A stretch of DNA of 64,000 nucleotides. Origin: Acorus gramineus. Lineage: Eukaryota > Streptophyta > Magnoliopsida > Acorales > Acoraceae. Under the pieces are notes generated by a model. The model did not search any database. It saw only the letters and a program-made list of their open reading frames with translations, and was not told the DNA's origin. Where the stretch lies: the NCBI GenBank assembly GCA_030737835.1, contig CM060848.1, positions 6,041,267 to 6,105,266 on the forward strand, written 5' to 3'. How positions within the stretch are numbered: position 1 is the first letter of the stretch; each line of letters begins with the position of its first letter. The translations under genes and the position numbers were made by a program. This document shows positions 1 through 64,000 of the stretch, piece after piece.

Positions 1-367
1 ATATTTCACCATGTAAAATTTTGTGCGATTCTGAGATCGTGACCATTGATTTGTAATTTATTTGATGGACCTCTTTTGGTGGTCCCATTTGCATAATATG
101 TTCTGCATTAGACTCCTTTTCTTCAAAAGAACTCATCCTCGAGTTCTTCCGCTCTTCAATTGATGTTTCCTTGTATTTCACCTTTGGCAAGAGAAGAGAC
201 GTTTTCTTGACTTCAAATTTCTTATCAATAAGATCGATCATGTAGAAAGTTGAATGCACGTCGATTTGTAGCCCAAATTTCTTCACCATTGTAGTAGCCG
301 CAAAGTCTTCATCGTTATCATTGTTGATGATAGCATCCAAAACACTCTTGTTGATGGTACATATATC

Positions 368-1430
368 CTACAACACGAGCTTCTGTAGGGGCTCTTCCAT
401 CTTGGGGGTCACCGATATGGACCGTGGAAACAACTCCTCTTGTTTTCCTCCAATAACATCTTTAGAATCACCAGAGAAAACAACATCCATTGCTTCTTTA
501 TTACTCATGTCCTCATCGATCTCTGGTTCAACGATGAAGTTGACCCGCTCACCTTCTTCTTCAGCGAACTCAGCGCCATCATATATATCACCACCATCAG
601 TTGGGTTGTTACTTTTGTCCTCATAAATATCTGATTCAGCCAGATGTTGATCATAGGGTTCGATCTTCAGCCTCTTTTGATTTTCTGAAGGATTTTCTTT
701 GATCGCCTCCATCGATCCATCAACCATAACTTGTATGCTTGATCTCTCTAATGGTGATTCCACCATTGTAGCTTGGCGACGATTTTGATACAATTGGGAC
801 ACATATCGTTCATAATTTGATGATAGAAATTGATCCATTAGAAGTTGCTTCATCCGCCTCCATGTGCGAATAAGTGCCTTCCCTTGTCGGTGTTGAGTCT
901 TTTGGAGTTGATCCCACCAAATGGCGGCACCGCTCTTCAATCTAAAGGCCACCAATTTGATCATCTTTTCTTCTAGTACCTCCATCATCTCAAAGAATCT
1001 TTTGACCTCTGAGATCCAATTGAGAAAATCCTCGATCTGCATATTACCATTGAAATACGGAATACCCGCTTTCAATCGGTAATCATTGTACTCCATATGC
1101 CACCCTCTCGGCTGATATACTTGAAATCCATCATCCTTCGATTCTTCTTCATCATCAGGTTGAAAGCGAGGAGGACGTCGAACGATGTTCTGAGCAATAG
1201 GTCGGCCTTGGGCAACTCCCTCAGCGCGTCTCCTATCACCTTCAGGATGTCTGTTATTAGCATTGAGGTTCAGCTAGCAATCATCGCACGGATATCTTGC
1301 ATTTGATCTCGTTGTTTTTGCATCTGATCACGTTGTTCCTTGACCCCCTTCCACAGATCCTCCAATCCACAACCAGCCTCATTAGATTGGTCGTCTCTTA
1401 CTCGGTTATTTGCCATCAGAACAGGGCAAA
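368..1430 (-). pseudogene. Gag domain remnant of the outer LTR element
   Basis: The minus-strand reading contains a retrotransposon gag-type domain (PF03732-like). Recognisable parts are the [17 protein letters not shown] start, the AIWWDQLQ centre and the [15 protein letters not shown] segment. The tail is acidic. No protease, reverse transcriptase or integrase follows. It is a fossil with a small number of breaks. Confidence 0.7.
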
Positions 1431-1506
1431 TTCTCTCTCTCATACCACTTAACGCAGCGAAAAACTGATAAAAAGATCTAACCAGCGTTGAGATCTCATA
1501 AGCTCC

Positions 1507-1877
1507 TAACGCAGCGTGAAACTGATAAAAGATCCAACCAGCATTGAGATCTCATAAGTTCCTTAAATCCACAAGGAAGAAAACCGCAAAAGAAAGGAAA
1601 TTTAAAATATTATTGATCAAAAACTTTTTTTTACAAAATATGGTGGCACTCATTATATAGGCCACAAACATCAAATACATATTTATAATGTGAATTATGA
1701 CTTTACTAAAAATAGTAAAGACACAATTACAATGACAATAATTAAAATTTAATAAAATAAAACATAAGATCCTAAAAATCCTAAATTCCTAAATAAAATC
1801 TCATAAAAATTTATTTTGATAACAGATTTGAAATCAAATATTCTGCAATGATTTCTTTCCAAATCTGTCCTACATCA
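1507..1877 (-). repeat. 3' LTR of nested gag-only element
   Basis: About 371 bp, paired with 3529-3901. By eye the pair differs at roughly 20 sites. Nearly all lie in the first ~150 bp (plus-strand left part), while the remaining ~220 bp are almost identical. Confidence 0.85.
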
Positions 1878-3510
1878 GTCTCTTCTTCTTAAAAAAAAAT
1901 TCGTCCTCGAATTTAAGAAGAAAAGATCTTAGATGATCAGGAGGATGATATTTGATGTAATCAAATACACCAATAGGAGAGATTAAAACCTTTTCTTCCA
2001 TCTTATTTGATGCATCTTTGTATTTGACCTTTGGCAAGAGGAGAGACATCTTTTTTATTTTAAATTCCTTCTCAATCAAATCGACCATTGTGGTAGTCGC
2101 AATGTCCCCATTATTACTGTTGTCGACGATGGCATAAAAAACGCTCATGTTGATGTGGCATATAATCTGCAACACGAACGTTTGCTGGGGTTTTTCTATC
2201 TCTGGAGTCACCACTAAGGAATAAAAAAATGACTTCTCTTGTTCTCCTCCGATAATCTTTTCAGATTCAACGGAGAGAACAACATCTTCCACTTCTTTAT
2301 TTGCCCTGTTCTCATCAATTTCTGATTCAACTAGAGGTTTTTCTATCTCTGGAGTCACCACTAAGGAATAAGAAAATGACTTCTCTTGTTCTCCTCCGAT
2401 AATATTTTCAAATTCAACAAAGAGAACAACATCCTCCACTTCTTTATTTGCCTTGTCCTCATCAATTTCTGATTCAACTAGAGGTTGATCATGGGGGTCG
2501 GTCACTAAATTCTCCTGATTTTCTGGTGGACTTTCTTCGGTCTTCTCCATCGATCCATCAACCATATCTTGACTTAATGCAACATGTAGCGGGTTGATCA
2601 TGGAAGAGCCTTTAGACATCACGTGCACCCTTGATCTCTCAAGTTGTGATTCCACTTTTACTGCAGCAGAGATTGCTTCTGTCAAGCTATAAATCTCTTC
2701 TGAAGCAATACGATTTCGAACTGAAGACCTCAACCCATTAAGATAATGGGCCACTCGTCGCCATTTAGCTTCTGCGAGGTTATACCGACCAGAAAATTTT
2801 AAAAATTCAGCGGTATAGTCGAATACGGAACGATTACCTTGGCAACAATTATGATACAACTGGAGCAAATATTGTTCATAATCTAGAGGAAGGAAGCGGT
2901 CCATGAGAAATTGTCTCATCCTCCTCCATGTTCGAATAGGTGCTTTTCCTTGTCGTTCTCTACTCCTTTGAAGGTGGTCCCACCAATTAGCGGCACTACT
3001 CGTGAGTCGAAGCGCCACCAATCTGACCATCTCCTTTTCACGCACCTCCATTATCTCAAAGAATTTATCAATCTATAAGATCCAATCAAGGAACTTATCA
3101 ATTGGCAAATCACCGTTGAAATAGGAGATGTCCACCTTTGAAAAATAATTGTAGTAGTACGTGTGCCGCTTTCTCAGCTCATAGTCGTACAGTTCACCGC
3201 CTTCATCATCCGAGTCATCCTCATAATCGGGTAGATAATGAGAATGTCGTCGAACAACGTTATAAGCAACAGGTTGGCCTCGGGTAAATCCCAAGGCGTG
3301 CATCCTGTCACTCCCAGGTCGTCTGTTGTCGGTGTTGAGATTCACGCCAGCCTTCACCTCATGAAGAGTCTGCCGCGTTTGTTGACGAAACTCCTCCCGA
3401 AGTGACTTCTGGTCCTTCCGCAACGGCTGAAACAGCTCCTGCACCCCACGATCACCGTCAATGGGATGGTTGTTTCCCGCACGGCTATGTGTCATCGAAG
3501 CCAGGCGAAT
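1878..3510 (-). pseudogene. Gag remnant of the nested LTR element
   Basis: The minus-strand reading gives an N-terminal spacer, then the gag core (VDISYFNGDLPIDKFLDWIL; SAANWWDHLQRSRERQGKAP; RTWRRMRQFLMDRFLPLDYE) and a long acidic tail with an internal duplicated block around 2180-2500. It is the same family as the gag at 368-1430. It is broken, with about one or two breaks. Confidence 0.75.
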
Positions 3511-3528
3511 CCTCGCTCTGATACCACC

Positions 3529-3901
3529 TAACGCAGCGTGAAACAGATAAAAGATCTAGCAAGCGTTGACATCTCATAGGATCCTTGAATCGACAAGGAA
3601 GAAAACCCCACGATAGAGGAAATTTGAAATATTATTGATAAAAAACTTTTTTATATACAAAATATGGTGTCACTCATTATATAGGCCACAAACATCAAAT
3701 ACATATTCATAATGTGAATTATGACTTTACTAAAAATAGTAAAGACACAATTACAATGACAATAATTAAAATTTAATAAAATAAAACATAAGATCCTAAA
3801 AATCCTAAATTCCTAAATAAAATCTCATAAAAATTTATTTTGATAACAGATTTGAAATCAAATATTCTGCAATGATTTCTTTCCAAATCTATCCTACATC
3901 A
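3529..3901 (-). repeat. 5' LTR of nested gag-only element
   Basis: About 373 bp, bounded by the primer-binding site on its left and the GCTCC target duplication on its right. It pairs with 1507-1877. Confidence 0.85.
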
Positions 3902-4356
3902 GCTCCTTGAATCCACAAGGAAGAAAGCCCCAAAAGAGAGAAAATTCAAAATATTATTGATAAAAAACTGAAAACTCTATATTACAAGTCTGCTATTTAT
4001 ACTAATAACATAAAATTAAAAAATTACTAAAAATAGTAAAATTTGAAAACTCATTTTTATGATTCTATGAGATCCTAAATAATCATAGGAATTGATAGAA
4101 ATCAATTCTGATCTGTTATGATTGAGATATCACACATTTAAAATTTACTAAAAATAGTAAAATATCTAATTTAAAGGCCTAAATAAATGAATTATTGAAA
4201 AATAAGAATTGTATGACAACTGATCCAGAAGATCTTCTCAATATATTTCAGCATGTAAAATTTCATGCGATTCTGAGATCGTGACAATTGATTTGTAATT
4301 TATTTGATAGACCTCTTTTGGGGTCCCATTTGGATAATCTTCCTACATCATTTTTT

Positions 4357-5398
4357 TTCATGGCACGCAAGAAAATGAAAACTTCCATCACAAGTCACAA
4401 GCCCTATATACTAATTGACTTCAGTCTTCAATGAAAGTCTGGACTCTGTTTGGGTATAGATTGACTGTTTAATGGGGTTCGAGTAGTATTTGGCGTATAT
4501 GATGATTGATTTTTGTTAGGATGTTCATATATTGAATTCCCTTTTGTGATGTAATCAGTTCCATTTTATTTGCATTTGATTTTACTGGTTTGCGCACACA
4601 GAGAGATATAGAGATATATGTATATTTGTGTATGCTTTCGTGTATTGGGCTACATGCTTGGTTTGGGATGTGTATGTTACTAGAACTCAGGTGTTTGTTT
4701 TAACTAGATCCATTTATCTATGATTTAGAGTAAAAATATAAAAGAATCAACTTCTTAAATGCATGTGGATACAATTTTTGTTTTTGTAAGAATTAAGTCA
4801 TACAATAGTTAATGAAAATGTAAAAACATGATAAATCTTTAATTAAAATGGTAAAATCATACTTTTGTTTCATCTTAACAAAAAATTTAACAGCGTGAGG
4901 TGTAAATGCATGTTTTAGAACTCTGGGGATGTTTCTACAGGTTTTAAAGACTTTAGGGGACTAAACACATTTTACTCAAAAATATGTTAATTATAGTCAT
5001 AGTCATAATATCTCCATATGTTATGTTAAATTGCAATATTTATTTAGTTATTATATTATATATAAAACTTTGGGTAAAAGTCGTTTGTAGTTTGGATTAT
5101 GTCCCTTAAAGTGGGAGACATCCTAAATGTTTTTGAGTGCAAAAATTAACTGTAAAGATATAAAACTAAAATCTCATACCAAAAGCCAAAGTTTAAGAAT
5201 ACGGATTTGAAATAGAAATTTATTGATTGATATATACACAACGTCCCCTTCACAAATTTATACAGGGTATTGTGACTTGAAGAATAAGAAAAAAAGCATA
5301 AAGAAAATACATCGAGACACTCTTAATATATCTTATATTTATTTCATATATACTAGTACTTATTCTTAACCAACATAGAGTTATTAATGACTATATAC
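4357..5398. other. Non-coding flank of AGL80-like copy A
   Basis: No gene is seen here. About 4420-4690 is clearly related to 8380-8640 (including a shared TTGGGCTACATGCTTGG block), and 5215-5390 is the conserved 3' flank of the AGL80-like gene, shared with 9055-9260 and 12815-12990. About 4750-5000 has no counterpart in copy B. Confidence 0.6.
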
Positions 5399-5647
5399 CT
5401 ATTTTGGCGGCGCCACATGCGACGAGGCATTGAGAAACTCTTTGCGCTCTGCGATGGCTCTCAACTTCTGATCCACAAGAGAAGCCACTTCACCCAAGTC
5501 CGCCCCCTTCAAACCCTCCCCGCGGAGGTACCGACTCAACGCCACCTTCGCCTCCATCACGTGGATCTCCTTCTCAAGCCTCCTAAGCTGCTCTTTTTGC
5601 CTTTCGACCTGGAACCTGATCTCCTCGTTCACCTTGTTATGCGCCAT
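5399..5647 (-). CDS. MADS-less AGL80-like microprotein, copy A
   Basis: An 82-residue protein. It starts MAHNK, matching the first five residues of the AGL80-like protein at 13007-13522 (MARNK), then runs directly into that protein's region after the MADS box (VNEEIRFQVERQKEQLRRLE, then VALSRYLRGEGL). About 80 residues that would hold the MADS DNA-binding domain are absent. What remains is a charged coiled-coil-like segment (about residues 10-35) and the conserved C-terminal block. An ATG 63 bases upstream (5710) is in frame, but I chose 5647 because the homologues start there and the upstream stretch matches their 5' leader. A TATATATATA run lies at 5712-5724. M-gamma genes normally lack introns, so this looks like a genomic deletion. 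It may be a dominant-negative-like dimer partner or a decaying gene. Confidence 0.6.
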   Translation of the reverse strand: MAHNKVNEEIRFQVERQKEQLRRLEKEIHVMEAKVALSRYLRGEGLKGADLGEVASLVDQKLRAIAERKEFLNASSHVAPPK

Positions 5648-5710
5648 GAAAGAAAATCCAATGAAAAACAAATGACTTGTTGAGGCACTTCGTTGTTTGC
5701 TTGTGTTCAT

Positions 5711-5726
5711 AATATATATATATAGG
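5711..5726 (-). promoter_or_regulatory. Candidate TATA box of MADS-less copy A
   Basis: An alternating TA run about 65-78 bases upstream of the chosen ATG. The equivalent position of copy B (9582-9590) carries a shorter ATATAT. Position and composition only. Confidence 0.35.
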
Positions 5727-8379
5727 GTCTTGTGACTTGTGAAGGATCAATTCAATTTAATGTGCATTAATTGCAATAAATATTCAATAGTATAGTTCTC
5801 AATTAATTTTATTGCGTGTGTTCAAAATATACAGGGGCTTAATGACTTCGTTGAATGCCTAAATTGTAAAATTTAACAAATTCTCTCCATTAATTTAGGG
5901 TCAGTTAATTTAGGATCTTTCATAGATGATCGTGAGAGATTTTTTTTTGGTTTTTATTATGCTACGGATGAAAAGATTACATGCTTGTAATATTTAATTA
6001 AACTGTGCTTTTGGGCGATTAGGATCTTTGAATTATCTAATCAAGATTTTTAGAGATCCCTTACAATATTTGACAGTAAGTTCATTACAACGGAAATTTA
6101 GAAAATTTATAATGGAATTTTGGTTTTCTTGGCATATATACCAAAAACAGGTTTTCTATTTTTATATCATGACAAATAGCAAAATTCATTTTATACCATT
6201 AGAATATTTCTTAATGAAAAAATATGTCTCTTTATCATATTTTTTAACTAAAATCAAATTATCTAGAGTTAGTTTCTAACCAATAAGTAAAAATGACAAA
6301 AATATTTTTAACATAATATTTTTATGATGTTATCATAATTAAACATAATAATCACATTAATCTCTTCCTCTTTTTATATCAATCATGAACCGTTCTCCCT
6401 CTCACCTTCTTTTCATGCCTCCTTTTAAAAAAAAATTAGGGTTTTTCTGTCAATCAACTATGATAGATTTCATCATTCTTCAATAACGATCATAAATAAG
6501 GTAGCTCAATATGCAATAGATCAACTCTGTATTTCAAAGTGTTTTCCTCTTATATTCCATGTTCTAACGGATCATCCATTGCTTGCTTGAATTTCTAGTT
6601 CCTGTCCTGCAAAAAATATATTCTTGTAAGATGTCCAAGTCCAACTTCATTTGTTGATGAATTAGTGTTTAGATTTTTTAAATAAACCTTGATTTTTTTA
6701 AGCAAGGGAATAAATAAAAGAAAAAAACAACTCTGGTCTTTTTTATTGTTTTGAACTTATTAAAAGAAAATTAATGCTAGAATGTCAAGATGAATTATAT
6801 GTGGTTTTTAGTTGACTATTGTTAGAAATCGGGACAACGGAAGAAGATAGAACCAGTACAATTGCTTCAAGAATCAACGGAGTTGAATGCTTTTAGACAG
6901 ACTTTTCTGTTCTGATAAGAACCGCGAGTACACAAGGGAATGAGGAAATACAGCCTTCAGGATACAATAAAGCCTTCACTGGTGTTGAAAACAGAGTGTG
7001 TACTCTCTGTTTCAATCTCTTAGAACTTTCTTTGTTTTAAGAACTGATGATGCTAACTTGTAATAGAAAAGATAAGAGAATGAGTTGATATTGTACTATC
7101 AATTTTGAATCTAGGACCCTTTTATGGACAAAATAGTGCTTCTTGGTGCAAAAGACACACCCTTTCATGAATGGGGAGTAACTGTAACTGTCCGATTGGT
7201 GGACCACCATTTTCACATGATCGTGTGGTCCAGATCATCTACCACACAATGCACCCCTTCCAATGGCACCCTTTGATCATTCATCGATGGACATTGCATT
7301 TGTTTAGGTGTAAAAAATCAATTATATGCTACTTTTTTGAATAAGTAATGTCGAACGCGTTTGGATGCCTCAGAAAAAGGTGGTTAACTGAGAATAATTT
7401 ATGTAACCCTGGGATAAGACAGAAAGCAATGTATGCCATTTCCATGTAATGATAAATCCTAAATCTTCACAAAGTTCTCAATTTTCTTTCTTCGTTGTTT
7501 TCCAATATAAAAAAATCACATCATTTTTATATGTTATTTATTTTTCACATATATTTTGATTTTAAATATTTTGTTTGTGAATCTAAATTTTTTATGTTAA
7601 TGATGTTATGTTGCAGTAAATTAATAAAATCTAAAATACTTGAAATTGTGATGGTTCAGGTAATAGAAATATACAAATATCACGGTATGGCAAAAAAAAT
7701 ATTGCTTGATTAATGTAGAATGGCGATAAACGGGTCATTTTTATTAAATATTTAGCATATTTTCTTGCGACCAGTTCGGTTGTCAAGTGACATGATTATG
7801 TTGAATAAAAAAAAGAGCCTAGTGTACCGTTAAGCTAATATATGTCAGATATGAAAAATACAACATAAATGTGTTTCATTTGTCTATATGTGCACTAGAT
7901 AAGTATTCATATTACGAAAAGATCATGCGCATCAAAAACTAATGAGGGCAATTACACATAATTTTTGTTTCAACCCAAATTCCAGACCACTATGCCTCCA
8001 GAGGATATACTCACATTATGAGGTATATATATATGCTTCGATAAAAAAAAATTACATTTTCTATAAATGCATACATAGAATTCATTGGAATATATGTTTC
8101 ATTTTTTTATAAAAATATGTAACTCATTAGATGAAGTTTACTATTTTTAAAAAATTCAAAACATGTGTACAATGAAATTAAGACAAAAAAGGACTTTACC
8201 TAACATTATTCAAAACCAAAAGTGATGGTTGGTAACAAAATTTTTTGTGTTATTGATTATCACCTGATATTGTAAGAGATGTCATAAAAAAAACTCTTGT
8301 AGAGAGATTAAATCCCTTCCTAATCACCACAAACCAACGGTCTGATTAATCAAGGCAACTCACCATGCATACGATTTGG
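5727..8379. other. Intergenic, no gene seen
   Basis: 5730-6400 is the upstream half of segmental copy A, including 5941-5968, the empty counterpart of the foldback insertion in copy B. About 6826-7330 starts TGTTAGAAATCGGGAC and has LTR-like composition (possibly a solo LTR), but I found no target duplication. 7490-8370 is AT-rich and contains nothing I recognise. Confidence 0.5.
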
Positions 8380-9182
8380 CTTCGGTCTTCAATGAATGTC
8401 CGGATTCTGTTTGGGGATAGATTGACTGTTTAATGGGGTTTGAGTAGTATTTTGATGTAGACAGTGATAAATTTTTTAAGTTGTTAGGATGTTTATATTG
8501 AGTTCTCTTTTGTGATATAATCAGTTTTTGCATTTGATTATACTGGTTTGCGCATACACAAAGAGAGATACAGAGATATATGCGTATTTGTGTATGCTTT
8601 CGTGTATTGGGCTACATGCTTGGTTTGGGTGTTTGTGTTAACTAGATCCCTCTATGGTTATATTTAGAGTAAAAAAATAAAATAAAATAAAATAAAATCT
8701 AGAAGCTCTGTGCTACATGCATGGTTCGAGACATATATGTAGGAGACCATTGTAAACTATAGTGATATATTGAGAGGCTTGAGGGATTTTGTGAAACTTT
8801 GTAATATCTCCCATATATATATGTTATGTTAATGTGCAAAATTGATTTTTTGTTATTAAAATATATATATTACTGTGGGCAAAAATCGTATGTAGTTTGG
8901 ATTCTATTTCTTAAAGTGGGAGACAACTTAAATGGTTTTTGTTTGGATTATGTTCCTTAAAGTGGGGAGATAACCTAAATGGTTTTTGATTAACCATAGA
9001 TCAGTGCAAAGATTAACTGAAAGCAGATTTTTTAAAACAAGTACACATTTGATAAAACTTCTTGTCTTTTATTGATTGATTTGTACACAACCCTTCACAA
9101 ATTTATATAGGGTATTGTGACTTGGAGTTGTAAGAAAAACAAACATAAAGGAAATACATCGAAACACTCTTATAATAGCTAG

Positions 9183-9218
<36 letters not shown>

Positions 9219-9269
9219 TTAAGTATATATGAGTACTTAATCTTCGAAGAGTTATTTATGACTGTATGC

Positions 9270-9518
9270 CTATTTTGGTGGCACCACGTGCGACGATGCA
9301 TTGAGAAATTTTTCGTGCTCTGCGATGGCTATCAACTTCATGTCCACAAGAGAAGCCACTTCACCCAAGTCCATGCCCTTCAAACCCTCCCCGCGGAGGT
9401 ACCGACTCAACGCCACCTTCGCCTCCATCTCGCGGATCTGCTTCTCAAGCCTCCTAAGCTGCTCTTTCCCCCTTTCGATTTGGAACCTGATCTCCTCGTT
9501 CACCTTGTTGCGCGCCAT
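9270..9518 (-). CDS. MADS-less AGL80-like microprotein, copy B
   Basis: An 82-residue paralogue of 5399-5647, starting MARNKVNEEIRFQIERGKEQ. It has the same junction between the first five residues and the post-MADS region as copy A, so the deletion predates the segmental duplication. About 13 of 82 residues differ from copy A, with no stop or frameshift in either, while the flanks have many indels. The coiled-coil-like segment and the block VALSRYLRGEGLKGMDLGEV are kept. The upstream in-frame ATG at 9581 would add 21 residues that match only the sister copy's leader. The function is unknown. If expressed, it could pair with type I MADS partners without binding DNA. Confidence 0.6.
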   Translation of the reverse strand: MARNKVNEEIRFQIERGKEQLRRLEKQIREMEAKVALSRYLRGEGLKGMDLGEVASLVDMKLIAIAEHEKFLNASSHVVPPK

Positions 9519-9844
9519 GAAAGAAAATCCAATGAAAAACAAATGACTTGTTGAGGCTCTCCGTTGAATGCTTGTGTTCATAATATATGGGGGCTTGTGA
9601 GTTGTGAAGGATCAATTCAATTCAATTCAATTCAATGTGCATTAATTGCAAAATATATTTAATTGTATATATTCTGAATTGATTTTATTCCGTGTGTTCA
9701 AAATACATAGGGGCTTAATGACTTCCTTGAATGCCTTAATTGCTAAATTTAACAATTTCACTCTCAAATATTTTTGGGTCAATTAATTAAGGATCTTTCA
9801 TTGATGATTGTGAGAGATTTTTGTTGTTTTTTTTTTTTTTTTTT

Positions 9845-10750
9845 GAAAAAATCCATATAACACCTAGTAATTTGGCCTAAATCTATATAATCCCTGTAAT
9901 TTTCATAAATCCATATAACCCCCTATAATCTCTTTATATCCATAAAAGCCCCCTCCGTCTGCCTTCCGTCCGTCTGGTTAATGAGGCAGGGGGTTATATG
10001 GATTTATGACATATTACAGGGGGTTATATGGATCTTTCTCCCTTTTTTTTTTCTTTACATATGGTTTAAAAATTGAGTTGTTTAACATTTACTTCTGAAT
10101 TTATTTTTTAAGATACCATGCAATTTTGATTTTAATAAAAGAAAAAGAGTTATTCATATCATAAACACATACAAGATCACCCACCAAATAGATATATACT
10201 TTATCTCTTGGTATTTCAAAAAAAGAACCCAAAACTACTCCTCCACGTACAGTTTATCCCTAACAAAATTCGCTCATGACACCAACACAAGATGTGTCCC
10301 AAGATTTAATAAAAAATATAATTCGTATTTTTGAAATTTTGTTGGTTGATGTTACACACTTTTTGTTACAAAATTCATTCTTTTTTACTTTTATCTCTTT
10401 GGTGGGTGATCTTGTATGTGTTTATGATTTGAATAACCCTTTTTTTTATTAAAATTAAATGTCAATGGTATCATGAAAAAAATTCAAAAGCAAATGTTAA
10501 ACAGCTTGATTTTTAAACTACATGTAAAGAAAATAATAAAAAAAAATGAGAAAAATCCATATAACCCTTTGTAAATCTGTCATAAATCCATATAACCCCC
10601 TGCCCCGTTAACTAAACGGATGGAAGGCAGACGGAGGGGGTTTTATGGATATAGAGGGGTGATTACAGGGGGTTATATGGATTTATGAAAATTGCAAGGG
10701 GTTATATGGATTTAGGCCAGATTACATGGGGGTTATATGGATTTTTTCCC
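9845..10750. mobile_element. Foldback (giant inverted-repeat) element in copy B
   Basis: Two arms of about 370 bp (9845-10215 and 10383-10750) are near-complete reverse complements, with a loop of about 170 bp. The ends read GAAAAAATCCATATAAC and its inverse. The outer arm parts repeat a GGGGGTTATATGGAT motif several times. Flanks are T-rich on both sides, consistent with a poly-T target duplication. Copy A has the empty site at 5941-5968. There is no coding capacity. A Mutator-like origin is plausible but not proven. Confidence 0.75.
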
Positions 10751-11283
10751 TTTTTTTTATGCGCCGGATGAAAAGATTACATGCTTGTAATAATTAAACT
10801 CTAGTTTGGGCGATTAGGATCTTTGAATCTAATGAAGATTTTTAGAGATCCCTTACTGTATTTGGTAATAAATTAATTACAATATAACGGAAATGAGAAA
10901 ATTGATATTAATGATTTAGCAATATATAAATTTTATTTTTAGTTTTTTTGCATGTATAACTTCTAAAAACATGCTTTGTATTTTTATATCATGACAAATA
11001 TCACATTTACTAAATATTTCTTAATAAAAAAATGTCTTTTTGTCATATTTTTTAATCAAAATCAAATTTAACTAGATTAGTTTTTAATCAACAAGTAAAA
11101 AAAACCAAAATTAATTTTAACATATTATTTTTATAATGTAAATATAATTAAACATAATAACCTAATTAATCTCTTAATCCTTTCACATCACTCGTGAGAC
11201 ATTCTTTCTTTTCCCCTTTTTTTTCAAATAACCTAATTAATTAAGGAAGTCATACACACAAATATCATATGTATACACAAAAC

Positions 11284-12257
11284 CAGTGTTTTGATATGCG
11301 AGATGCGGTTTGCGTGCAACTGGTATACCGCACAGAGTATATGCGGTATACAGGAGTATATGCGGAAGTATATGCCGTTATGTAATTTTTATTAATAAAA
11401 AATATAGATGATGATTTCTAAACATACGAAGATAAATATTAAAAACATAGATATGAAACATGTGTTAAAAACACTCAAGATATTCTATTTTAATCAAATT
11501 ACCTCAATATAAAGTATTCTAGATTAATAACATATACATTCTAATAAATATAAACTGATTGTCCTCAGATTGATTCTAGATAACAAAATAAATAACCAAA
11601 TAAAAAAATCGTCCGGAAGACAATTGTCCCAAACTATCCCAATTTGTTAAAGACACCAAAAACAGGTGTCACTCAATCCTTCTCTCTGCCTAAAACAAAT
11701 CCATAAAAAAAACAGTGAGAGAGAGATAAGTGAGAGAGAAAAAGCTTGGTTGATGAAGAATAAGATGAAGCCAAGAAGATGATTTGAAGAAGAAGCTTGG
11801 CTTGAAGAAAACAAATAAGGTTGATGAAGAAGATGATCTGAAGAAGAAGCTTGAGCTGAAGCAGACGCTGGACTGCTGGACGGCTGGAGAAGAAGACTTA
11901 ACGAAAAAGAAGCTTTGTGTGTGAAGAAGAAGAAGAAGCAGCCCTAATTGAAGAAGGTCAGGTCTATCGATGAAGAAGATTAGGGCCTCCTCGAGAAAGA
12001 TCGCAGTTGGGGTCGATCGTAGTTAAGGCCGACTGAAGCTGGTCTGCTGAAGGTAGAAGGAGACTCTTTTTTTGTTAAACGGGTCGAGCAGGCCGACCCG
12101 TTTATAATTTCAAAAGCTGTGCGAGCACATGCGAGATCGGCCCGCATATGCGGGCCCAATTCGCATATGCCCGCTTTTAGCCCCATGCGGTTCGGTCGAG
12201 CGACCGATAACCGCCCGTGCGGCCATGTGGCCGCATGGGGTGCATTTCCGAATAGTA
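11284..12257. mobile_element. Non-autonomous hAT-type element
   Basis: It is flanked by near-identical 8-bp duplications, CACAAAAC (11276-11283) and CGCAAAAC (12258-12265). The left end CAGTGTTTTGATATGC and the inverse of the right end TACTATTCGGAAATGC are imperfect inverted repeats of hAT type. GC-rich subterminal zones carry repeated GCATATGCGG-like motifs. The interior (11640-11960) is rich in GAAGA repeats and contains no transposase. Confidence 0.6.
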
Positions 12258-12478
12258 CGCAAAACCAAGAAAATCAAACATAAATAAAATAAAACTAATC
12301 ATCACAAATTATAACAGAGCTCAATATACGAACATCCTAAAACAATATACGAACATCCTAAAACATTTGATAAAAAATCATTGCCATCTATTAAACAATA
12401 GCCAATCTAACATAACTATAAAAACATAACAACATCATATCATGGTCATAGACGTTTACATCACCCTCCACAACTCCA

Positions 12479-12695
12479 TTTTTTTTTTTTTTTTGATATT
12501 GGATGGACTTCCTTGATTGACCTTACAGTCAAATTGGAAAGGTCACCTCCGTTTTTTTGTCCCGGTCTTACAAAAAATTCTTTCAGATAATGACTAATAA
12601 ACAGGTGAATAAGTCAGTGTCAAGACCCGAACTCAAGACCCACTCTTAACACATGTAAAGCCATGAACCGTTATGCTATAGTCATTGGGGACTAT
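12479..12695 (-). mobile_element. tRNA-derived SINE
   Basis: The minus-strand 5' end carries an A-box-like TAGCATAACGG and, about 40 bases on, a B-box-like GAGTTCGGGTC, the internal RNA polymerase III promoter of tRNA-derived SINEs. The 3' end is an A tail (T run at 12479-12495 on the plus strand). A 7-bp target duplication, AACTCCA, lies at 12472-12478 and 12696-12702. Confidence 0.7.
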
Positions 12696-13006
12696 AACTC
12701 CAGATTGTTGGTATCACACGATCATTATGATGCCACTTAATTTTTCTAATACATCACACCATTCCCACCAAACAAAACACAAAAACAAACATATACACAC
12801 ATTGTTATAATACTATTTTCTTCTTTTATTGATCGATCTGTACACAATCCCATCACAAGTTAATGTAGGGTGTTCTGAATCGAAGAGCAAGAAAAACAAA
12901 AAAAACATTAAAATTCAGATCATGCATGTCAATAGTTCCACTAAAATTCCATCAAAGCACTCCTAAAATAGCTCACAGTAATCTTTTTATTTCAACATTT
13001 ATTTTC

Positions 13007-13522
13007 TTATAACCGAAGTTGAAGGTCCACGGCCGGCAGCGGCGCCAGACACAATGACTTCGTGAGCCACTCAATGCGTTCCGCAACGGCTCTCACCTTC
13101 CCCTCTGCAAGCGAACCCACTTCATCCAAGTCCGCGGTCTGAACACCCTCCCCACCAAGGCACCGCATCAGCGCCACCTTCACCTCCGCCTCGCGGTTCT
13201 CCTTTTCTACCTTCTTGAGCTGCTCTTTCAACCTTTCATTGCCCTTCGACAGGAACCTCGCTTGATCGAGGGTCTGCTTGTCCTGACCCAAAGAGGGGAG
13301 GTCTCTGAGTTGGGCGATCAGCTTGCCCGCGTCGACTATGGAAGGCCAGATTTCTGGTTGGTTGGGCTCGCCAGGCGCGGTGACAAGCGCGCAACTTTGG
13401 ACGCCGCAGAGCACGCTCAGCTCGTCCACCTTCTTGATGAGGTTTCTCTTGCGCCTCTCAAAGGTGCGGCGACGAGTCACATCGGAAGTTATGTAAGCAA
13501 TCTTCGTCTTGTTGCGCGCCAT
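13007..13522 (-). CDS. Type I (M-gamma, AGL80-like) MADS-box protein
   Basis: A 171-residue intronless protein. Residues 1-60 form a MADS domain: MARNKTKIAYITSDVTRRRT, then FERRKRNLIKKVDELSVLCG, then CALVTAP. Next comes the EIWPS motif typical of the AGL80 group (PEIWPS at about 56-61), then a charged coiled-coil-like region (about 95-125), then a conserved VALMRCLGGEGV block. The start ATG fits the family start. In other plants AGL80-like proteins pair with other type I MADS factors and act in the female gametophyte and endosperm; that role is inferred here, not shown. The C-terminal third is the part kept in the two MADS-less copies upstream at 5.4 and 9.3 kb. GC content is higher than in the surroundings. 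Confidence 0.85.
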   Translation of the reverse strand: MARNKTKIAYITSDVTRRRTFERRKRNLIKKVDELSVLCGVQSCALVTAPGEPNQPEIWPSIVDAGKLIAQLRDLPSLGQDKQTLDQARFLSKGNERLKEQLKKVEKENREAEVKVALMRCLGGEGVQTADLDEVGSLAEGKVRAVAERIEWLTKSLCLAPLPAVDLQLRL

Positions 13523-14480
13523 GAAAGAAAACCAATTGAAAATCAGAGTACTTAATGTTGAGGCTCTTCTATTTGATGGTTGTGTCGCGTGGACTTCATT
13601 GAAGGTGTGTTAATTGCAGGCTGGTGTTTTGGGTTGTTAGGATCTTTGACTTATTTGACCAAGATTTTTTGGAATCCCTTACAATATTTGTCCTGGTAAT
13701 AAATTAATAGATGGTTGGTTTACAATAGTTGGTAATAATTAATATATTGATTTAAGTCATTGATCAGTCGTGGATGATCAATTGGAGTATTAAATTGAAA
13801 CACCTTCCCTTTAATATAGAAGGTGATTATATGGATACAAGTCACTAATTAATTGTGGAATGTAAAATTAGATTGTAAAATTGAAACTTATTTAATAGAT
13901 AAGGTGACACGTGGATGTGAGTCAATTTCAATTCTGAGAGGTTAAATTTGAACGTAAAATTTGGAACTCGTTACCAATTATGGGATGGTAAATTAGAAAA
14001 AAAAATTGAAATGAATTCATAGTGTGTGTATATATGTATGTGCGTGTGTGTGTGTGTATTTATGTATATAACTTATTTATTAAAATGAAACTGACCCAGC
14101 TTTCATTTCCTCTTTCTTTTCTCCTATAAATTTAGCAATTACATGTACCTATTTATTCAAAATTTAAGATTTCAATTCAGATTAAGATAAATAATAAATA
14201 TATTTTGAGATTTAAAAGTAATCATATCAGTATTTTCAAATTTTAATAAATCAAAATTAAAGATATTCGCTAAATCTTCAATTGAACTCCATAAAGATTT
14301 GTTTCACTATTTTTTTTAATTTAAAAAACATATATATATATAACATGGTGCGGTGTGTGAGGAAGCACATACCTCATTGAAATAAACATACATTCAATGA
14401 GGTATATGCTTTCTTTACCAATGTATATACTCTTTAAAGGGCGTATATACGCGGTTCGCATAGACTGCACGGACCGCATA

Positions 14481-14514
<34 letters not shown>

Positions 14515-14890
14515 AAGTAAGTTGGATAAATGGATATAAGTCAATTAATAATTGTGAGAGAGTAAAATTAAAATGTGGAACTCCTACTTAATATATAATA
14601 AGATCATAAGGTGAATATATATATATATATGTTCATAGAAGCAGATAGGCGTCCATCAATGACGGAGTTGCACCTTCACCATTTACAAATAAGAAAGCAA
14701 ATTAGATTGCAGAAAACATGGCAATAGCACGCCGGTTTGACAGAAAACAGGGGAAAACAGGGACTGTAAGAATTCTCTCTTTTGAATATGCGAGTGACTG
14801 TCTCTATTGAGACTTCTCAGCTCCTCCTAAAGATCTGAGAAGTCAAAAGTGAATTGACCCATCGGTGACTGATGAGTGGTAAAGAGATTA
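13523..14890. other. Upstream flank of the full MADS gene; no gene seen
   Basis: 13600-13720 still matches the upstream flanks of segmental copies A and B. The rest is AT-rich with simple repeats: TG/TA at 14025-14065, and TG followed by TA at 14480-14514. A short hairpin lies around 14370-14405 (CCTCATTGAA and its inverse). Confidence 0.5.
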
Positions 14891-15057
14891 GCCCCTGTTT
14901 GAATATGTGGTGAGATGGGAAACTCCGTGTAATGCTACTGTGGATCCAAACAAAAAAATGACGTTCGCGTTTGAAAACAAAAAACAACACTTTTAAACAA
15001 AAAAATAATATTTCTGTAACGCGGAATGTTTTGCCGCACTCCCAAACTCACCCTAAA
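14891..15057. mobile_element. Possible small MITE downstream of PELPK gene A
   Basis: The ends carry loosely inverted GTTTG-type motifs (left GCCCCTGTTTG, right CCAAACTCACCC). A related sequence lies at about 42750-43140, at the same position relative to PELPK gene C, so it may predate that gene duplication. No clean target duplication was found. Confidence 0.3.
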
Positions 15058-15660
15058 CCATTCACGTGTATTAGATTTTGGATTGATTGATCATAATGCA
15101 ATCACTTTTACGACTGGCCGGGTTCAATAGGTCATGGTGAATATGAAAATTTTTCATATGTTCTCCCACATCCAGTGAAAAATAAAAATTGACATACAAA
15201 AAAAAAAGATTATAATTATGATCACCTTTTTTACCGAATACATACAAGTCAATAACAGGAGGACGTGTCCTATTAGTTTTGGGTGGAGCGTGAGATATGT
15301 CAATTGTCATTTTCTTATTGGTTGTGATCAAATTTTTTTGTAAGTAAATCTTTACACAAATAAAAATTACTTGTATTGTAAAATCACCAACTTAAGATAT
15401 CCAATAAACAACCCAATATATAATCTCCAATAATAAACACTGGAATGACTAGAAACTCAAAATACGAATAACATAAACTATTCAACATACCTCAAATGAA
15501 AGTCTAGTACACATCAATCAACAATGACAATACAGTAGAAAATCACACAACTCATAACAAATATGCATGAGACCCCACAGACCTCACACTCTGAAGCATA
15601 CATGCACCACATTTTTGTTTTAAGACTAGATAAAATCTGAAGTTCAGTAAGACAAATCTA
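15058..15660 (-). other. 3' flank of PELPK gene A
   Basis: No separate gene. 15420-15660 is clearly related to 43255-43469 downstream of PELPK gene C (shared block ending AAGACTAGATAAAAT), and so is a duplicated 3' UTR and flank. Confidence 0.5.
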
Positions 15661-16587
15661 TCAAGGGCTGTGTGGGATGATTGGGATCTCCGGAAGGTGG
15701 GGTACCTCGACCTTGGGGAACGTTGGCAATGGTGGAAGTTCAACCTTCGGAAAGGTTGGGATCTCTGGCTTAGGTAACTCGTGGATCTCTGGGTTAGGCA
15801 ATATTGGGACCTCCGGCTTAGTTAACTCGTGGACCTCTGGCTTGGGAAATATTGGGACCTCCGGCTTAGGCAACTCGTGGACCTCTGGCTTGGGAAATAT
15901 TGGGACCTCTGGCTTAGGCAACTCGTGGATTTCTGGCTTAGGCAATTCGGGGATCTCATGCTTAGGCAATGTTGGGTGCTCTGGCTTCGGCAACTCGTGG
16001 ACTTCTGGCTTAGGCAATATTGGGATTTCCGGCTTAGGCGACTCATGGATCTCTGGCTTAGGCAACTCGGGGACCTTAGGCTCAGGCAATGTTGGGTGCT
16101 CTGGCTTAGGCAACTCAGGGATCTCCGGTTTAGGGAAAGTTGGGACCTCCGGCTTAGGCAACTCATGGACTTCTGGCTTAGGCAACTCGTGGACCTCCGT
16201 TTTAGGGAATGTTGGGTGCTCTGGCTTAGGCAACTCGTGGACCTCTGGCTTAGGCAACTCGGGGACCTCTGGCTTAGGCAACTCATGGACTTCTGGCTTA
16301 GGCAACTCGTGGACCTCTGGTTTAGGGAATGTTGGGACCTCTGGCTTAGGCAACTCGTGAACCTCCGGTTTAGGGAATACTGGGATCTCCGGCTTAGGCA
16401 ACTCGGGGATCTCTGGCTTATGCAGCTCTGGAATCTCCGGTTTAGGGAATTCTGGTATGTAGGATGGGGATTCGTGCTCAGGAGCATCGAAAAGATGCCG
16501 AGCTGCGTGGCTCATGATGCCATTGTTAAGGAAGAGGAGAACCAAGAGGACGCCGGCGCATGAGAAGAAGAAAGTTTTGGAAGCCAT
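15661..16587 (-). CDS. PELPK-type secreted proline-rich repeat protein, copy A
   Basis: A 308-residue protein. Residues 1 to about 30 (MASKTFFFSCAGVLLVLLFL, then NNGIMSHAARHL) form a signal peptide. A short linker (DAPEHESPSY) follows. The rest is about 30 units of an 8-residue repeat, with PELPKPEV and HELPKPEV alternating (24-nt DNA period). The start is the ATG at 16587; a longer reading would need a TTG. Proteins of this type are secreted to the cell wall, where prolines may be hydroxylated; Arabidopsis PELPK1 is the reference. The regular histidine in the HELPKPEV unit is a local variant. The DNA repeat leaves the opposite strand open in several frames, which is a shadow. Two paralogues lie at 34.3 and 43.5 kb in the same orientation. 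Confidence 0.85.
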   Translation of the reverse strand: MASKTFFFSCAGVLLVLLFLNNGIMSHAARHLFDAPEHESPSYIPEFPKPEIPELHKPEIPELPKPEIPVFPKPEVHELPKPEVPTFPKPEVHELPKPEVHELPKPEVPELPKPEVHELPKPEHPTFPKTEVHELPKPEVHELPKPEVPTFPKPEIPELPKPEHPTLPEPKVPELPKPEIHESPKPEIPILPKPEVHELPKPEHPTLPKHEIPELPKPEIHELPKPEVPIFPKPEVHELPKPEVPIFPKPEVHELTKPEVPILPNPEIHELPKPEIPTFPKVELPPLPTFPKVEVPHLPEIPIIPHSP

Positions 16588-16630
16588 TGCCAAGCAATTG
16601 AATTGGATGGTTTCTTTGGGTGAAAGCTAT

Positions 16631-16646
16631 GGTTGGGTTTTTATAG
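16631..16646 (-). promoter_or_regulatory. TATA box of PELPK gene A
   Basis: On the minus strand this reads CTATAAAAACCCAACC, about 45-60 bases upstream of the ATG. The same motif sits at the same distance in both paralogues (35195-35210 and 44209-44224), which implies a short 5' leader. Confidence 0.7.
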
Positions 16647-17785
16647 TAAATTCTTTGAGATTGACATACTGTGATTTGTTAATTGGTTGGGACTTTCAAT
16701 GTGTTTGTGGGGATTGTTGTGATTGGCATTGTTAGTTCACCATCTCTAACCATCCTCCTTTTTCATGTGTCAAAGAAATATTGTTAATTGGGTTTTGAAT
16801 TTTGGGACTTTAAGAGAGGTGGTTGTTCATCCAATCAGCTTTAAATATTTTGGAACAAGTAGTCATGCAACACTAAACTAATCAAATCGATCGTGCTAGA
16901 AGACCCAAAAAACAAAATAAAACTAAATCAGTATGACATTAGTGTTTTGATTAGAAACAACTGAAATCAAAGTCATGTTGGTTTGCCAACTTTATATTTA
17001 CTGACAATCTACATCATAAAGTTATGATGAGACATCTTTGATTTATTGGTCAGCTAAATAAAACTGTGCAATAATAATCAACGCTCTTCTTTATTTTGTT
17101 ACATAGAAATATAAGAGACGGAGAAGAAGTACATAGAGAAATATTTGAGTATATAGTCAAGACAATATTTAATCAATGGGGTTTTGTATTGGTCCAACAA
17201 ATAAATGGACAATTTTTTTTTCATCTATCTAAAAATTGAGGGATATTGAACAAAACCATTCATCTTTAGTGTATAATGTACAGATGAGATCCTCTTTGCA
17301 GTAAGCATAGATAATATCTGTATATATGGGCTAGTAAAAAACGTGTCACGTAGGTAGCGGAATAGAGTGATAATAGGAGAGAATATGGGGAGAATAAGTA
17401 TAAAATGTTGTTTATTTGAAAAGAATAGATATGTATAGTTATATTAGAATAAACGGGAACAAGCTGATATATATATTTCAAATTCATCTTATAATTCTGT
17501 TGTTTCATCCAAAATATTTCACTGATATGAATGAGATTCTCACATGCATTCAAATGAATTGTTATCACCTCTTATAAATAAATGTTAACAAGTTAAATAA
17601 TTTTTTGACATTTTATAAATATTTATTCACATCTTATCCATAATCCACAGCCAACACATTATCAAACTTAACAATGAGCTCCACAGACATCGACCCATCT
17701 CAACCACATGATGTATGTGGTGAATGTTTTATTTATTGGTTCATGTTTTGAGTACGACTCCTCGCATGAAGGTGAATTTATATTT
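16647..17785. other. Upstream region of PELPK gene A; no gene seen
   Basis: 16650-17110 keeps patchy similarity to the upstream regions of the other two PELPK genes (for example GTTAGTTCACC and GGTCAGCTAAATAAAACTG). It is probably promoter DNA copied with the gene. 17110-17785 is AT-rich with no recognisable content. Confidence 0.5.
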
Positions 17786-17805
17786 GGGGGGGGGGGGGGG
17801 GGGGG
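17786..17805 (+). repeat. Homopolymer run of 20 G
   Basis: Direct reading. A similar G16 lies at 19769-19784 and a C18 at 40519-40536. Lengths in such runs may be affected by sequencing error. Confidence 0.9.
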
Positions 17806-17835
17806 TTGTTGTGTATTTTCACCTCTACAGATACT

Positions 17836-18474
17836 CAACCCACTCTTAAAAAATTAAATTTTTTTTTTTTATAAAGGAACCCACCCGACCAAGCCCCTCT
17901 TCTCCACGAGTCCCACTTAAGAGTGGATATTCTACCGGAAGATCTTCAAGAGGTGGTGGTGGCGCGGTTTAATCCCCGACACGTGATCCTATAGTATGTT
18001 GCCACCATGTGTGATGAGGTCGGGCTCAAGGTCGAGGAGGACGCCGATGTCGATGCGGTGGAGGGTGACGTGCAAGGCGTGGCCGTTGGAGGAGGAGGTG
18101 AGGCATAGGGGGTTGGGATCGGTGGAAGCAGAGAGGGCGTTTCGAGGGAGGCCGGAGGCTGAGGAGGTGGGGATGAAGAGGGCGCACACGTCCGTGCCGA
18201 GGAACTTCTGGTGATGGTGGTGGTTGGGTTGTGGAGGTGGTGGTAGTGCTTGCGACGGAGGAGAAAGAGTGGGTTTGGGTTGATGTGGGCTCATGTTAAT
18301 GTTGAAGCATCCACAGCCACCTCGTCCCGCGGCGGAGGCGGCTTCACCGCCGAGGAAGACTTGTCGGATGTGGCTATTTAGGATAGGAAGAGCTGATTTG
18401 GGGGAGAAAGGGCTGGGGTGGGTTGCTCTCTATTTAAAAAAAAAATAAAAATTTTAATTTTTAAGAGGTGGGTT
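17836..18474. mobile_element. GC-rich Pack-type DNA transposon carrying a phytochrome fragment
   Basis: Short imperfect terminal inverted repeats (CAACCCACTCTTAAAAA on the left, TTTTTAAGAGGTGGGTTG on the right) enclose a GC-rich interior unlike the AT-rich surroundings. The interior codes on the minus strand for part of a phytochrome. This is the layout of a Pack element that captured a host gene piece. No transposase. The exact ends and target duplication are not clear, and weaker similarity between the flanks may extend the inverted repeats. Confidence 0.5.
17989..18294 (-). pseudogene. Captured phytochrome fragment (end of PAS region)
   Basis: A 101-residue open frame. Residues 31-91 (18022-18204) resemble the region just before the GAF domain of plant phytochromes: FLGTDVCALFIPTSS corresponds to the family's LGTDVRTLFTPSS, and LHRIDIGVLLDLEP to LHRIDVGVVIDLEP. 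Forty-seven residues run from LGTD to the HRID motif, which is also the spacing I recall in phytochromes B and E. The chromophore-binding cysteine region, GAF, PHY and kinase-like parts are absent, so it cannot act as a photoreceptor. The proline- and histidine-rich first 30 residues do not look like phytochrome. The frame is open but its expression is unknown. It lies in a transposon-like unit. Confidence 0.6.
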
Positions 18475-18610
18475 GAAGAAGTGATGGGGTGGAAGTATAA
18501 GCCCCCAATAACCCCTCGAGATACTCACCCCTTCTGTTTGCGAACCCACCTCCTAATATATACATGATTATATTCTTGATAACCCCCAACCCGATAGACA
18601 TTTTTGAAAT

Positions 18611-19817
18611 GAGCCTGTTATCACCACCAACCCAAATGCTCTTTCCCAACCCAATAAAAATTTAAAATATCTTATATTAGACACTCATCCCACCAACTTC
18701 AGTTAACACAAATACAGTCATACAAGAGTGTCTAATATGACACAAGGTGTGTCACCCAAAATTTTTCAATTGCAATATTTTAAAAGTGACACGACATACT
18801 TTGGGTCAAAGTAAATTGTTCAGTTTGACACACTCTGAGTCAAACCATAGTGTCTACTGCGACCCAAGGTGTGTCGTCTAACATTATCCAATTGAAAATA
18901 ATTTAATTTTCTTATCTATCATAAACATCATAAATACATAACAAATAAATATCATAAATAAACAATATTCATGTACATAGTCACATAAGTTAATTCAACA
19001 TTAACATATTCGATCTATCATGCATATTCACAAATCCAATAATTCTTTTGTCGTAAATGAAAACACACTATTGATATAACAGTCTTCCTCATCCAATATT
19101 CACACATCCAAATTCAATCAACCAACACAACCATATTAGTAGATTTTGGCTTCTGAACAATGTATTGAGTAAAAAATGTACTAATGTGGATGTGTTAGTT
19201 GTTTGAATTTAGATGTATACATGTTCAACAAGGAAGACTGTTATGTTAATAGTAGTTTTCATTTGTGAAAAAAATAATGTATTAGATTTGTGAATGTTGA
19301 ATTAACTTATATGATTGTGTATGTGAATGTTGTTTATTTATGATATTTTATTTGTTGTGTATTTATGATATTTATGATGGATAAGAAAATTAACTTATTG
19401 TCAATTGGATAGTGTTGGACGACACACATTAGGTCATAGTAGACATTCCAGTTTGACTCGGAGTATATCAAATCGAACAACTTACGGTGACTCAAGGTGT
19501 ATTACATCACTTCTAAAACATCGTAATTGAAAAATTCTGGGTGACACACCTTAAATCATAGTAAACACCCTAATTTGACTCGAGTATGTCAAATCGAACA
19601 ACTTATGGTGACCCAAGGTGTGTCGCGTCACTTTTAAAATATTGTAGTTGAAAAATTCTGGGTGACACACTTGGGTCACATTAGATATTTCAGTATGACT
19701 AAGTTTGTGTCAAGTGAGGTTGGTGTGATGAGTGTCTAAAATAAAATGTTTTAACTTTGTGATGGGTTGGGGGGGGGGGGGGGGAGAGCAATTGGTTTGG
19801 TGGGATTAGACCAGCTC
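18611..19817. mobile_element. Foldback Mutator-like element
   Basis: A perfect 9-bp target duplication, TTTTGAAAT, lies at 18602-18610 and 19818-19826. Arms of about 500-550 bp are imperfect reverse complements meeting near 19170. They carry repeated CAAGGTGTGTC and TTTGACxC-type motifs, and the ends read GAGCCTGTTATCACCACCAA and an imperfect inverse. No coding capacity. It separates the phytochrome-bearing block on its left from another GC-rich block on its right. Confidence 0.75.
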
Positions 19818-19826
19818 TTTTGAAAT

Positions 19827-20450
19827 TAAGCTCTCTTTTTTGTCTCCCTTTTGGCCTCCTCTTCATCTCCCACCTTCGCCAGCCTCTCCACCGCCCTCCA
19901 CGCTGACGTCGGCGTCAGCACCTCTGTTTTCTCCCCGCCAACCAACTCCTCTGCCGCCACATCGTTCCTCGTCATCCGCTGCTTCCACTGCACCTCCTCT
20001 GCCGTCTCCACCTCCAATCCGTGGAGGCTCTCGCTCACCGACATAGAAGTTGACCGCATCAACAATGATGACCTTGCCGACGAGATCAGGTGAAGCACCG
20101 TCAAGTATTCTCCGTGCTTGATGAGCCGCCGCGACTCTCCTGTAGCGCGGGTTGTCACAGAGAGGTTCCTCAACCGTTCGATTTTCGGATCTGACGATTT
20201 GATTGCCCTCGGCGTCGCCCCTGTTGGTCCTCCTCCGCATATAGGACTCCGATCGTCACCACGGATGAGCCCCGCTGACGAGCACCGACAGGCTACTGCA
20301 GGCGTAGACGGTGGTGATGCGAATCCGATCTGGAGGCGGACCTCCGCCGGCTCTCCCCTCTTTCCGAATTCCAAGGCCTGGACGGGGGTCTGGAGGTGCT
20401 GGTTGAGGACAGTGTAGACGGACGGGGTGGGTTTGATTACTTTCAAAAAC
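19827..20450 (-). other. GC-rich coding-like fragment, unidentified
   Basis: A GC-rich island next to the foldback element. The minus strand is open for 206 codons (19826-20446), and a second minus frame is open at 19863-20240. I do not recognise either product. Composition and position suggest another captured gene piece, possibly of the same unit as 17836-18474 before the foldback insertion separated them. No terminal repeats were identified. Confidence 0.35.
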
Positions 20451-20739
20451 TTAAAAAACCATTATTTAATAGTTTACCATGGGGTGGGGTGGGGTTAACC
20501 CAATCAATGTTTTAAATCAATGTTTTTCGATGTTATTAAATTGTTTCGAAAAAGTTTTTGGAGCGTTTTGATTTGATTAATTTTGAGGTTTAAAATCAGG
20601 TTTCTAAAAGATTTTTAAAGTCCTGAAAATTTCAAAATTTTTTAATTATTCTCTACAAAAAAATGAATTATTTTTTAAAAGCAGCTCAATTTTATTTTTC
20701 TGATGGTAATTTTTTTATTTTTTGTTGATAGAGTTCTTC

Positions 20740-21050
20740 ACATTTAAAAGTTTGGACCACATCATACCTGCTCTGTTGGGTATTCCTCTGATACCCATTT
20801 GTGTTTCTCAAAAGAACACATAATCTTTGGAGAACTTTTCTTTTTTATTAATTTGCTTGAATTAAAAATAACACAACCCCTTCACATCCTTTTATAGAGT
20901 GTTGTAAGAAAGAAAAAAAATTTTAAAAATCTAAAAAGTCAAATCTCCTAATGAATGCCAATAACATAACATTAAGACATTTCTAAAAGTGATCCATATA
21001 TAGTCATGGATATGCTAAATTACTCACCAATTAATATAGAGTCATTTATT
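20740..21050 (-). other. Orphan AGL80-like 3' flank
   Basis: This resembles the conserved sequence downstream of the three AGL80-like genes (for example ACACAACCCCTTCACATCC and the ATAGAGTCATTTATTGAC part near the stop codon). No coding homology follows. It is probably what remains of a further family member. Confidence 0.45.
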
Positions 21051-21871
21051 GACTTCATAAATAAGGATAAAATCAATGTGATATATTCTTCTAATTATTC
21101 TCCTAATTTTTTTATATCAAATCAAATATTTAGTTTTTGTTACCTTCTTTATTTTGTGGTGGTGAGATCTTTCATCTTTTTTTATTTGATATTTCCAATA
21201 CACTCAAGGCCGGCCTTAATTAGGATTAAGACATACAAGACAAACCAAGACTAGCTACTCGATTGATTTGTAATTGATCGAGCCCCTCTGGTTCTCCGAT
21301 CGAAAATGTCAACATAGCGAATATGCTCAATTGTACATGTTTGCTCAACTGATAGATCGACCCAATGAGCTGACAATGATTTCGCTTTGCATAGCATTCC
21401 TGTTAGAAAGTAGAGCCATGTGCCATAATGGACACTGCGGACTACGCCCAAGGATCATAGACATAACGCCTCGACATATCACCAAGAATCCAAAGACCCT
21501 AATCACGTATTAACCCCAAATCTGGATAATCATGCATATAGAGATCGGAACATAATCAACTAGACGCAAATATAAATAAGAGGTACACATGCATTCAAAA
21601 CATACAAGAAATACATTGATCTACAACTAACTGGAGCGTCGAAAATTCTTTAGGCACCCTCCCCCCACTCCTAGTGTTCAGGTCAGCATGCATAGCTGGT
21701 CGACAGGTTGTTTACCAATATTTGTTTGTCACGTATAAGGTGAGATTATCCGTTTTCACTGTTAAAGGTGTTAGATTACATATTATTTTCTTTCTTTTAT
21801 TCTAACACTCATAATTAGTGTGAGCGATTTAGAAAGGTTGTTTAGATTACTTAATAAGGTAGATTTCAAAG
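21051..21871. other. Intergenic, no gene seen
   Basis: AT-rich to average composition. Open frames at 21251-21513 are short and resemble nothing I know. Confidence 0.5.
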
Positions 21872-22489
21872 ATCCGATCAAAGATGCAATCCGATCAAAG
21901 ATGCAAGATCTGCAGGCTCCAACAACGCTGTTGATTCTTAATAAAGAATTCCAGGACGATAGGCTTCAACATATCTGTTGATTCCTAAGAATACCAGAAC
22001 GATAGACTTCTATAAATTTGTTATTCTACGAAGAACAACAAAGACAATAACAGAATTTTAATAAAGAGAATAATCTCAAAATTTCAAAAATATAATCTCC
22101 CCATAATTTTGTGTTTACAGAGTTTATTTATAAAGTAGAGAATCCCAATAAACTAAGATCTCAACAATAAAGCTGCGTTTGGTTCGGCTGAAATTTAGCA
22201 CTTATTAGACTTAATTCGGAATTTTTCAGCACTTCTGTGTTACAAGTCTGTTTGGTTGAGGCCCAATTAACTGCTGAAATTTATCCTCTTTTAGTATATA
22301 AACCCTGAATTTTTCAGCTCATTCAATGTCACTTTTTTTTCCGCCTCCGCATTATGTTGTTTCGTCCCGACGTAAAAAGACTATCCTACCCCCACTACTT
22401 TGATTTATTTACAAGTCCTATATAATCCCATTTCACCTCCTCTCTCTCTCCTCGGGCATTTTTTTTTTCTCCTCGTCGAAACCAAAGAC

Positions 22490-22750
22490 CCCTCACAAAC
22501 CCTAATCGGCGGACCTCCTCCTCGGTCGCGGACAACCACTCCTCGGTCACGGCCCGGCCCCTCCACCTTCACGGCACCTCCTCCCGACACCAAGCAACCC
22601 CTCCTCGGTCACGGCCCGGCCCCTCCACCTTCGCGACACCTCCTCCCGACATCAAACAACCCCTCCTCGGTCACGGACCGGCCTCTCTATCTTCGCGGAC
22701 CTCCTCCTCGGTCGCGGACCCACATCCTCTGTTGCGGACCAGTCCCTCTG
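22490..22750 (+). repeat. GC-rich tandem repeat in Harbinger 5' region
   Basis: Three to four imperfect copies of a unit of about 65 bp containing CCTCCTCGGTCACGG and GGCCCCTCCACCTTC. This non-coding leader sequence lies about 300 bp inside the left terminus. Confidence 0.7.
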
Positions 22751-22799
22751 ACCTCCACCCTCCGACGTTTCGACCTCCAATCTCCGACCAAAAGGTAAA

Positions 22800-24968
22800 A
22801 CCAGGTGTGTCATCCCTTTTCATGGTGGCTTTATATTGTAGATGCTGAAATATCTTTTTTTTTTAAGAGACTCCATGTTTAGGGTTCTAATAAATTTAGG
22901 GGCAAAAGCATTCTATTATGAAAAAACGAATACTCCACCTTTGTAGGAATCCTGATAATCTACATTCACTATCTTTTTTTTTTTTTTCAGAGGCTCCATG
23001 TTGCTAAAAAAAGGTTGTGTTTTTCCAATATATTGTGTGATCGTAGTCAACAGAGAAATTTATCTCCTCTTTTCACTGGAGTTCAGTTCGGTCACACATT
23101 AGGAATGTGTCTCAAGTAGTATTATATGACGAAATCGTGTTGTTTACTTGTGTTCTAGCAGAAACACTCCATTGATATAATCAATCCCATCCTTACATTG
23201 CATCAATAGTTTACCAGTGCTGACTTGGGAGTAAATCTCAATTTGTAAGAGTTTAAATTTTTTATTTGTTTGTTACAGAGATAACAACCTCTGTAATCTG
23301 AATTCTGGTAAAAACTATATACATACGCAGCTTCAATTTAAGTCACTTTGTGTATACATCTGTTTACATGTCTCTATAAAGATCATTTGTTCCGTCTCTT
23401 ATGCATCATGAGACCAGGCGTCCATTAAGTAAGTAAATTTGGATGTATGTGTAGAACACGTATCTGAGATACAGAAGCATGTACTTGATGTCATACATGA
23501 AGGTATAGTGATATTATAAAAGATCATTTGTTCAGTACTGCTAAAGCATCAAGCTGTATAGGGAACTTGTCTTGAGTAGTTAGTATAGGTTTCACTGAAC
23601 TGAGTACATAAATAGAATTGCATGGAGATTGATACATGGAGCCTGGATCTTGTTCATCAGGAGTGTGACATTTTAGATGATATATTGATATGATACTCAA
23701 CAATGGTAAGCAGTTGCATTCTCCTCTTATTGTAGTCCACATTTGTCTTTCACGCATTCTCTTCTTTCAATCCAAGACTTATAAACAAACTTATGTTTTG
23801 TTATTTTTATTATTATATCATGCCATGGTATGCATCAGAGAAATTCCTTTCCTTTTACCTCTGGGATTCAGCTCAAGCATGCATTAGGTACTTGCCTCGA
23901 GCATTAGGAAGCATAAATTTTAAGTTTTACAGTTCATGTCGCATAAATGGAATCACATCTTGTACACATGTTGAAGCTGAAACACTCTTTTACTTTAAAA
24001 AAAATTTATGCCTATATTGCATCAATAGCATACAAGGTGTTGACTAGAAGTTCTTCAATTTTATTTCTTTGGTACAAGGATAATGGTCTGAGTAATTTGA
24101 ATTGTAGTAATAATCGTATGCGTGAGGCAACTATAATTAAGTCAATATACATATCCATTCGTTTATGTGTTTCCCAGAAGTTCATTTGTTGCATCTCTAA
24201 ATGTGGTCTTATAGGTCATGGGAGGAGGGGTTGATAAGTAAGAAAAGTTTTGATGGTATGGGTAAAATCTGTGTCTGAAATGCATAAACTTGTTTTTTTT
24301 AAGTTGCAGTTAATTATTCTTCACACTGTTGGATTTATCTGGAAATAACTTGAAATCTCAACATTCTTTTTTGTTTACTTTCAGAACTTTTTCTTGCCTT
24401 GTATCATTTTAATTTGTCAATATGTTTCTTCAAAATAATTTCTTCTAATGAATGTGAATGCCATGTGTTTATGGAGAATGTAACAAGTTGAAGTTTGTGT
24501 TCTCATAAAAAGTGAAACTCATGTTGAAGAGATATATTTAAAAAGGGCTCAATCATCATTGTGTCATTTGTAAGCTTTCTCCAATGCTCAATGTAATTGT
24601 TATTGCATGTCTAATGTGCTGCCTCAGATAATGTTTGATTCTAAGAATGGTAACTCAGTTACTGGAGAGGAACAATCTACTGGGAAACTATATGACATTT
24701 CACATTTCACAAAGTCACTCCTTAAAAAACCGAGATCAGTGATAATTCACCAGGCTTCATTCACTCGAGGCCTCAATTTTCCACATGCGTTCAATGTTTT
24801 TGGAATGTGTCAAGTTTAAAATGAAATGGAGTTGTAATATTTATTTCACTCTCTTCATGGTCCGCAACAAAGATTTGTGCTTTCATGGTCTCATTTTAAT
24901 TGTCAGTATTTCTCATGACTGTTATTGCAATGAATGATCTCATATTCAATTATTTATGTGGGTAGATT
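22800..24968. other. Harbinger internal non-coding region
   Basis: No gene recognised between the left-end repeats and the Myb/SANT gene. Two partly similar blocks (around 22850-23110 and 23850-23900) share AGGCTCCATG- and TTCAGCTC-like phrases. Several short open frames have no homology I can name. It may be a long leader or intron. Confidence 0.4.
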
Positions 24969-25973
24969 ATGGATGCCAAAGCTGGAAGGGCAGTATGGAC
25001 TCCCGAAATGAAAAAAAAGTTCATTGATTTATGTCTAGAACAAATCAAATTAGGTGGTCGGCCTGCCGCCAACCTGAAAACATCAGCATGGGCTAAAGTG
25101 AGAGTGGAATTTAACAAGCATTTTGGGGTTTCATATGATCAAAGAAAGTGCAAGAATTTTTGGGACATGCTGAAGAAACAATGGAATGCCTGGCATAAGT
25201 TGATTTCCCTTACTGGCATAGGAGAGGTTGCCCCAGGACAAACAGTCCAGATGGATCCAGAAAGATGGGATGAGCATATTAAGGTAATTTACTTAATTTT
25301 CTATTCGTGCTAATGCCCTTGGTCATACCTAACCGGTTAACATTAATTTGAAATACAGGCAAACCCCGATGCCAAACAGTTTAGGTACAAACCCCTTTCT
25401 CATGCTGAAGAGATGGAACAACTGTTTGGGGGGGTAACGGCCACGGGAAAGCACGCTTTCACTCCAATGGTTGAGGATTCTTTTCTTGATGATTTGGATA
25501 ACTATGGCAACTCATCACACTCGTCCATTCCCACTTCCGCCGAATTCTCTACCCAAAGGGGTCCTCCAGATGCCATAGAGCCTGACCCAGTAAACGTTGA
25601 TATAGAGGACAATGTCGATGATAGTCCATTGTCTAATGTTAGCCGAAAACGCCGATGCCATCCCAAACCGCAGAGGAAAAATTCTGTTGATGACTTTATA
25701 GAGAAGATTGATGGAGTGCTGGATAAGATTGCCAATTCCGCTACCAGTGAGGCAAGCGCTCCCATGATGCCACCACCCATGAGGCCATCTCCCACAATTG
25801 CTGAGTGTTTTGAGTCTCTCCAACAAACCCCGGAGATCGACCCTGATAGTGAGCTATTTTCGCAGGCTATGCTATTCTTCCTAGAGCCCGACCAGCGCGA
25901 GTTGTGGATGCTTAGCAAGAGGGCAACAGCAAGAATTCAGCTCTTGCATACTCATGCCAAACGTTTCAAGTAG
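24969..25973 (+). CDS. Harbinger Myb/SANT-like DNA-binding protein
   Basis: Two exons, 24969-25283 and 25359-25973, joined in phase 0 across a 75-bp intron (AAG/GTAATT ... ATACAG/GCA), giving 308 residues. Residues about 8-105 form a Myb/SANT-like domain (PF12776): VWTPEMKKKFIDLCLEQIKL, then KNFWDMLKKQWNAWHKLI. The splice gives DEHIK-ANPDAKQFRY, the usual continuation in this family. The C-terminal part is acidic, then basic (SRKRRCHPKPQRK, a likely nuclear signal). In Harbinger elements this protein binds element ends and helps bring the transposase to the nucleus and DNA. The frame is intact and was apparently spared by the damage to its partner gene. Confidence 0.85.
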
Positions 25974-26844
25974 ATGATTAGAGATGTTTTCTAGTAGACC
26001 ATTGATGATGGAACTATGCAGGATTTGTTAATGTTTGTTTTTATGTATGGACATCAAGGTGTTGTCTTTATTAATTTGTATGGATTCTTATGTTTATTTT
26101 TATGAATGTATGGATGCTTACTATTGTGTTTATGTACCTGTATGGATCATTATGTTTATGAAACTCTTTATTTACATGTATGGATGGGTTTGTTTGTGTC
26201 TATGCTCAACTTCTAATAGATGTGTATATCTGAATTTGTTTAGGTTTAAATGGAGCCACAATATAAGCTCTTTGTCCTTTGGTTTGTATTGTATTACATA
26301 CGCAACCTCCTAACTGAACGTCAAGGCCCAAGAATAGTTCATAATTCTGAATTGAGTGGGCACCAATATGTGTTTGGTATACTCAATGGACATGAACGCC
26401 TATGCAATGAATTATTTCGCATGGATGGGCGGGTGTTTGTGGGGTTGGTCTCCTTATTCCGAGTTGAAGGATGGTTGAAGGACACACGAAACATGTCGGT
26501 TGAAGAACAACTTGCCATATTCCTCAGCGTTGTTGGACATAATGTGAGGAACATATATTGCCAGGACCGATTCCAACACTCTGGAGAGACCATATCCCGT
26601 CACTTCAGAAAGGTCTTAAAGGCTTGCTTGAAACTGAGTCAGAGAATTATCCAACCAACCGATCTCTCCCAAACCCCGAATCAGATTTTATCAAATTCTC
26701 GCTATTATCCGGCATTCAAGGTAATCAAAATTACTCAGACTGTCTAATAGAAACATTAGACCTTCTCTTCATCAATGAAAACATACTTGCCATATTTATT
26801 AACAAAACTTTTGGTTCCTAGGATTGCATCGGGGCATTAGATGG

Positions 26845-29800
26845 TGTTATATATGTGTCACTTTTTGGCCTATTGGCAATCTTTGGAGCATTTTTAGCAG
26901 TTTTAAAATTTTTAGGGTTTTTCAATCGGAACCGCATAATTTCAGACTGTTAGCTATCGTCTGAGCTAGAGGACTCCGATTGAAAATCTAACTGCATATT
27001 ATGTGTCCTGGTGCCATTTTAAGCCACTCATGAAAATTTCATCGAATTCTGGCATCGTTTGCAAAAATTTCGCAGTTCCAGGGCGTATCCGGGTTTTTAA
27101 GTCGCGCTCTACTTAAAAGAAATCGAAAATATCTCAACACTATTCATCATCTTCCCGACCTGCTCTCTCTCTCTCCTCTCCTCCGATTTTCTTCCGTTCG
27201 AGCCCCTTACACCCCTCAAAACCAAAAACCTAAAGCACGGGAAGTGTAGATCGGGTCCCGATCTACGCTCCGGTGTCTTCAAATTCGAATTCCGACGATC
27301 CTAGCCTCCCCGACCTCCCCTCTCTCTCCTCTGTTTCGAGCCAAATCAAGGGCCGTGATAGATCGGGGCGTGAGAAGGCTTGTGGGAAGGGTTTCGGCGC
27401 GTGGAGATCCACCGGACGCCTCCTCCTCCCCTCGGTAAGCCTCCTTTCCCTCTTATTTCTCGTCTAGATGATTGCTAGGGGAGGGTTTTGTGTTTGGGAG
27501 GTGGTTGGTGGCGGTGGGGGTCGTCGGAGGGTGGTCGGAGGTGGTTGGAGGTGGTCGGGGCAGTGGGAGGGGTGGTTGGAGGCGCTCGACAGGCTGGGGG
27601 ACTGTCCCGGGCAGCAGGGAGCAGCGGCAGCGGCCAGGCAGCGCGCAGGCCGGGCGCGCGCGGGCATGTGCTCGTGCGTGCGCGGGTGTGCTTGCGCGCG
27701 GCGTGTGCGTGGGTGTGCGCGGGTCTGGTGCGTGGGGCTGGTCGTGCTGGGCGCGCTGGATGGGCTGGGGGCCTCAGGCAGCACAGGCAACGAGCACAGG
27801 AGCCGGCTGGGCGTGCGCGCGTGCGTACGCGCGAGCGTGCGCGCGGGCGTGCGCTCGGGGGAGCTGGTCGCGGCGGTGCGAGGCGTGCGAGCTGCTCGGG
27901 TGGTGCTGTGCGCGAGGGGCTGATGGCGAGCTGGTCTGGGCGCTGGTCTGGCGCGCGCGAGGTGCTGGCCGAGGTGCTGGCGGAGGTGCTGGACGCGCGA
28001 GGTGCTGGCGGAGGTGCTGGACGCGCGAGGGGCTGGCCGAGGTGCTGGCCGAGGGCTGGGCGGAGCGCACGGGTGCTGGGGCGCGCGCGGAGGAGGCGCG
28101 GGGCGAGGAGCTGAGCGCGAGGTGGTGTGCGCGGGCGCGAGGTGGTGTGCGCGGGGGCGAGGCGCCGCGCGGGGGGCGCGCGGGGTACTCGCGGGCCAGC
28201 GCACGGCGTGCGGAGCGCGTGCGGGCTGCCGCGGCTGGGCGCGGTGGACGCGCGGTGCCCCGGGCGGTGCGCGGGCGATGGCGCGGCGGCGCGTCCGGGC
28301 GGTCGGGTGGCCGTGCGGGTGGTGGCCGGCCGTGCGGGTGGTTGCCGGGGGGTGTTGGGTGTTTGTTTGTGTGTGTTATGTATTTTTGGGATAATTGTGG
28401 ATTTATTCTAACCAGTTAATACCTTGTCTTGCAGATCTCGACGGACGGTCGCGTGTCGACCCGATTCCCGGTGAGTGGGACAACCCAACCCAGTGTGGGA
28501 GGCGCTACATGCTTTGGGCGTGTACCGTCCTCCCCTGGGGCTTATAGTTAGTGTTAACTGCTTTGATGTAATCCATGTATGCATGATGTGTGTGTAGAAT
28601 TGCATGCCACCCTAGATTGTGTGATAGGGACTTGCACCCTTAGGATTGTGCATGAGCCATGCATCCTGCCACCTCGCTATCGTGCTAGGAAAGCCCGACC
28701 TGTGCATGCGTCCTATTAGTTTGGTTTATTTAATTAAATGCGAACTGTAATAATAGATAGCATGCTTAGGGAATATAAGGGGGGCCTTGCGAGGTTAACA
28801 TTGAGACCCGGGTTAGGGTACTCCGTGTTCCTCGTTTGGTTGTCGGATGTCCTACATCGGGACCTCAGGTTACCCTCCCAAGGTCTCTATTTTCCCTTGT
28901 ATTATGATTAATAAATGCATGATCCCCGCATCCTGGTTATGCGCGCTGGTGGAATTCTGAGGAATTCGAGACATTAGAGTCTTAGAGATGTGCTGTCAGC
29001 GGATCCGATTGGATCATATGCGATGGATAGGCTGTTCTGTTCCCCTCGTCGGATCCGTGTAGAGACTACCTCGGCGTTAGACAGGTTGTCCCGTGCAGGG
29101 GCTCCCACTAGTAGGCGCCTCCTGACTTGGAAGGACTGCGCTGAACATGGGAGTGGCCAAACAACCGCGGAGTGAGGAGAGACTATCGGTGGACCAAGGG
29201 TAACCAACAGCCTAGTCAGTCCGAAGAGCCTAGGTCACCTGTTGAGAGGTGAGGGTGAGGGTATGGTGGGCCGGCGATGTGATGACCCACAGGATTATGA
29301 ATGGATGTTTATCAACCCGCTAAGTCCCAACATCCTAGGTCACCTGTTGAGGGTGAGGGTGAGGGTGAGGGTATGGGGTTCGGCGATGAACGAACCCCCG
29401 GATGGTGATATTATGCCACTTGTGGCTTATGAATTGATTAAATGTGGTTAATATGACTGTATGCATGGGTTGTGCTATTCACTGAGCGTGTGGCTCACCC
29501 CTCGCATATTGCCTTTTCAGTGATCTCTGAGGGAGGAGCTTCCCGAGCGACTACACCGGCAGAGGGCAGCGCCGCGTCCCACGAGTTTTGAGGCCATCAG
29601 CACCCTTCTTTCTGTTGTATGTATATGTTCTGTGCTTGGGCACTTAGTTGGATTATATTTGGATTTTGTTGTGTATATTTATGACATGTTGGCTCTCACG
29701 GGACTTTTGATTATGTATCGAGTCTGTAGTGTGTTTTGACTACAGACTCAGTCTTTTAGCTTCCGCACTCGGTGTATATATTATGTCAGCCCTGTTTTTA

Positions 29801-29906
29801 TCTGTGTGTCATTTTAGTGATTGTTTGTGGTTTATTATTGATTCCTGTCACTGATATCATATATACACTTGCCGCGTCCCGGGGACGGCCGCCCTGGGGC
29901 GTGACA
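26845..29906 (+). mobile_element. 3.06-kb LTR-type insertion (fossil) in the Harbinger transposase
   Basis: It starts TGTTATATATGTG and ends GGGGCGTGACA, the TG...CA form of LTR ends. No gag or pol domains are visible. A leader-like CT-rich stretch (27150-27450), a very GC-rich 0.9-kb block (27470-28370) and a non-coding remainder with short GGGTGA repeats (29240-29375) suggest a long solo LTR or a non-coding LTR derivative. The family is unassigned. The junction bases are ambiguous: a repeated ATGGTG is found at both edges, but no 5-bp duplication fits TG...CA ends. It is younger than the Harbinger insertion. Confidence 0.45.
27470..28370. repeat. Extreme GC-rich low-complexity block
   Basis: About 900 bp dominated by GCGCG, GGTGCTGG and GAGGTGC repeats, in a window that is otherwise AT-rich. 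Open frames on both strands reach 200-315 codons but are low-complexity Ala/Arg/Gly or Pro/Ser text and are not taken as genes. Confidence 0.8.
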
Positions 29907-30557
29907 TGGTGCACGCAATCATCGAAACTGACAATCAAGTTCCATATCGGGGTCGGAAGGGGGATTGCATGCAGAATGTACTTGCGGTATGCAATTTCGA
30001 CATGTTATTTACTTACGTAATGGCCGGATGGGAAGGAACTGCTCATGACTCGCGCATCCTTTCGGATACAATCCGCGACCCTTCCAATAGGTTTCCAATG
30101 CCCCCCTAATGGGAAATATTATCTTGTAGATGCTGGATATACGAATAGAAGGGGATTTCTAGCACCTTACCGTAATGTAAGGTATTGGTTGGGTGACTAC
30201 CGGAGGGGTTTAGGACCCCAAAGCAAGGAGGAGCTGTTTAATTATTTCCACTCATCTTTGCGGAACGTGATTGAGAGAACATTTGGTGTGTGGAAGGCGC
30301 GCTTCCCAATCCTTAAGAAGATGGCCCCTTATCCATTCGGTATTCAGGTCCGAATCGTGGCGGCAACAATGGCGATCCATAATTATATTAGAATGTCTAA
30401 TCTAACAGATGCCTTGTTCGAGAGATACCAAAACACGGCTGTTGAAGATGAAAATGCCACTGAGCAGCAATACCCCATAGTCCAACCCGACAACGAACAG
30501 GCTGAGATGAATGCAACACGAGAGGAGATTGCTAATCTCCTTTACAGTAGACGATGA

Positions 30558-31846
30558 TTATTTGGGTTCCAATGATGGTTTTTCAGGTGCCTTGCCAGAC
30601 AAATATGGTTAAAAGTATTATTTAAAATGATTTGCTATACTTTGATTATTTAAGCTCTTTTGTCGATCTATGCCCTTTATCTAATGTAAACGTTATTGAA
30701 GTTTCTCTTTGTTTACTGGTATTGATCTGTTTGAACCAATGTAATAAAACCAATGGTTTTCTGTTCTGAAACTATCATTTCTTATTGATGGTGTTTCCAT
30801 TTTTAACACCATATGAAATAATGTGATTCTGATAACATTGATTTTTCTGTTGTGTTTACTCAGGTACTAGCTTTTTAGAGAAGATGATATTCAGGGAACA
30901 CGGCATGATTGATGGATTGCTGCTTAAACAATGATTTCTGGCATTACAATGGAAAAGATGATGCCCGTGAGATTAATAAATTTTGCTGTAGCTTTTTGAA
31001 ATCTTTAGTTCTCTTCTGTTAATGCAACTCTTGAACATCAGAAATGATGATAACATGCTACTGTTATTGGAGACACTATTGTTTTGTGATAATTGGGAGA
31101 CTTTCCAAGTGATTCAATTATGGTGATTTATGATTTAGGATATCAAATTCATTGATAGATTTGTAAATTTCATGTTTTCATTATATGGCTTGAATTTTTA
31201 TTAATGTTTGGATATAATATGGTGAAGTGTATTTCCATGTTTATCGATAGGAAAAAAAATAAAATGATCAGTGCTTGAATTGTAGAATGAAATGATTTGC
31301 AGCCATATGATTACTATTGGGTTTAAGTTTGTGTAATATTCACTCTTTAAAGTGGGACATATATTTCGGGGAACAAATCAATATTGTTGAAATAGTTAAA
31401 AAATAAGCATGTTTTTTAAATTTTCACGTTTGTGAAATATTCACTCTCTAAAGTAGGACATATATTTCGAGGAACAAATATATTTTTCAAATAGTTAAAA
31501 AATAAGCACGTTTTTTAAATATTCAAGTTTATGAAATATTCACTCTCTAAAGTGGGACATATATTTCGAGGAACAAATTCATATTTTTGAAATAGTTCAA
31601 AAATAAGCATGTTTTTTAATTATTCAATCAAACATCAAAATAACATTCAGTACTTAATAAATAGACCAAAATACCCTTCTAATAAGCACTACTATTAAGT
31701 GGTGAACCAAACACACTTATCTGAATAAGTACTTATATTTTCCGCTAAACCAAACAGTATTCTGCATAAAACATTCAGCACTTATACAATCAGCACTGAA
31801 TAATTCAACACTTAAAATTCAACATTCAGCAGAACCAAACGCAGCC
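30558..31846. repeat. Harbinger 3' region with three ~105-bp tandem repeats
   Basis: 31332-31630 holds three imperfect copies of a unit containing TATTCACTC, GGGACATATATTTCG and AAAATAAGCA. The rest is an AT-rich 3' untranslated region leading to the right terminal inverted repeat. Confidence 0.7.
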
Positions 31847-32044
31847 TAAATCTCTCAAATCACCTAATCTTAACTGAATCCTAAATAAAAAATATAAAAC
31901 ATATTTAAATATAAATTTTTTTATCTAATCCTAATTATCCATAAAAGATATAATAAACCTAACAAATAATATTAAAATTGTAAATCATCAACAATCGTCT
32001 ATTTGGTAGTCCTAGATCGATTGGTCCATGATCGTTCTGCATGA

Positions 32045-32580
32045 TTCTCTCCCTCTTTAGAAAAACTCGTTCTCGAGTTTAGTTGAACGATTTGGTGAGG
32101 AAGCCCGAGCAATTGTTGACATGATCCAATGAATTTTAATGGTGTAACTTCAAGGACACTCAACCGATCGAAGCTGACGAAGTTTGTGTTCTTTCGATCT
32201 CCGATAGCCATTGATATTATTTTGTTTAATATATGATGGACTGAAATGAAATGAGCAATATGTGAGATTGAGTGTTCTGGAAGGAAAACTTCGATGTGAG
32301 GGGTTGAATGATTTTTTTTTTTTTTTTTATGTGTGAAGGAAGCACGGATAGGTGAGATGGGTTGGTTGATACGGAGAAATACACGTGGATGGCTGTGGGA
32401 AGGTTGGATGAATGAAATAAATAGAGGTTGACAGTGGCAACTTCTCAACGAATACAACGACAGCAACGGCGGCGGCGGCGACTCTCCACAGCAGCAATGG
32501 CAACTCGGCACAGCAGCGGTGTGCTCGGAAGCAGTTGCTTTCGATGGCAGTGGCGGCTTGTGGCGGTGGTCGTAACCTTG
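32045..32580 (-). other. Internal region of the TRIM-like element
   Basis: Short non-coding interior between the LTRs with a GGCGGC-type microsatellite near 32462-32476 and a poly-T at 32309-32325. Several short open frames show no retroelement domains. Confidence 0.55.
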
Positions 32581-33199
32581 GCTCTGATACCAACTAATGC
32601 ATCGTGATGATCATGCTCTTCTGCAGATCCGATCAAAGATGCAAGATCTGCAAGCTCCAACAATGCTGTTGATTCTTAACGAAAAATGCTAGGACGATGA
32701 GCTTAAACGTATCTGTTGATTCCTAAGAATACCAAAACGATGGAATGAATCTGCTATTCTATCAAGAACAACAAAGACAATAGAAGAATTTTAATAAAGA
32801 GAATAATCTCAAATTTTCAAAAATATAATCTCCCTTTAATTTTGTGTTTACAGAGTTTATTTATAGAGTAGAGAATCCCAACAAACTAGGATCTCGACAA
32901 TAAATATCTCAAATCACCTAATCTTAACTGAATCTTAAATAAAAAATACAAAACATATCTGAATATATATAAATATAAAAATATTAACTAATCCTAATTA
33001 TCCATAAAAGATATGATAAACCTAACAAATAATATTAAAATTGCAAATCATCAACAATCGTCCATTTGGTGGTCCTAGATCGAATGGTCCATGATCGTCT
33101 TGCATCATGTATTATTTTCTCTATTATTTGGTGGTCTAAGAAATTGATTATTAGAATTTGTTTATTTTCTTAATTGTATTTTGTTATCCTAAGAGGATC

Positions 33200-33375
33200 A
33201 ACAACTACATAAAATTTCATCGTTTCTGGTATTCTTAGGAATCAATAGACTCGTTGAAGCCCTTCGTCCTAGTATTCTTCGCGAATCAACAGCGTCGTAG
33301 GAGCCTGTAGATCTCGCACCCCTGAAGGTTGATCGGGTCAACAGATGAGCGTGGTCCTCACGCTGCATCACAACT
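33200..33375 (+). repeat. Inverted fragment of the TRIM-like LTR
   Basis: This reads as the reverse complement of the LTR part at 21890-21995 and 32630-32740 (for example GGTATTCTTAGGAATCAA). It lies about 100 bp outside the 5' LTR in opposite orientation, so the locus holds a mirrored LTR pair. Confidence 0.6.
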
Positions 33376-34271
33376 TTAATTTTTCATGATTTTGAGATCG
33401 TTAAAAGACATTCACGAGAGTATTTTTAGAAAAAAAATTGAATATATATTTAGAGTCAGTTTGATAATTTTGATCTAGAAGGAGAATTCTTACCTCTCAT
33501 GAATCCATTTTTGTAGATTCAGTGAAATGAGATATGTTACATAGAATATTTAAAAATGAATACAAGAATAGAAGATTCCAAACAAAATTTTCTCTGTGTT
33601 CAAGTAAAAGGCGAATGAAAATGAATGTCAAACTGGTCCTTAATTATGTTTGAGTGAAAAAACAAAGAAAATGTTAGGGACTTAATTTTTCACATAACTC
33701 ATATTATCCAATAAATTTTTGAAAAATTTATATTTATCTAATAAAGTATATTTTTTTATAAAAAAATAAAATCTATATTTTAATAAATTAAATACGTATC
33801 TTTTGATTAAACTATATAGAAAAAGTGAACTCTGTAGTGCCAGAGAATGTAAGATTTGCAACTCCAGAACTCAATCATAATTTTGACAAATGACATGGTA
33901 GCTGAAGATGTTTGATTAGATATCGATTCCATAGAGTGGCCGCTATATATGGTGACACTTCCACCTCATAACCTTTGACCAAGGAAAATGTTATAGATAA
34001 TTATTGCTACAATTTATTTACAGTCCTCGATTTATTGAATAAAAAACAATTTAAAAAATAAAATATATCCTATCTACCCCTAGACTCCGATTCTAATCGC
34101 TTTTATTGTTTTCTATCTATATTTGCTTTTTCTATCTCTAATCCTCTCATTCCTCATTCAGACTTTTACTAATTCTTTTGTCAATGAAAGTGATTGAATG
34201 TGTGAGTCTATCTTTTTTTTCAAAAAAATAAAATATATAATATAATTAATTTAATACACATCTTTTTTGTA
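33376..34271. other. Intergenic, no gene seen
   Basis: AT-rich. Downstream of the broken PELPK copy. No repeats or motifs recognised. Confidence 0.5.
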
Positions 34272-35153
34272 TTAATTGACAATGTTGCACAAAGGTGAGA
34301 CTGGGACCTCCGGGATGTGAGGCACCTCGAACTTTGGCAATGGTGGAAGTTCAACCGTTGGTAAGGTTGGGATCTCTGGTAACTTTGGCTCAGACAATTT
34401 TGGGACCTCTGGGACCTCAAGCTTAGGCAACTCAGCGACCTCAAGCTTAGGCACCTTGGGGATCTCAGTCTTGGGTAATGTTGGGACCTCTGGCTTAGGC
34501 AATTCGGGGATCTCATGCTTGGGTAATGTTGTGATCTCCGGCTTAGGCAACTCGTGGATCTCTGGCTTAGGCACTTCGGGGATCTCAGGCTTAGGCAATG
34601 TTGGGTGCTCGGGCTTAGGCAACTCGTGGACCTCTAGCTTATGCAATTCGAGGACCTCAGACTTAGGCAATGTTGGTTGCTCAGGCTTAGGCAACTCATG
34701 GACCTCTGGCTTAGGCAACTCGTGGACCTCTGGCTTAGGCAATGTTGGGTTCTCCGGCTTAGGCAACTCGGAGACATCAGGCTTAGGCAACTCGTGGACA
34801 CAGGTTTAGGCAATGTTGGGACCTCAGGCTTTGGCAATGTTGGGTGCTCTGGGTTAGGCAACTCGTGGACTTCTGGCACAGGCATACTCGGGGACCTCCG
34901 GTTTAAGATAGCGGTTGGGACCTCTATCTTAGGCAACTCGGGGACCCTTGGCTTGGGTAATGTTGGGACCTCTGGCTTAGGCAACTCCGGGACCTCTGGC
35001 TTAGGCAATGTTGGTATGTAGGGTGAGGATTCATGCTCAGGAACTTCAAAAAGATGCCGAGTTGGATGGATCATGAAGCCATTGTTCAAGAAGAGGAGAA
35101 CCAAGAGGGCGTCGTTGCATGAGAGAAAGAAAGTTGAAAGTTTTTGAAGCCAT
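34272..35153 (-). pseudogene. PELPK-type proline-rich protein gene, broken copy B
   Basis: Paralogue of 15661-16587. It has the start context (MASKTF) at 35153, the signal-peptide core (VLLFLNNGFM), the linker EHESSPYIPTLPKPE and many PELPKPEV/HELPKPEH units, ending IVN. The reading moves between frames: a frameshift lies just after the start within the signal peptide (about 35110-35140), a local out-of-frame stretch lies around 34880-34920, and a further shift lies near 34790-34805 in the repeat array. No single frame spans the gene. The promoter with its TATA box is retained. The last 60 residues (LPPLPKFEVPHIPEVP) are well kept. Confidence 0.8.
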
Positions 35154-35194
35154 TGCTGAGCTTGAATTGGATGGTTTCATGAGATGAATGCTAG

Positions 35195-35210
35195 GGTTGG
35201 GTTTTTATAT
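35195..35210 (-). promoter_or_regulatory. TATA box of PELPK copy B
   Basis: ATATAAAAACCCAACC on the minus strand, about 42-57 bases upstream of the former ATG. Same motif and spacing as in copies A and C. Confidence 0.6.
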
Positions 35211-36362
35211 GAAAAGTCCTGTGGGTGTGATTGTGGTTTGAGTCATTGAGATTTACATATTGTTGGTTTGTTAGCTCACCTTCTCAACGATCCACCTTGA
35301 TTTTCTAAAGTGCCAAAAGGATAATTGTTAATTAATTTGGTTTGACTTTTTGGAACTCCCATAAAGGAGCCTGTTCATCTAATCAGCATTAGGTAATTTA
35401 ATTTAAGGAACAAGACCATGCAAGAATACTTTAAATAAATGTTCAGCATGACAATGGGATTTCGATTACAACTTCTGAAATCATGTCAATTTGGTTTACC
35501 AATTTTATTTCCTGGCAATCTACATCTTGTAGTTATGGTCAGAAATCATTGATTTATAGGTCAGCTAAATAAAACTGAGCAATGATACTTTCTCTGTTAG
35601 ATTTAACATATAAATAGATATAATAAAAGTAGGAGAAATTAAAATACATCAAGAAAGATTTATGTTTATAGTCAAGACAATATTTAAATCATGTGTCACT
35701 CTTAAACGATGGTGCTTTCACTCCCTACCCATCATTTTCCATAACTCAAGTAAACCACAATTTGACAACAGTGAAAGTAATATTTTAAGAAAAATATTGA
35801 ATAAAGTTGGGAGTTGTCCAATTTTATTAAATATCGATCACTCAATGATTCACCAAAAAAACAAATGTTGATCACTCAATGAAAGTAGATAAGAAAGCTA
35901 CCAATCATAACAAGATCAAGAAAAATATTTAAAAAATAGGAATTTAAGAACAAGAGGTCATGGCCCAAGACAAAGACAAGCATACCATGTGACAGTTCTA
36001 ATCCAATTCGAGTCCAAATCATAGATACATTATATTTATAATAGTAAACGTTGTGCATCATACCATGGCAATCATGAACCCCCAAAATAATTATACCAAA
36101 ATAACAATTCGCGTGGAATAATTTTTTTTTTGTTTTATTATCTTTTTTATTATTCTTATTTACAAATGTAAAAGTGATGTTTTGTTGTTTGGTTTACTTT
36201 GGATAAATTGATAATAAACAGTAGATAAGATATGAATAAGAATTTATGATTTTTTAAATGACAGTCATCCTCTTGCTCAAATTGTTTGTTTTTTAAAATA
36301 AATGTGAGACATATGTATATGGTTTGATAGATATGACACATTTTGAGATATATGTGATATAA
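35211..36362. other. Upstream region of PELPK copy B; no gene seen
   Basis: 35250-35600 resembles the upstream regions of copies A and C (GTTAGCTCACCTTCTCAAC; GGTCAGCTAAATAAAACTGA). The rest is AT-rich. Confidence 0.5.
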
Positions 36363-36371
36363 TTTTTTAAA

Positions 36372-36646
36372 GGGATTTTTAGTTTTAAGTCTCCACAAAT
36401 CATCATATTTAGTAATCGATCACTCCCTTCTTCGTATTTAGGTTTTAGTCCCCCGATTTAAAGGATAATTCATGGATAGGTCCCTCACAGGGACTAAACA
36501 ATAAATTAAATAATTTATGGATAGGTCCCTCTCAGGGACTAAAAAGGAACTATCATTTAAATCTGGGGACTAAAACCTAAATACGAAGAAGGGAGGGATC
36601 GATCACTAAATATGATAGTTTGTGGGGACTTAAAACTAAAAATCAT
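36372..36646. mobile_element. Hairpin MITE, Mutator-like
   Basis: The two halves are near-perfect reverse complements (TTTTTAGTTTTAAGTCTCCAC and inverse; CCTTCTTCGTATTTAGG and inverse). A 9-bp TTTTTTAAA duplication lies at 36363-36371 and 36647-36655, the target size of Mutator-like elements. The centre repeats GGATAGGTCCCTC. Confidence 0.75.
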
Positions 36647-36840
36647 TTTTTTAAAATGACACACAATGATATTTTTATCTATTGTCATAAATATCATCTG
36701 ATAAAAATAGTTATCGAGCCTATACCTAACTTATCGTTATAGAGGTGTATTATCCCAAAACAAACAACTTATTTTATTCGCTTCTATTCCCCTTTGTTAC
36801 CCCCGCTTATACTTCTCCCCAAATGGGGGAATAGATGAGG

Positions 36841-37089
36841 TCATATGTTTGCCATGGAGATATCATTTATCCATCTATCCAGCCAAAAGAGAATAGCCCA
36901 CCTAATACCAATTTGACAATGGGTCTTGTTCGAGAAGGTCATCTGCAAGGACATCATCCCATTTAAAATCCCCACCATGATAAAGTTCATGTTGTGGGTG
37001 CTCCTCGCTTGGGCTGAATTTATATTCTCCTCTTGAAGTATCTTTGACAAAATAAAATCCAGTGTCACTGTAATTGGTGCATCAGTCAT
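36841..37089 (-). pseudogene. Possible short LINE pol fragment
   Basis: An 82-codon frame ends ILFWLDRWINDISMANI, which resembles the FWxDRW segment found after the reverse transcriptase in plant LINE proteins. The rest is not recognisable. Weak evidence. Confidence 0.25.
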
Positions 37090-37095
37090 GTTATC

Positions 37096-37965
37096 ACTAC
37101 AACAAATTTAATTATTAGCTAGGAGCTTTTAATTGCGAAATCAATTTTTGTAGTGAAATAGGACTTTTACCTGCAAAAAAAGAATTCATAGCAAATAATT
37201 TTACCTTTCTCTATGAAATTCAATTTCGTTGCAAAAGGTAAAAAAAAAGATAACTTTTAGCAGCGAATTTGCATTTCGTAGCAAATCGTCTTACATTTTA
37301 GCACTACAAAATTGTATTTCGTAGTAATAGATATATCTTTTAGGTGCGAAATTATATTTCGTAACAATTAGGGCTGCAACTTGGGTTGGGTTGAACCCGA
37401 ATCCGACGGGTTGAACCCAATTTTATATGGGTTGGGTTGGCCAAATTGGGCTCGGGCTCAGATTCGGGTTGGCTAATTCGGGTTGACTCACAAATTGGGT
37501 TGGGTTCGGGTTGGCCTCATTCACAACCCAACCCAACCCGAACCCGTAAACTAATAGTTAAAAAAAAAATCACGGTCGTTCATTCTATAGCTCCTAATAT
37601 GGGCCGTTCAAATTTTAGGTAAATCTAACTAATCTTATTGGTTGGGTCAAGTTGATTTATTTAATTTATACATCATGTTTAAAAATCGGGTTGGGTCGAG
37701 TTGGGTCGGGTTGATCCATTAATTGCGGGTTGGGTTCGACTTAGTCTAATTCGGGTTGAAAATTGAGTTGGGGTCAACTCAAACCAAACCCGTCCGAGTT
37801 GCAGCCCTAGTAGTAATAGATGTGTCTTTTAGCTACGACATAGACATTCGTAGTGAAAGAAATGACTTTTGGCCGCAAAGTTCATTTTCGGAGCAAAAAC
37901 ATTGACATTTAGCTGCAAAAGACTTGACTTTTAGCTGCTAAATAAAATTTCGTAACAAAATTTTT
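37096..37965. mobile_element. CACTA (En/Spm-like) element terminus, truncated
   Basis: It starts CACTACAACAAATTT, the characteristic CACTA end, followed by many copies in both orientations of a subterminal motif of the form TTTTAGCTGCGAAA / ATTTCGTAGC. No matching right end (TTGTAGTG) was found, so only one end is present. It is interrupted by a hAT MITE at 37369-37809. No transposase. Confidence 0.65.
37369..37809. mobile_element. hAT-type MITE inside the CACTA end
   Basis: Terminal inverted repeats TAGGGCTGCAACTTGGG and TAGGGCTGCAACTCGGA. 8-bp flanking duplications GTAACAAT (37361-37368) and GTAGTAAT (37810-37817) match at six of eight bases. The interior is rich in GGGTTGGGTT and AACCCAACCC motifs. 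Confidence 0.75.
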
Positions 37966-39279
37966 AGGGATTTTCATAAGATTTTATTTGTTACAAAATC
38001 AAATTATGATTTACACTGCATCACTATCAGACTGAGATCCTTTTGATTATAAATTCTTTCTATAATTTGATTCCAAACATGAATAATAAAATTTAAACAT
38101 TATTTATTATACTGGACAACGAGCGATAGAAGTCCTTTTTTCATATATACTTTTCGTTATTCAAATATGTATAAATAGAAAAAATGGACAAAGATAGAAA
38201 TTAGTATATTTGATCTAGATATATACTTTATTTTCCACACTAGTCCATCATCGAATTAGATGATTTGTTATATTAATTATGTTTGTAATTAAATATTCAG
38301 AAGGACATTTTAATTTGGGTCATGCATGTGCTTGTAATTAACTCTTTTTCAGAGAACATTATGTAATTGATTGAGGTTTGTTGATATCAAAGTTGAGTAT
38401 ATTTATTTTGACATTACATACAATTCGTTTGTTCTTGTCTTTAATGAGCTCAATGTCAAAGTAGATTTTTAGTTATCGCTTATATATATAATGTGTATTT
38501 ATTAAGAGCAAGTACAAATAATACATTGCAAAAGTTTATAAAAAGCCAAACTTAAACCCCAAACCAATTTTTTTTTTTTATTGTTAATTGTGATTTGTAT
38601 TTTTTTTAATTGAGAAAATGTACAAAGAATCAAAACAAGTATACTTTATTTAGGAGATTGTACCAGAACAGTAGAGAATCAAACCAAACCCATGTTTGTT
38701 TCATGAATAAAAAAGTGAATAAAGGAAAAATAAGCATCTTATATTAAATTGCTTTTCAGCGATCAGGGTCTATTCCAAACCAAATAAACACCGATCACTG
38801 AACCGATTAGTGTTTTGTTAGGAATCTTATATTAAATTCCCTTTTAGAGGATGAGATGTTCTCCGAGGAACTAGGATTTCATAATAATTCATATAATTTT
38901 ATTTCTATAAAATGTACTCTTTTGATTTGCACATGAAAGTTATGATCTAGGCTTTTCATTAAAATCTTAATTGCAGTATTATCACAACAATATCATCAAC
39001 AATATATCTGTGAAGAAAAAATATGTGCAACTAGTAGTTGACAAACAAACATCATTAACTTATTAAAAAAAATTATAGAAAGCCATACAACTTTAATAAT
39101 ACAAGAAAGTCATGTTTCAATAATTTCAATATCGATTATGTGGGGGTCCATTGATCGTAGGGCGACAGAGATGTCGTATTATATCATATCCTCATGTTAA
39201 TAAGATATAAGTTGTGATATAATATTTTTATATTTTTTATAAATGCATCCGTAAAAAAATTATGTAACCAAATTTTCAA
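37966..39279. other. Intergenic, no gene seen
   Basis: AT-rich with no recognised features. Confidence 0.5.
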
Positions 39280-40400
39280 TCAGAGTGCTCCAAATGACAC
39301 AGGCACAACATGGGGAGCTGATTTCATTGCATCTGGAAGGAGCTTTCTATTGTTCTTCTTGGGATGCTTGTGAACTTCCTGCCATTCATGGACAATCTTT
39401 TCGTTGCCTTTCCCATTTGCTACGGCATGGACTACCTTGTCACCCTGTCTACCAGATGTAGTAGTCACTTGGGGTTTCATGATACAACAGGCTTCATCAT
39501 GCCAAAAAGTATGACAATACTTGAAAGCACTTGGTTCCCAATCATAATCAACCTGAAAGGTTTCTCGGATGCCCGGAGAGATGTCTACTAGTTTGGAATC
39601 TGGAAGAACCTGAGATACCTGAACCTCCACGCAAAAGTGGGCATACGAGGCTCGACTACATTTCATTGTAGACGAATCAGCATAGAGGGGGACTCCAATG
39701 ATGCTGCCTACGCAACTGAGACTATCTTCCTCCAATAAGGGAGGGGAAGGTTTGGAAACCTAACTCATATGGGAATGCTACTTAACCTGTCTTGTTCCAT
39801 GCGCACAAATGGACTCCATTTACGAAGAATAAATGGACAATGATCCATGGTCCATGGCCCACCTTCAAGAACACCATTAACATCCTCAACAAGATCAAAT
39901 TTGACAGTAAAGAAGCCATTGCCATGAAGATGGATCTTCATTTCACCTTTTGGATTCCACAATTTCCTCCAAAATTGCACAAATGGAGTGTAGACAGGAA
40001 CCTTACCAATGATATATCCCACTACAGTCTGGTTCTATTTCGGGATGTTTTTGGCATAGGCCTTTGGAATTAGGGATGCTACCATGCACGAGCCATCAAT
40101 GGTGGGTTCTATGAACTTCAAAGAGCCACTCGACGAAGGGGTAGTTGCAGGAGGCAAGGTTTGAAACAAAGATCCCCAACTCTTGATCTACCGGGAAGAG
40201 GACGGAGGAGGGATGAAAGCAGCCTTCCTTCTCGGATTTGGGGTGGCGAGGCCACGAGCAAAGGAACCTTTTGGGGGAAGAGCAAGAAAAGCATCCAGGG
40301 CAGCAAGAGGGGGTGATTTGGGTTTTTCTACAATCGTAAAAACTGCATAATCACGCAACCAAACGCTGTCTCTTGTAGGAGTTAAGATATAGGTATACAT
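39280..40400 (-). pseudogene. LINE ORF1-like relic (DUF4283 plus zinc knuckle)
   Basis: Minus-strand pieces in different frames give, in order, a proline-rich N-terminus (40400-40118), a DUF4283 domain (40022-39765: GKVPVYTPFVQFWRKLWNP; NGFFTVKFDLVEDVNGVLEG; GPWTMDHCPFILRKWSP) and a zf-CCHC_4-type part (39735-39280: GVPLYADSSTMKCSRASYAH; DYDWEPSAFKYCHTFWHDEA). At least two breaks in frame separate them. The zinc knuckle has lost its first cysteine (FKYC in place of CxxC). No reverse transcriptase follows at the left end, so the element is truncated or internally deleted. Confidence 0.65.
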
Positions 40401-40618
40401 ATTGAAGGACTAAAAGTACACAAAATGATTTGGTTAATGTCAAGCAATGTTTATTCAACGGATAAACATTGAAAAGTACACCTGTTATTAGCCTTAAGGT
40501 GGTTTTTTTTATTGTATGCCCCCCCCCCCCCCCCCCTCTCTCTCCAATTCGGACCTCTTGTAACTATGCTTATCAGGTATAAAAGGTCTAAGTTTTTGGA
40601 AAAAAAAATAAAATAAAA
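40401..40618. other. Short intergenic stretch with C18 run
   Basis: Holds the poly-C run at 40519-40536. Nothing else seen. Confidence 0.6.
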
Positions 40619-40621
40619 GTA

Positions 40622-41079
40622 TTCAACGCAGCATGAAACGATAGAAAAAATCCGACAAACGTTGAGATCTCATAAACTTCTTGAATCCACAAGAAATTTT
40701 TGAATCCATAAGGAAGAAACCCCAAATTAGAGGAAACTCAAAATATTATTGATAAAAAAATTGAAAATCCTATATTATAAGTCTCATATTTGTATTAATA
40801 ACAGAAAATTAAAAAAAATGCTAAAATAGTAAAATTTAAAAACTAACTTTTATGATTATATAAAATCCTAAATGATTATAGGAATTGATAAAGATCAATT
40901 CCGATCTGTTATAATAGAGATATTTCGCTAATTTGATGGCCTATATCAAGAAATTTTTGAAAACTATGCGTTGTTAGTTGTATCACAACTAATCCAGCAG
41001 ATCTCTACGATATGTATCATCATGTAAAATTTCATGCTATTATGAGATCCTGATCTACATCAAAATCTATCTTACATCA
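40622..41079 (-). repeat. Solo LTR-like copy of the gag-only element family
   Basis: It starts with AACGCAGCATGAAACG and ends CTATCTTACATCA, following the same order of blocks as the LTRs at 1450-4356 (AATATTATTGAT, ATTGATA, TCATGTAAAATTTCATGC). No internal region is attached and no target duplication was found. Fossil, more diverged than the left-end copies. Confidence 0.6.
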
Positions 41080-41099
41080 CCTCTTATACCTCGTAGTGT

Positions 41100-41314
41100 T
41101 TTTTAAAACATCATACCACTCTCACCACAAGACCCAAAGAAAAAAACACACACAAACTTTTATAGGACTTCTTCTTTTATTAGTTTTCATTGATTAAGAA
41201 TTACACAACCACTTTACATCCTTTTATAGGGAGTTGGGACTTGAAGATTAAGAAAAACAATAAATCTAGAAAATACATAAAAATTTAAATCTCCTAATGA
41301 GGGCAAATAACATA
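41100..41314 (-). other. Second orphan AGL80-like 3' flank
   Basis: Resembles 12745-12960 downstream of the MADS gene (ACATCATACCACTCTCACCA; TTCTTCTTTTATT; ACACAACC...CATCCTTTTATAGGG). No coding homology is attached. It is wedged between LTR fragments. Confidence 0.5.
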
Positions 41315-42184
41315 TTATTAAAATCAATGGTCATGATCTCAGAATCAGACGAAATTTTACATGATGAAATATATCGAAGAAATCTTCTGCATTAATTATT
41401 ATACAACTAAAAATTCTTATATTTTGAAAAATTAAATTTGTGATATCTCAATCATATCCTACGAGCATATAGGATTTCATAGAATCAGAAAAATTAGTTT
41501 TTGGATTTTACTATTTTTAGTAATTTTTTTAATTTTTTAATATAGACGTTGTTCCTCGAACGCTTTCCGCAGATCCTCCAACCCACGACCACTGTCAATA
41601 GGTTGGTTGTCTCTCACTTTGTTATCTGCCATCGAAACCAGGTAAATCCTCGCTCTGATACCACTTAACGCAGCGTAAAACTGATAAGAAGATCCAACAA
41701 GCATTGAGATCTCATAAACTCCTTGAATCGTCAAGGAATCCTTAAATCCACAAGAAAGAATGTCCCAAAAGAGAGGAAATTCGAAATATTATTGATAATA
41801 ACTGAAAACCCTATATTACAAGTCTGATATTTATACTAATAACATAAAATTAAAAAAAATTAATAAAAATAGAAAAATTTAAAAACTAATTTTTCTGATT
41901 CTATGAGATCATAAATGATCATAGAAATTAATTCCGATATGTTATGATTGAGATATCACAAATCTAAACTTATTAAAAATAGTAAAATCGCTAATTTAAA
42001 GGCCTAAATGAATGAATTTTTAAAAAATAAGAATTGTTAGTTATATAACAACTAGTCCAGAAGATCTCCTCGATATATTTCACCATGTTAATTTTCGTCC
42101 AATTCCGAGATCGTGACTATTGATTTGTAATTTATTTGGTGAACCTCTTTTGGTGGTCCCATCTGTATAATTTGTTATACATCA
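41315..42184. mobile_element. Mirrored LTR fragments with gag leader (fossil)
   Basis: Right part: an LTR of about 519 bp (41666-42184, minus orientation) with primer-binding site GCTCTGATACCA at 41652-41663 and the first ~30 codons of the gag leader (MADNKVRDNQPIDSGRGLED) at 41545-41640. Left part: 41315-41540 is a piece of the same LTR in opposite orientation. Most of gag is missing. Broken, and probably rearranged after insertion. Confidence 0.65.
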
Positions 42185-42750
42185 CATACTTTTGTATTGG
42201 TTCTTCTTTTAAAACTTTATATATTTAGATATATTTGACAAGTAATTTTAGGTTGTTTTTATATTATATTTAAATTAACTATCAAAATATATGTTTTTTG
42301 TCATTCTATATCACTATCTTGAAAACACATCACAATGCATAAATGTTATGTCATTTTTCATCACAGACACAAACAACAGTTTTATTTTCTGTCATTTTCT
42401 GTTACAGACACAAACACAGTTTTTATTTTCCATCACTTTCCGTTACAGGCACAAATAACATATAAACTGGTTAAAGGAAAAATGAGTAATTTTCCATCAC
42501 TTTCTCTCTTACCAATATTCTTTCACTTTTTCTCATTTTCCCTTTAAGATTGTGCACAAATACACTCTTAACAAGGGTTCACGGTCTGAATTCTTGTATA
42601 AACTCCTAAATGATTGGAATCATTTATGTAGAGGTCTGCAAAACCACTATAATTTTTGTGAATTTATTTCTCTTAGAACAAGTGTGCATTAGGGAGTGCA
42701 TCGTCGCAGCATTTACATCTGCGGACACAGTGGAACGCCAACTCTAAGGC
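42185..42750. other. Intergenic, no gene seen
   Basis: AT-rich. 42350-42480 repeats a phrase of about 37 bp (CACAGACACAAACA...TTTTCTGTCA-like) three times imperfectly. Confidence 0.45.
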
Positions 42751-43140
42751 TCCATTTGGGAGAGCGTCAAGCTAGTGGTGGCATCGGAGAATGCCGGCAA
42801 ATGCGAACGCACAGATAAACTCTTTTTTTACATTTGCGTTGAACACACTGAAACTTTGAAAGAGCTTGTCGTATTCGCATTTTCACCTTTTTCCACATTC
42901 CAGAGTCTGTGAAACACTGCATCGCCCTACTGTGGGTCCCCCCTCCCCCCCTTTTCGCCCACCGCAGATGCCCTCACCTCATGCCCAAACAGGCCCTAAA
43001 AAAAAGAACAAAAAAAATGTGCGTTCGCATTTGAAGGCTCTAGATAGTGTTGAACGCTTATTTTTCCTATAGTCCAAAATGTTTTAAAACAGTGTTTCTC
43101 TGACTCACCCTTGCTTCTCCCAACGCAGTGCCCCCAAACA
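42750..43140. mobile_element. Possible MITE downstream of PELPK gene C
   Basis: The ends GGCTCCATTTGGG and the inverse of CCCCCAAACACACC are loosely inverted. The interior carries GCGTTCGCATTTG-type motifs, also present in the unit downstream of PELPK gene A (14891-15057). Termini and target duplication are uncertain. Confidence 0.3.
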
Positions 43141-43469
43141 CACCAAACTATTTTGGGCGTTTTAGATTTTCGTTCGACTGATCAAAATACACTCATTTAC
43201 CAAAAAAAAAATACACATACAAAATTGCTACTTGGGTATAAATATCAATATATCATCTCCAATCAACACTGAAAAATATGGGTAACACAAATCATTCAAT
43301 ATATCTCAATGAAAGACAAGTACAAAACACTCAATGATGACAATAGAGAAGCAAATCACACAACGTATAACAAATATGAGCTCCCACAGACCTCACAATC
43401 TGGAGCATGGCATGAAATATTTATTCAAGACTAGATAAAATATAATATGGTTCTTCACTCCATAATCAC
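43141..43469 (-). other. 3' flank of PELPK gene C
   Basis: Related to the 3' flank of gene A (15420-15660). No separate gene. Confidence 0.5.
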
Positions 43470-44168
43470 TCATGGGCTGTGTGGGATGACTGGTTTCTCC
43501 GGAATGTGAGGTATCTCCACCTTCGGGATGGTTGGGATCTCCGGCAATTTTGGGACCTCTGGCAACTCCGGGATCTCAAGCTTAGGCAATGTTGGGAGCT
43601 CGGGCTTGGGCAATGTTGGGATCTCCAGCTTAGGCAACTTTGGGATCTCAGGCTTTGGCAACGTTGGGACCTCAGGCTTTGGGGCCTCCGGGACATCCAG
43701 CTCAGGCTTTGGGACCTCCGGCTTCGGGGCCTCTGGCTTTGGCAACTCGGGAACTTCTGGTTTTGGCAATGTTGGGACCTCCGGGACATCCAGCTTTGGC
43801 TTTGGGACCTCCGGCTTCGGGGCCTCTGGCTTTGGCAACTCGGGAACTTCTAGCTTTGGCAATGTTGGGACCTCCGGCTTAGGCAACGTTGGGACCTCAG
43901 GCTTTGGGACCTCTGGGACATCCAGCTTAGGCAATGTCGGGACCTCAGGCTTTGGGACCTCCGGCTTCGGGTCCTCTGGCTTTGGCAACTCGGGGACCTC
44001 CGGTTTGGGCAAAGTTGGGACTTCTGGCTTGGGCAATGATGGTACGGAAGGTGGGGATTCATGCTCGGGAGCTTCCGAAAGATGTCGAGCTGCATCGCTC
44101 ATGAAACCATTGTTGATGGAGAGGAGAACGAAGAGGGCGTATGAGAGGAAGAAAGTTTTGGAAGCCAT
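43470..44168 (-). CDS. PELPK-type secreted proline-rich repeat protein, copy C
   Basis: A 232-residue protein from the ATG at 44168. Signal peptide MASKTFFLSYALFVLLSINN, then GFMSDAARHL and the linker EAPEHESPPSV. About 20 repeat units follow, mostly VPTLPKPE and VPELPKPE with inserted KPEAPKPEVPKPE runs. The HEL variant common in copy A is missing. The C-terminus (IPTIPKVEIPHIPEKPVIPH) matches copy A's end. It is presumed to be secreted to the cell wall like other PELPK proteins. The promoter and 3' flank are shared with copy A. The repeat changes suggest array turnover between paralogues. Confidence 0.85.
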   Translation of the reverse strand: MASKTFFLSYALFVLLSINNGFMSDAARHLSEAPEHESPPSVPSLPKPEVPTLPKPEVPELPKPEDPKPEVPKPEVPTLPKLDVPEVPKPEVPTLPKPEVPTLPKLEVPELPKPEAPKPEVPKPKLDVPEVPTLPKPEVPELPKPEAPKPEVPKPELDVPEAPKPEVPTLPKPEIPKLPKLEIPTLPKPELPTLPKLEIPELPEVPKLPEIPTIPKVEIPHIPEKPVIPHSP

Positions 44169-44208
44169 TGGTAAACTTTGGATGGTTTGATGAGGTGATG
44201 AAAGCTAG

Positions 44209-44224
44209 GGTTGGGTTTTTATAG
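44209..44224 (-). promoter_or_regulatory. TATA box of PELPK gene C
   Basis: CTATAAAAACCCAACC on the minus strand, 41-56 bases upstream of the ATG, identical to the box of gene A. Confidence 0.7.
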
Positions 44225-44898
44225 GAAAGTGTTGTAGGTGATTGTGTATTGAGTGTATGAATGGACTTGTTTGTTGGTAGGGTTTTTCTTCGTGTTGGTG
44301 GGAAGAGGACTTGTGATTCGCATTGTTAGTTCACCTTCTTAACCATCCTCATTTTGAAGTGTCAAGTTAATATATATATACTTAATTTGGTTTACCAACT
44401 TTACGTAGGTAAGAAGAACAAGACTTGTAAACAAATAATGAAACCAAGACATAATATTTTCAAAATAAGAATAGGATTTTGATTAAAACCACTGAAGTCA
44501 AATCAAGTTGGTGTACCAACATTGATTTAATTTCCTTATAGCAATGCCACAGTATAGAGTTATGGCTTTCAATTATTGGCAAGCATTGACATATAACCCT
44601 CACTTTTCTTTAACCAATCAGTATATACATACTCGATTAAAAAAAATGAAAAAAAACAATTATTTCAATTTATTAGAGTACTTACCTATGTTTTATCACT
44701 TATATACTTCATTACACAAGTATACACATGTTGGAAGCTGTAGAAGAACCATCCGAATGATTTTAACATTTTTCTTGATTTATAGGTTAGCTAAATAAAA
44801 TTGAACATTGATATTTACTAAGAGATCTCTATTTGATTAAGCTTCTTTAAATCACTATTAAATATTGCCCATAAATTGGCATGCATTGCATAAGCAGT
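44225..44898. other. Upstream region of PELPK gene C; no gene seen
   Basis: 44310-44600 shares blocks with the other PELPK promoters (GTTAGTTCACCTTCTTAACC; GTTTACCAACTTTA). The remainder is AT-rich. Confidence 0.5.
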
Positions 44899-44906
44899 GT
44901 CTGTTA

Positions 44907-45488
44907 TAAGGATGGCAGTGCATGGGACGGGATAAACGGGAAACCCGCCCCGATCAGACCCTATTGGGAGAGGTTTGGTCCTTTAAATGTCAAACCCGAA
45001 CCCGACCCGTCCCAACCCGATGAAGATATGGGACGGGTTTGGAATTTAAGTGCTAACCCCCGCCTGTTATACCCTGTTTAAATTATTCATATAATTCAAA
45101 TGATATGATAAATAAATTAAACTAGCATATTATATATTATTATTATTTATAAAATATTTAAGAATGCATTAAGTAATATTATATAACATAACAAATAACA
45201 ATAATTATTTAATTTTTAATATAAGAAAGAATAAAAAATTTAAAAAATATTTTAAAAATTGGAATTTTTAAATTCGTACCCTTCTAAATAAGATGGGATG
45301 AGACGGGTTTGAGTTCTTTAAAAACCCATTGGAACAGGTTTGGAATGACATAATAAAACTCGTCACAGGTTTGGGACAGAGTAATAAAACCTGTTACGGG
45401 TTTGGGACGAGTTTGAAACAAAATTTTATTAGTGAGTTTAAGATTGAAATTAATAAAACCCGTCCCAAACCATTCCGTTGCCATCCTA
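44907..45488. mobile_element. hAT-type MITE
   Basis: Ends TAAGGATGGCAGTGC and TAGGATGGCAACGGA are inverted repeats. Flanking 8-bp duplications GTCTGTTA (44899-44906) and GTATGTTA (45489-45496) differ at one base. Subterminal GGGACGGGTTT-type motifs are present at both ends. The interior is AT-rich and non-coding. Confidence 0.8.
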
Positions 45489-45496
45489 GTATGTTA

Positions 45497-46362
45497 AAAT
45501 GATTAAAAACAAGTTGCTCTCACGCATGCATGATGTTAGTCAAAATCATATTATTTATTATTTTGGCTTTGCAAAATAATAAATCCCTAGTCAAAATCGC
45601 TAGTATTTATTATTTGTTATTATTTTGGCTTTGGCAAAATGTTTTCTTGAAATATATATAGGTGGAACTTTTTTTAAAAAAAATTTGAAAATGACAATAT
45701 AGGTGAAACTTCAAAATCCATTTGAGTGTCGTGTGTGGATACTAACACGTGGGCTGGCTTCGCACACCTCAAGTTATAAAAATAGAGTATTGTTACACTC
45801 AGTTTTTTTTTTAATCTGAAATACAGTTCTATATATGACTTTAGAAATTCAGTAAAGCATATGTCTCATTAGATGTTGTATATACCATATTAAAAAAAAA
45901 TTTACATTTATTAAAAATAGGTTAATTCAACTCGAAATGGAATGATATACACTTTTTATCAAAGCATATATCTCATTAAATGATTTTTGCTATTTTTTAA
46001 AAAATAAAAACATTTAAGATTTAAATTTTGATTAGTGAATATGTCTTAATTTAACATTTTTCATAAAAATACTGTTGAAAATCATTTGAAAGTTCAACTA
46101 ACATGGAAAAGTCCCAATGGCTTCTATCTATAAACAATTAAAACGAGAGGGTGATTGTGACCAATCAACTAACATAAAAGTAAAAATATATATATGTTTT
46201 ATTCAAATTAACAGTCTCACGTACGTGCACTCTCGTTATGCTTTATTCATTTTTAAAAAAAGTTATATTTCATATAACTATAAATATGTATATTTTTATA
46301 AAAATAAAATATACTCTAGCTAGTTATATAATGATTTGCAAATATATATTGTTTTATCGTAT
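45497..46362. other. Intergenic, no gene seen
   Basis: AT-rich. A phrase AAAGCATATGTCTCATTAGATG recurs in variant form around 45854 and 45963. Nothing else recognised. Confidence 0.5.
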
Positions 46363-46944
46363 ACTTCGCCTGAGGGGTGGCCATGGGCCGGGCTCGGGCC
46401 GGGCTTTTTTCGGGCGGGCCTTGACCGGGCTTGAGAGGCTTCGGGCCCGGGTCCGGGCCGGGCCTAAAGTTCAAAATCAAGTCTGGGCCCGCCCATAGGC
46501 CCGGCCACAAACGGCCCAAGTCCGGGCCTGGCCGAACTTAAGGTTCTGGCCGTGCTTTGTGCCCACACCTATTTTTTTCATTTTTTTTAGTTAAATTAAA
46601 ACATACAATAAAGTAAATAAAAAAGTTGAATAACTTGAATTGAACTATGAACAATAAAACTATTTGAATTGAATATTGATATAACTTCACAATAATTGCA
46701 CATTATAAGTTTACAACAAGAAATATTTGAACATTAATTGAATAGCTACTATAAATTCATAGAAAATATTTTAATTGAATATTACAATGATTAAATATTA
46801 TCTTGTGGGTGATGACTGCATCACAATAAAATAAGTACATCCCAACTAGGTTGGCACCTACTCATTTTATCTATCATTTGCACAACTCTACCCAAAGCCA
46901 TCCTTCAAGAAATGACAAGAAAACAAGTAAATTTAAACTAAATT

Positions 46945-48942
46945 TCAATTTAAATTTACAACATCATCAAATTGGTCTCCAAGAGCCTCCTCAACCAAGA
47001 TAGTCTGAGTTCTTTGTTGTGCTTTGTACCAATCTCGTAGGCACACGCACTGCTCGACTACATCTGGATGTAAACGACTTCTATAATCATTCAATACTCG
47101 ATTTCCAGTGCTAAATGCTGATTCTGAAGCAACTTGTGAAGCAGGAACAGTTAATAAGTCTCGAGCCATAGCAGAAAGAACAGGAAATCGATTTTCTTGC
47201 CCCTTCCACCATGCCAAAACATCAAAAGTCCCTTCGCCATCTTCTTCGACATTTGGCTCTTGAAGGTAGCATTGTAGTTCAGATGTACCACTGCCACCTA
47301 GTGACCGGTTCAGAGTGCTTAGTCGCACCTTGAATTGTTTCCACCCTGACACTGATTTTTCCCTCGGTTGTTGTGATGAGGATGTATCGGCTTCACCACT
47401 TTGTCTTTGAGTATTCTCCCTTTGAAACCTGTATTCTTCAAACATAGCTTGTAAAACAGAATTAATTTGAGCAATATTTTCATAATCCGTGCCACTATCA
47501 GGACCATTAAAACATTGATAAATATATTCAACTAAAATTTGCAGACCACTTATTTTAAAACGAGGGTCCATAATAGTGGCTAATCCAAAAATGATGGGAA
47601 TTTTTTCCCAATATTTTCGAAATTTTGCCTCCATTGCTTCACAAATTGGTTCAAAAGCAACTTCATCTCTATGTTGGTTAAAAACATCACAAATATGGAA
47701 CAAATGGAGTAGTACCTGGTTGGAAGTAGCATAATAAATTCCAGAAAAACAAACAGTAGCATTATAAAAAACTTTGAATAAATCTCTAATCATTTCTAAG
47801 CATGCCCAATCTTCAAGACTAATTTCCTCATCATAATTTTTCTGTAACAAATATGTACTAATAACATTTTTATAAGGAAGAGCTGCTTCAATCATCAAAT
47901 AAGTAGAATTCCACCGATGTCTAACATCCGTCGGTATTTTTCTACTTCTAAGACCTGCAGTTTTACATGCTTGACGAAATTCTTGATATCTACTTGTAGA
48001 AGAAAAAATATAAATGAAACATTGTTTTATACGCTCAATAAATGGCTTAACGGCTTCTAAACCATCCTGCACAATAAGATTGAGTATATGACAACAACAA
48101 CGAACATGTAATAATTTGGATGTTTCTAGAAATCTAGCTAAAACATCATTAGAAGAAGCATTATCTAAAGTAATTGTAAAAATTTTCTCATAAATACCCC
48201 AATTTTGAAGTTGGTTGATGATACTAGTTGCCATCGCTTGTCCTGTATGGGGGGCATCAAGATCAGAAAAACAAATAATTCTTTTCTGCAATATCCAATT
48301 TGCATCAATGAAATGAGCTGTTAGTGAAATATAACATAAAGGTTGGTTAGAAGTCCATAAATCAGAAGTTAAACAAACTCTTCCAGGAATATTACTAAGG
48401 GTTACAAGTAAATCTGTCTTCTCTTCAGCATATAATTTTTCGACATCTCTCTTAACTGTGTTGCGAGAAATTGGTTGAAATTGAGGACCAAAAGCTTTTT
48501 GGATCCACTCTTCAAAATCAGGATCCTCAACCCTTGAAAATGGTTGTTCAGTCTTGATTATATATTTCACAGTTTCTCTTCTAGCAACAACTTGATTAAA
48601 ACTAAAATTTGACAATTGCCCAGTCGAAGTTCTACTTAATTGTGATTGAAATTTCGATCCAACAATTTTACGGGTACATTCAGCAGCATGTCTAATTAAG
48701 TGGCTAGTGCCACTAGAAGAATTAGCAGTTAATTCCTTACCACAGAAACGACATTTAGCAACTGTTTTGAAATATCCCGCAGGTTTTGTAGGATCTTGAA
48801 CACTTATCTTGTCAAAAGTGTCCCAAGCTGCTGAAGGTTTTCGTTTTGGTTTGGAGGTGCCAACTTCATCTACAGCAGGGGAACCAACTGATGGATTTTC
48901 AGCATCAGCTCTAAAAACATTATCTGCAGAACTATCAGCCAT
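46945..48942 (-). CDS. hAT transposase with BED zinc finger (Ac/RICESLEEPER type)
   Basis: A 665-residue uninterrupted protein. A basic KPKRK signal (31-35) is followed by a BED zinc finger (W40; C64, C67, H81, H85). The RNase H-like catalytic core has Asp194 in TSDLWTS and Asp260 in TITLDNASSND, followed by the RCCCHILNLIVQ motif. The C-terminal hAT dimerisation region (PF05699; FDVLAWWKGQENRFPVLSAM, then LLTVPASQVASESAFSTG) includes Glu607, the likely third catalytic residue. The family cuts out and reinserts the element, acting in the nucleus on the terminal repeats. No stop or frameshift is present, and the size is normal for plant hAT transposases. With inverted ends and target duplications in place, the element could be functional. 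Domesticated relatives (DAYSLEEPER/RICESLEEPER) exist, but the attached ends argue for a mobile copy. Confidence 0.92.
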   Translation of the reverse strand: MADSSADNVFRADAENPSVGSPAVDEVGTSKPKRKPSAAWDTFDKISVQDPTKPAGYFKTVAKCRFCGKELTANSSSGTSHLIRHAAECTRKIVGSKFQSQLSRTSTGQLSNFSFNQVVARRETVKYIIKTEQPFSRVEDPDFEEWIQKAFGPQFQPISRNTVKRDVEKLYAEEKTDLLVTLSNIPGRVCLTSDLWTSNQPLCYISLTAHFIDANWILQKRIICFSDLDAPHTGQAMATSIINQLQNWGIYEKIFTITLDNASSNDVLARFLETSKLLHVRCCCHILNLIVQDGLEAVKPFIERIKQCFIYIFSSTSRYQEFRQACKTAGLRSRKIPTDVRHRWNSTYLMIEAALPYKNVISTYLLQKNYDEEISLEDWACLEMIRDLFKVFYNATVCFSGIYYATSNQVLLHLFHICDVFNQHRDEVAFEPICEAMEAKFRKYWEKIPIIFGLATIMDPRFKISGLQILVEYIYQCFNGPDSGTDYENIAQINSVLQAMFEEYRFQRENTQRQSGEADTSSSQQPREKSVSGWKQFKVRLSTLNRSLGGSGTSELQCYLQEPNVEEDGEGTFDVLAWWKGQENRFPVLSAMARDLLTVPASQVASESAFSTGNRVLNDYRSRLHPDVVEQCVCLRDWYKAQQRTQTILVEEALGDQFDDVVNLN

Positions 48943-49187
48943 TGTAATGTTAAAAATATTGATATAAATAATATATGAAAGAAGAAAAGAGTTTTAGAGA
49001 GATCAATCAAATGATTTAGCAAAGAACACAAAAACTTCCGCTTGAACTTCGTAGAGCAACTTCAGAGAGTTTGAGAGAGTTTGAGAGTATGAGAGATAAA
49101 TGATTGAAACTTGAAAGGTTATGGAGATATTTATAGTATTTTTATTTATTTTAAAATTTAAATTACAATGGAATCCACCAAATTTCA

Positions 49188-49292
49188 AAAAATAGCTGTT
49201 GGGGAGGGTTTAAAAAAATAGCCGTTGGGGAGAGTTTCAAAAAATAGCCGTTGAGAAGAGTTTCAAAAAATAGCCATTGGGGAGGGTTTTAA
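49188..49292. repeat. Four ~28-bp tandem repeats inside the hAT end
   Basis: Four imperfect copies of a unit with AAAAATAGCCGTTGGGGAG and a GTTT link, lying just inside the GC-rich right subterminal region, upstream of the transposase gene. Confidence 0.75.
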
Positions 49293-49499
49293 AAAAACCC
49301 TTAGGGTCTATGACCGGGCCGGGCTCCGGGCCGGGCTTGGGCCAGGCTCCTTGGGGTTTTTGCCAAGGCCCAAGCCCGGCCCTATGGAAGGTCCGGGCCC
49401 GTGCCAGGCAGCCCAAAGTCCAGGCTGGGCCGGGCTTAGGCCCAGAAATTTCTGGGCCGGGTCCAGGCTCGCGGGCCGTTTGGCCACCCCTAGTTCGCC

Positions 49500-51719
49500 A
49501 GGGAAATGAATTCTCATTTCACGGAGTCCTATGTACCTATATGCATGCAGTACTGCACATAAGAATACGTGGCATGTTTTACATTGAGTAATGTTTATTA
49601 AACCCCATCTTTTAGGTCCCTCTACGAGCTGTATGAGGTGGCAAAGTGATAATACATGTTATATCATTTCATTTTAATTGGTAATCACTTCCCAGAATGG
49701 TTATGCTTCTAATTATTCAACTGTGCATGGAGGAGTATTAATGCTCATTTTTCTTTTTTCAGTTATGCACAATTGAATTGTTATTTATCTATAATCAATC
49801 GTTCTTTTTTTTTTTTTCAGAACACAATTTTATTATGAAGAACACCTAGTAGCATATTAGAATTTCTATTTCACAAGATGTGGTAGTCACTTATTCGTTT
49901 TTGATCGATTTGAATTTCGTTCCATGTTTATCGAATCATGTTATCTTTTTGTAGTTGATCTAAAATAAATCATCAGTTGTGGTTAAACGTAAACCTTTTA
50001 TGATTTTTTTTTTTTTTGAATAACGGTTACATTTTTAAACTAAAACACGAACCTTTTTATGCATTATACTGCTTTATTGATCATCAGTTACATTTATTAA
50101 TGTAAATGTTCACTTCATGCATGTTTTTTTATTGAGCCAGTTACATTTTTATAAATGTAACTAGATAATTGTCTGATGTTAGTTACATTTTTAGAATGCA
50201 TGTAACAAGTCATTGTCGATAGTTTTTATTTTTAATATTTTTATAAATGTAATTAGAAAGCTATTTGATGTTAGTTACATTTCTACAATGTAATTAGTCA
50301 TTTTTTATAGTTTTTGTTTTCAACAGTTGTCTGATATTTTATATATATTTTTTTGAAATTCAGATTCATACTGAAAAAAAAAAAAATTTATTTTTAATAG
50401 TTTTTTTTTTCATGAAATTCTGTTACATTTTTAAATAAAAATTTAGGCCGTTTGAAAGATTTAGAAGAAAAACAATTTAGGTGAGTTTTGGTATAATTGA
50501 AATAGAAATTCAATTAGAATTTAGGTAAAGATTTCGAATTTAAAAATCCGTAAATTTTAGTATGACCGAGATTTATGTGAAAGCTTAATAACCGAATTGA
50601 GAAAAGCAGAGGGATTTGGGTTAATGGAATGGATTTTTAATGAATGATAGATCTGTATAACGCAATTTTAATTTTTTATAAAATTCAAATAACCATCCAA
50701 TAAGAAAATGACACGTAATAGAATTTGTGAGTGAGATTTATAAATTGGGCCTGGGTATTATGATTGTTTTATATTTTCTTAAGTGAGCCTAACGGCGCCA
50801 ACCATGACATCGTACTATAAATTTTGTTGTGAACTACTAAAAATTAGTCCAAAACCTCAGCACTCTTTAATATTCTTTCATGGAAAACGCCTGCTGATCG
50901 TGGACTCAATAATTTCATATGCCCCAACTAACACCTTTAATTTTTTTAATCTATTTATACGTGATAAAATGTATCATGTTATGTATAATAAATGATATAA
51001 TGAAAAAAAAATTGTGATTTTAAAAAAATTTTATAGAGTTAAGAAGATTTTTCCATAAAATAAAATACATTTGGTGGCTCCAAATTTTGCATCCCAGTCG
51101 TTGGTAAGAGGTTGAGTGGATGAAGAGGTGGTGCCACTATTATTTTAGCTAATTTATTTAACTAGTCTATTAGAGCAATAACAACCAATTAAATGAAAGT
51201 GTAGTAAATGATGGTGTAATTGAGATATAAAATGCTGACAAAACAATTTAAATTTTTTGTATAACTTATCCATTCGAAATGCTCTTAGCTACATGAAAGT
51301 TTTCTATAGCAACCAATTAATACGCGCCACATGAAAGGGAAAAAACTAACCTTCACTTCTCTTTCCCTTGGAAGCCGCCGTTCTGGTGGGTCCCACTTCT
51401 TAGCGTATAACACTTTTACTTTATAGCTAATAATCTTTATCTCCTCTTTATATCTCTTGACACAATAACCTAGATAGAAAATTAATTCCATTGGATTTTC
51501 TCACCCTCTTTTATCTTGCTGAAGCTAAAAATGAGGCTCATACATTATCTATTTTTGGTTTATTAATAGTTGAGAAGGATGTCATGAATCTGTTTTTATT
51601 AATATTGGGCTTTTAGCCTCATTCTTATTTATATTTAATAAAAATGGAATTCTATTTTGTAAAAAAAATATTCATTGATAATTATCCATTAGTTAAATTT
51701 TAAAGGTTGTGATTAAAAA
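49500..51719. other. Intergenic, with short GTTACATTT palindromes
   Basis: No gene. Between about 50030 and 50300 the phrases GTTACATTTTT and AAATGTAAC recur several times and can pair as small hairpins. The rest is AT-rich. Confidence 0.5.
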
Positions 51720-51970
51720 CGCTTTCATAAGATTTAATCCCTTCTGCGAGATCAGAACAAACAGGCGAAAGTAGCCTACCAGCTTGATCGTAATTTCCAC
51801 TTATCATCTTTTCTATCACTGTAGGGCCATAAGTGAGGAGTTATGACTTCTCATCATTGGAGGAGCTTTGGTGTGCAAAGGTGATCGAAGCTTGACTGCC
51901 AAGAAGATTGACTTCCAAGGTGGTGCGTTGCCTGATCCCCGTGGGCATTTGAGCCATCTGGGTTAATAAG
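51720..51970 (-). other. Coding-like fragment, unidentified, next to the Copia insertion
   Basis: The minus strand reads, from an AACCCAG/ATG junction at about 51955, MAQMPTGIRQRTTLEVNLLG, then SQASITFAHQSSSNDEKS, one stop, then LLTYGPTVIEKMISGNYDQA and GRLLSPVCSDLAEGIKSYES. It has normal amino-acid composition and looks like a host exon or pseudogene. I do not recognise the family. The Copia element inserted immediately upstream on this strand. Confidence 0.35.
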
Positions 51971-51975
51971 AGCGC

Positions 51976-52296
51976 TGTTATAAATATATGCATTTGAAGA
52001 TACATGCATATATTTGTGGATGACCACACAATAAATAGATTCATCTTGGTATAATGTACTATATTAAAGTTGTAATTCATGCATTTGTGTATGCATTTAT
52101 CTTGGTGTGTATTTTGGGTTTCCTATCATTGTGGTTGTGACCCTATAAATAGAGGGCTTGTGTAACATGAAGAATATCAATGAGAATAGATGAGAAATGA
52201 AATGAGAAGTTCTTGAAGAACAATACTTCCTCTTGTGCTCAAATATCTTTTGTGTTTATTTTGTGTTTCTATCTCTTTTTCTTTTATTTTATAACA
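51976..52296 (+). repeat. Copia 5' LTR
   Basis: 321 bp, TGTTATAAAT...TTTATAACA. Contains a TATA-like CTATAAATAGAGG at about 52143-52155, the expected promoter. Confidence 0.9.
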
Positions 52297-53589
52297 CGTT
52301 ATCAGCACGACGATGCTCTCGAGGTTTGTATTTTGGTGAGTTGATGATGTTCAAATCATCATGAATTTTATTTGATATTTTGTATACAACATAATATACA
52401 CTTTTATAAAAAAATTTATGTTAAAAAAAAAAAAAAAAAAAAGAGGGTGTTGATCTCATACCCTATGCTACATATGTAAATTCACTTTCAGCCATGTTCA
52501 ATATTCCTATCTCATGTAAGTAATATACGGATGAATCCATAGTTCATAATCAAATCCGTATGAATGTTTGAATTGTGCATTTACTTTGATTATGGACTAT
52601 TTCTAATTATCATCTAGTCTTAATTTACTATTCTCCATCTTTAAAGAAAAGTCAATTTAAACTTCTTGATATAAATATACATATATGGTTAATTTATGTG
52701 CACTGTATGGGTGCAATATTTCATTGATATATTTGCATATATTAATTAATGTGTACTTTTATTTTCTGGTTTCATTCTTTATTCATGTGATACTTCGAAC
52801 ATATGGAATTGTATATTAGCCAATAATATCTAGTATCATGGTTAAAATCATTATTTGAATTAAAAAATGAAACGTGTTTTAAATTTGTGCATGTTATCAC
52901 TTGTCAGTACACAAATTATGTCGTCTATGGGTTACAAGTAGAAGTGCTCATTATGAGTCATTTTGTTTATATTTACATCGGGCCATTATACATGTTGCTG
53001 TTCAAAAAAAAAAATTTGTATATACTAATGCATGCCCTTTGATAGAAGTGCTCATTGTGGGTGCTACGTATAGTAACAAGTAGAAATCATATATTGGTTT
53101 TGAATTTTGTTTTTGGTAGAACAGTTAGTTATGATATTTTTTTTATTAATAATGATATTTTTTGTGATGATATCCGGCAACCATATGCTATGATTTAGAT
53201 TAGCATATTTAGATGATACAATTTGCAACTTTTCATTTTTATACTAGTATGCTGATATGAAAAGGATGTACCCTTCACCATGGTATTTTAAAATTTCTAA
53301 TACTTTGAGAGATGTGTTCAAATCAATTATCATGATATAATGCTCACCTGCCACAACCATTATCTAATTAATTTAATTCGGCTTCTATGTGTAGCTATGA
53401 GCAAAATATGCTAATCTGTTCTTCTAATAACGTGGGTTATAGTTATTATTATTTTTGTTAGATAAGCTTGCATAACATGTTTATTTATCACCCCTGTGGA
53501 CATCATACCATGTTGAATTATGTAATGGCTTATATCTTGGTTCATCATCATTTCTTATTTCAATGAAAAAAAAAATGATGAGTACATGT

Positions 53590-53935
53590 ATTTATGAAGG
53601 ACTATGCAAAAGTTATGATTAATAATGTCCTGTAGGACCATACAAAAGGTATGAAATTTTTTTTAGGGATCTTTTAAGGACCATAAAAAAAAAAAAATAG
53701 TATGATAGCATGGATCCCTGAAGGATCATGTAAAAGATATGTCCATACATAAGTATACAAAAATTCTGATATAATGAATCCTTGAAGGATCATGTGAAAG
53801 ATATGTCCATACATGAGTATACAAAAATTCTGATATAATGAATCCCTGAAGGATCATGTAAAAGATAGGACGAACGTGTCCATGAAGGACTACATAATGA
53901 ATCCCTGAAGGATTTGAAAAGAAATACCTCATCAT
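53590..53935 (+). repeat. Tandem repeats inside the Copia fossil
   Basis: Imperfect units of 60-70 bp built on CCCTGAAGGATCATG and AAAGATATGTCCATAC, in the non-coding interior. A (AT)n run follows at 54058-54080. Confidence 0.7.
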
Positions 53936-55936
53936 GAAAGGTCCACTGACCACTATGCTTCAAATATGTGCTCCAATAGTATCAATAGCGAAAACAATAA
54001 TTATTCATCAATTTCATGTATTGTCGTTGCCGAACAATGAATTTTTGATGAAAAATCATATATATATATATATATATATATCAATCCAATGGCTTAGCAT
54101 CCCTGCATGAAGCAAATGCATTTTTTATATTTATTTTAGTCATGGAAGTTGAATGATGAGATCATGTTTTACACATTTAGAAACATAACAATCATAGAGA
54201 TTGTAAAACATCTTAAACCACCAGAAGTGGATTGCTATTGTACAAAAGCAAAATAAAGGGAATAAGTTTGTAAAACAAAGCCCTAAAATTCAAGGAAAAT
54301 TATTGTTGTTCACATAGTGCTGAAAAACATGGTCACGTGCCTGATGTATGATCAGAACTTTGTCAATTATGTATTTATGTTTTTATAATTTTTCTTTATT
54401 TTATGAAATGCACTTTCATGATTTTATATTTATCTTATTTTAAGTTTAACATTCGTTAATGCAAATAATAATACTATTTTTGATATTACACTTGATTGAA
54501 GGCTCCAGAAGAGCAGATATATCAGAAGAAAAAAAAAGGATCAACGATGAATTTGTATACATCTAAATCCAGAAGAATCTACTGAATTTTAAGGATATCT
54601 GTCTTAACAAATATCATATTGTGACTATGAAGTATCTATGCATGAACGACAATCATTTATCCTATACCAGAAGCATACATTAGAAAAGCATTTGGCCAGA
54701 AGCATATCTTATGCAATAAGCATATACAAGAAAAGCATTGCGCTCTCTCCCAACGGGTTATATTAGAAAAGCATATACTAGAAAAACATATAAACGAGAA
54801 GTTCTATGATATTTATGATTTGGCATGATTGTCTCAGATGTTCATTATGATCGTCGTTCTATGGTATGTGATGATGCATTGAACTATTCATTTGGATATA
54901 TAATAAAGAACCAGAAGATTCTTTTTCTTGATGATAGTTAATATTTTTACCGCATGATTTTTGTGGATTGTTATTTCAATGAGACAATATTCCCGTCGTT
55001 AGGGGGAGGAAATATGTCGCTTAAAGAACGACGTGAAATTTATTATAGAAAATTGAGCATCAATGCCGGATGCATTTACTCATACAAAAAAGCGACAATG
55101 TCACATATTCAACTGTAAAAACTAATGTTCAGATTAGTGTTCTTACTGAAAAACTATCAGTATGCCGACTAAATAATTCACAAAACATGCCTGAAGCTTA
55201 GAAGACATATAGGTTCAAAAGATCATTATGTTCTCTGAAAGAGAAAAATAATGCTCCAGAAGAGCCTGAAACACTTGTAAGATCTACATTATTAACTTCT
55301 GCAGAAGATAAAATATCCGAAGAAACATATGTCCCTGAAGTGACATATCCCCAAAGGATATACATGGAAATGAGGAAATTCCATATGTTATACAAATACA
55401 AAAAGATCTTGTGGTATCGCAAACAAGTGATCATTGATGATATATTGTTCTATAGCTGCTAAATTCATGATTTAGAACAATATTCAGTGTATGAATATAA
55501 GGAATGCCAAAAGTGTGGCCGGCCGATTAATGTAAAAGACAAAATTAATTCTCAGAAAGAAAGGTACGAGAAATGTAGATAAAGAGATTAGTGCTCACAA
55601 AGAGACCTCAATACAAGCAGCAAATGCAAATTGATCAATCTCATCTTTCTAATTAAAGATGTAACCCCAGAAGAGGTAGCCCCTGAGGAGGCAAATGTAA
55701 ATATGAGATCTCATTAAATCATAAAGAAGAAAGATGAGATATAATAAAATCATTGTCGACAATGTATATTCATATGATGTTGCTCTTGATATTTTGAGGA
55801 TCATTAACCGTAAAATGTCAAAAAATGTCGACGTAGAAATGATTGGCCAAATTAGAAAAAGGCAATACAGATTGAATTAAATTCGCTAGCGAAACGTGAA
55901 GTATTTAGACTTGTAATCTAAATATATGAAGATGTA

Positions 55937-56165
55937 ATGCCTGTAGGATACAAATGGGTATTTGTAAGGAAGCACAATGACAAAAATGAAATTGTGAGAT
56001 ACAAAGCATGTCTTGTGGCACAAGGTTTCTCGCAGAGACTTGATATTGACTATGAAGAAATGTATTCTCCTGTGATGGATCCAAATCACATTTTGATTTT
56101 TAATTACTTTGGCAGTCTCAAAAGGACTGAGTATGCTTTTAATGGATGTAGTTACAACATATTTA
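55937..56165 (+). pseudogene. Copia reverse transcriptase remnant
   Basis: A stretch including GYKWVFVRKHNDKNEIVRYK and VAQGFSQRLDIDYEEMYSPV is diagnostic of the Copia reverse transcriptase start (RVT_2). Broken. Followed by an (AT)24 microsatellite at 56185-56232. Confidence 0.85.
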
Positions 56166-56181
56166 TATGGAACACTAGAAA

Positions 56182-56234
<53 letters not shown>

Positions 56235-57320
56235 AGATCCTTGAAGGATTTAAAATGCCTGAAACAAATAACGCATCCGAAGCATGTATTCTATCAAAAG
56301 ATCTTTACATGGGTTAAAGCAATCTGGGCGCATTGGAACAATCACCTAAGTGAATATTTTTTTTGAAAGAAGGGTATGAGAACAATCTAATTTGTTCTTG
56401 TATTTTTATCAAGAAATTGGAATCCGGATTTGCTATTATTGCAGTATATGATCATGATTTGAATATATAGGGATTTCTGAAGAGCTTACATAAAAGAAAG
56501 AGTTGATCAAAATGAAAATATTGGAAAAACAAGATATTGTCTCAGCTTGCAGATCGAGCAAAATCCAAGTAGAATCCTTGTCCATCAGACAATGTAGTAC
56601 AGAAAAGTTCTAAAGAACTTTAATATAGACAAATATCGATCCATTAAGTTTTCTTATATATGTCAGGTCATTTGACACAAATAAGGATTATTTTTCATCC
56701 ATAAGAAAATAATGAAAAACTTCTTGGTTCTGAAATACCATATCTTAGTGCAAATAGCATATACGAGTGCAGTAAGTGCTTTATTATATTTCGCACAAGG
56801 TAGATATTGTATTTTTAGTTAACTTGTTGGCCAAGTGTTATTCTACATGAAAACATTGGTATTGTAAAAATGATTTTTTTTTGAAAAACAAATACGGGTT
56901 TATTATATTTAAAATGATTTTCTAGTGGTTAAATATAATTCAACATTCATCATGAAGAAAACATTGCATGTATAACATGATTTAAAGGAGGCTTCATCAA
57001 AAGATCTATTCACCAAAGCATTACCAACCGCGACGTTCAAGAAGCTGAAGCAAAATACTGGAATGCCTCGACTCAAATATGTTCATGCTAAAAACAGGGG
57101 GAGTAATTTAATTCAAAAATATTTGTGTACTGCACTCTTTTTCCTTCGACCCCAGGCTTTTTCCATTGGGTTTTTTCTAGGAAGGTTTTAATGAGGCAGT
57201 ATGAAAACATGTACAAGAATATTGTACTCTTTTTCCTTCACTAAGTTTTTATCCCACAGGGTTTTCTTAGTAAGGTTTTAACGAGGCATATTCTCTGTAT
57301 AATGGTCATCCAAGGGGAAG

Positions 57321-57640
57321 TGTTATAAATATATGCATTTGAAGATACATGCATATATTTGTGGATGACCACACAATAAATAGATTCATCTTGGTATAAT
57401 GTACTATATTAAAGTTGTAATTCATGCATTTGTGTATGCATTTATCTTGGTGTGTATTTTGGGTTTCCTATCATTGTGGTTGTGACCCTATAAATAGAGG
57501 GCTTGTGTAACATGAAGAATATCAATGAGAATAGATGAGAAATGAAATGAGAAGTTCTTGAAAAACAATACTTCCTCTTGTGCTCAAATATCTTTTGTGT
57601 TTATTTTGTGTTTCTATCTCTTTGTCATTATTTCATAACA
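57321..57640 (+). repeat. Copia 3' LTR
   Basis: 320 bp, about 98% identical by eye to 51976-52296. Confidence 0.9.
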
Positions 57641-57645
57641 AGCGC

Positions 57646-58226
57646 AATGATTTTTCACGGGTAGTGTTTCTATTTTAAAAACCTCTGGGAGTCCGATATG
57701 GGCTTTATTCAAGCTTGGGGTGCTCGTAGCATCATGTTTCAATAGGGTTTCCCTAATGATCACGGAGTGAGGAAGGGGTTAGGAACCTCTTCTACCCAGG
57801 AGAGTGCATTGTTGAACGCCCTTTTCTGTATCTTTTTCTTGTCTCTTCCCTACCCTGTACTTTGAGACTTTTGAAACTTCGGTGTTAATATATCGGAGTA
57901 GCAAATGTCCATTGGTTCTGGTAAAAAACAAATCTACTGGCTCACTAGCCTAACCTTATTACATGGTGATGGTGCACTGTTAAAGGCATTGAAATGACTT
58001 GCATTGCACATGTGATGGTTAATGGATCTGGTGGATCCCTCTGTACTTGTGGTCAATCAAGATGAACATTGATGGTGCAGCCGTGCAGGTGATGCTACCT
58101 GAAGCATATTTTTCCCATTATATGATGTGTAGTGAAAATGGGATAGGATGATCTATGGTTTCTACAGGCAACCCAACACACCTGGTGATGGTATGCCTCG
58201 TAGGCTAGGTGGTGCCTGCAACATAA
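57646..58226. other. Intergenic, no gene seen
   Basis: Composition is more balanced than in the neighbours (57650-57950). It may continue the unidentified sequence broken by the Copia insertion, but no reading frame is recognisable. Confidence 0.4.
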
Positions 58227-58873
58227 ATAATTAAAGGGTAATTAGCATTTTTAACTCCACAAAAATGAAAATTTGTAAAAATAGCATCGCCCGTTGAATA
58301 TTAGAAAAACTAGCCCCGTTAACCCGGCTAGTGCTGCCATGTCAGCGTCGACCGTTTTTTTTAATGTTTATACCAGAAATTGATTATATATAATCCGTCT
58401 CCAGTGTTTTAGCCGATTAATAAAGGAGACGGATTATATATAAGCCGTCTCTAAGTTGTGTCGTATATATGCTCCGTCTCCGCTGCTAAGCCCTAAAACC
58501 CCCATTTTTCACCCCTTTTCTCTCCCTCTTTCACCCACTCTACCTGAAAATCATCCCCCACACAGTTCATACACATTTCAATCAACATATTTAAACCACT
58601 TTTAATCTAAATGTAACATCAAAACCCTAAACAATTTCTTGAATTTATTTATTTATTAATTTTTTAATTTTATTGATAATTTTTATTATTATTATTATTG
58701 ACATGTTGAATGTATGATGTTTTGTTAAATTGAATGTTAATTTTTTTTGTTTTTGGTTTATTGAAAATTTCCTATTTGTCAAAATAAACTTTTAAAACTT
58801 AAAAAAAAATTTGAAAAATTTGATTGTCATATAAAAACTTTTTAAAAAATTATAAGGCCTTAGGAAAAAATTC

Positions 58874-60599
58874 ATGGGTGGTAGCATTTATCTCTCCTGG
58901 CTTAAAGAAACCTTTAGCATTGTATCAGATATTGATTTGGACAACGACATCCTCCAGCAGTATGCACGTGCATATATCTTATTTGTTCTTAGATCCACCA
59001 TCTTCGCTGATGGCACAGGAAATAAAACACATACATGTTATCTTTATCTACTTAGAGATTTGGATGATGCTGACCGATATTCCTGGGGTGCAGTTGTGTT
59101 GGTCCTCTTGTATGGAGCGTTGTACAAGGATAGTGTGTTTGGAGAGAGGACGTCGGTAGAATCTCATGGATTTTATTCGCTTCTACAGATAATATGACAT
59201 CTCCAAGTTTTCTTCGTAAAACTTATTCTTTTTATCAGTGTTACTCATATCTTTTTTTGTTGCCACAGATATGGCCGTGGGAGATATTACACGTGAGACG
59301 ACCAGACTTACATAACTCAAATTTTGTGCTTGGAGATAGATCTTTAGGAGCAAGATAATACATATTTTTCATCTTCTATTATCAATTCATGGATGATCAG
59401 ATTTCACTAAATTCCTTACAATCAGGTGGATGGTGACTTAGAGTTTTGATGAAAATTCAAGAGTTTTGATATATTATAGGACACAACTGGACTACCAGCT
59501 TGAGTTACAAGTAATTCAAACATTATTATTATATCGCACACACAATATAAACTCATTAAGATTATGATACTAATTATAATTCTGATTTTTTGTAGGTTAT
59601 ATGGTAGCCTTATGTTGGGACATATGAGATACTACCACTTGCTTGTAGGGATCATATGGAGTTGTGGTTGGCTAGGGTCCCACCCATTTGCTTTGATATC
59701 GTGGAGATGCACATAGCCGATCGAGTGACACGTCAATTTGGGGTGCATCAAGACATACCACCTACTGTATAGGTTATCGACCGGATGAACAGACGAGGTA
59801 GATAGAATACCAATTAGATGGTATATCACCAAACTTATATCGAGCGTTGGGACCAATGCTTGGATCACATCTACCAATTCTGTCGTACCCGAAGTTTAAG
59901 GAGATATATGGAGTGCTATTGGGAGAGAACAGTCAGACATGTCACACCTCCACCACCCCCTCACCACTCTCTATGCTATGTCGCACAACATTCGGTAATT
60001 TCTTAAACATCTGTTACATTTTTATAAAGTTATAAATGATTTTTAAACCACTTATCATAATGAAACTTTTGAAAACAGGGGGAGTTACACAAAATATTAG
60101 TGAGGTGCTTGCAAGGGGATTGATGTTGTAGCCCAATAATGATGAGTGGGGACGTATAATTGCTGTGGCACGTGATTATGCAGAGGCGATGATAGGGGAA
60201 AAGGAACAGCCATCGAATACCTCCAATGTAGCTACAGATGATGATGATTACTCCAGAGATGTCATAGACGACAGTGCATTTGGACCAAGAGCTGACACTG
60301 AATTCACAATTGATGAGTTCTTTGATGATGTACGACTCGAGTTAGACTTGGATGAGCTACCACCACAATCAGCTCCAGTTTCAGATCAAACTCCAGAGAT
60401 GACACTCCAGACATATGTTCGTGGACCACGAAGGATTTGGTCCACTTTTACTACTGCCAGTCGGGGATCAGGCGAACTATTTACCACTCCGACTCAATCA
60501 GTTGCGTCATCTTCTACAGCTATAGACGTACCCTCTTCATCAGCACCTCTTGCTCCGAGGAAAGCCAAAAAGAAAGGATTTATGAAATTTTTTGGATGA
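58874..60599 (+). pseudogene. Plant mobile domain (MAIN-like) gene, 5'-truncated and decayed
   Basis: Pieces match the plant mobile domain (PF10536), seen in MAIN/MAIL1 and 'PP7 long form homolog' proteins. 58874-59190: IYLSWLKETF, YARAYILFVLRSTIFADGTG, LDDADRYSWGAVVLVLLYGA. About 59270-59360: WPWEILHVRRPDL. A short exon at 59480-59510 (TQLDYQLELQ) and intron 59511-59594 are followed by 59595-59950: PPICFDIVEMHIADRVTRQF, then YIERWDQCLDHI. An acidic Ser/Thr-rich tail follows (60165-60599, MARDYAEAMIGEKEQ to KKKGFMKFFG). The N-terminal half of the domain is missing. Visible defects are a stop in place of Gln in the VIWxPY motif (59605), further stops between 59770 and 59817 and near 60129, and a lost splice donor near 59190. 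PMD genes are known both as host regulators of silencing and as passengers of Mutator-like elements; the terminal repeats put this one in the second class. Confidence 0.75.
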
Positions 60600-60804
60600 C
60601 TGTATTTATGGGACTTAAGATATATTTATTATATATATGAACTTTCATGTGTGTTCAGAAACAGTAATGAAGTATTGTATTTATGGAACTTATGTTTTAT
60701 TTCATTTAATGTTTTATTTAATTCAAGCAGGATTTATATACATTTTCATATATGTTCAAGCAAGATTTATTATATGTTTCAATAAAAATAAAAATTACGG
60801 TAAA

Positions 60805-61112
60805 AATGCAAGGGAGACGGATTATATATAATTAGTCTCTAGGAGACGGCATATATATATATACCGTCTCCCAGAGATGAGTTATATATAATCAATTTCC
60901 AAGAGACGGTATATATATATATCATTTCCCTTGCATTTTCATGGGTTGTGTATGTTTAAACGAGAGACGGCTTATATATAATCCGTCTACCTTGTTAATC
61001 GGACAAAACACTGGAGACGGATTATAAACATTCAAAAAAAGCACAGCTTATATATAATCCGTCTACCTTGTTAATCGGACAAAACACTGGAGACGGATTA
61101 TAAACATTAAAA
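60805..61112. repeat. Subterminal palindrome array of the Mutator-like element
   Basis: Repeated half-sites GGAGACGG and CCGTCTCC separated by TTATATATAA-type cores. A unit of about 76 bp (CTTATATATAATCC ... GATTATAAACATT) is present twice in tandem at about 60960-61110. The same palindromes occur in the left terminal repeat (58380-58490). Confidence 0.8.
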
Positions 61113-61246
61113 AAAAACAGTCAGTTCTGACGTGGCAGCGCTGACCGGGTCAATGGGATTAGTTTTTGCTAATATTCGATGAGCGGGGCTATTTTTACAA
61201 ATATTCATTTTTATGGGGTTAAAAGTGCTAATTACCCATAATTAAA

Positions 61247-61733
61247 TGTATGCTGCATGCACACTGGGTGGTTGTGCTCATTATAGACCACCAGAAGATA
61301 ATGAATTTCATCTATGGCCTACAACAGAGAATCCTATTCAATGAAAAATATAATTCATAGAATGGAAAAAAACCAAAAGTGATTTAAGCAATGCATGTGG
61401 TAAGAGCTCCAGGGTTTCATAGAATGCCAAATCAAATCAACTATGGATTGGATGAAGTTAAGAAGGACAATTTGGATGTTCATTCATAGAAAGATAGCAT
61501 TGGATGAGCTTAACCATTTGGATCTTTTGCTAAAGTCATTGATTTTCTTTCCTAGGGATGTTGAGTTCGAATTGCAAGGTGATTATGTAAACCCATATTT
61601 TTCTCAGAGAATAGGATTGCCACACAAAAATAAATGAATAGGATGGTTTGAAAACATGAGAAATTATTGAGATGGTCACAAATAGCTAATTTCTAAAGAA
61701 GTGCTAGAAGCTAGTGGAACAGTTACCACCTAG
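61247..61733. other. Intergenic, no gene seen
   Basis: A 64-codon frame at 61443-61637 is not recognised. Nothing else seen. Confidence 0.45.
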
Positions 61734-61741
61734 GGATTAAT

Positions 61742-62498
61742 CAATGTTCTAAAAAGCGGGTCTAGGCGGGGATTAGACACCCGCCTAGGCAGAATCGGCT
61801 AGCTACCGCGTCTATTAAGGGGTAATCGGCCCACTAAGTGGCTAGCCCTTAATCGGCCGCCTAGGCCCATTTCACAGCATACCCCATTAAGCTCATGGCC
61901 CACCCCTATTTCATTTCATCCTCCTTTTCATTTCACCATGTGAAAATAAAAGTTGAAAAATCAAAAACCCTGAATCAACCACTTGCACCTCCACCTCCCT
62001 CTGACGACGACCATTTGCAACTCCCTCCAACGGCGACCAACGAGGCGGCGACAACTCTTTTATCCGGCGAAAGCTCTCCATGGCAACAGTCAAGCACACT
62101 TGCACGGTGGAAGTGAATAGTCACACACTTGCATCTCCCTCCGACGACGACCGGCGACAACTCTTCTCGACGGTGAAATCTCTCCAGCGAAAACTCTTCT
62201 CGACTGAGAAAGCTCTCGGCGGCAACAATCCATTATTTAATTGCACTTTGTATTAGATTTTTAGTGTTATGTACTTATGTCACTACAAAATATTTATTTA
62301 TGTATAAAATAATGTTTATTTTATTGTCATTTTTATTTGAAGTATTTATTTTATTTTTTCAAATTATTAAATATGTGGAGTTGTAGACATATGTTGTTTT
62401 TATCATTTATAAATACCTGCTTAATCCCCAGACCAGCCGATTAATCCCTAGTCCCTCCTCAACCGTCCGACTAACGCGTAACGCCTTTTAGAACATTA
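61742..62498. mobile_element. hAT-type MITE
   Basis: A perfect 8-bp target duplication GGATTAAT (61734-61741 and 62499-62506). The ends CAATGTTCTAAAAAGCG and TAATGTTCTAAAAGGCG (inverse of right) are inverted repeats. Subterminal GGCGGGG, CCTAGGC and TAATCGGC motifs occur at both ends. The interior has a GC-rich CTCC/GGCGAC stretch but no transposase. Confidence 0.85.
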
Positions 62499-62506
62499 GG
62501 ATTAAT

Positions 62507-64000
62507 GGGTTAAAGAGGTGATTAATTAACATTGTTTTGATAAAAAAAAATTAACATCTAACTACATATATGTATGTAATATGTATGTGTACATATATAT
62601 AAGTACAATACATAATTGCATATATACATGTATGTATGTATGTATGTATGTATATTATATTAAGAACATAGCATAACACTTGAAATTTATTAACTTTTCA
62701 TTCATGAAAATGACTGGCTATGGTGTACAAAAAATTTATGGCTGACTTAAAAAACAAAAGGATCTCTATATGGCTCCAGTTCTCCAACATTCCTAAAAAT
62801 TCCAGTATTTTAGAAATCTTAAACCATTTGAGTAGAGACATAAGCTATTCTGGGTTTATACATATTCTAAGAATAAATAACTTTATCTATGAAATGTATG
62901 ATTTTCTATTTGATTTTATTTTTTGTTATTCTCATTGAAAAAACGTAACAATAAAGATTGCGATGTTTGGTTGATGAAGAATAAAATGTGCATAAGATGT
63001 AAAAAGTTGATTTGACATGTGGACCCCATTGATATATAAAAGTCGATGTCAAATTATTTAATGTGATGACATATGATTTGACAAGTAAATCCCTTTGTAC
63101 CAGTAGAGAAATAACATAATTTCAAGGGAACATGGAATACAAATACCAGCTTATTCTCACTTAATTCTGCATAGCTACTCACCTATTCTCTCTACCCAAA
63201 CACTTTTTTTTTGTTTATTCTCCTCTATTCCCACCTGTTCCACCCCTTATTCTCTCCCATCCAAATGTGGCATTAATAAAATCTCTAAAATCCATCACCT
63301 TGGTCAAATTTTGTTTGGCTTATCAAGTGAATTCCACTTGACAAATGAAAGTAGTTGTTTTGGTTCTTTCCAGAGGGGGTGAATACAAATCCCACTTTTT
63401 TAAGACTAAAAAAAATCTGCTTTGATTTAATTCATCAAATCACACAATCTCAGAGTGGCTATTTCACACCACATAAATGGTTCAACCAGCTTCAGAACCT
63501 ATAGTAAACTTTCAAAAAAATTATCTCATAAACGATGGATTTATAGGATGACTTTCAATTAAGTGTTTTTTTCCCTTTTTGGGTACTTACACGCACTTGA
63601 TATCTTAGAAATGTTGCATACCCATGACATCACATTTGACATCCATGTAAAGGGTACATGAAACTTCAACCTAAGGAGTCAGAGATTAAAATAAACTCTA
63701 ATGCTAAACCTTTAGACCCCGTTTGGACCAATTTTTAAAAAGAGTTTTATCATGGAATATGTTCTCCACCAGTTTTTCATAAAAGTGACTCTCAACCAGC
63801 CTTTTTGTTAAAAAGGTTGTTTTTGTCTAGTTTTAGCACATAATAACCAAAATCCAAAACCTAATGATAAATTTAAAAACACATCATCTAAAAACTGATT
63901 TTGCAGAATGATAATCAATTTGACAGCTGGTTCTAAATGGGACCTAGTTGAGTTAGGTAGGTATATAAAAACATTTGTTGTAATAATACACTCTGATATA
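62507..64000. other. Intergenic to window end, no gene seen
   Basis: A TATG microsatellite lies at 62629-62651. Otherwise AT-rich. 63715-63945 begins CCCCGTTTGGACC and ends with a weak inverse, a doubtful Tourist-like MITE. No coding region recognised. Confidence 0.5.

Follow-up and report, generated by a model that had tools for sequence, protein, structure and literature searches.

Short genes related to type I MADS genes but lacking the MADS domain: a candidate microprotein family in Acorus gramineus

Two short genes in the window analysed here (a stretch of 64,000 nucleotides at 6.04-6.11 Mb of contig C2, in a genome of 398.6 Mb) belong to a family of MADS-less relatives of type I MADS genes, whose members share one junction and have kept an open frame in most copies. 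Our best explanation as a whole, to which we give a probability of about one half, is that they form a deletion-derived, selected family of microproteins acting through a coiled coil. Judging from the sequences, it is likely that the short genes are selected and protein-coding. The mode of action, in which the coiled coil would join that of relatives, itself or a cofactor and so tune the activity of the full-length genes, is a tentative proposal built on predicted structures. The family is putatively AGL80-like (M-gamma).

Table 1. Positions of the features discussed, numbered from the first base of the window.
Feature	Position	Strand	Remarks
Short gene copy 1 (L015)	5399..5647	minus	ATG at 5647, stop at 5399; 82 codons plus stop; without MADS domain
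Tract in copy 1 identical to L011	5528..5569	minus	coding bases 79-120; 0 differences in 42
In-frame stretch 5' of copy 1, with ATG (MNTS...)	5648..5710	minus	probably 5' leader
TATA-like element, copy 1	5709..5724	minus	-77 to -62 from ATG (scan)
Short gene copy 2 (L009)	9270..9518	minus	ATG at 9518, stop at 9270; 82 codons plus stop; without MADS domain
In-frame stretch 5' of copy 2 (MNTS...)	9519..9581	minus	probably 5' leader
TATA-like element, copy 2	9580..9589	minus	CATATATTAT, by eye; scan did not list L009
Hairpin-like insertion 5' of copy 2	9845..10748		no strand; inverted repeats 9845-10194 and 10392-10748, 85% alike
Full-length relative (L001)	13007..13522	minus	171 aa; MADS domain PF00319, E 6.9e-11

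The short proteins open with the same five residues as the full-length protein of the window, MARNK (copy 1 has MAHNK), and align in tblastn to its post-MADS part from residue 15 onwards (E 2e-16 and 2e-13 for the two copies, with 56% and 50% identity); homology by chance is excluded. The original observation of two 82-codon frames joining a MARNK-type start to a post-MADS part, with a full-length paralogue close by, was borne out; 3.5 kb separate the ATG of copy 2 from the 3' end of that full-length paralogue. Neither short protein matched PF00319 at E values up to 1, and the Pfam search gave sub-threshold matches only, with no family assigned. The full-length gene and copy 2 have flanks in common on the 5' side (13508-13585 with 9504-9577) as well as on the 3' side (12797-12900 with 9043-9143), which makes this a DNA-level copy with an internal deletion, and neither a retrocopy nor a captured fragment.

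A second MADS-less set in this genome consists of a captured fragment of another AGL80-like group, carried on a dispersed element with inverted ends. That such an element exists here speaks for the short genes being a transposon-captured fragment as well. We nevertheless regard this origin as very improbable, because sequence on either side of the short genes recurs around the full-length gene, because they lie in one chromosomal region, and because the end sequence of the element does not occur in the window, even with up to 3 mismatches allowed.

A search of the genome with the short protein revealed 18 MADS-less copies with one common junction (L009-L026), 17 of which lie on contig C2, within 5.995-6.836 Mb, while the unplaced contig C121 carries the other; this last copy differs from L025 by one residue and is perhaps its allele. 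One additional copy (L034) is partial. Thirteen of the 18 are intact (L009-L019, L025 and L026, with two additional codons in L016) and five are damaged: L021 and L022 have a frameshift in common near the start, L020 and L024 another near the end, and L023 has ATA in place of the start ATG. Full-length genes are interleaved with the short ones, on the minus strand throughout 5.99-6.46 Mb and on the plus strand throughout 6.72-6.84 Mb, and in four pairs (L001-L009, L039-L012, L002-L010 and L007-L016) the short gene is found 3.1-3.8 kb downstream of the full-length one, counted between the points where the two matches begin.

A tree built on the post-MADS codons unites the short genes in a single clade (100% ultrafast bootstrap), which, together with the one junction in 18 of 18 copies, upholds the earlier claim that the deletion preceded the duplication. 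This clade groups at 99% with two full-length clades, A (that of the window) and B, indicating a descent in common with full-length type I members, and in the three-way split A joins B at just 47%. Since the short clade stands outside clade A, the short lineage predates the spread of the latter, and the gene at 13007-13522 is a cousin of the short genes, not their parent. The picture of two copies beside a full-length paralogue therefore needs amending: both frames are real, but the genome holds 18 of them and the neighbour is not their source. Copy 1 (L015) is a gene-conversion mosaic: its identical tract with L011 (Table 1) is bordered by 8 and 13 differences from that copy on either side; within the tract copy 1 differs by 4 to 7 from its own group, L012-L014, which the remainder of the gene resembles.

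The junction cannot be placed to a single base, for VNEEIRF resembles neither side of the junction well, and no convincing ungapped match to this 27-base stretch was found in two full-length coding sequences. The model of the full-length protein (mean pLDDT 64.5, hence rough) has a helix at 14-39, two strands, and helices at 65-73, 78-126 (the long one) and 129-158, and that of the short protein (mean pLDDT 83.6) has predicted helices at 2-42 and 51-75. By alignment the I-like helix 65-73 falls inside the stretch deleted in the short genes, so that the short proteins have neither PF00319 nor the I-like second helix of type I MADS proteins. The helix-strand-strand-helix is described as the unit of DNA binding and dimerisation in the available text of a 2026 paper (PMC13293092); as the deletion takes out this entire unit, DNA binding by the short protein would not be expected from the models. 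AGL61 and AGL80 do not interact in pull-downs through the M domain alone, whereas their M plus I-like regions do (residues 1-88 for AGL80), according to the accessible part of PMC8346517. The short genes lack this region, and a role through the AGL61-AGL80 interface is thus not expected; any partner contact must be made through the predicted coiled coil that remains. Of the suggestion that they are microproteins pairing with type I MADS factors without binding DNA, the loss of the MADS domain stands, and the pairing is weakened by the deletion of this same M plus I-like module.

What was kept is a second helix and a predicted coiled-coil-like helix with one core position that is often polar, being Leu in most relatives and Gln, Gly, Arg or Pro in short copies. 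We dropped the idea that the short lineage had gained a more strongly hydrophobic core, given that Ile replaces Asn at one core position in two full-length relatives too and that another core Leu has been lost. Foldseek returned no match to the short model among solved structures; for the full-length model it returned the MADS domains of MEF2, SRF, MCM1 and SEP3, none of them at E 0.001 or better. In size and descent the short proteins agree with microProteins, with 82 residues, kinship to a larger protein and the DNA-binding domain gone.

A TATA-like stretch was located by the scan 67 to 77 bases 5' of the ATG in 14 of the 18 short copies, and the four that it did not list (L009, L010, L011 and L023) have, by eye, ATATATTATG or GTATATTATG at that place. 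The upstream ATG (MNTS, giving 103 codons) is probably part of the leader and not the true start, since the TATA-like element stands just before it and the longer frame is broken in L017, L021 and L022. Among full-length genes, a TATA-like block followed by GAACACA occurs 85 or 86 bases 5' of the ATG in L003, L004, L005 and L007; the scan, which left out L008 and L039 for an unmatched start pattern, found no such block in L002 or in the full-length gene of the window. A block common to the short and to some full-length genes would fit shared expression.

Another idea is that the MADS exon is not lost at all, a spliced transcript joining an upstream MADS exon to the short frame. We found no support for such an exon, and we consider the idea hardly credible: each short frame begins with a MARNK-type start of its own and is preceded by a leader for which the full-length genes have a homologue; among the matches listed, no same-strand detached MADS piece lies between a short gene and the next upstream gene; and the MADS pieces before L025 and L026 sit on the opposite strand. 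Type I genes, moreover, generally have one or two exons (available text of PMC8346517).

The aligned codons of the 18 short copies contain no stop, once the out-of-frame parts are masked, which are 12 codons at the end of L020 and L024 and 11 at the beginning of L021 and L022. A one-ratio codon model gave an omega of 0.51 for these copies (2dlnL 14.7 against omega 1), 0.52 for 12 intact copies alone (2dlnL 9.9) and, with a CpG term, 0.44 (2dlnL 21.3). The five control frames of the same DNA in the 12 intact copies had values of 0.99, 1.85, 1.08, 0.57 and 1.31, with stops in all five; the value of 1.08 belongs to the antisense frame that the window shows as open. The antisense frame of this DNA carries 7 stops over 4 columns in those copies. 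The 0.57 comes from one of the antisense frames, with a 2dlnL of 7.4. Under neutrality the codon model is biased, as two simulation sets with a mean omega of 0.77 and 0.79 show, so the chi-square values overstate the signal; on calibration, an omega as low as 0.51 came up in 2 of 120 neutral runs, and 1 of 120 was without a stop.

In neutral simulations with the rate taken from dS, under four mutation settings, zero stops occurred in 1 of 1600 runs, a dN/dS as low as observed (13 copies) in 33 of 1600, and both signals in none of the 1600. Simulations at a lower neutral rate, fitted to the distance of the coding part (0.105) or of the flank (0.084), with three settings each, gave zero stops in 83 of 3000 runs, a third-position share as high in 309 and both signals in 11, the observed coding distance being 0.112 by the simulation's own count. 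Frame maintenance, as anticipated from the window alone, is favoured by these values, and the companion claim that the two frames stayed open while their flanks gained and lost bases agrees with the indels of the window pair. None was found in the coding part by MAFFT, and 4 and 8 were found in 300 bp upstream and about 200 bp downstream, the flank counts coming from a more gap-prone aligner that also placed 2 gaps in the coding part; across the pairs of short copies compared, indels per 100 bp amount to 0.60 in the coding part versus 1.13 and 2.82 in the flanks. Frame decay like that of pseudogenes is not seen for the family as a whole, a result of modest strength, and single copies differ.

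Open frames under neutrality would be unusual, yet possible, and the short genes could be decaying partial duplicates: a dead, deletion-bearing gene carried along by segmental duplication, with frames still open on account of their youth and of homogenisation by conversion. This explanation seems to us possible though rather unlikely. It is favoured by the five damaged copies and the partial one, by the gene conversion in copy 1, by the 33 of 500 neutral runs without a stop under the most lenient setting, and by near flanks that have diverged no more than the coding part. For 120 pairs the distance averages 0.105 in the coding part and 0.084 in 300 bp upstream; for 66 pairs it averages 0.096 in 200 bp downstream. 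L022 and L026 were excluded throughout, and L010, L018, L019 and L020 from the downstream set as well. With the flanks cut differently at an earlier stage, the values were 0.094, 0.121 and 0.078 upstream and 0.156 downstream, with 0.114 for the coding part. The flank mismatch of the window pair (22.5% and 30.3%) was set aside as unfair to the flanks, because the sequence 5' of copy 2 enters the inserted hairpin beyond about -330. The GC content is 0.54 in the coding part versus 0.30 and 0.27 in the flanks, and the neutral rate of the GC-rich coding part may, from its composition, be higher than that of the flanks. What speaks against decay is that both signals are jointly rare in neutral runs, that the antisense frame of the same DNA gained its stops among the same intact copies, and that, of the 119 rows matched by the full-length protein, which include distant groups, split genes and transposon copies, 26 contain stops, against none in the short copies.

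The codon model also indicates that any constraint is weak. In the shared region omega is 0.25 on full-length branches and 0.55 on short ones (2dlnL 7.8, uncalibrated), a rise that again would suit decay. The coiled coil and helix (codons 13-72) have an omega of 0.65 (2dlnL 4.5) and codons 73-82 one of 0.16 (2dlnL 11.4), so that the last ten codons carry much of the signal; the value for codons 1-12 was degenerate (tree length 13) and was left out. No difference in omega is seen between internal and terminal branches (0.56 vs 0.48) or between damaged and intact lineages (0.45 vs 0.52), L022 and L026 being left out of both comparisons. Such likeness between branch classes means that the omega test has little power to separate living from dead copies, and the frames may have been kept alike through gene conversion.

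Gene copies in tandem and inverted arrangement are a common source of small RNAs, and the short genes might act as RNA, in the form of small RNAs or decoys that tune the full-length genes via shared sequence. Such an arrangement would favour this, as would a base conservation of the coding part no higher than that of the leader. We judge it improbable, as it leaves the missing nonsense changes and the third-position excess unexplained, and as the part shared by short and full-length genes is only about 74% identical, which is poor for pairing.

We thus return to selected, protein-coding genes: the statistics of their codons suggest that the short proteins are probably real, weakly constrained microproteins, made in at least some tissue. 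A full-length type I gene was stripped, by a single in-frame deletion, of its entire MADS domain and of the I-like helix behind it, and the 82-codon remnant, having retained the start region, the 3' flank and a TATA-like element, became a separate lineage. Tandem and segmental duplication, as the arrangement suggests, would then have spread it to 17 chromosomal copies. Weak purifying selection appears to hold the frame, and some copies would make a protein, most likely a two-helix coiled-coil microprotein that is expected neither to bind DNA nor to use the known MADS dimer interface. Its coiled coil may join the matching one on full-length relatives, or the protein may bind to itself or to a cofactor common to both, and it could in this way lower or tune the activity of those relatives where both are expressed.

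Should the short proteins be produced, the coiled coil that follows the MADS and I-like parts in type I factors would have a use of its own, one that pairing studies restricted to the MADS plus I-like regions would miss. That a lineage-specific MADS-less family, with a TATA-like promoter block in common with some of the neighbouring full-length type I genes, regulates these genes through contact outside the two regions is a doubtful reading at present; if true, type I MADS complexes would have a further surface for assembly, and control of the seed or embryo sac would include a layer of feedback that is copied rapidly. MADS-less genes could be common and uncounted, as the filters of family surveys create a blind spot: according to their available text, the first filter of the pear (PMC5598432) and cabbage (PMC6425688) surveys removes matches that lack a MADS domain, and the grapevine survey (PMC4729134) sets aside 42 of 169 homologous regions for a missing MADS domain. 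No paper on MADS-less type I microproteins was among the matches listed in our literature search, which covered few subscription papers.

The microprotein concept is already known (PMC6003976, as are the following statements on LITTLE ZIPPER, from its available text). Like the short proteins, LITTLE ZIPPER is small, akin to a larger transcription factor and without a DNA-binding domain, and it keeps a coiled-coil-type helix; it retains the zipper that binds its target, whereas the short genes have lost the proven pairing module and keep a predicted coiled coil. Compared with AGL80 and other M-gamma factors, as described in the accessible parts of PMC13293092 and PMC8346517, the short genes keep the start codon region, the post-MADS coiled coil and the second helix, but not the MADS domain and I-like helix, and neither DNA binding nor pairing of the AGL61-AGL80 type is expected of them. 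ZmTMM1 (PMC7382388) and the grapevine VviSVPS genes (PMC4729134) likewise belong to the MADS family in shortened form, and VviSVPS genes also adjoin full-length relatives. From what the available text of these two papers describes, they are the mirror image of the short genes: type II members that kept the MADS domain and lost K and C, VviSVPS having lost all of K but its start, together with part of I.

The 82-codon short genes are not the only MADS-less AGL80-like sequences in this genome. A 2.29-kb (approximate length) element, dispersed over contigs C2, C3, C6 and C7, carries a captured post-MADS piece from another AGL80-like group, with about 83% identity to locus L064. The ends of this element are inverted and agree at 17 of 18 bases (GGGAAA...TTAATTA...GAGTCCC). 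Identity to the C6 copy (L053) is 97.7-99.5% for the C2, C6 and C7 copies and 91% for the C3 copy. These element-borne pieces are a second MADS-less set, independent of the short genes. Among the latter, L023 has lost its MA start codon, and a partial short copy (L034) starts 353 bp ahead of it.

The TATA-like block retained in four sister genes is missing from L001, the full-length gene in the window (upstream stretch 13523-13672), and likewise from L002, which is nearly identical to it. Both may be poorly transcribed.

The window also holds transposase frames, one of which, the hAT frame, includes a BED finger. The Myb/SANT-like frame and the DDE_Tnp_4 transposase fragment occur together as in a PIF/Harbinger-type element. 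Separately, proline-rich repeats with units resembling PKPEVHELPKPE, of the PELPK type, occur at three window loci; three frames tested from these had no Pfam matches.

Positions of the features discussed
Feature	Location	Strand	Remarks
hAT transposase	window 46945-48942	minus	665 codons, open; PF05699, PF14372, PF02892
Myb/SANT-like frame	window 24969-25313	plus	
Long overlapping frames	window 27464-28419		Arg/Ala/Gly-rich; between Myb/SANT-like and DDE_Tnp_4
DDE_Tnp_4 fragment	window 30045-30557	plus	
Proline-rich repeat 1	window 15661-16593		
Proline-rich repeat 2	window 34272-35104		two overlapping frames
Proline-rich repeat 3	window 43470-44168	minus	
Element L051	C2		two copies, inverted
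Element L054	C2		
Element L052	C3		
Element L053	C6		
Element L055	C7		
L034 + L023	C2 6760115-6760713		

Six relatives in clade B, a full-length group related to the short genes, have one TGA within the match (five places at C2 3.17-3.23 Mb, one at 5.75 Mb). In the three sequences examined (L042, L043, L044) it follows MRCL and shortens the protein to 123 residues, which keep the MADS domain and coiled coil and lack the C-terminal block. This truncation is the reverse of that in the short genes: the MADS domain stays and the C-terminal block goes.
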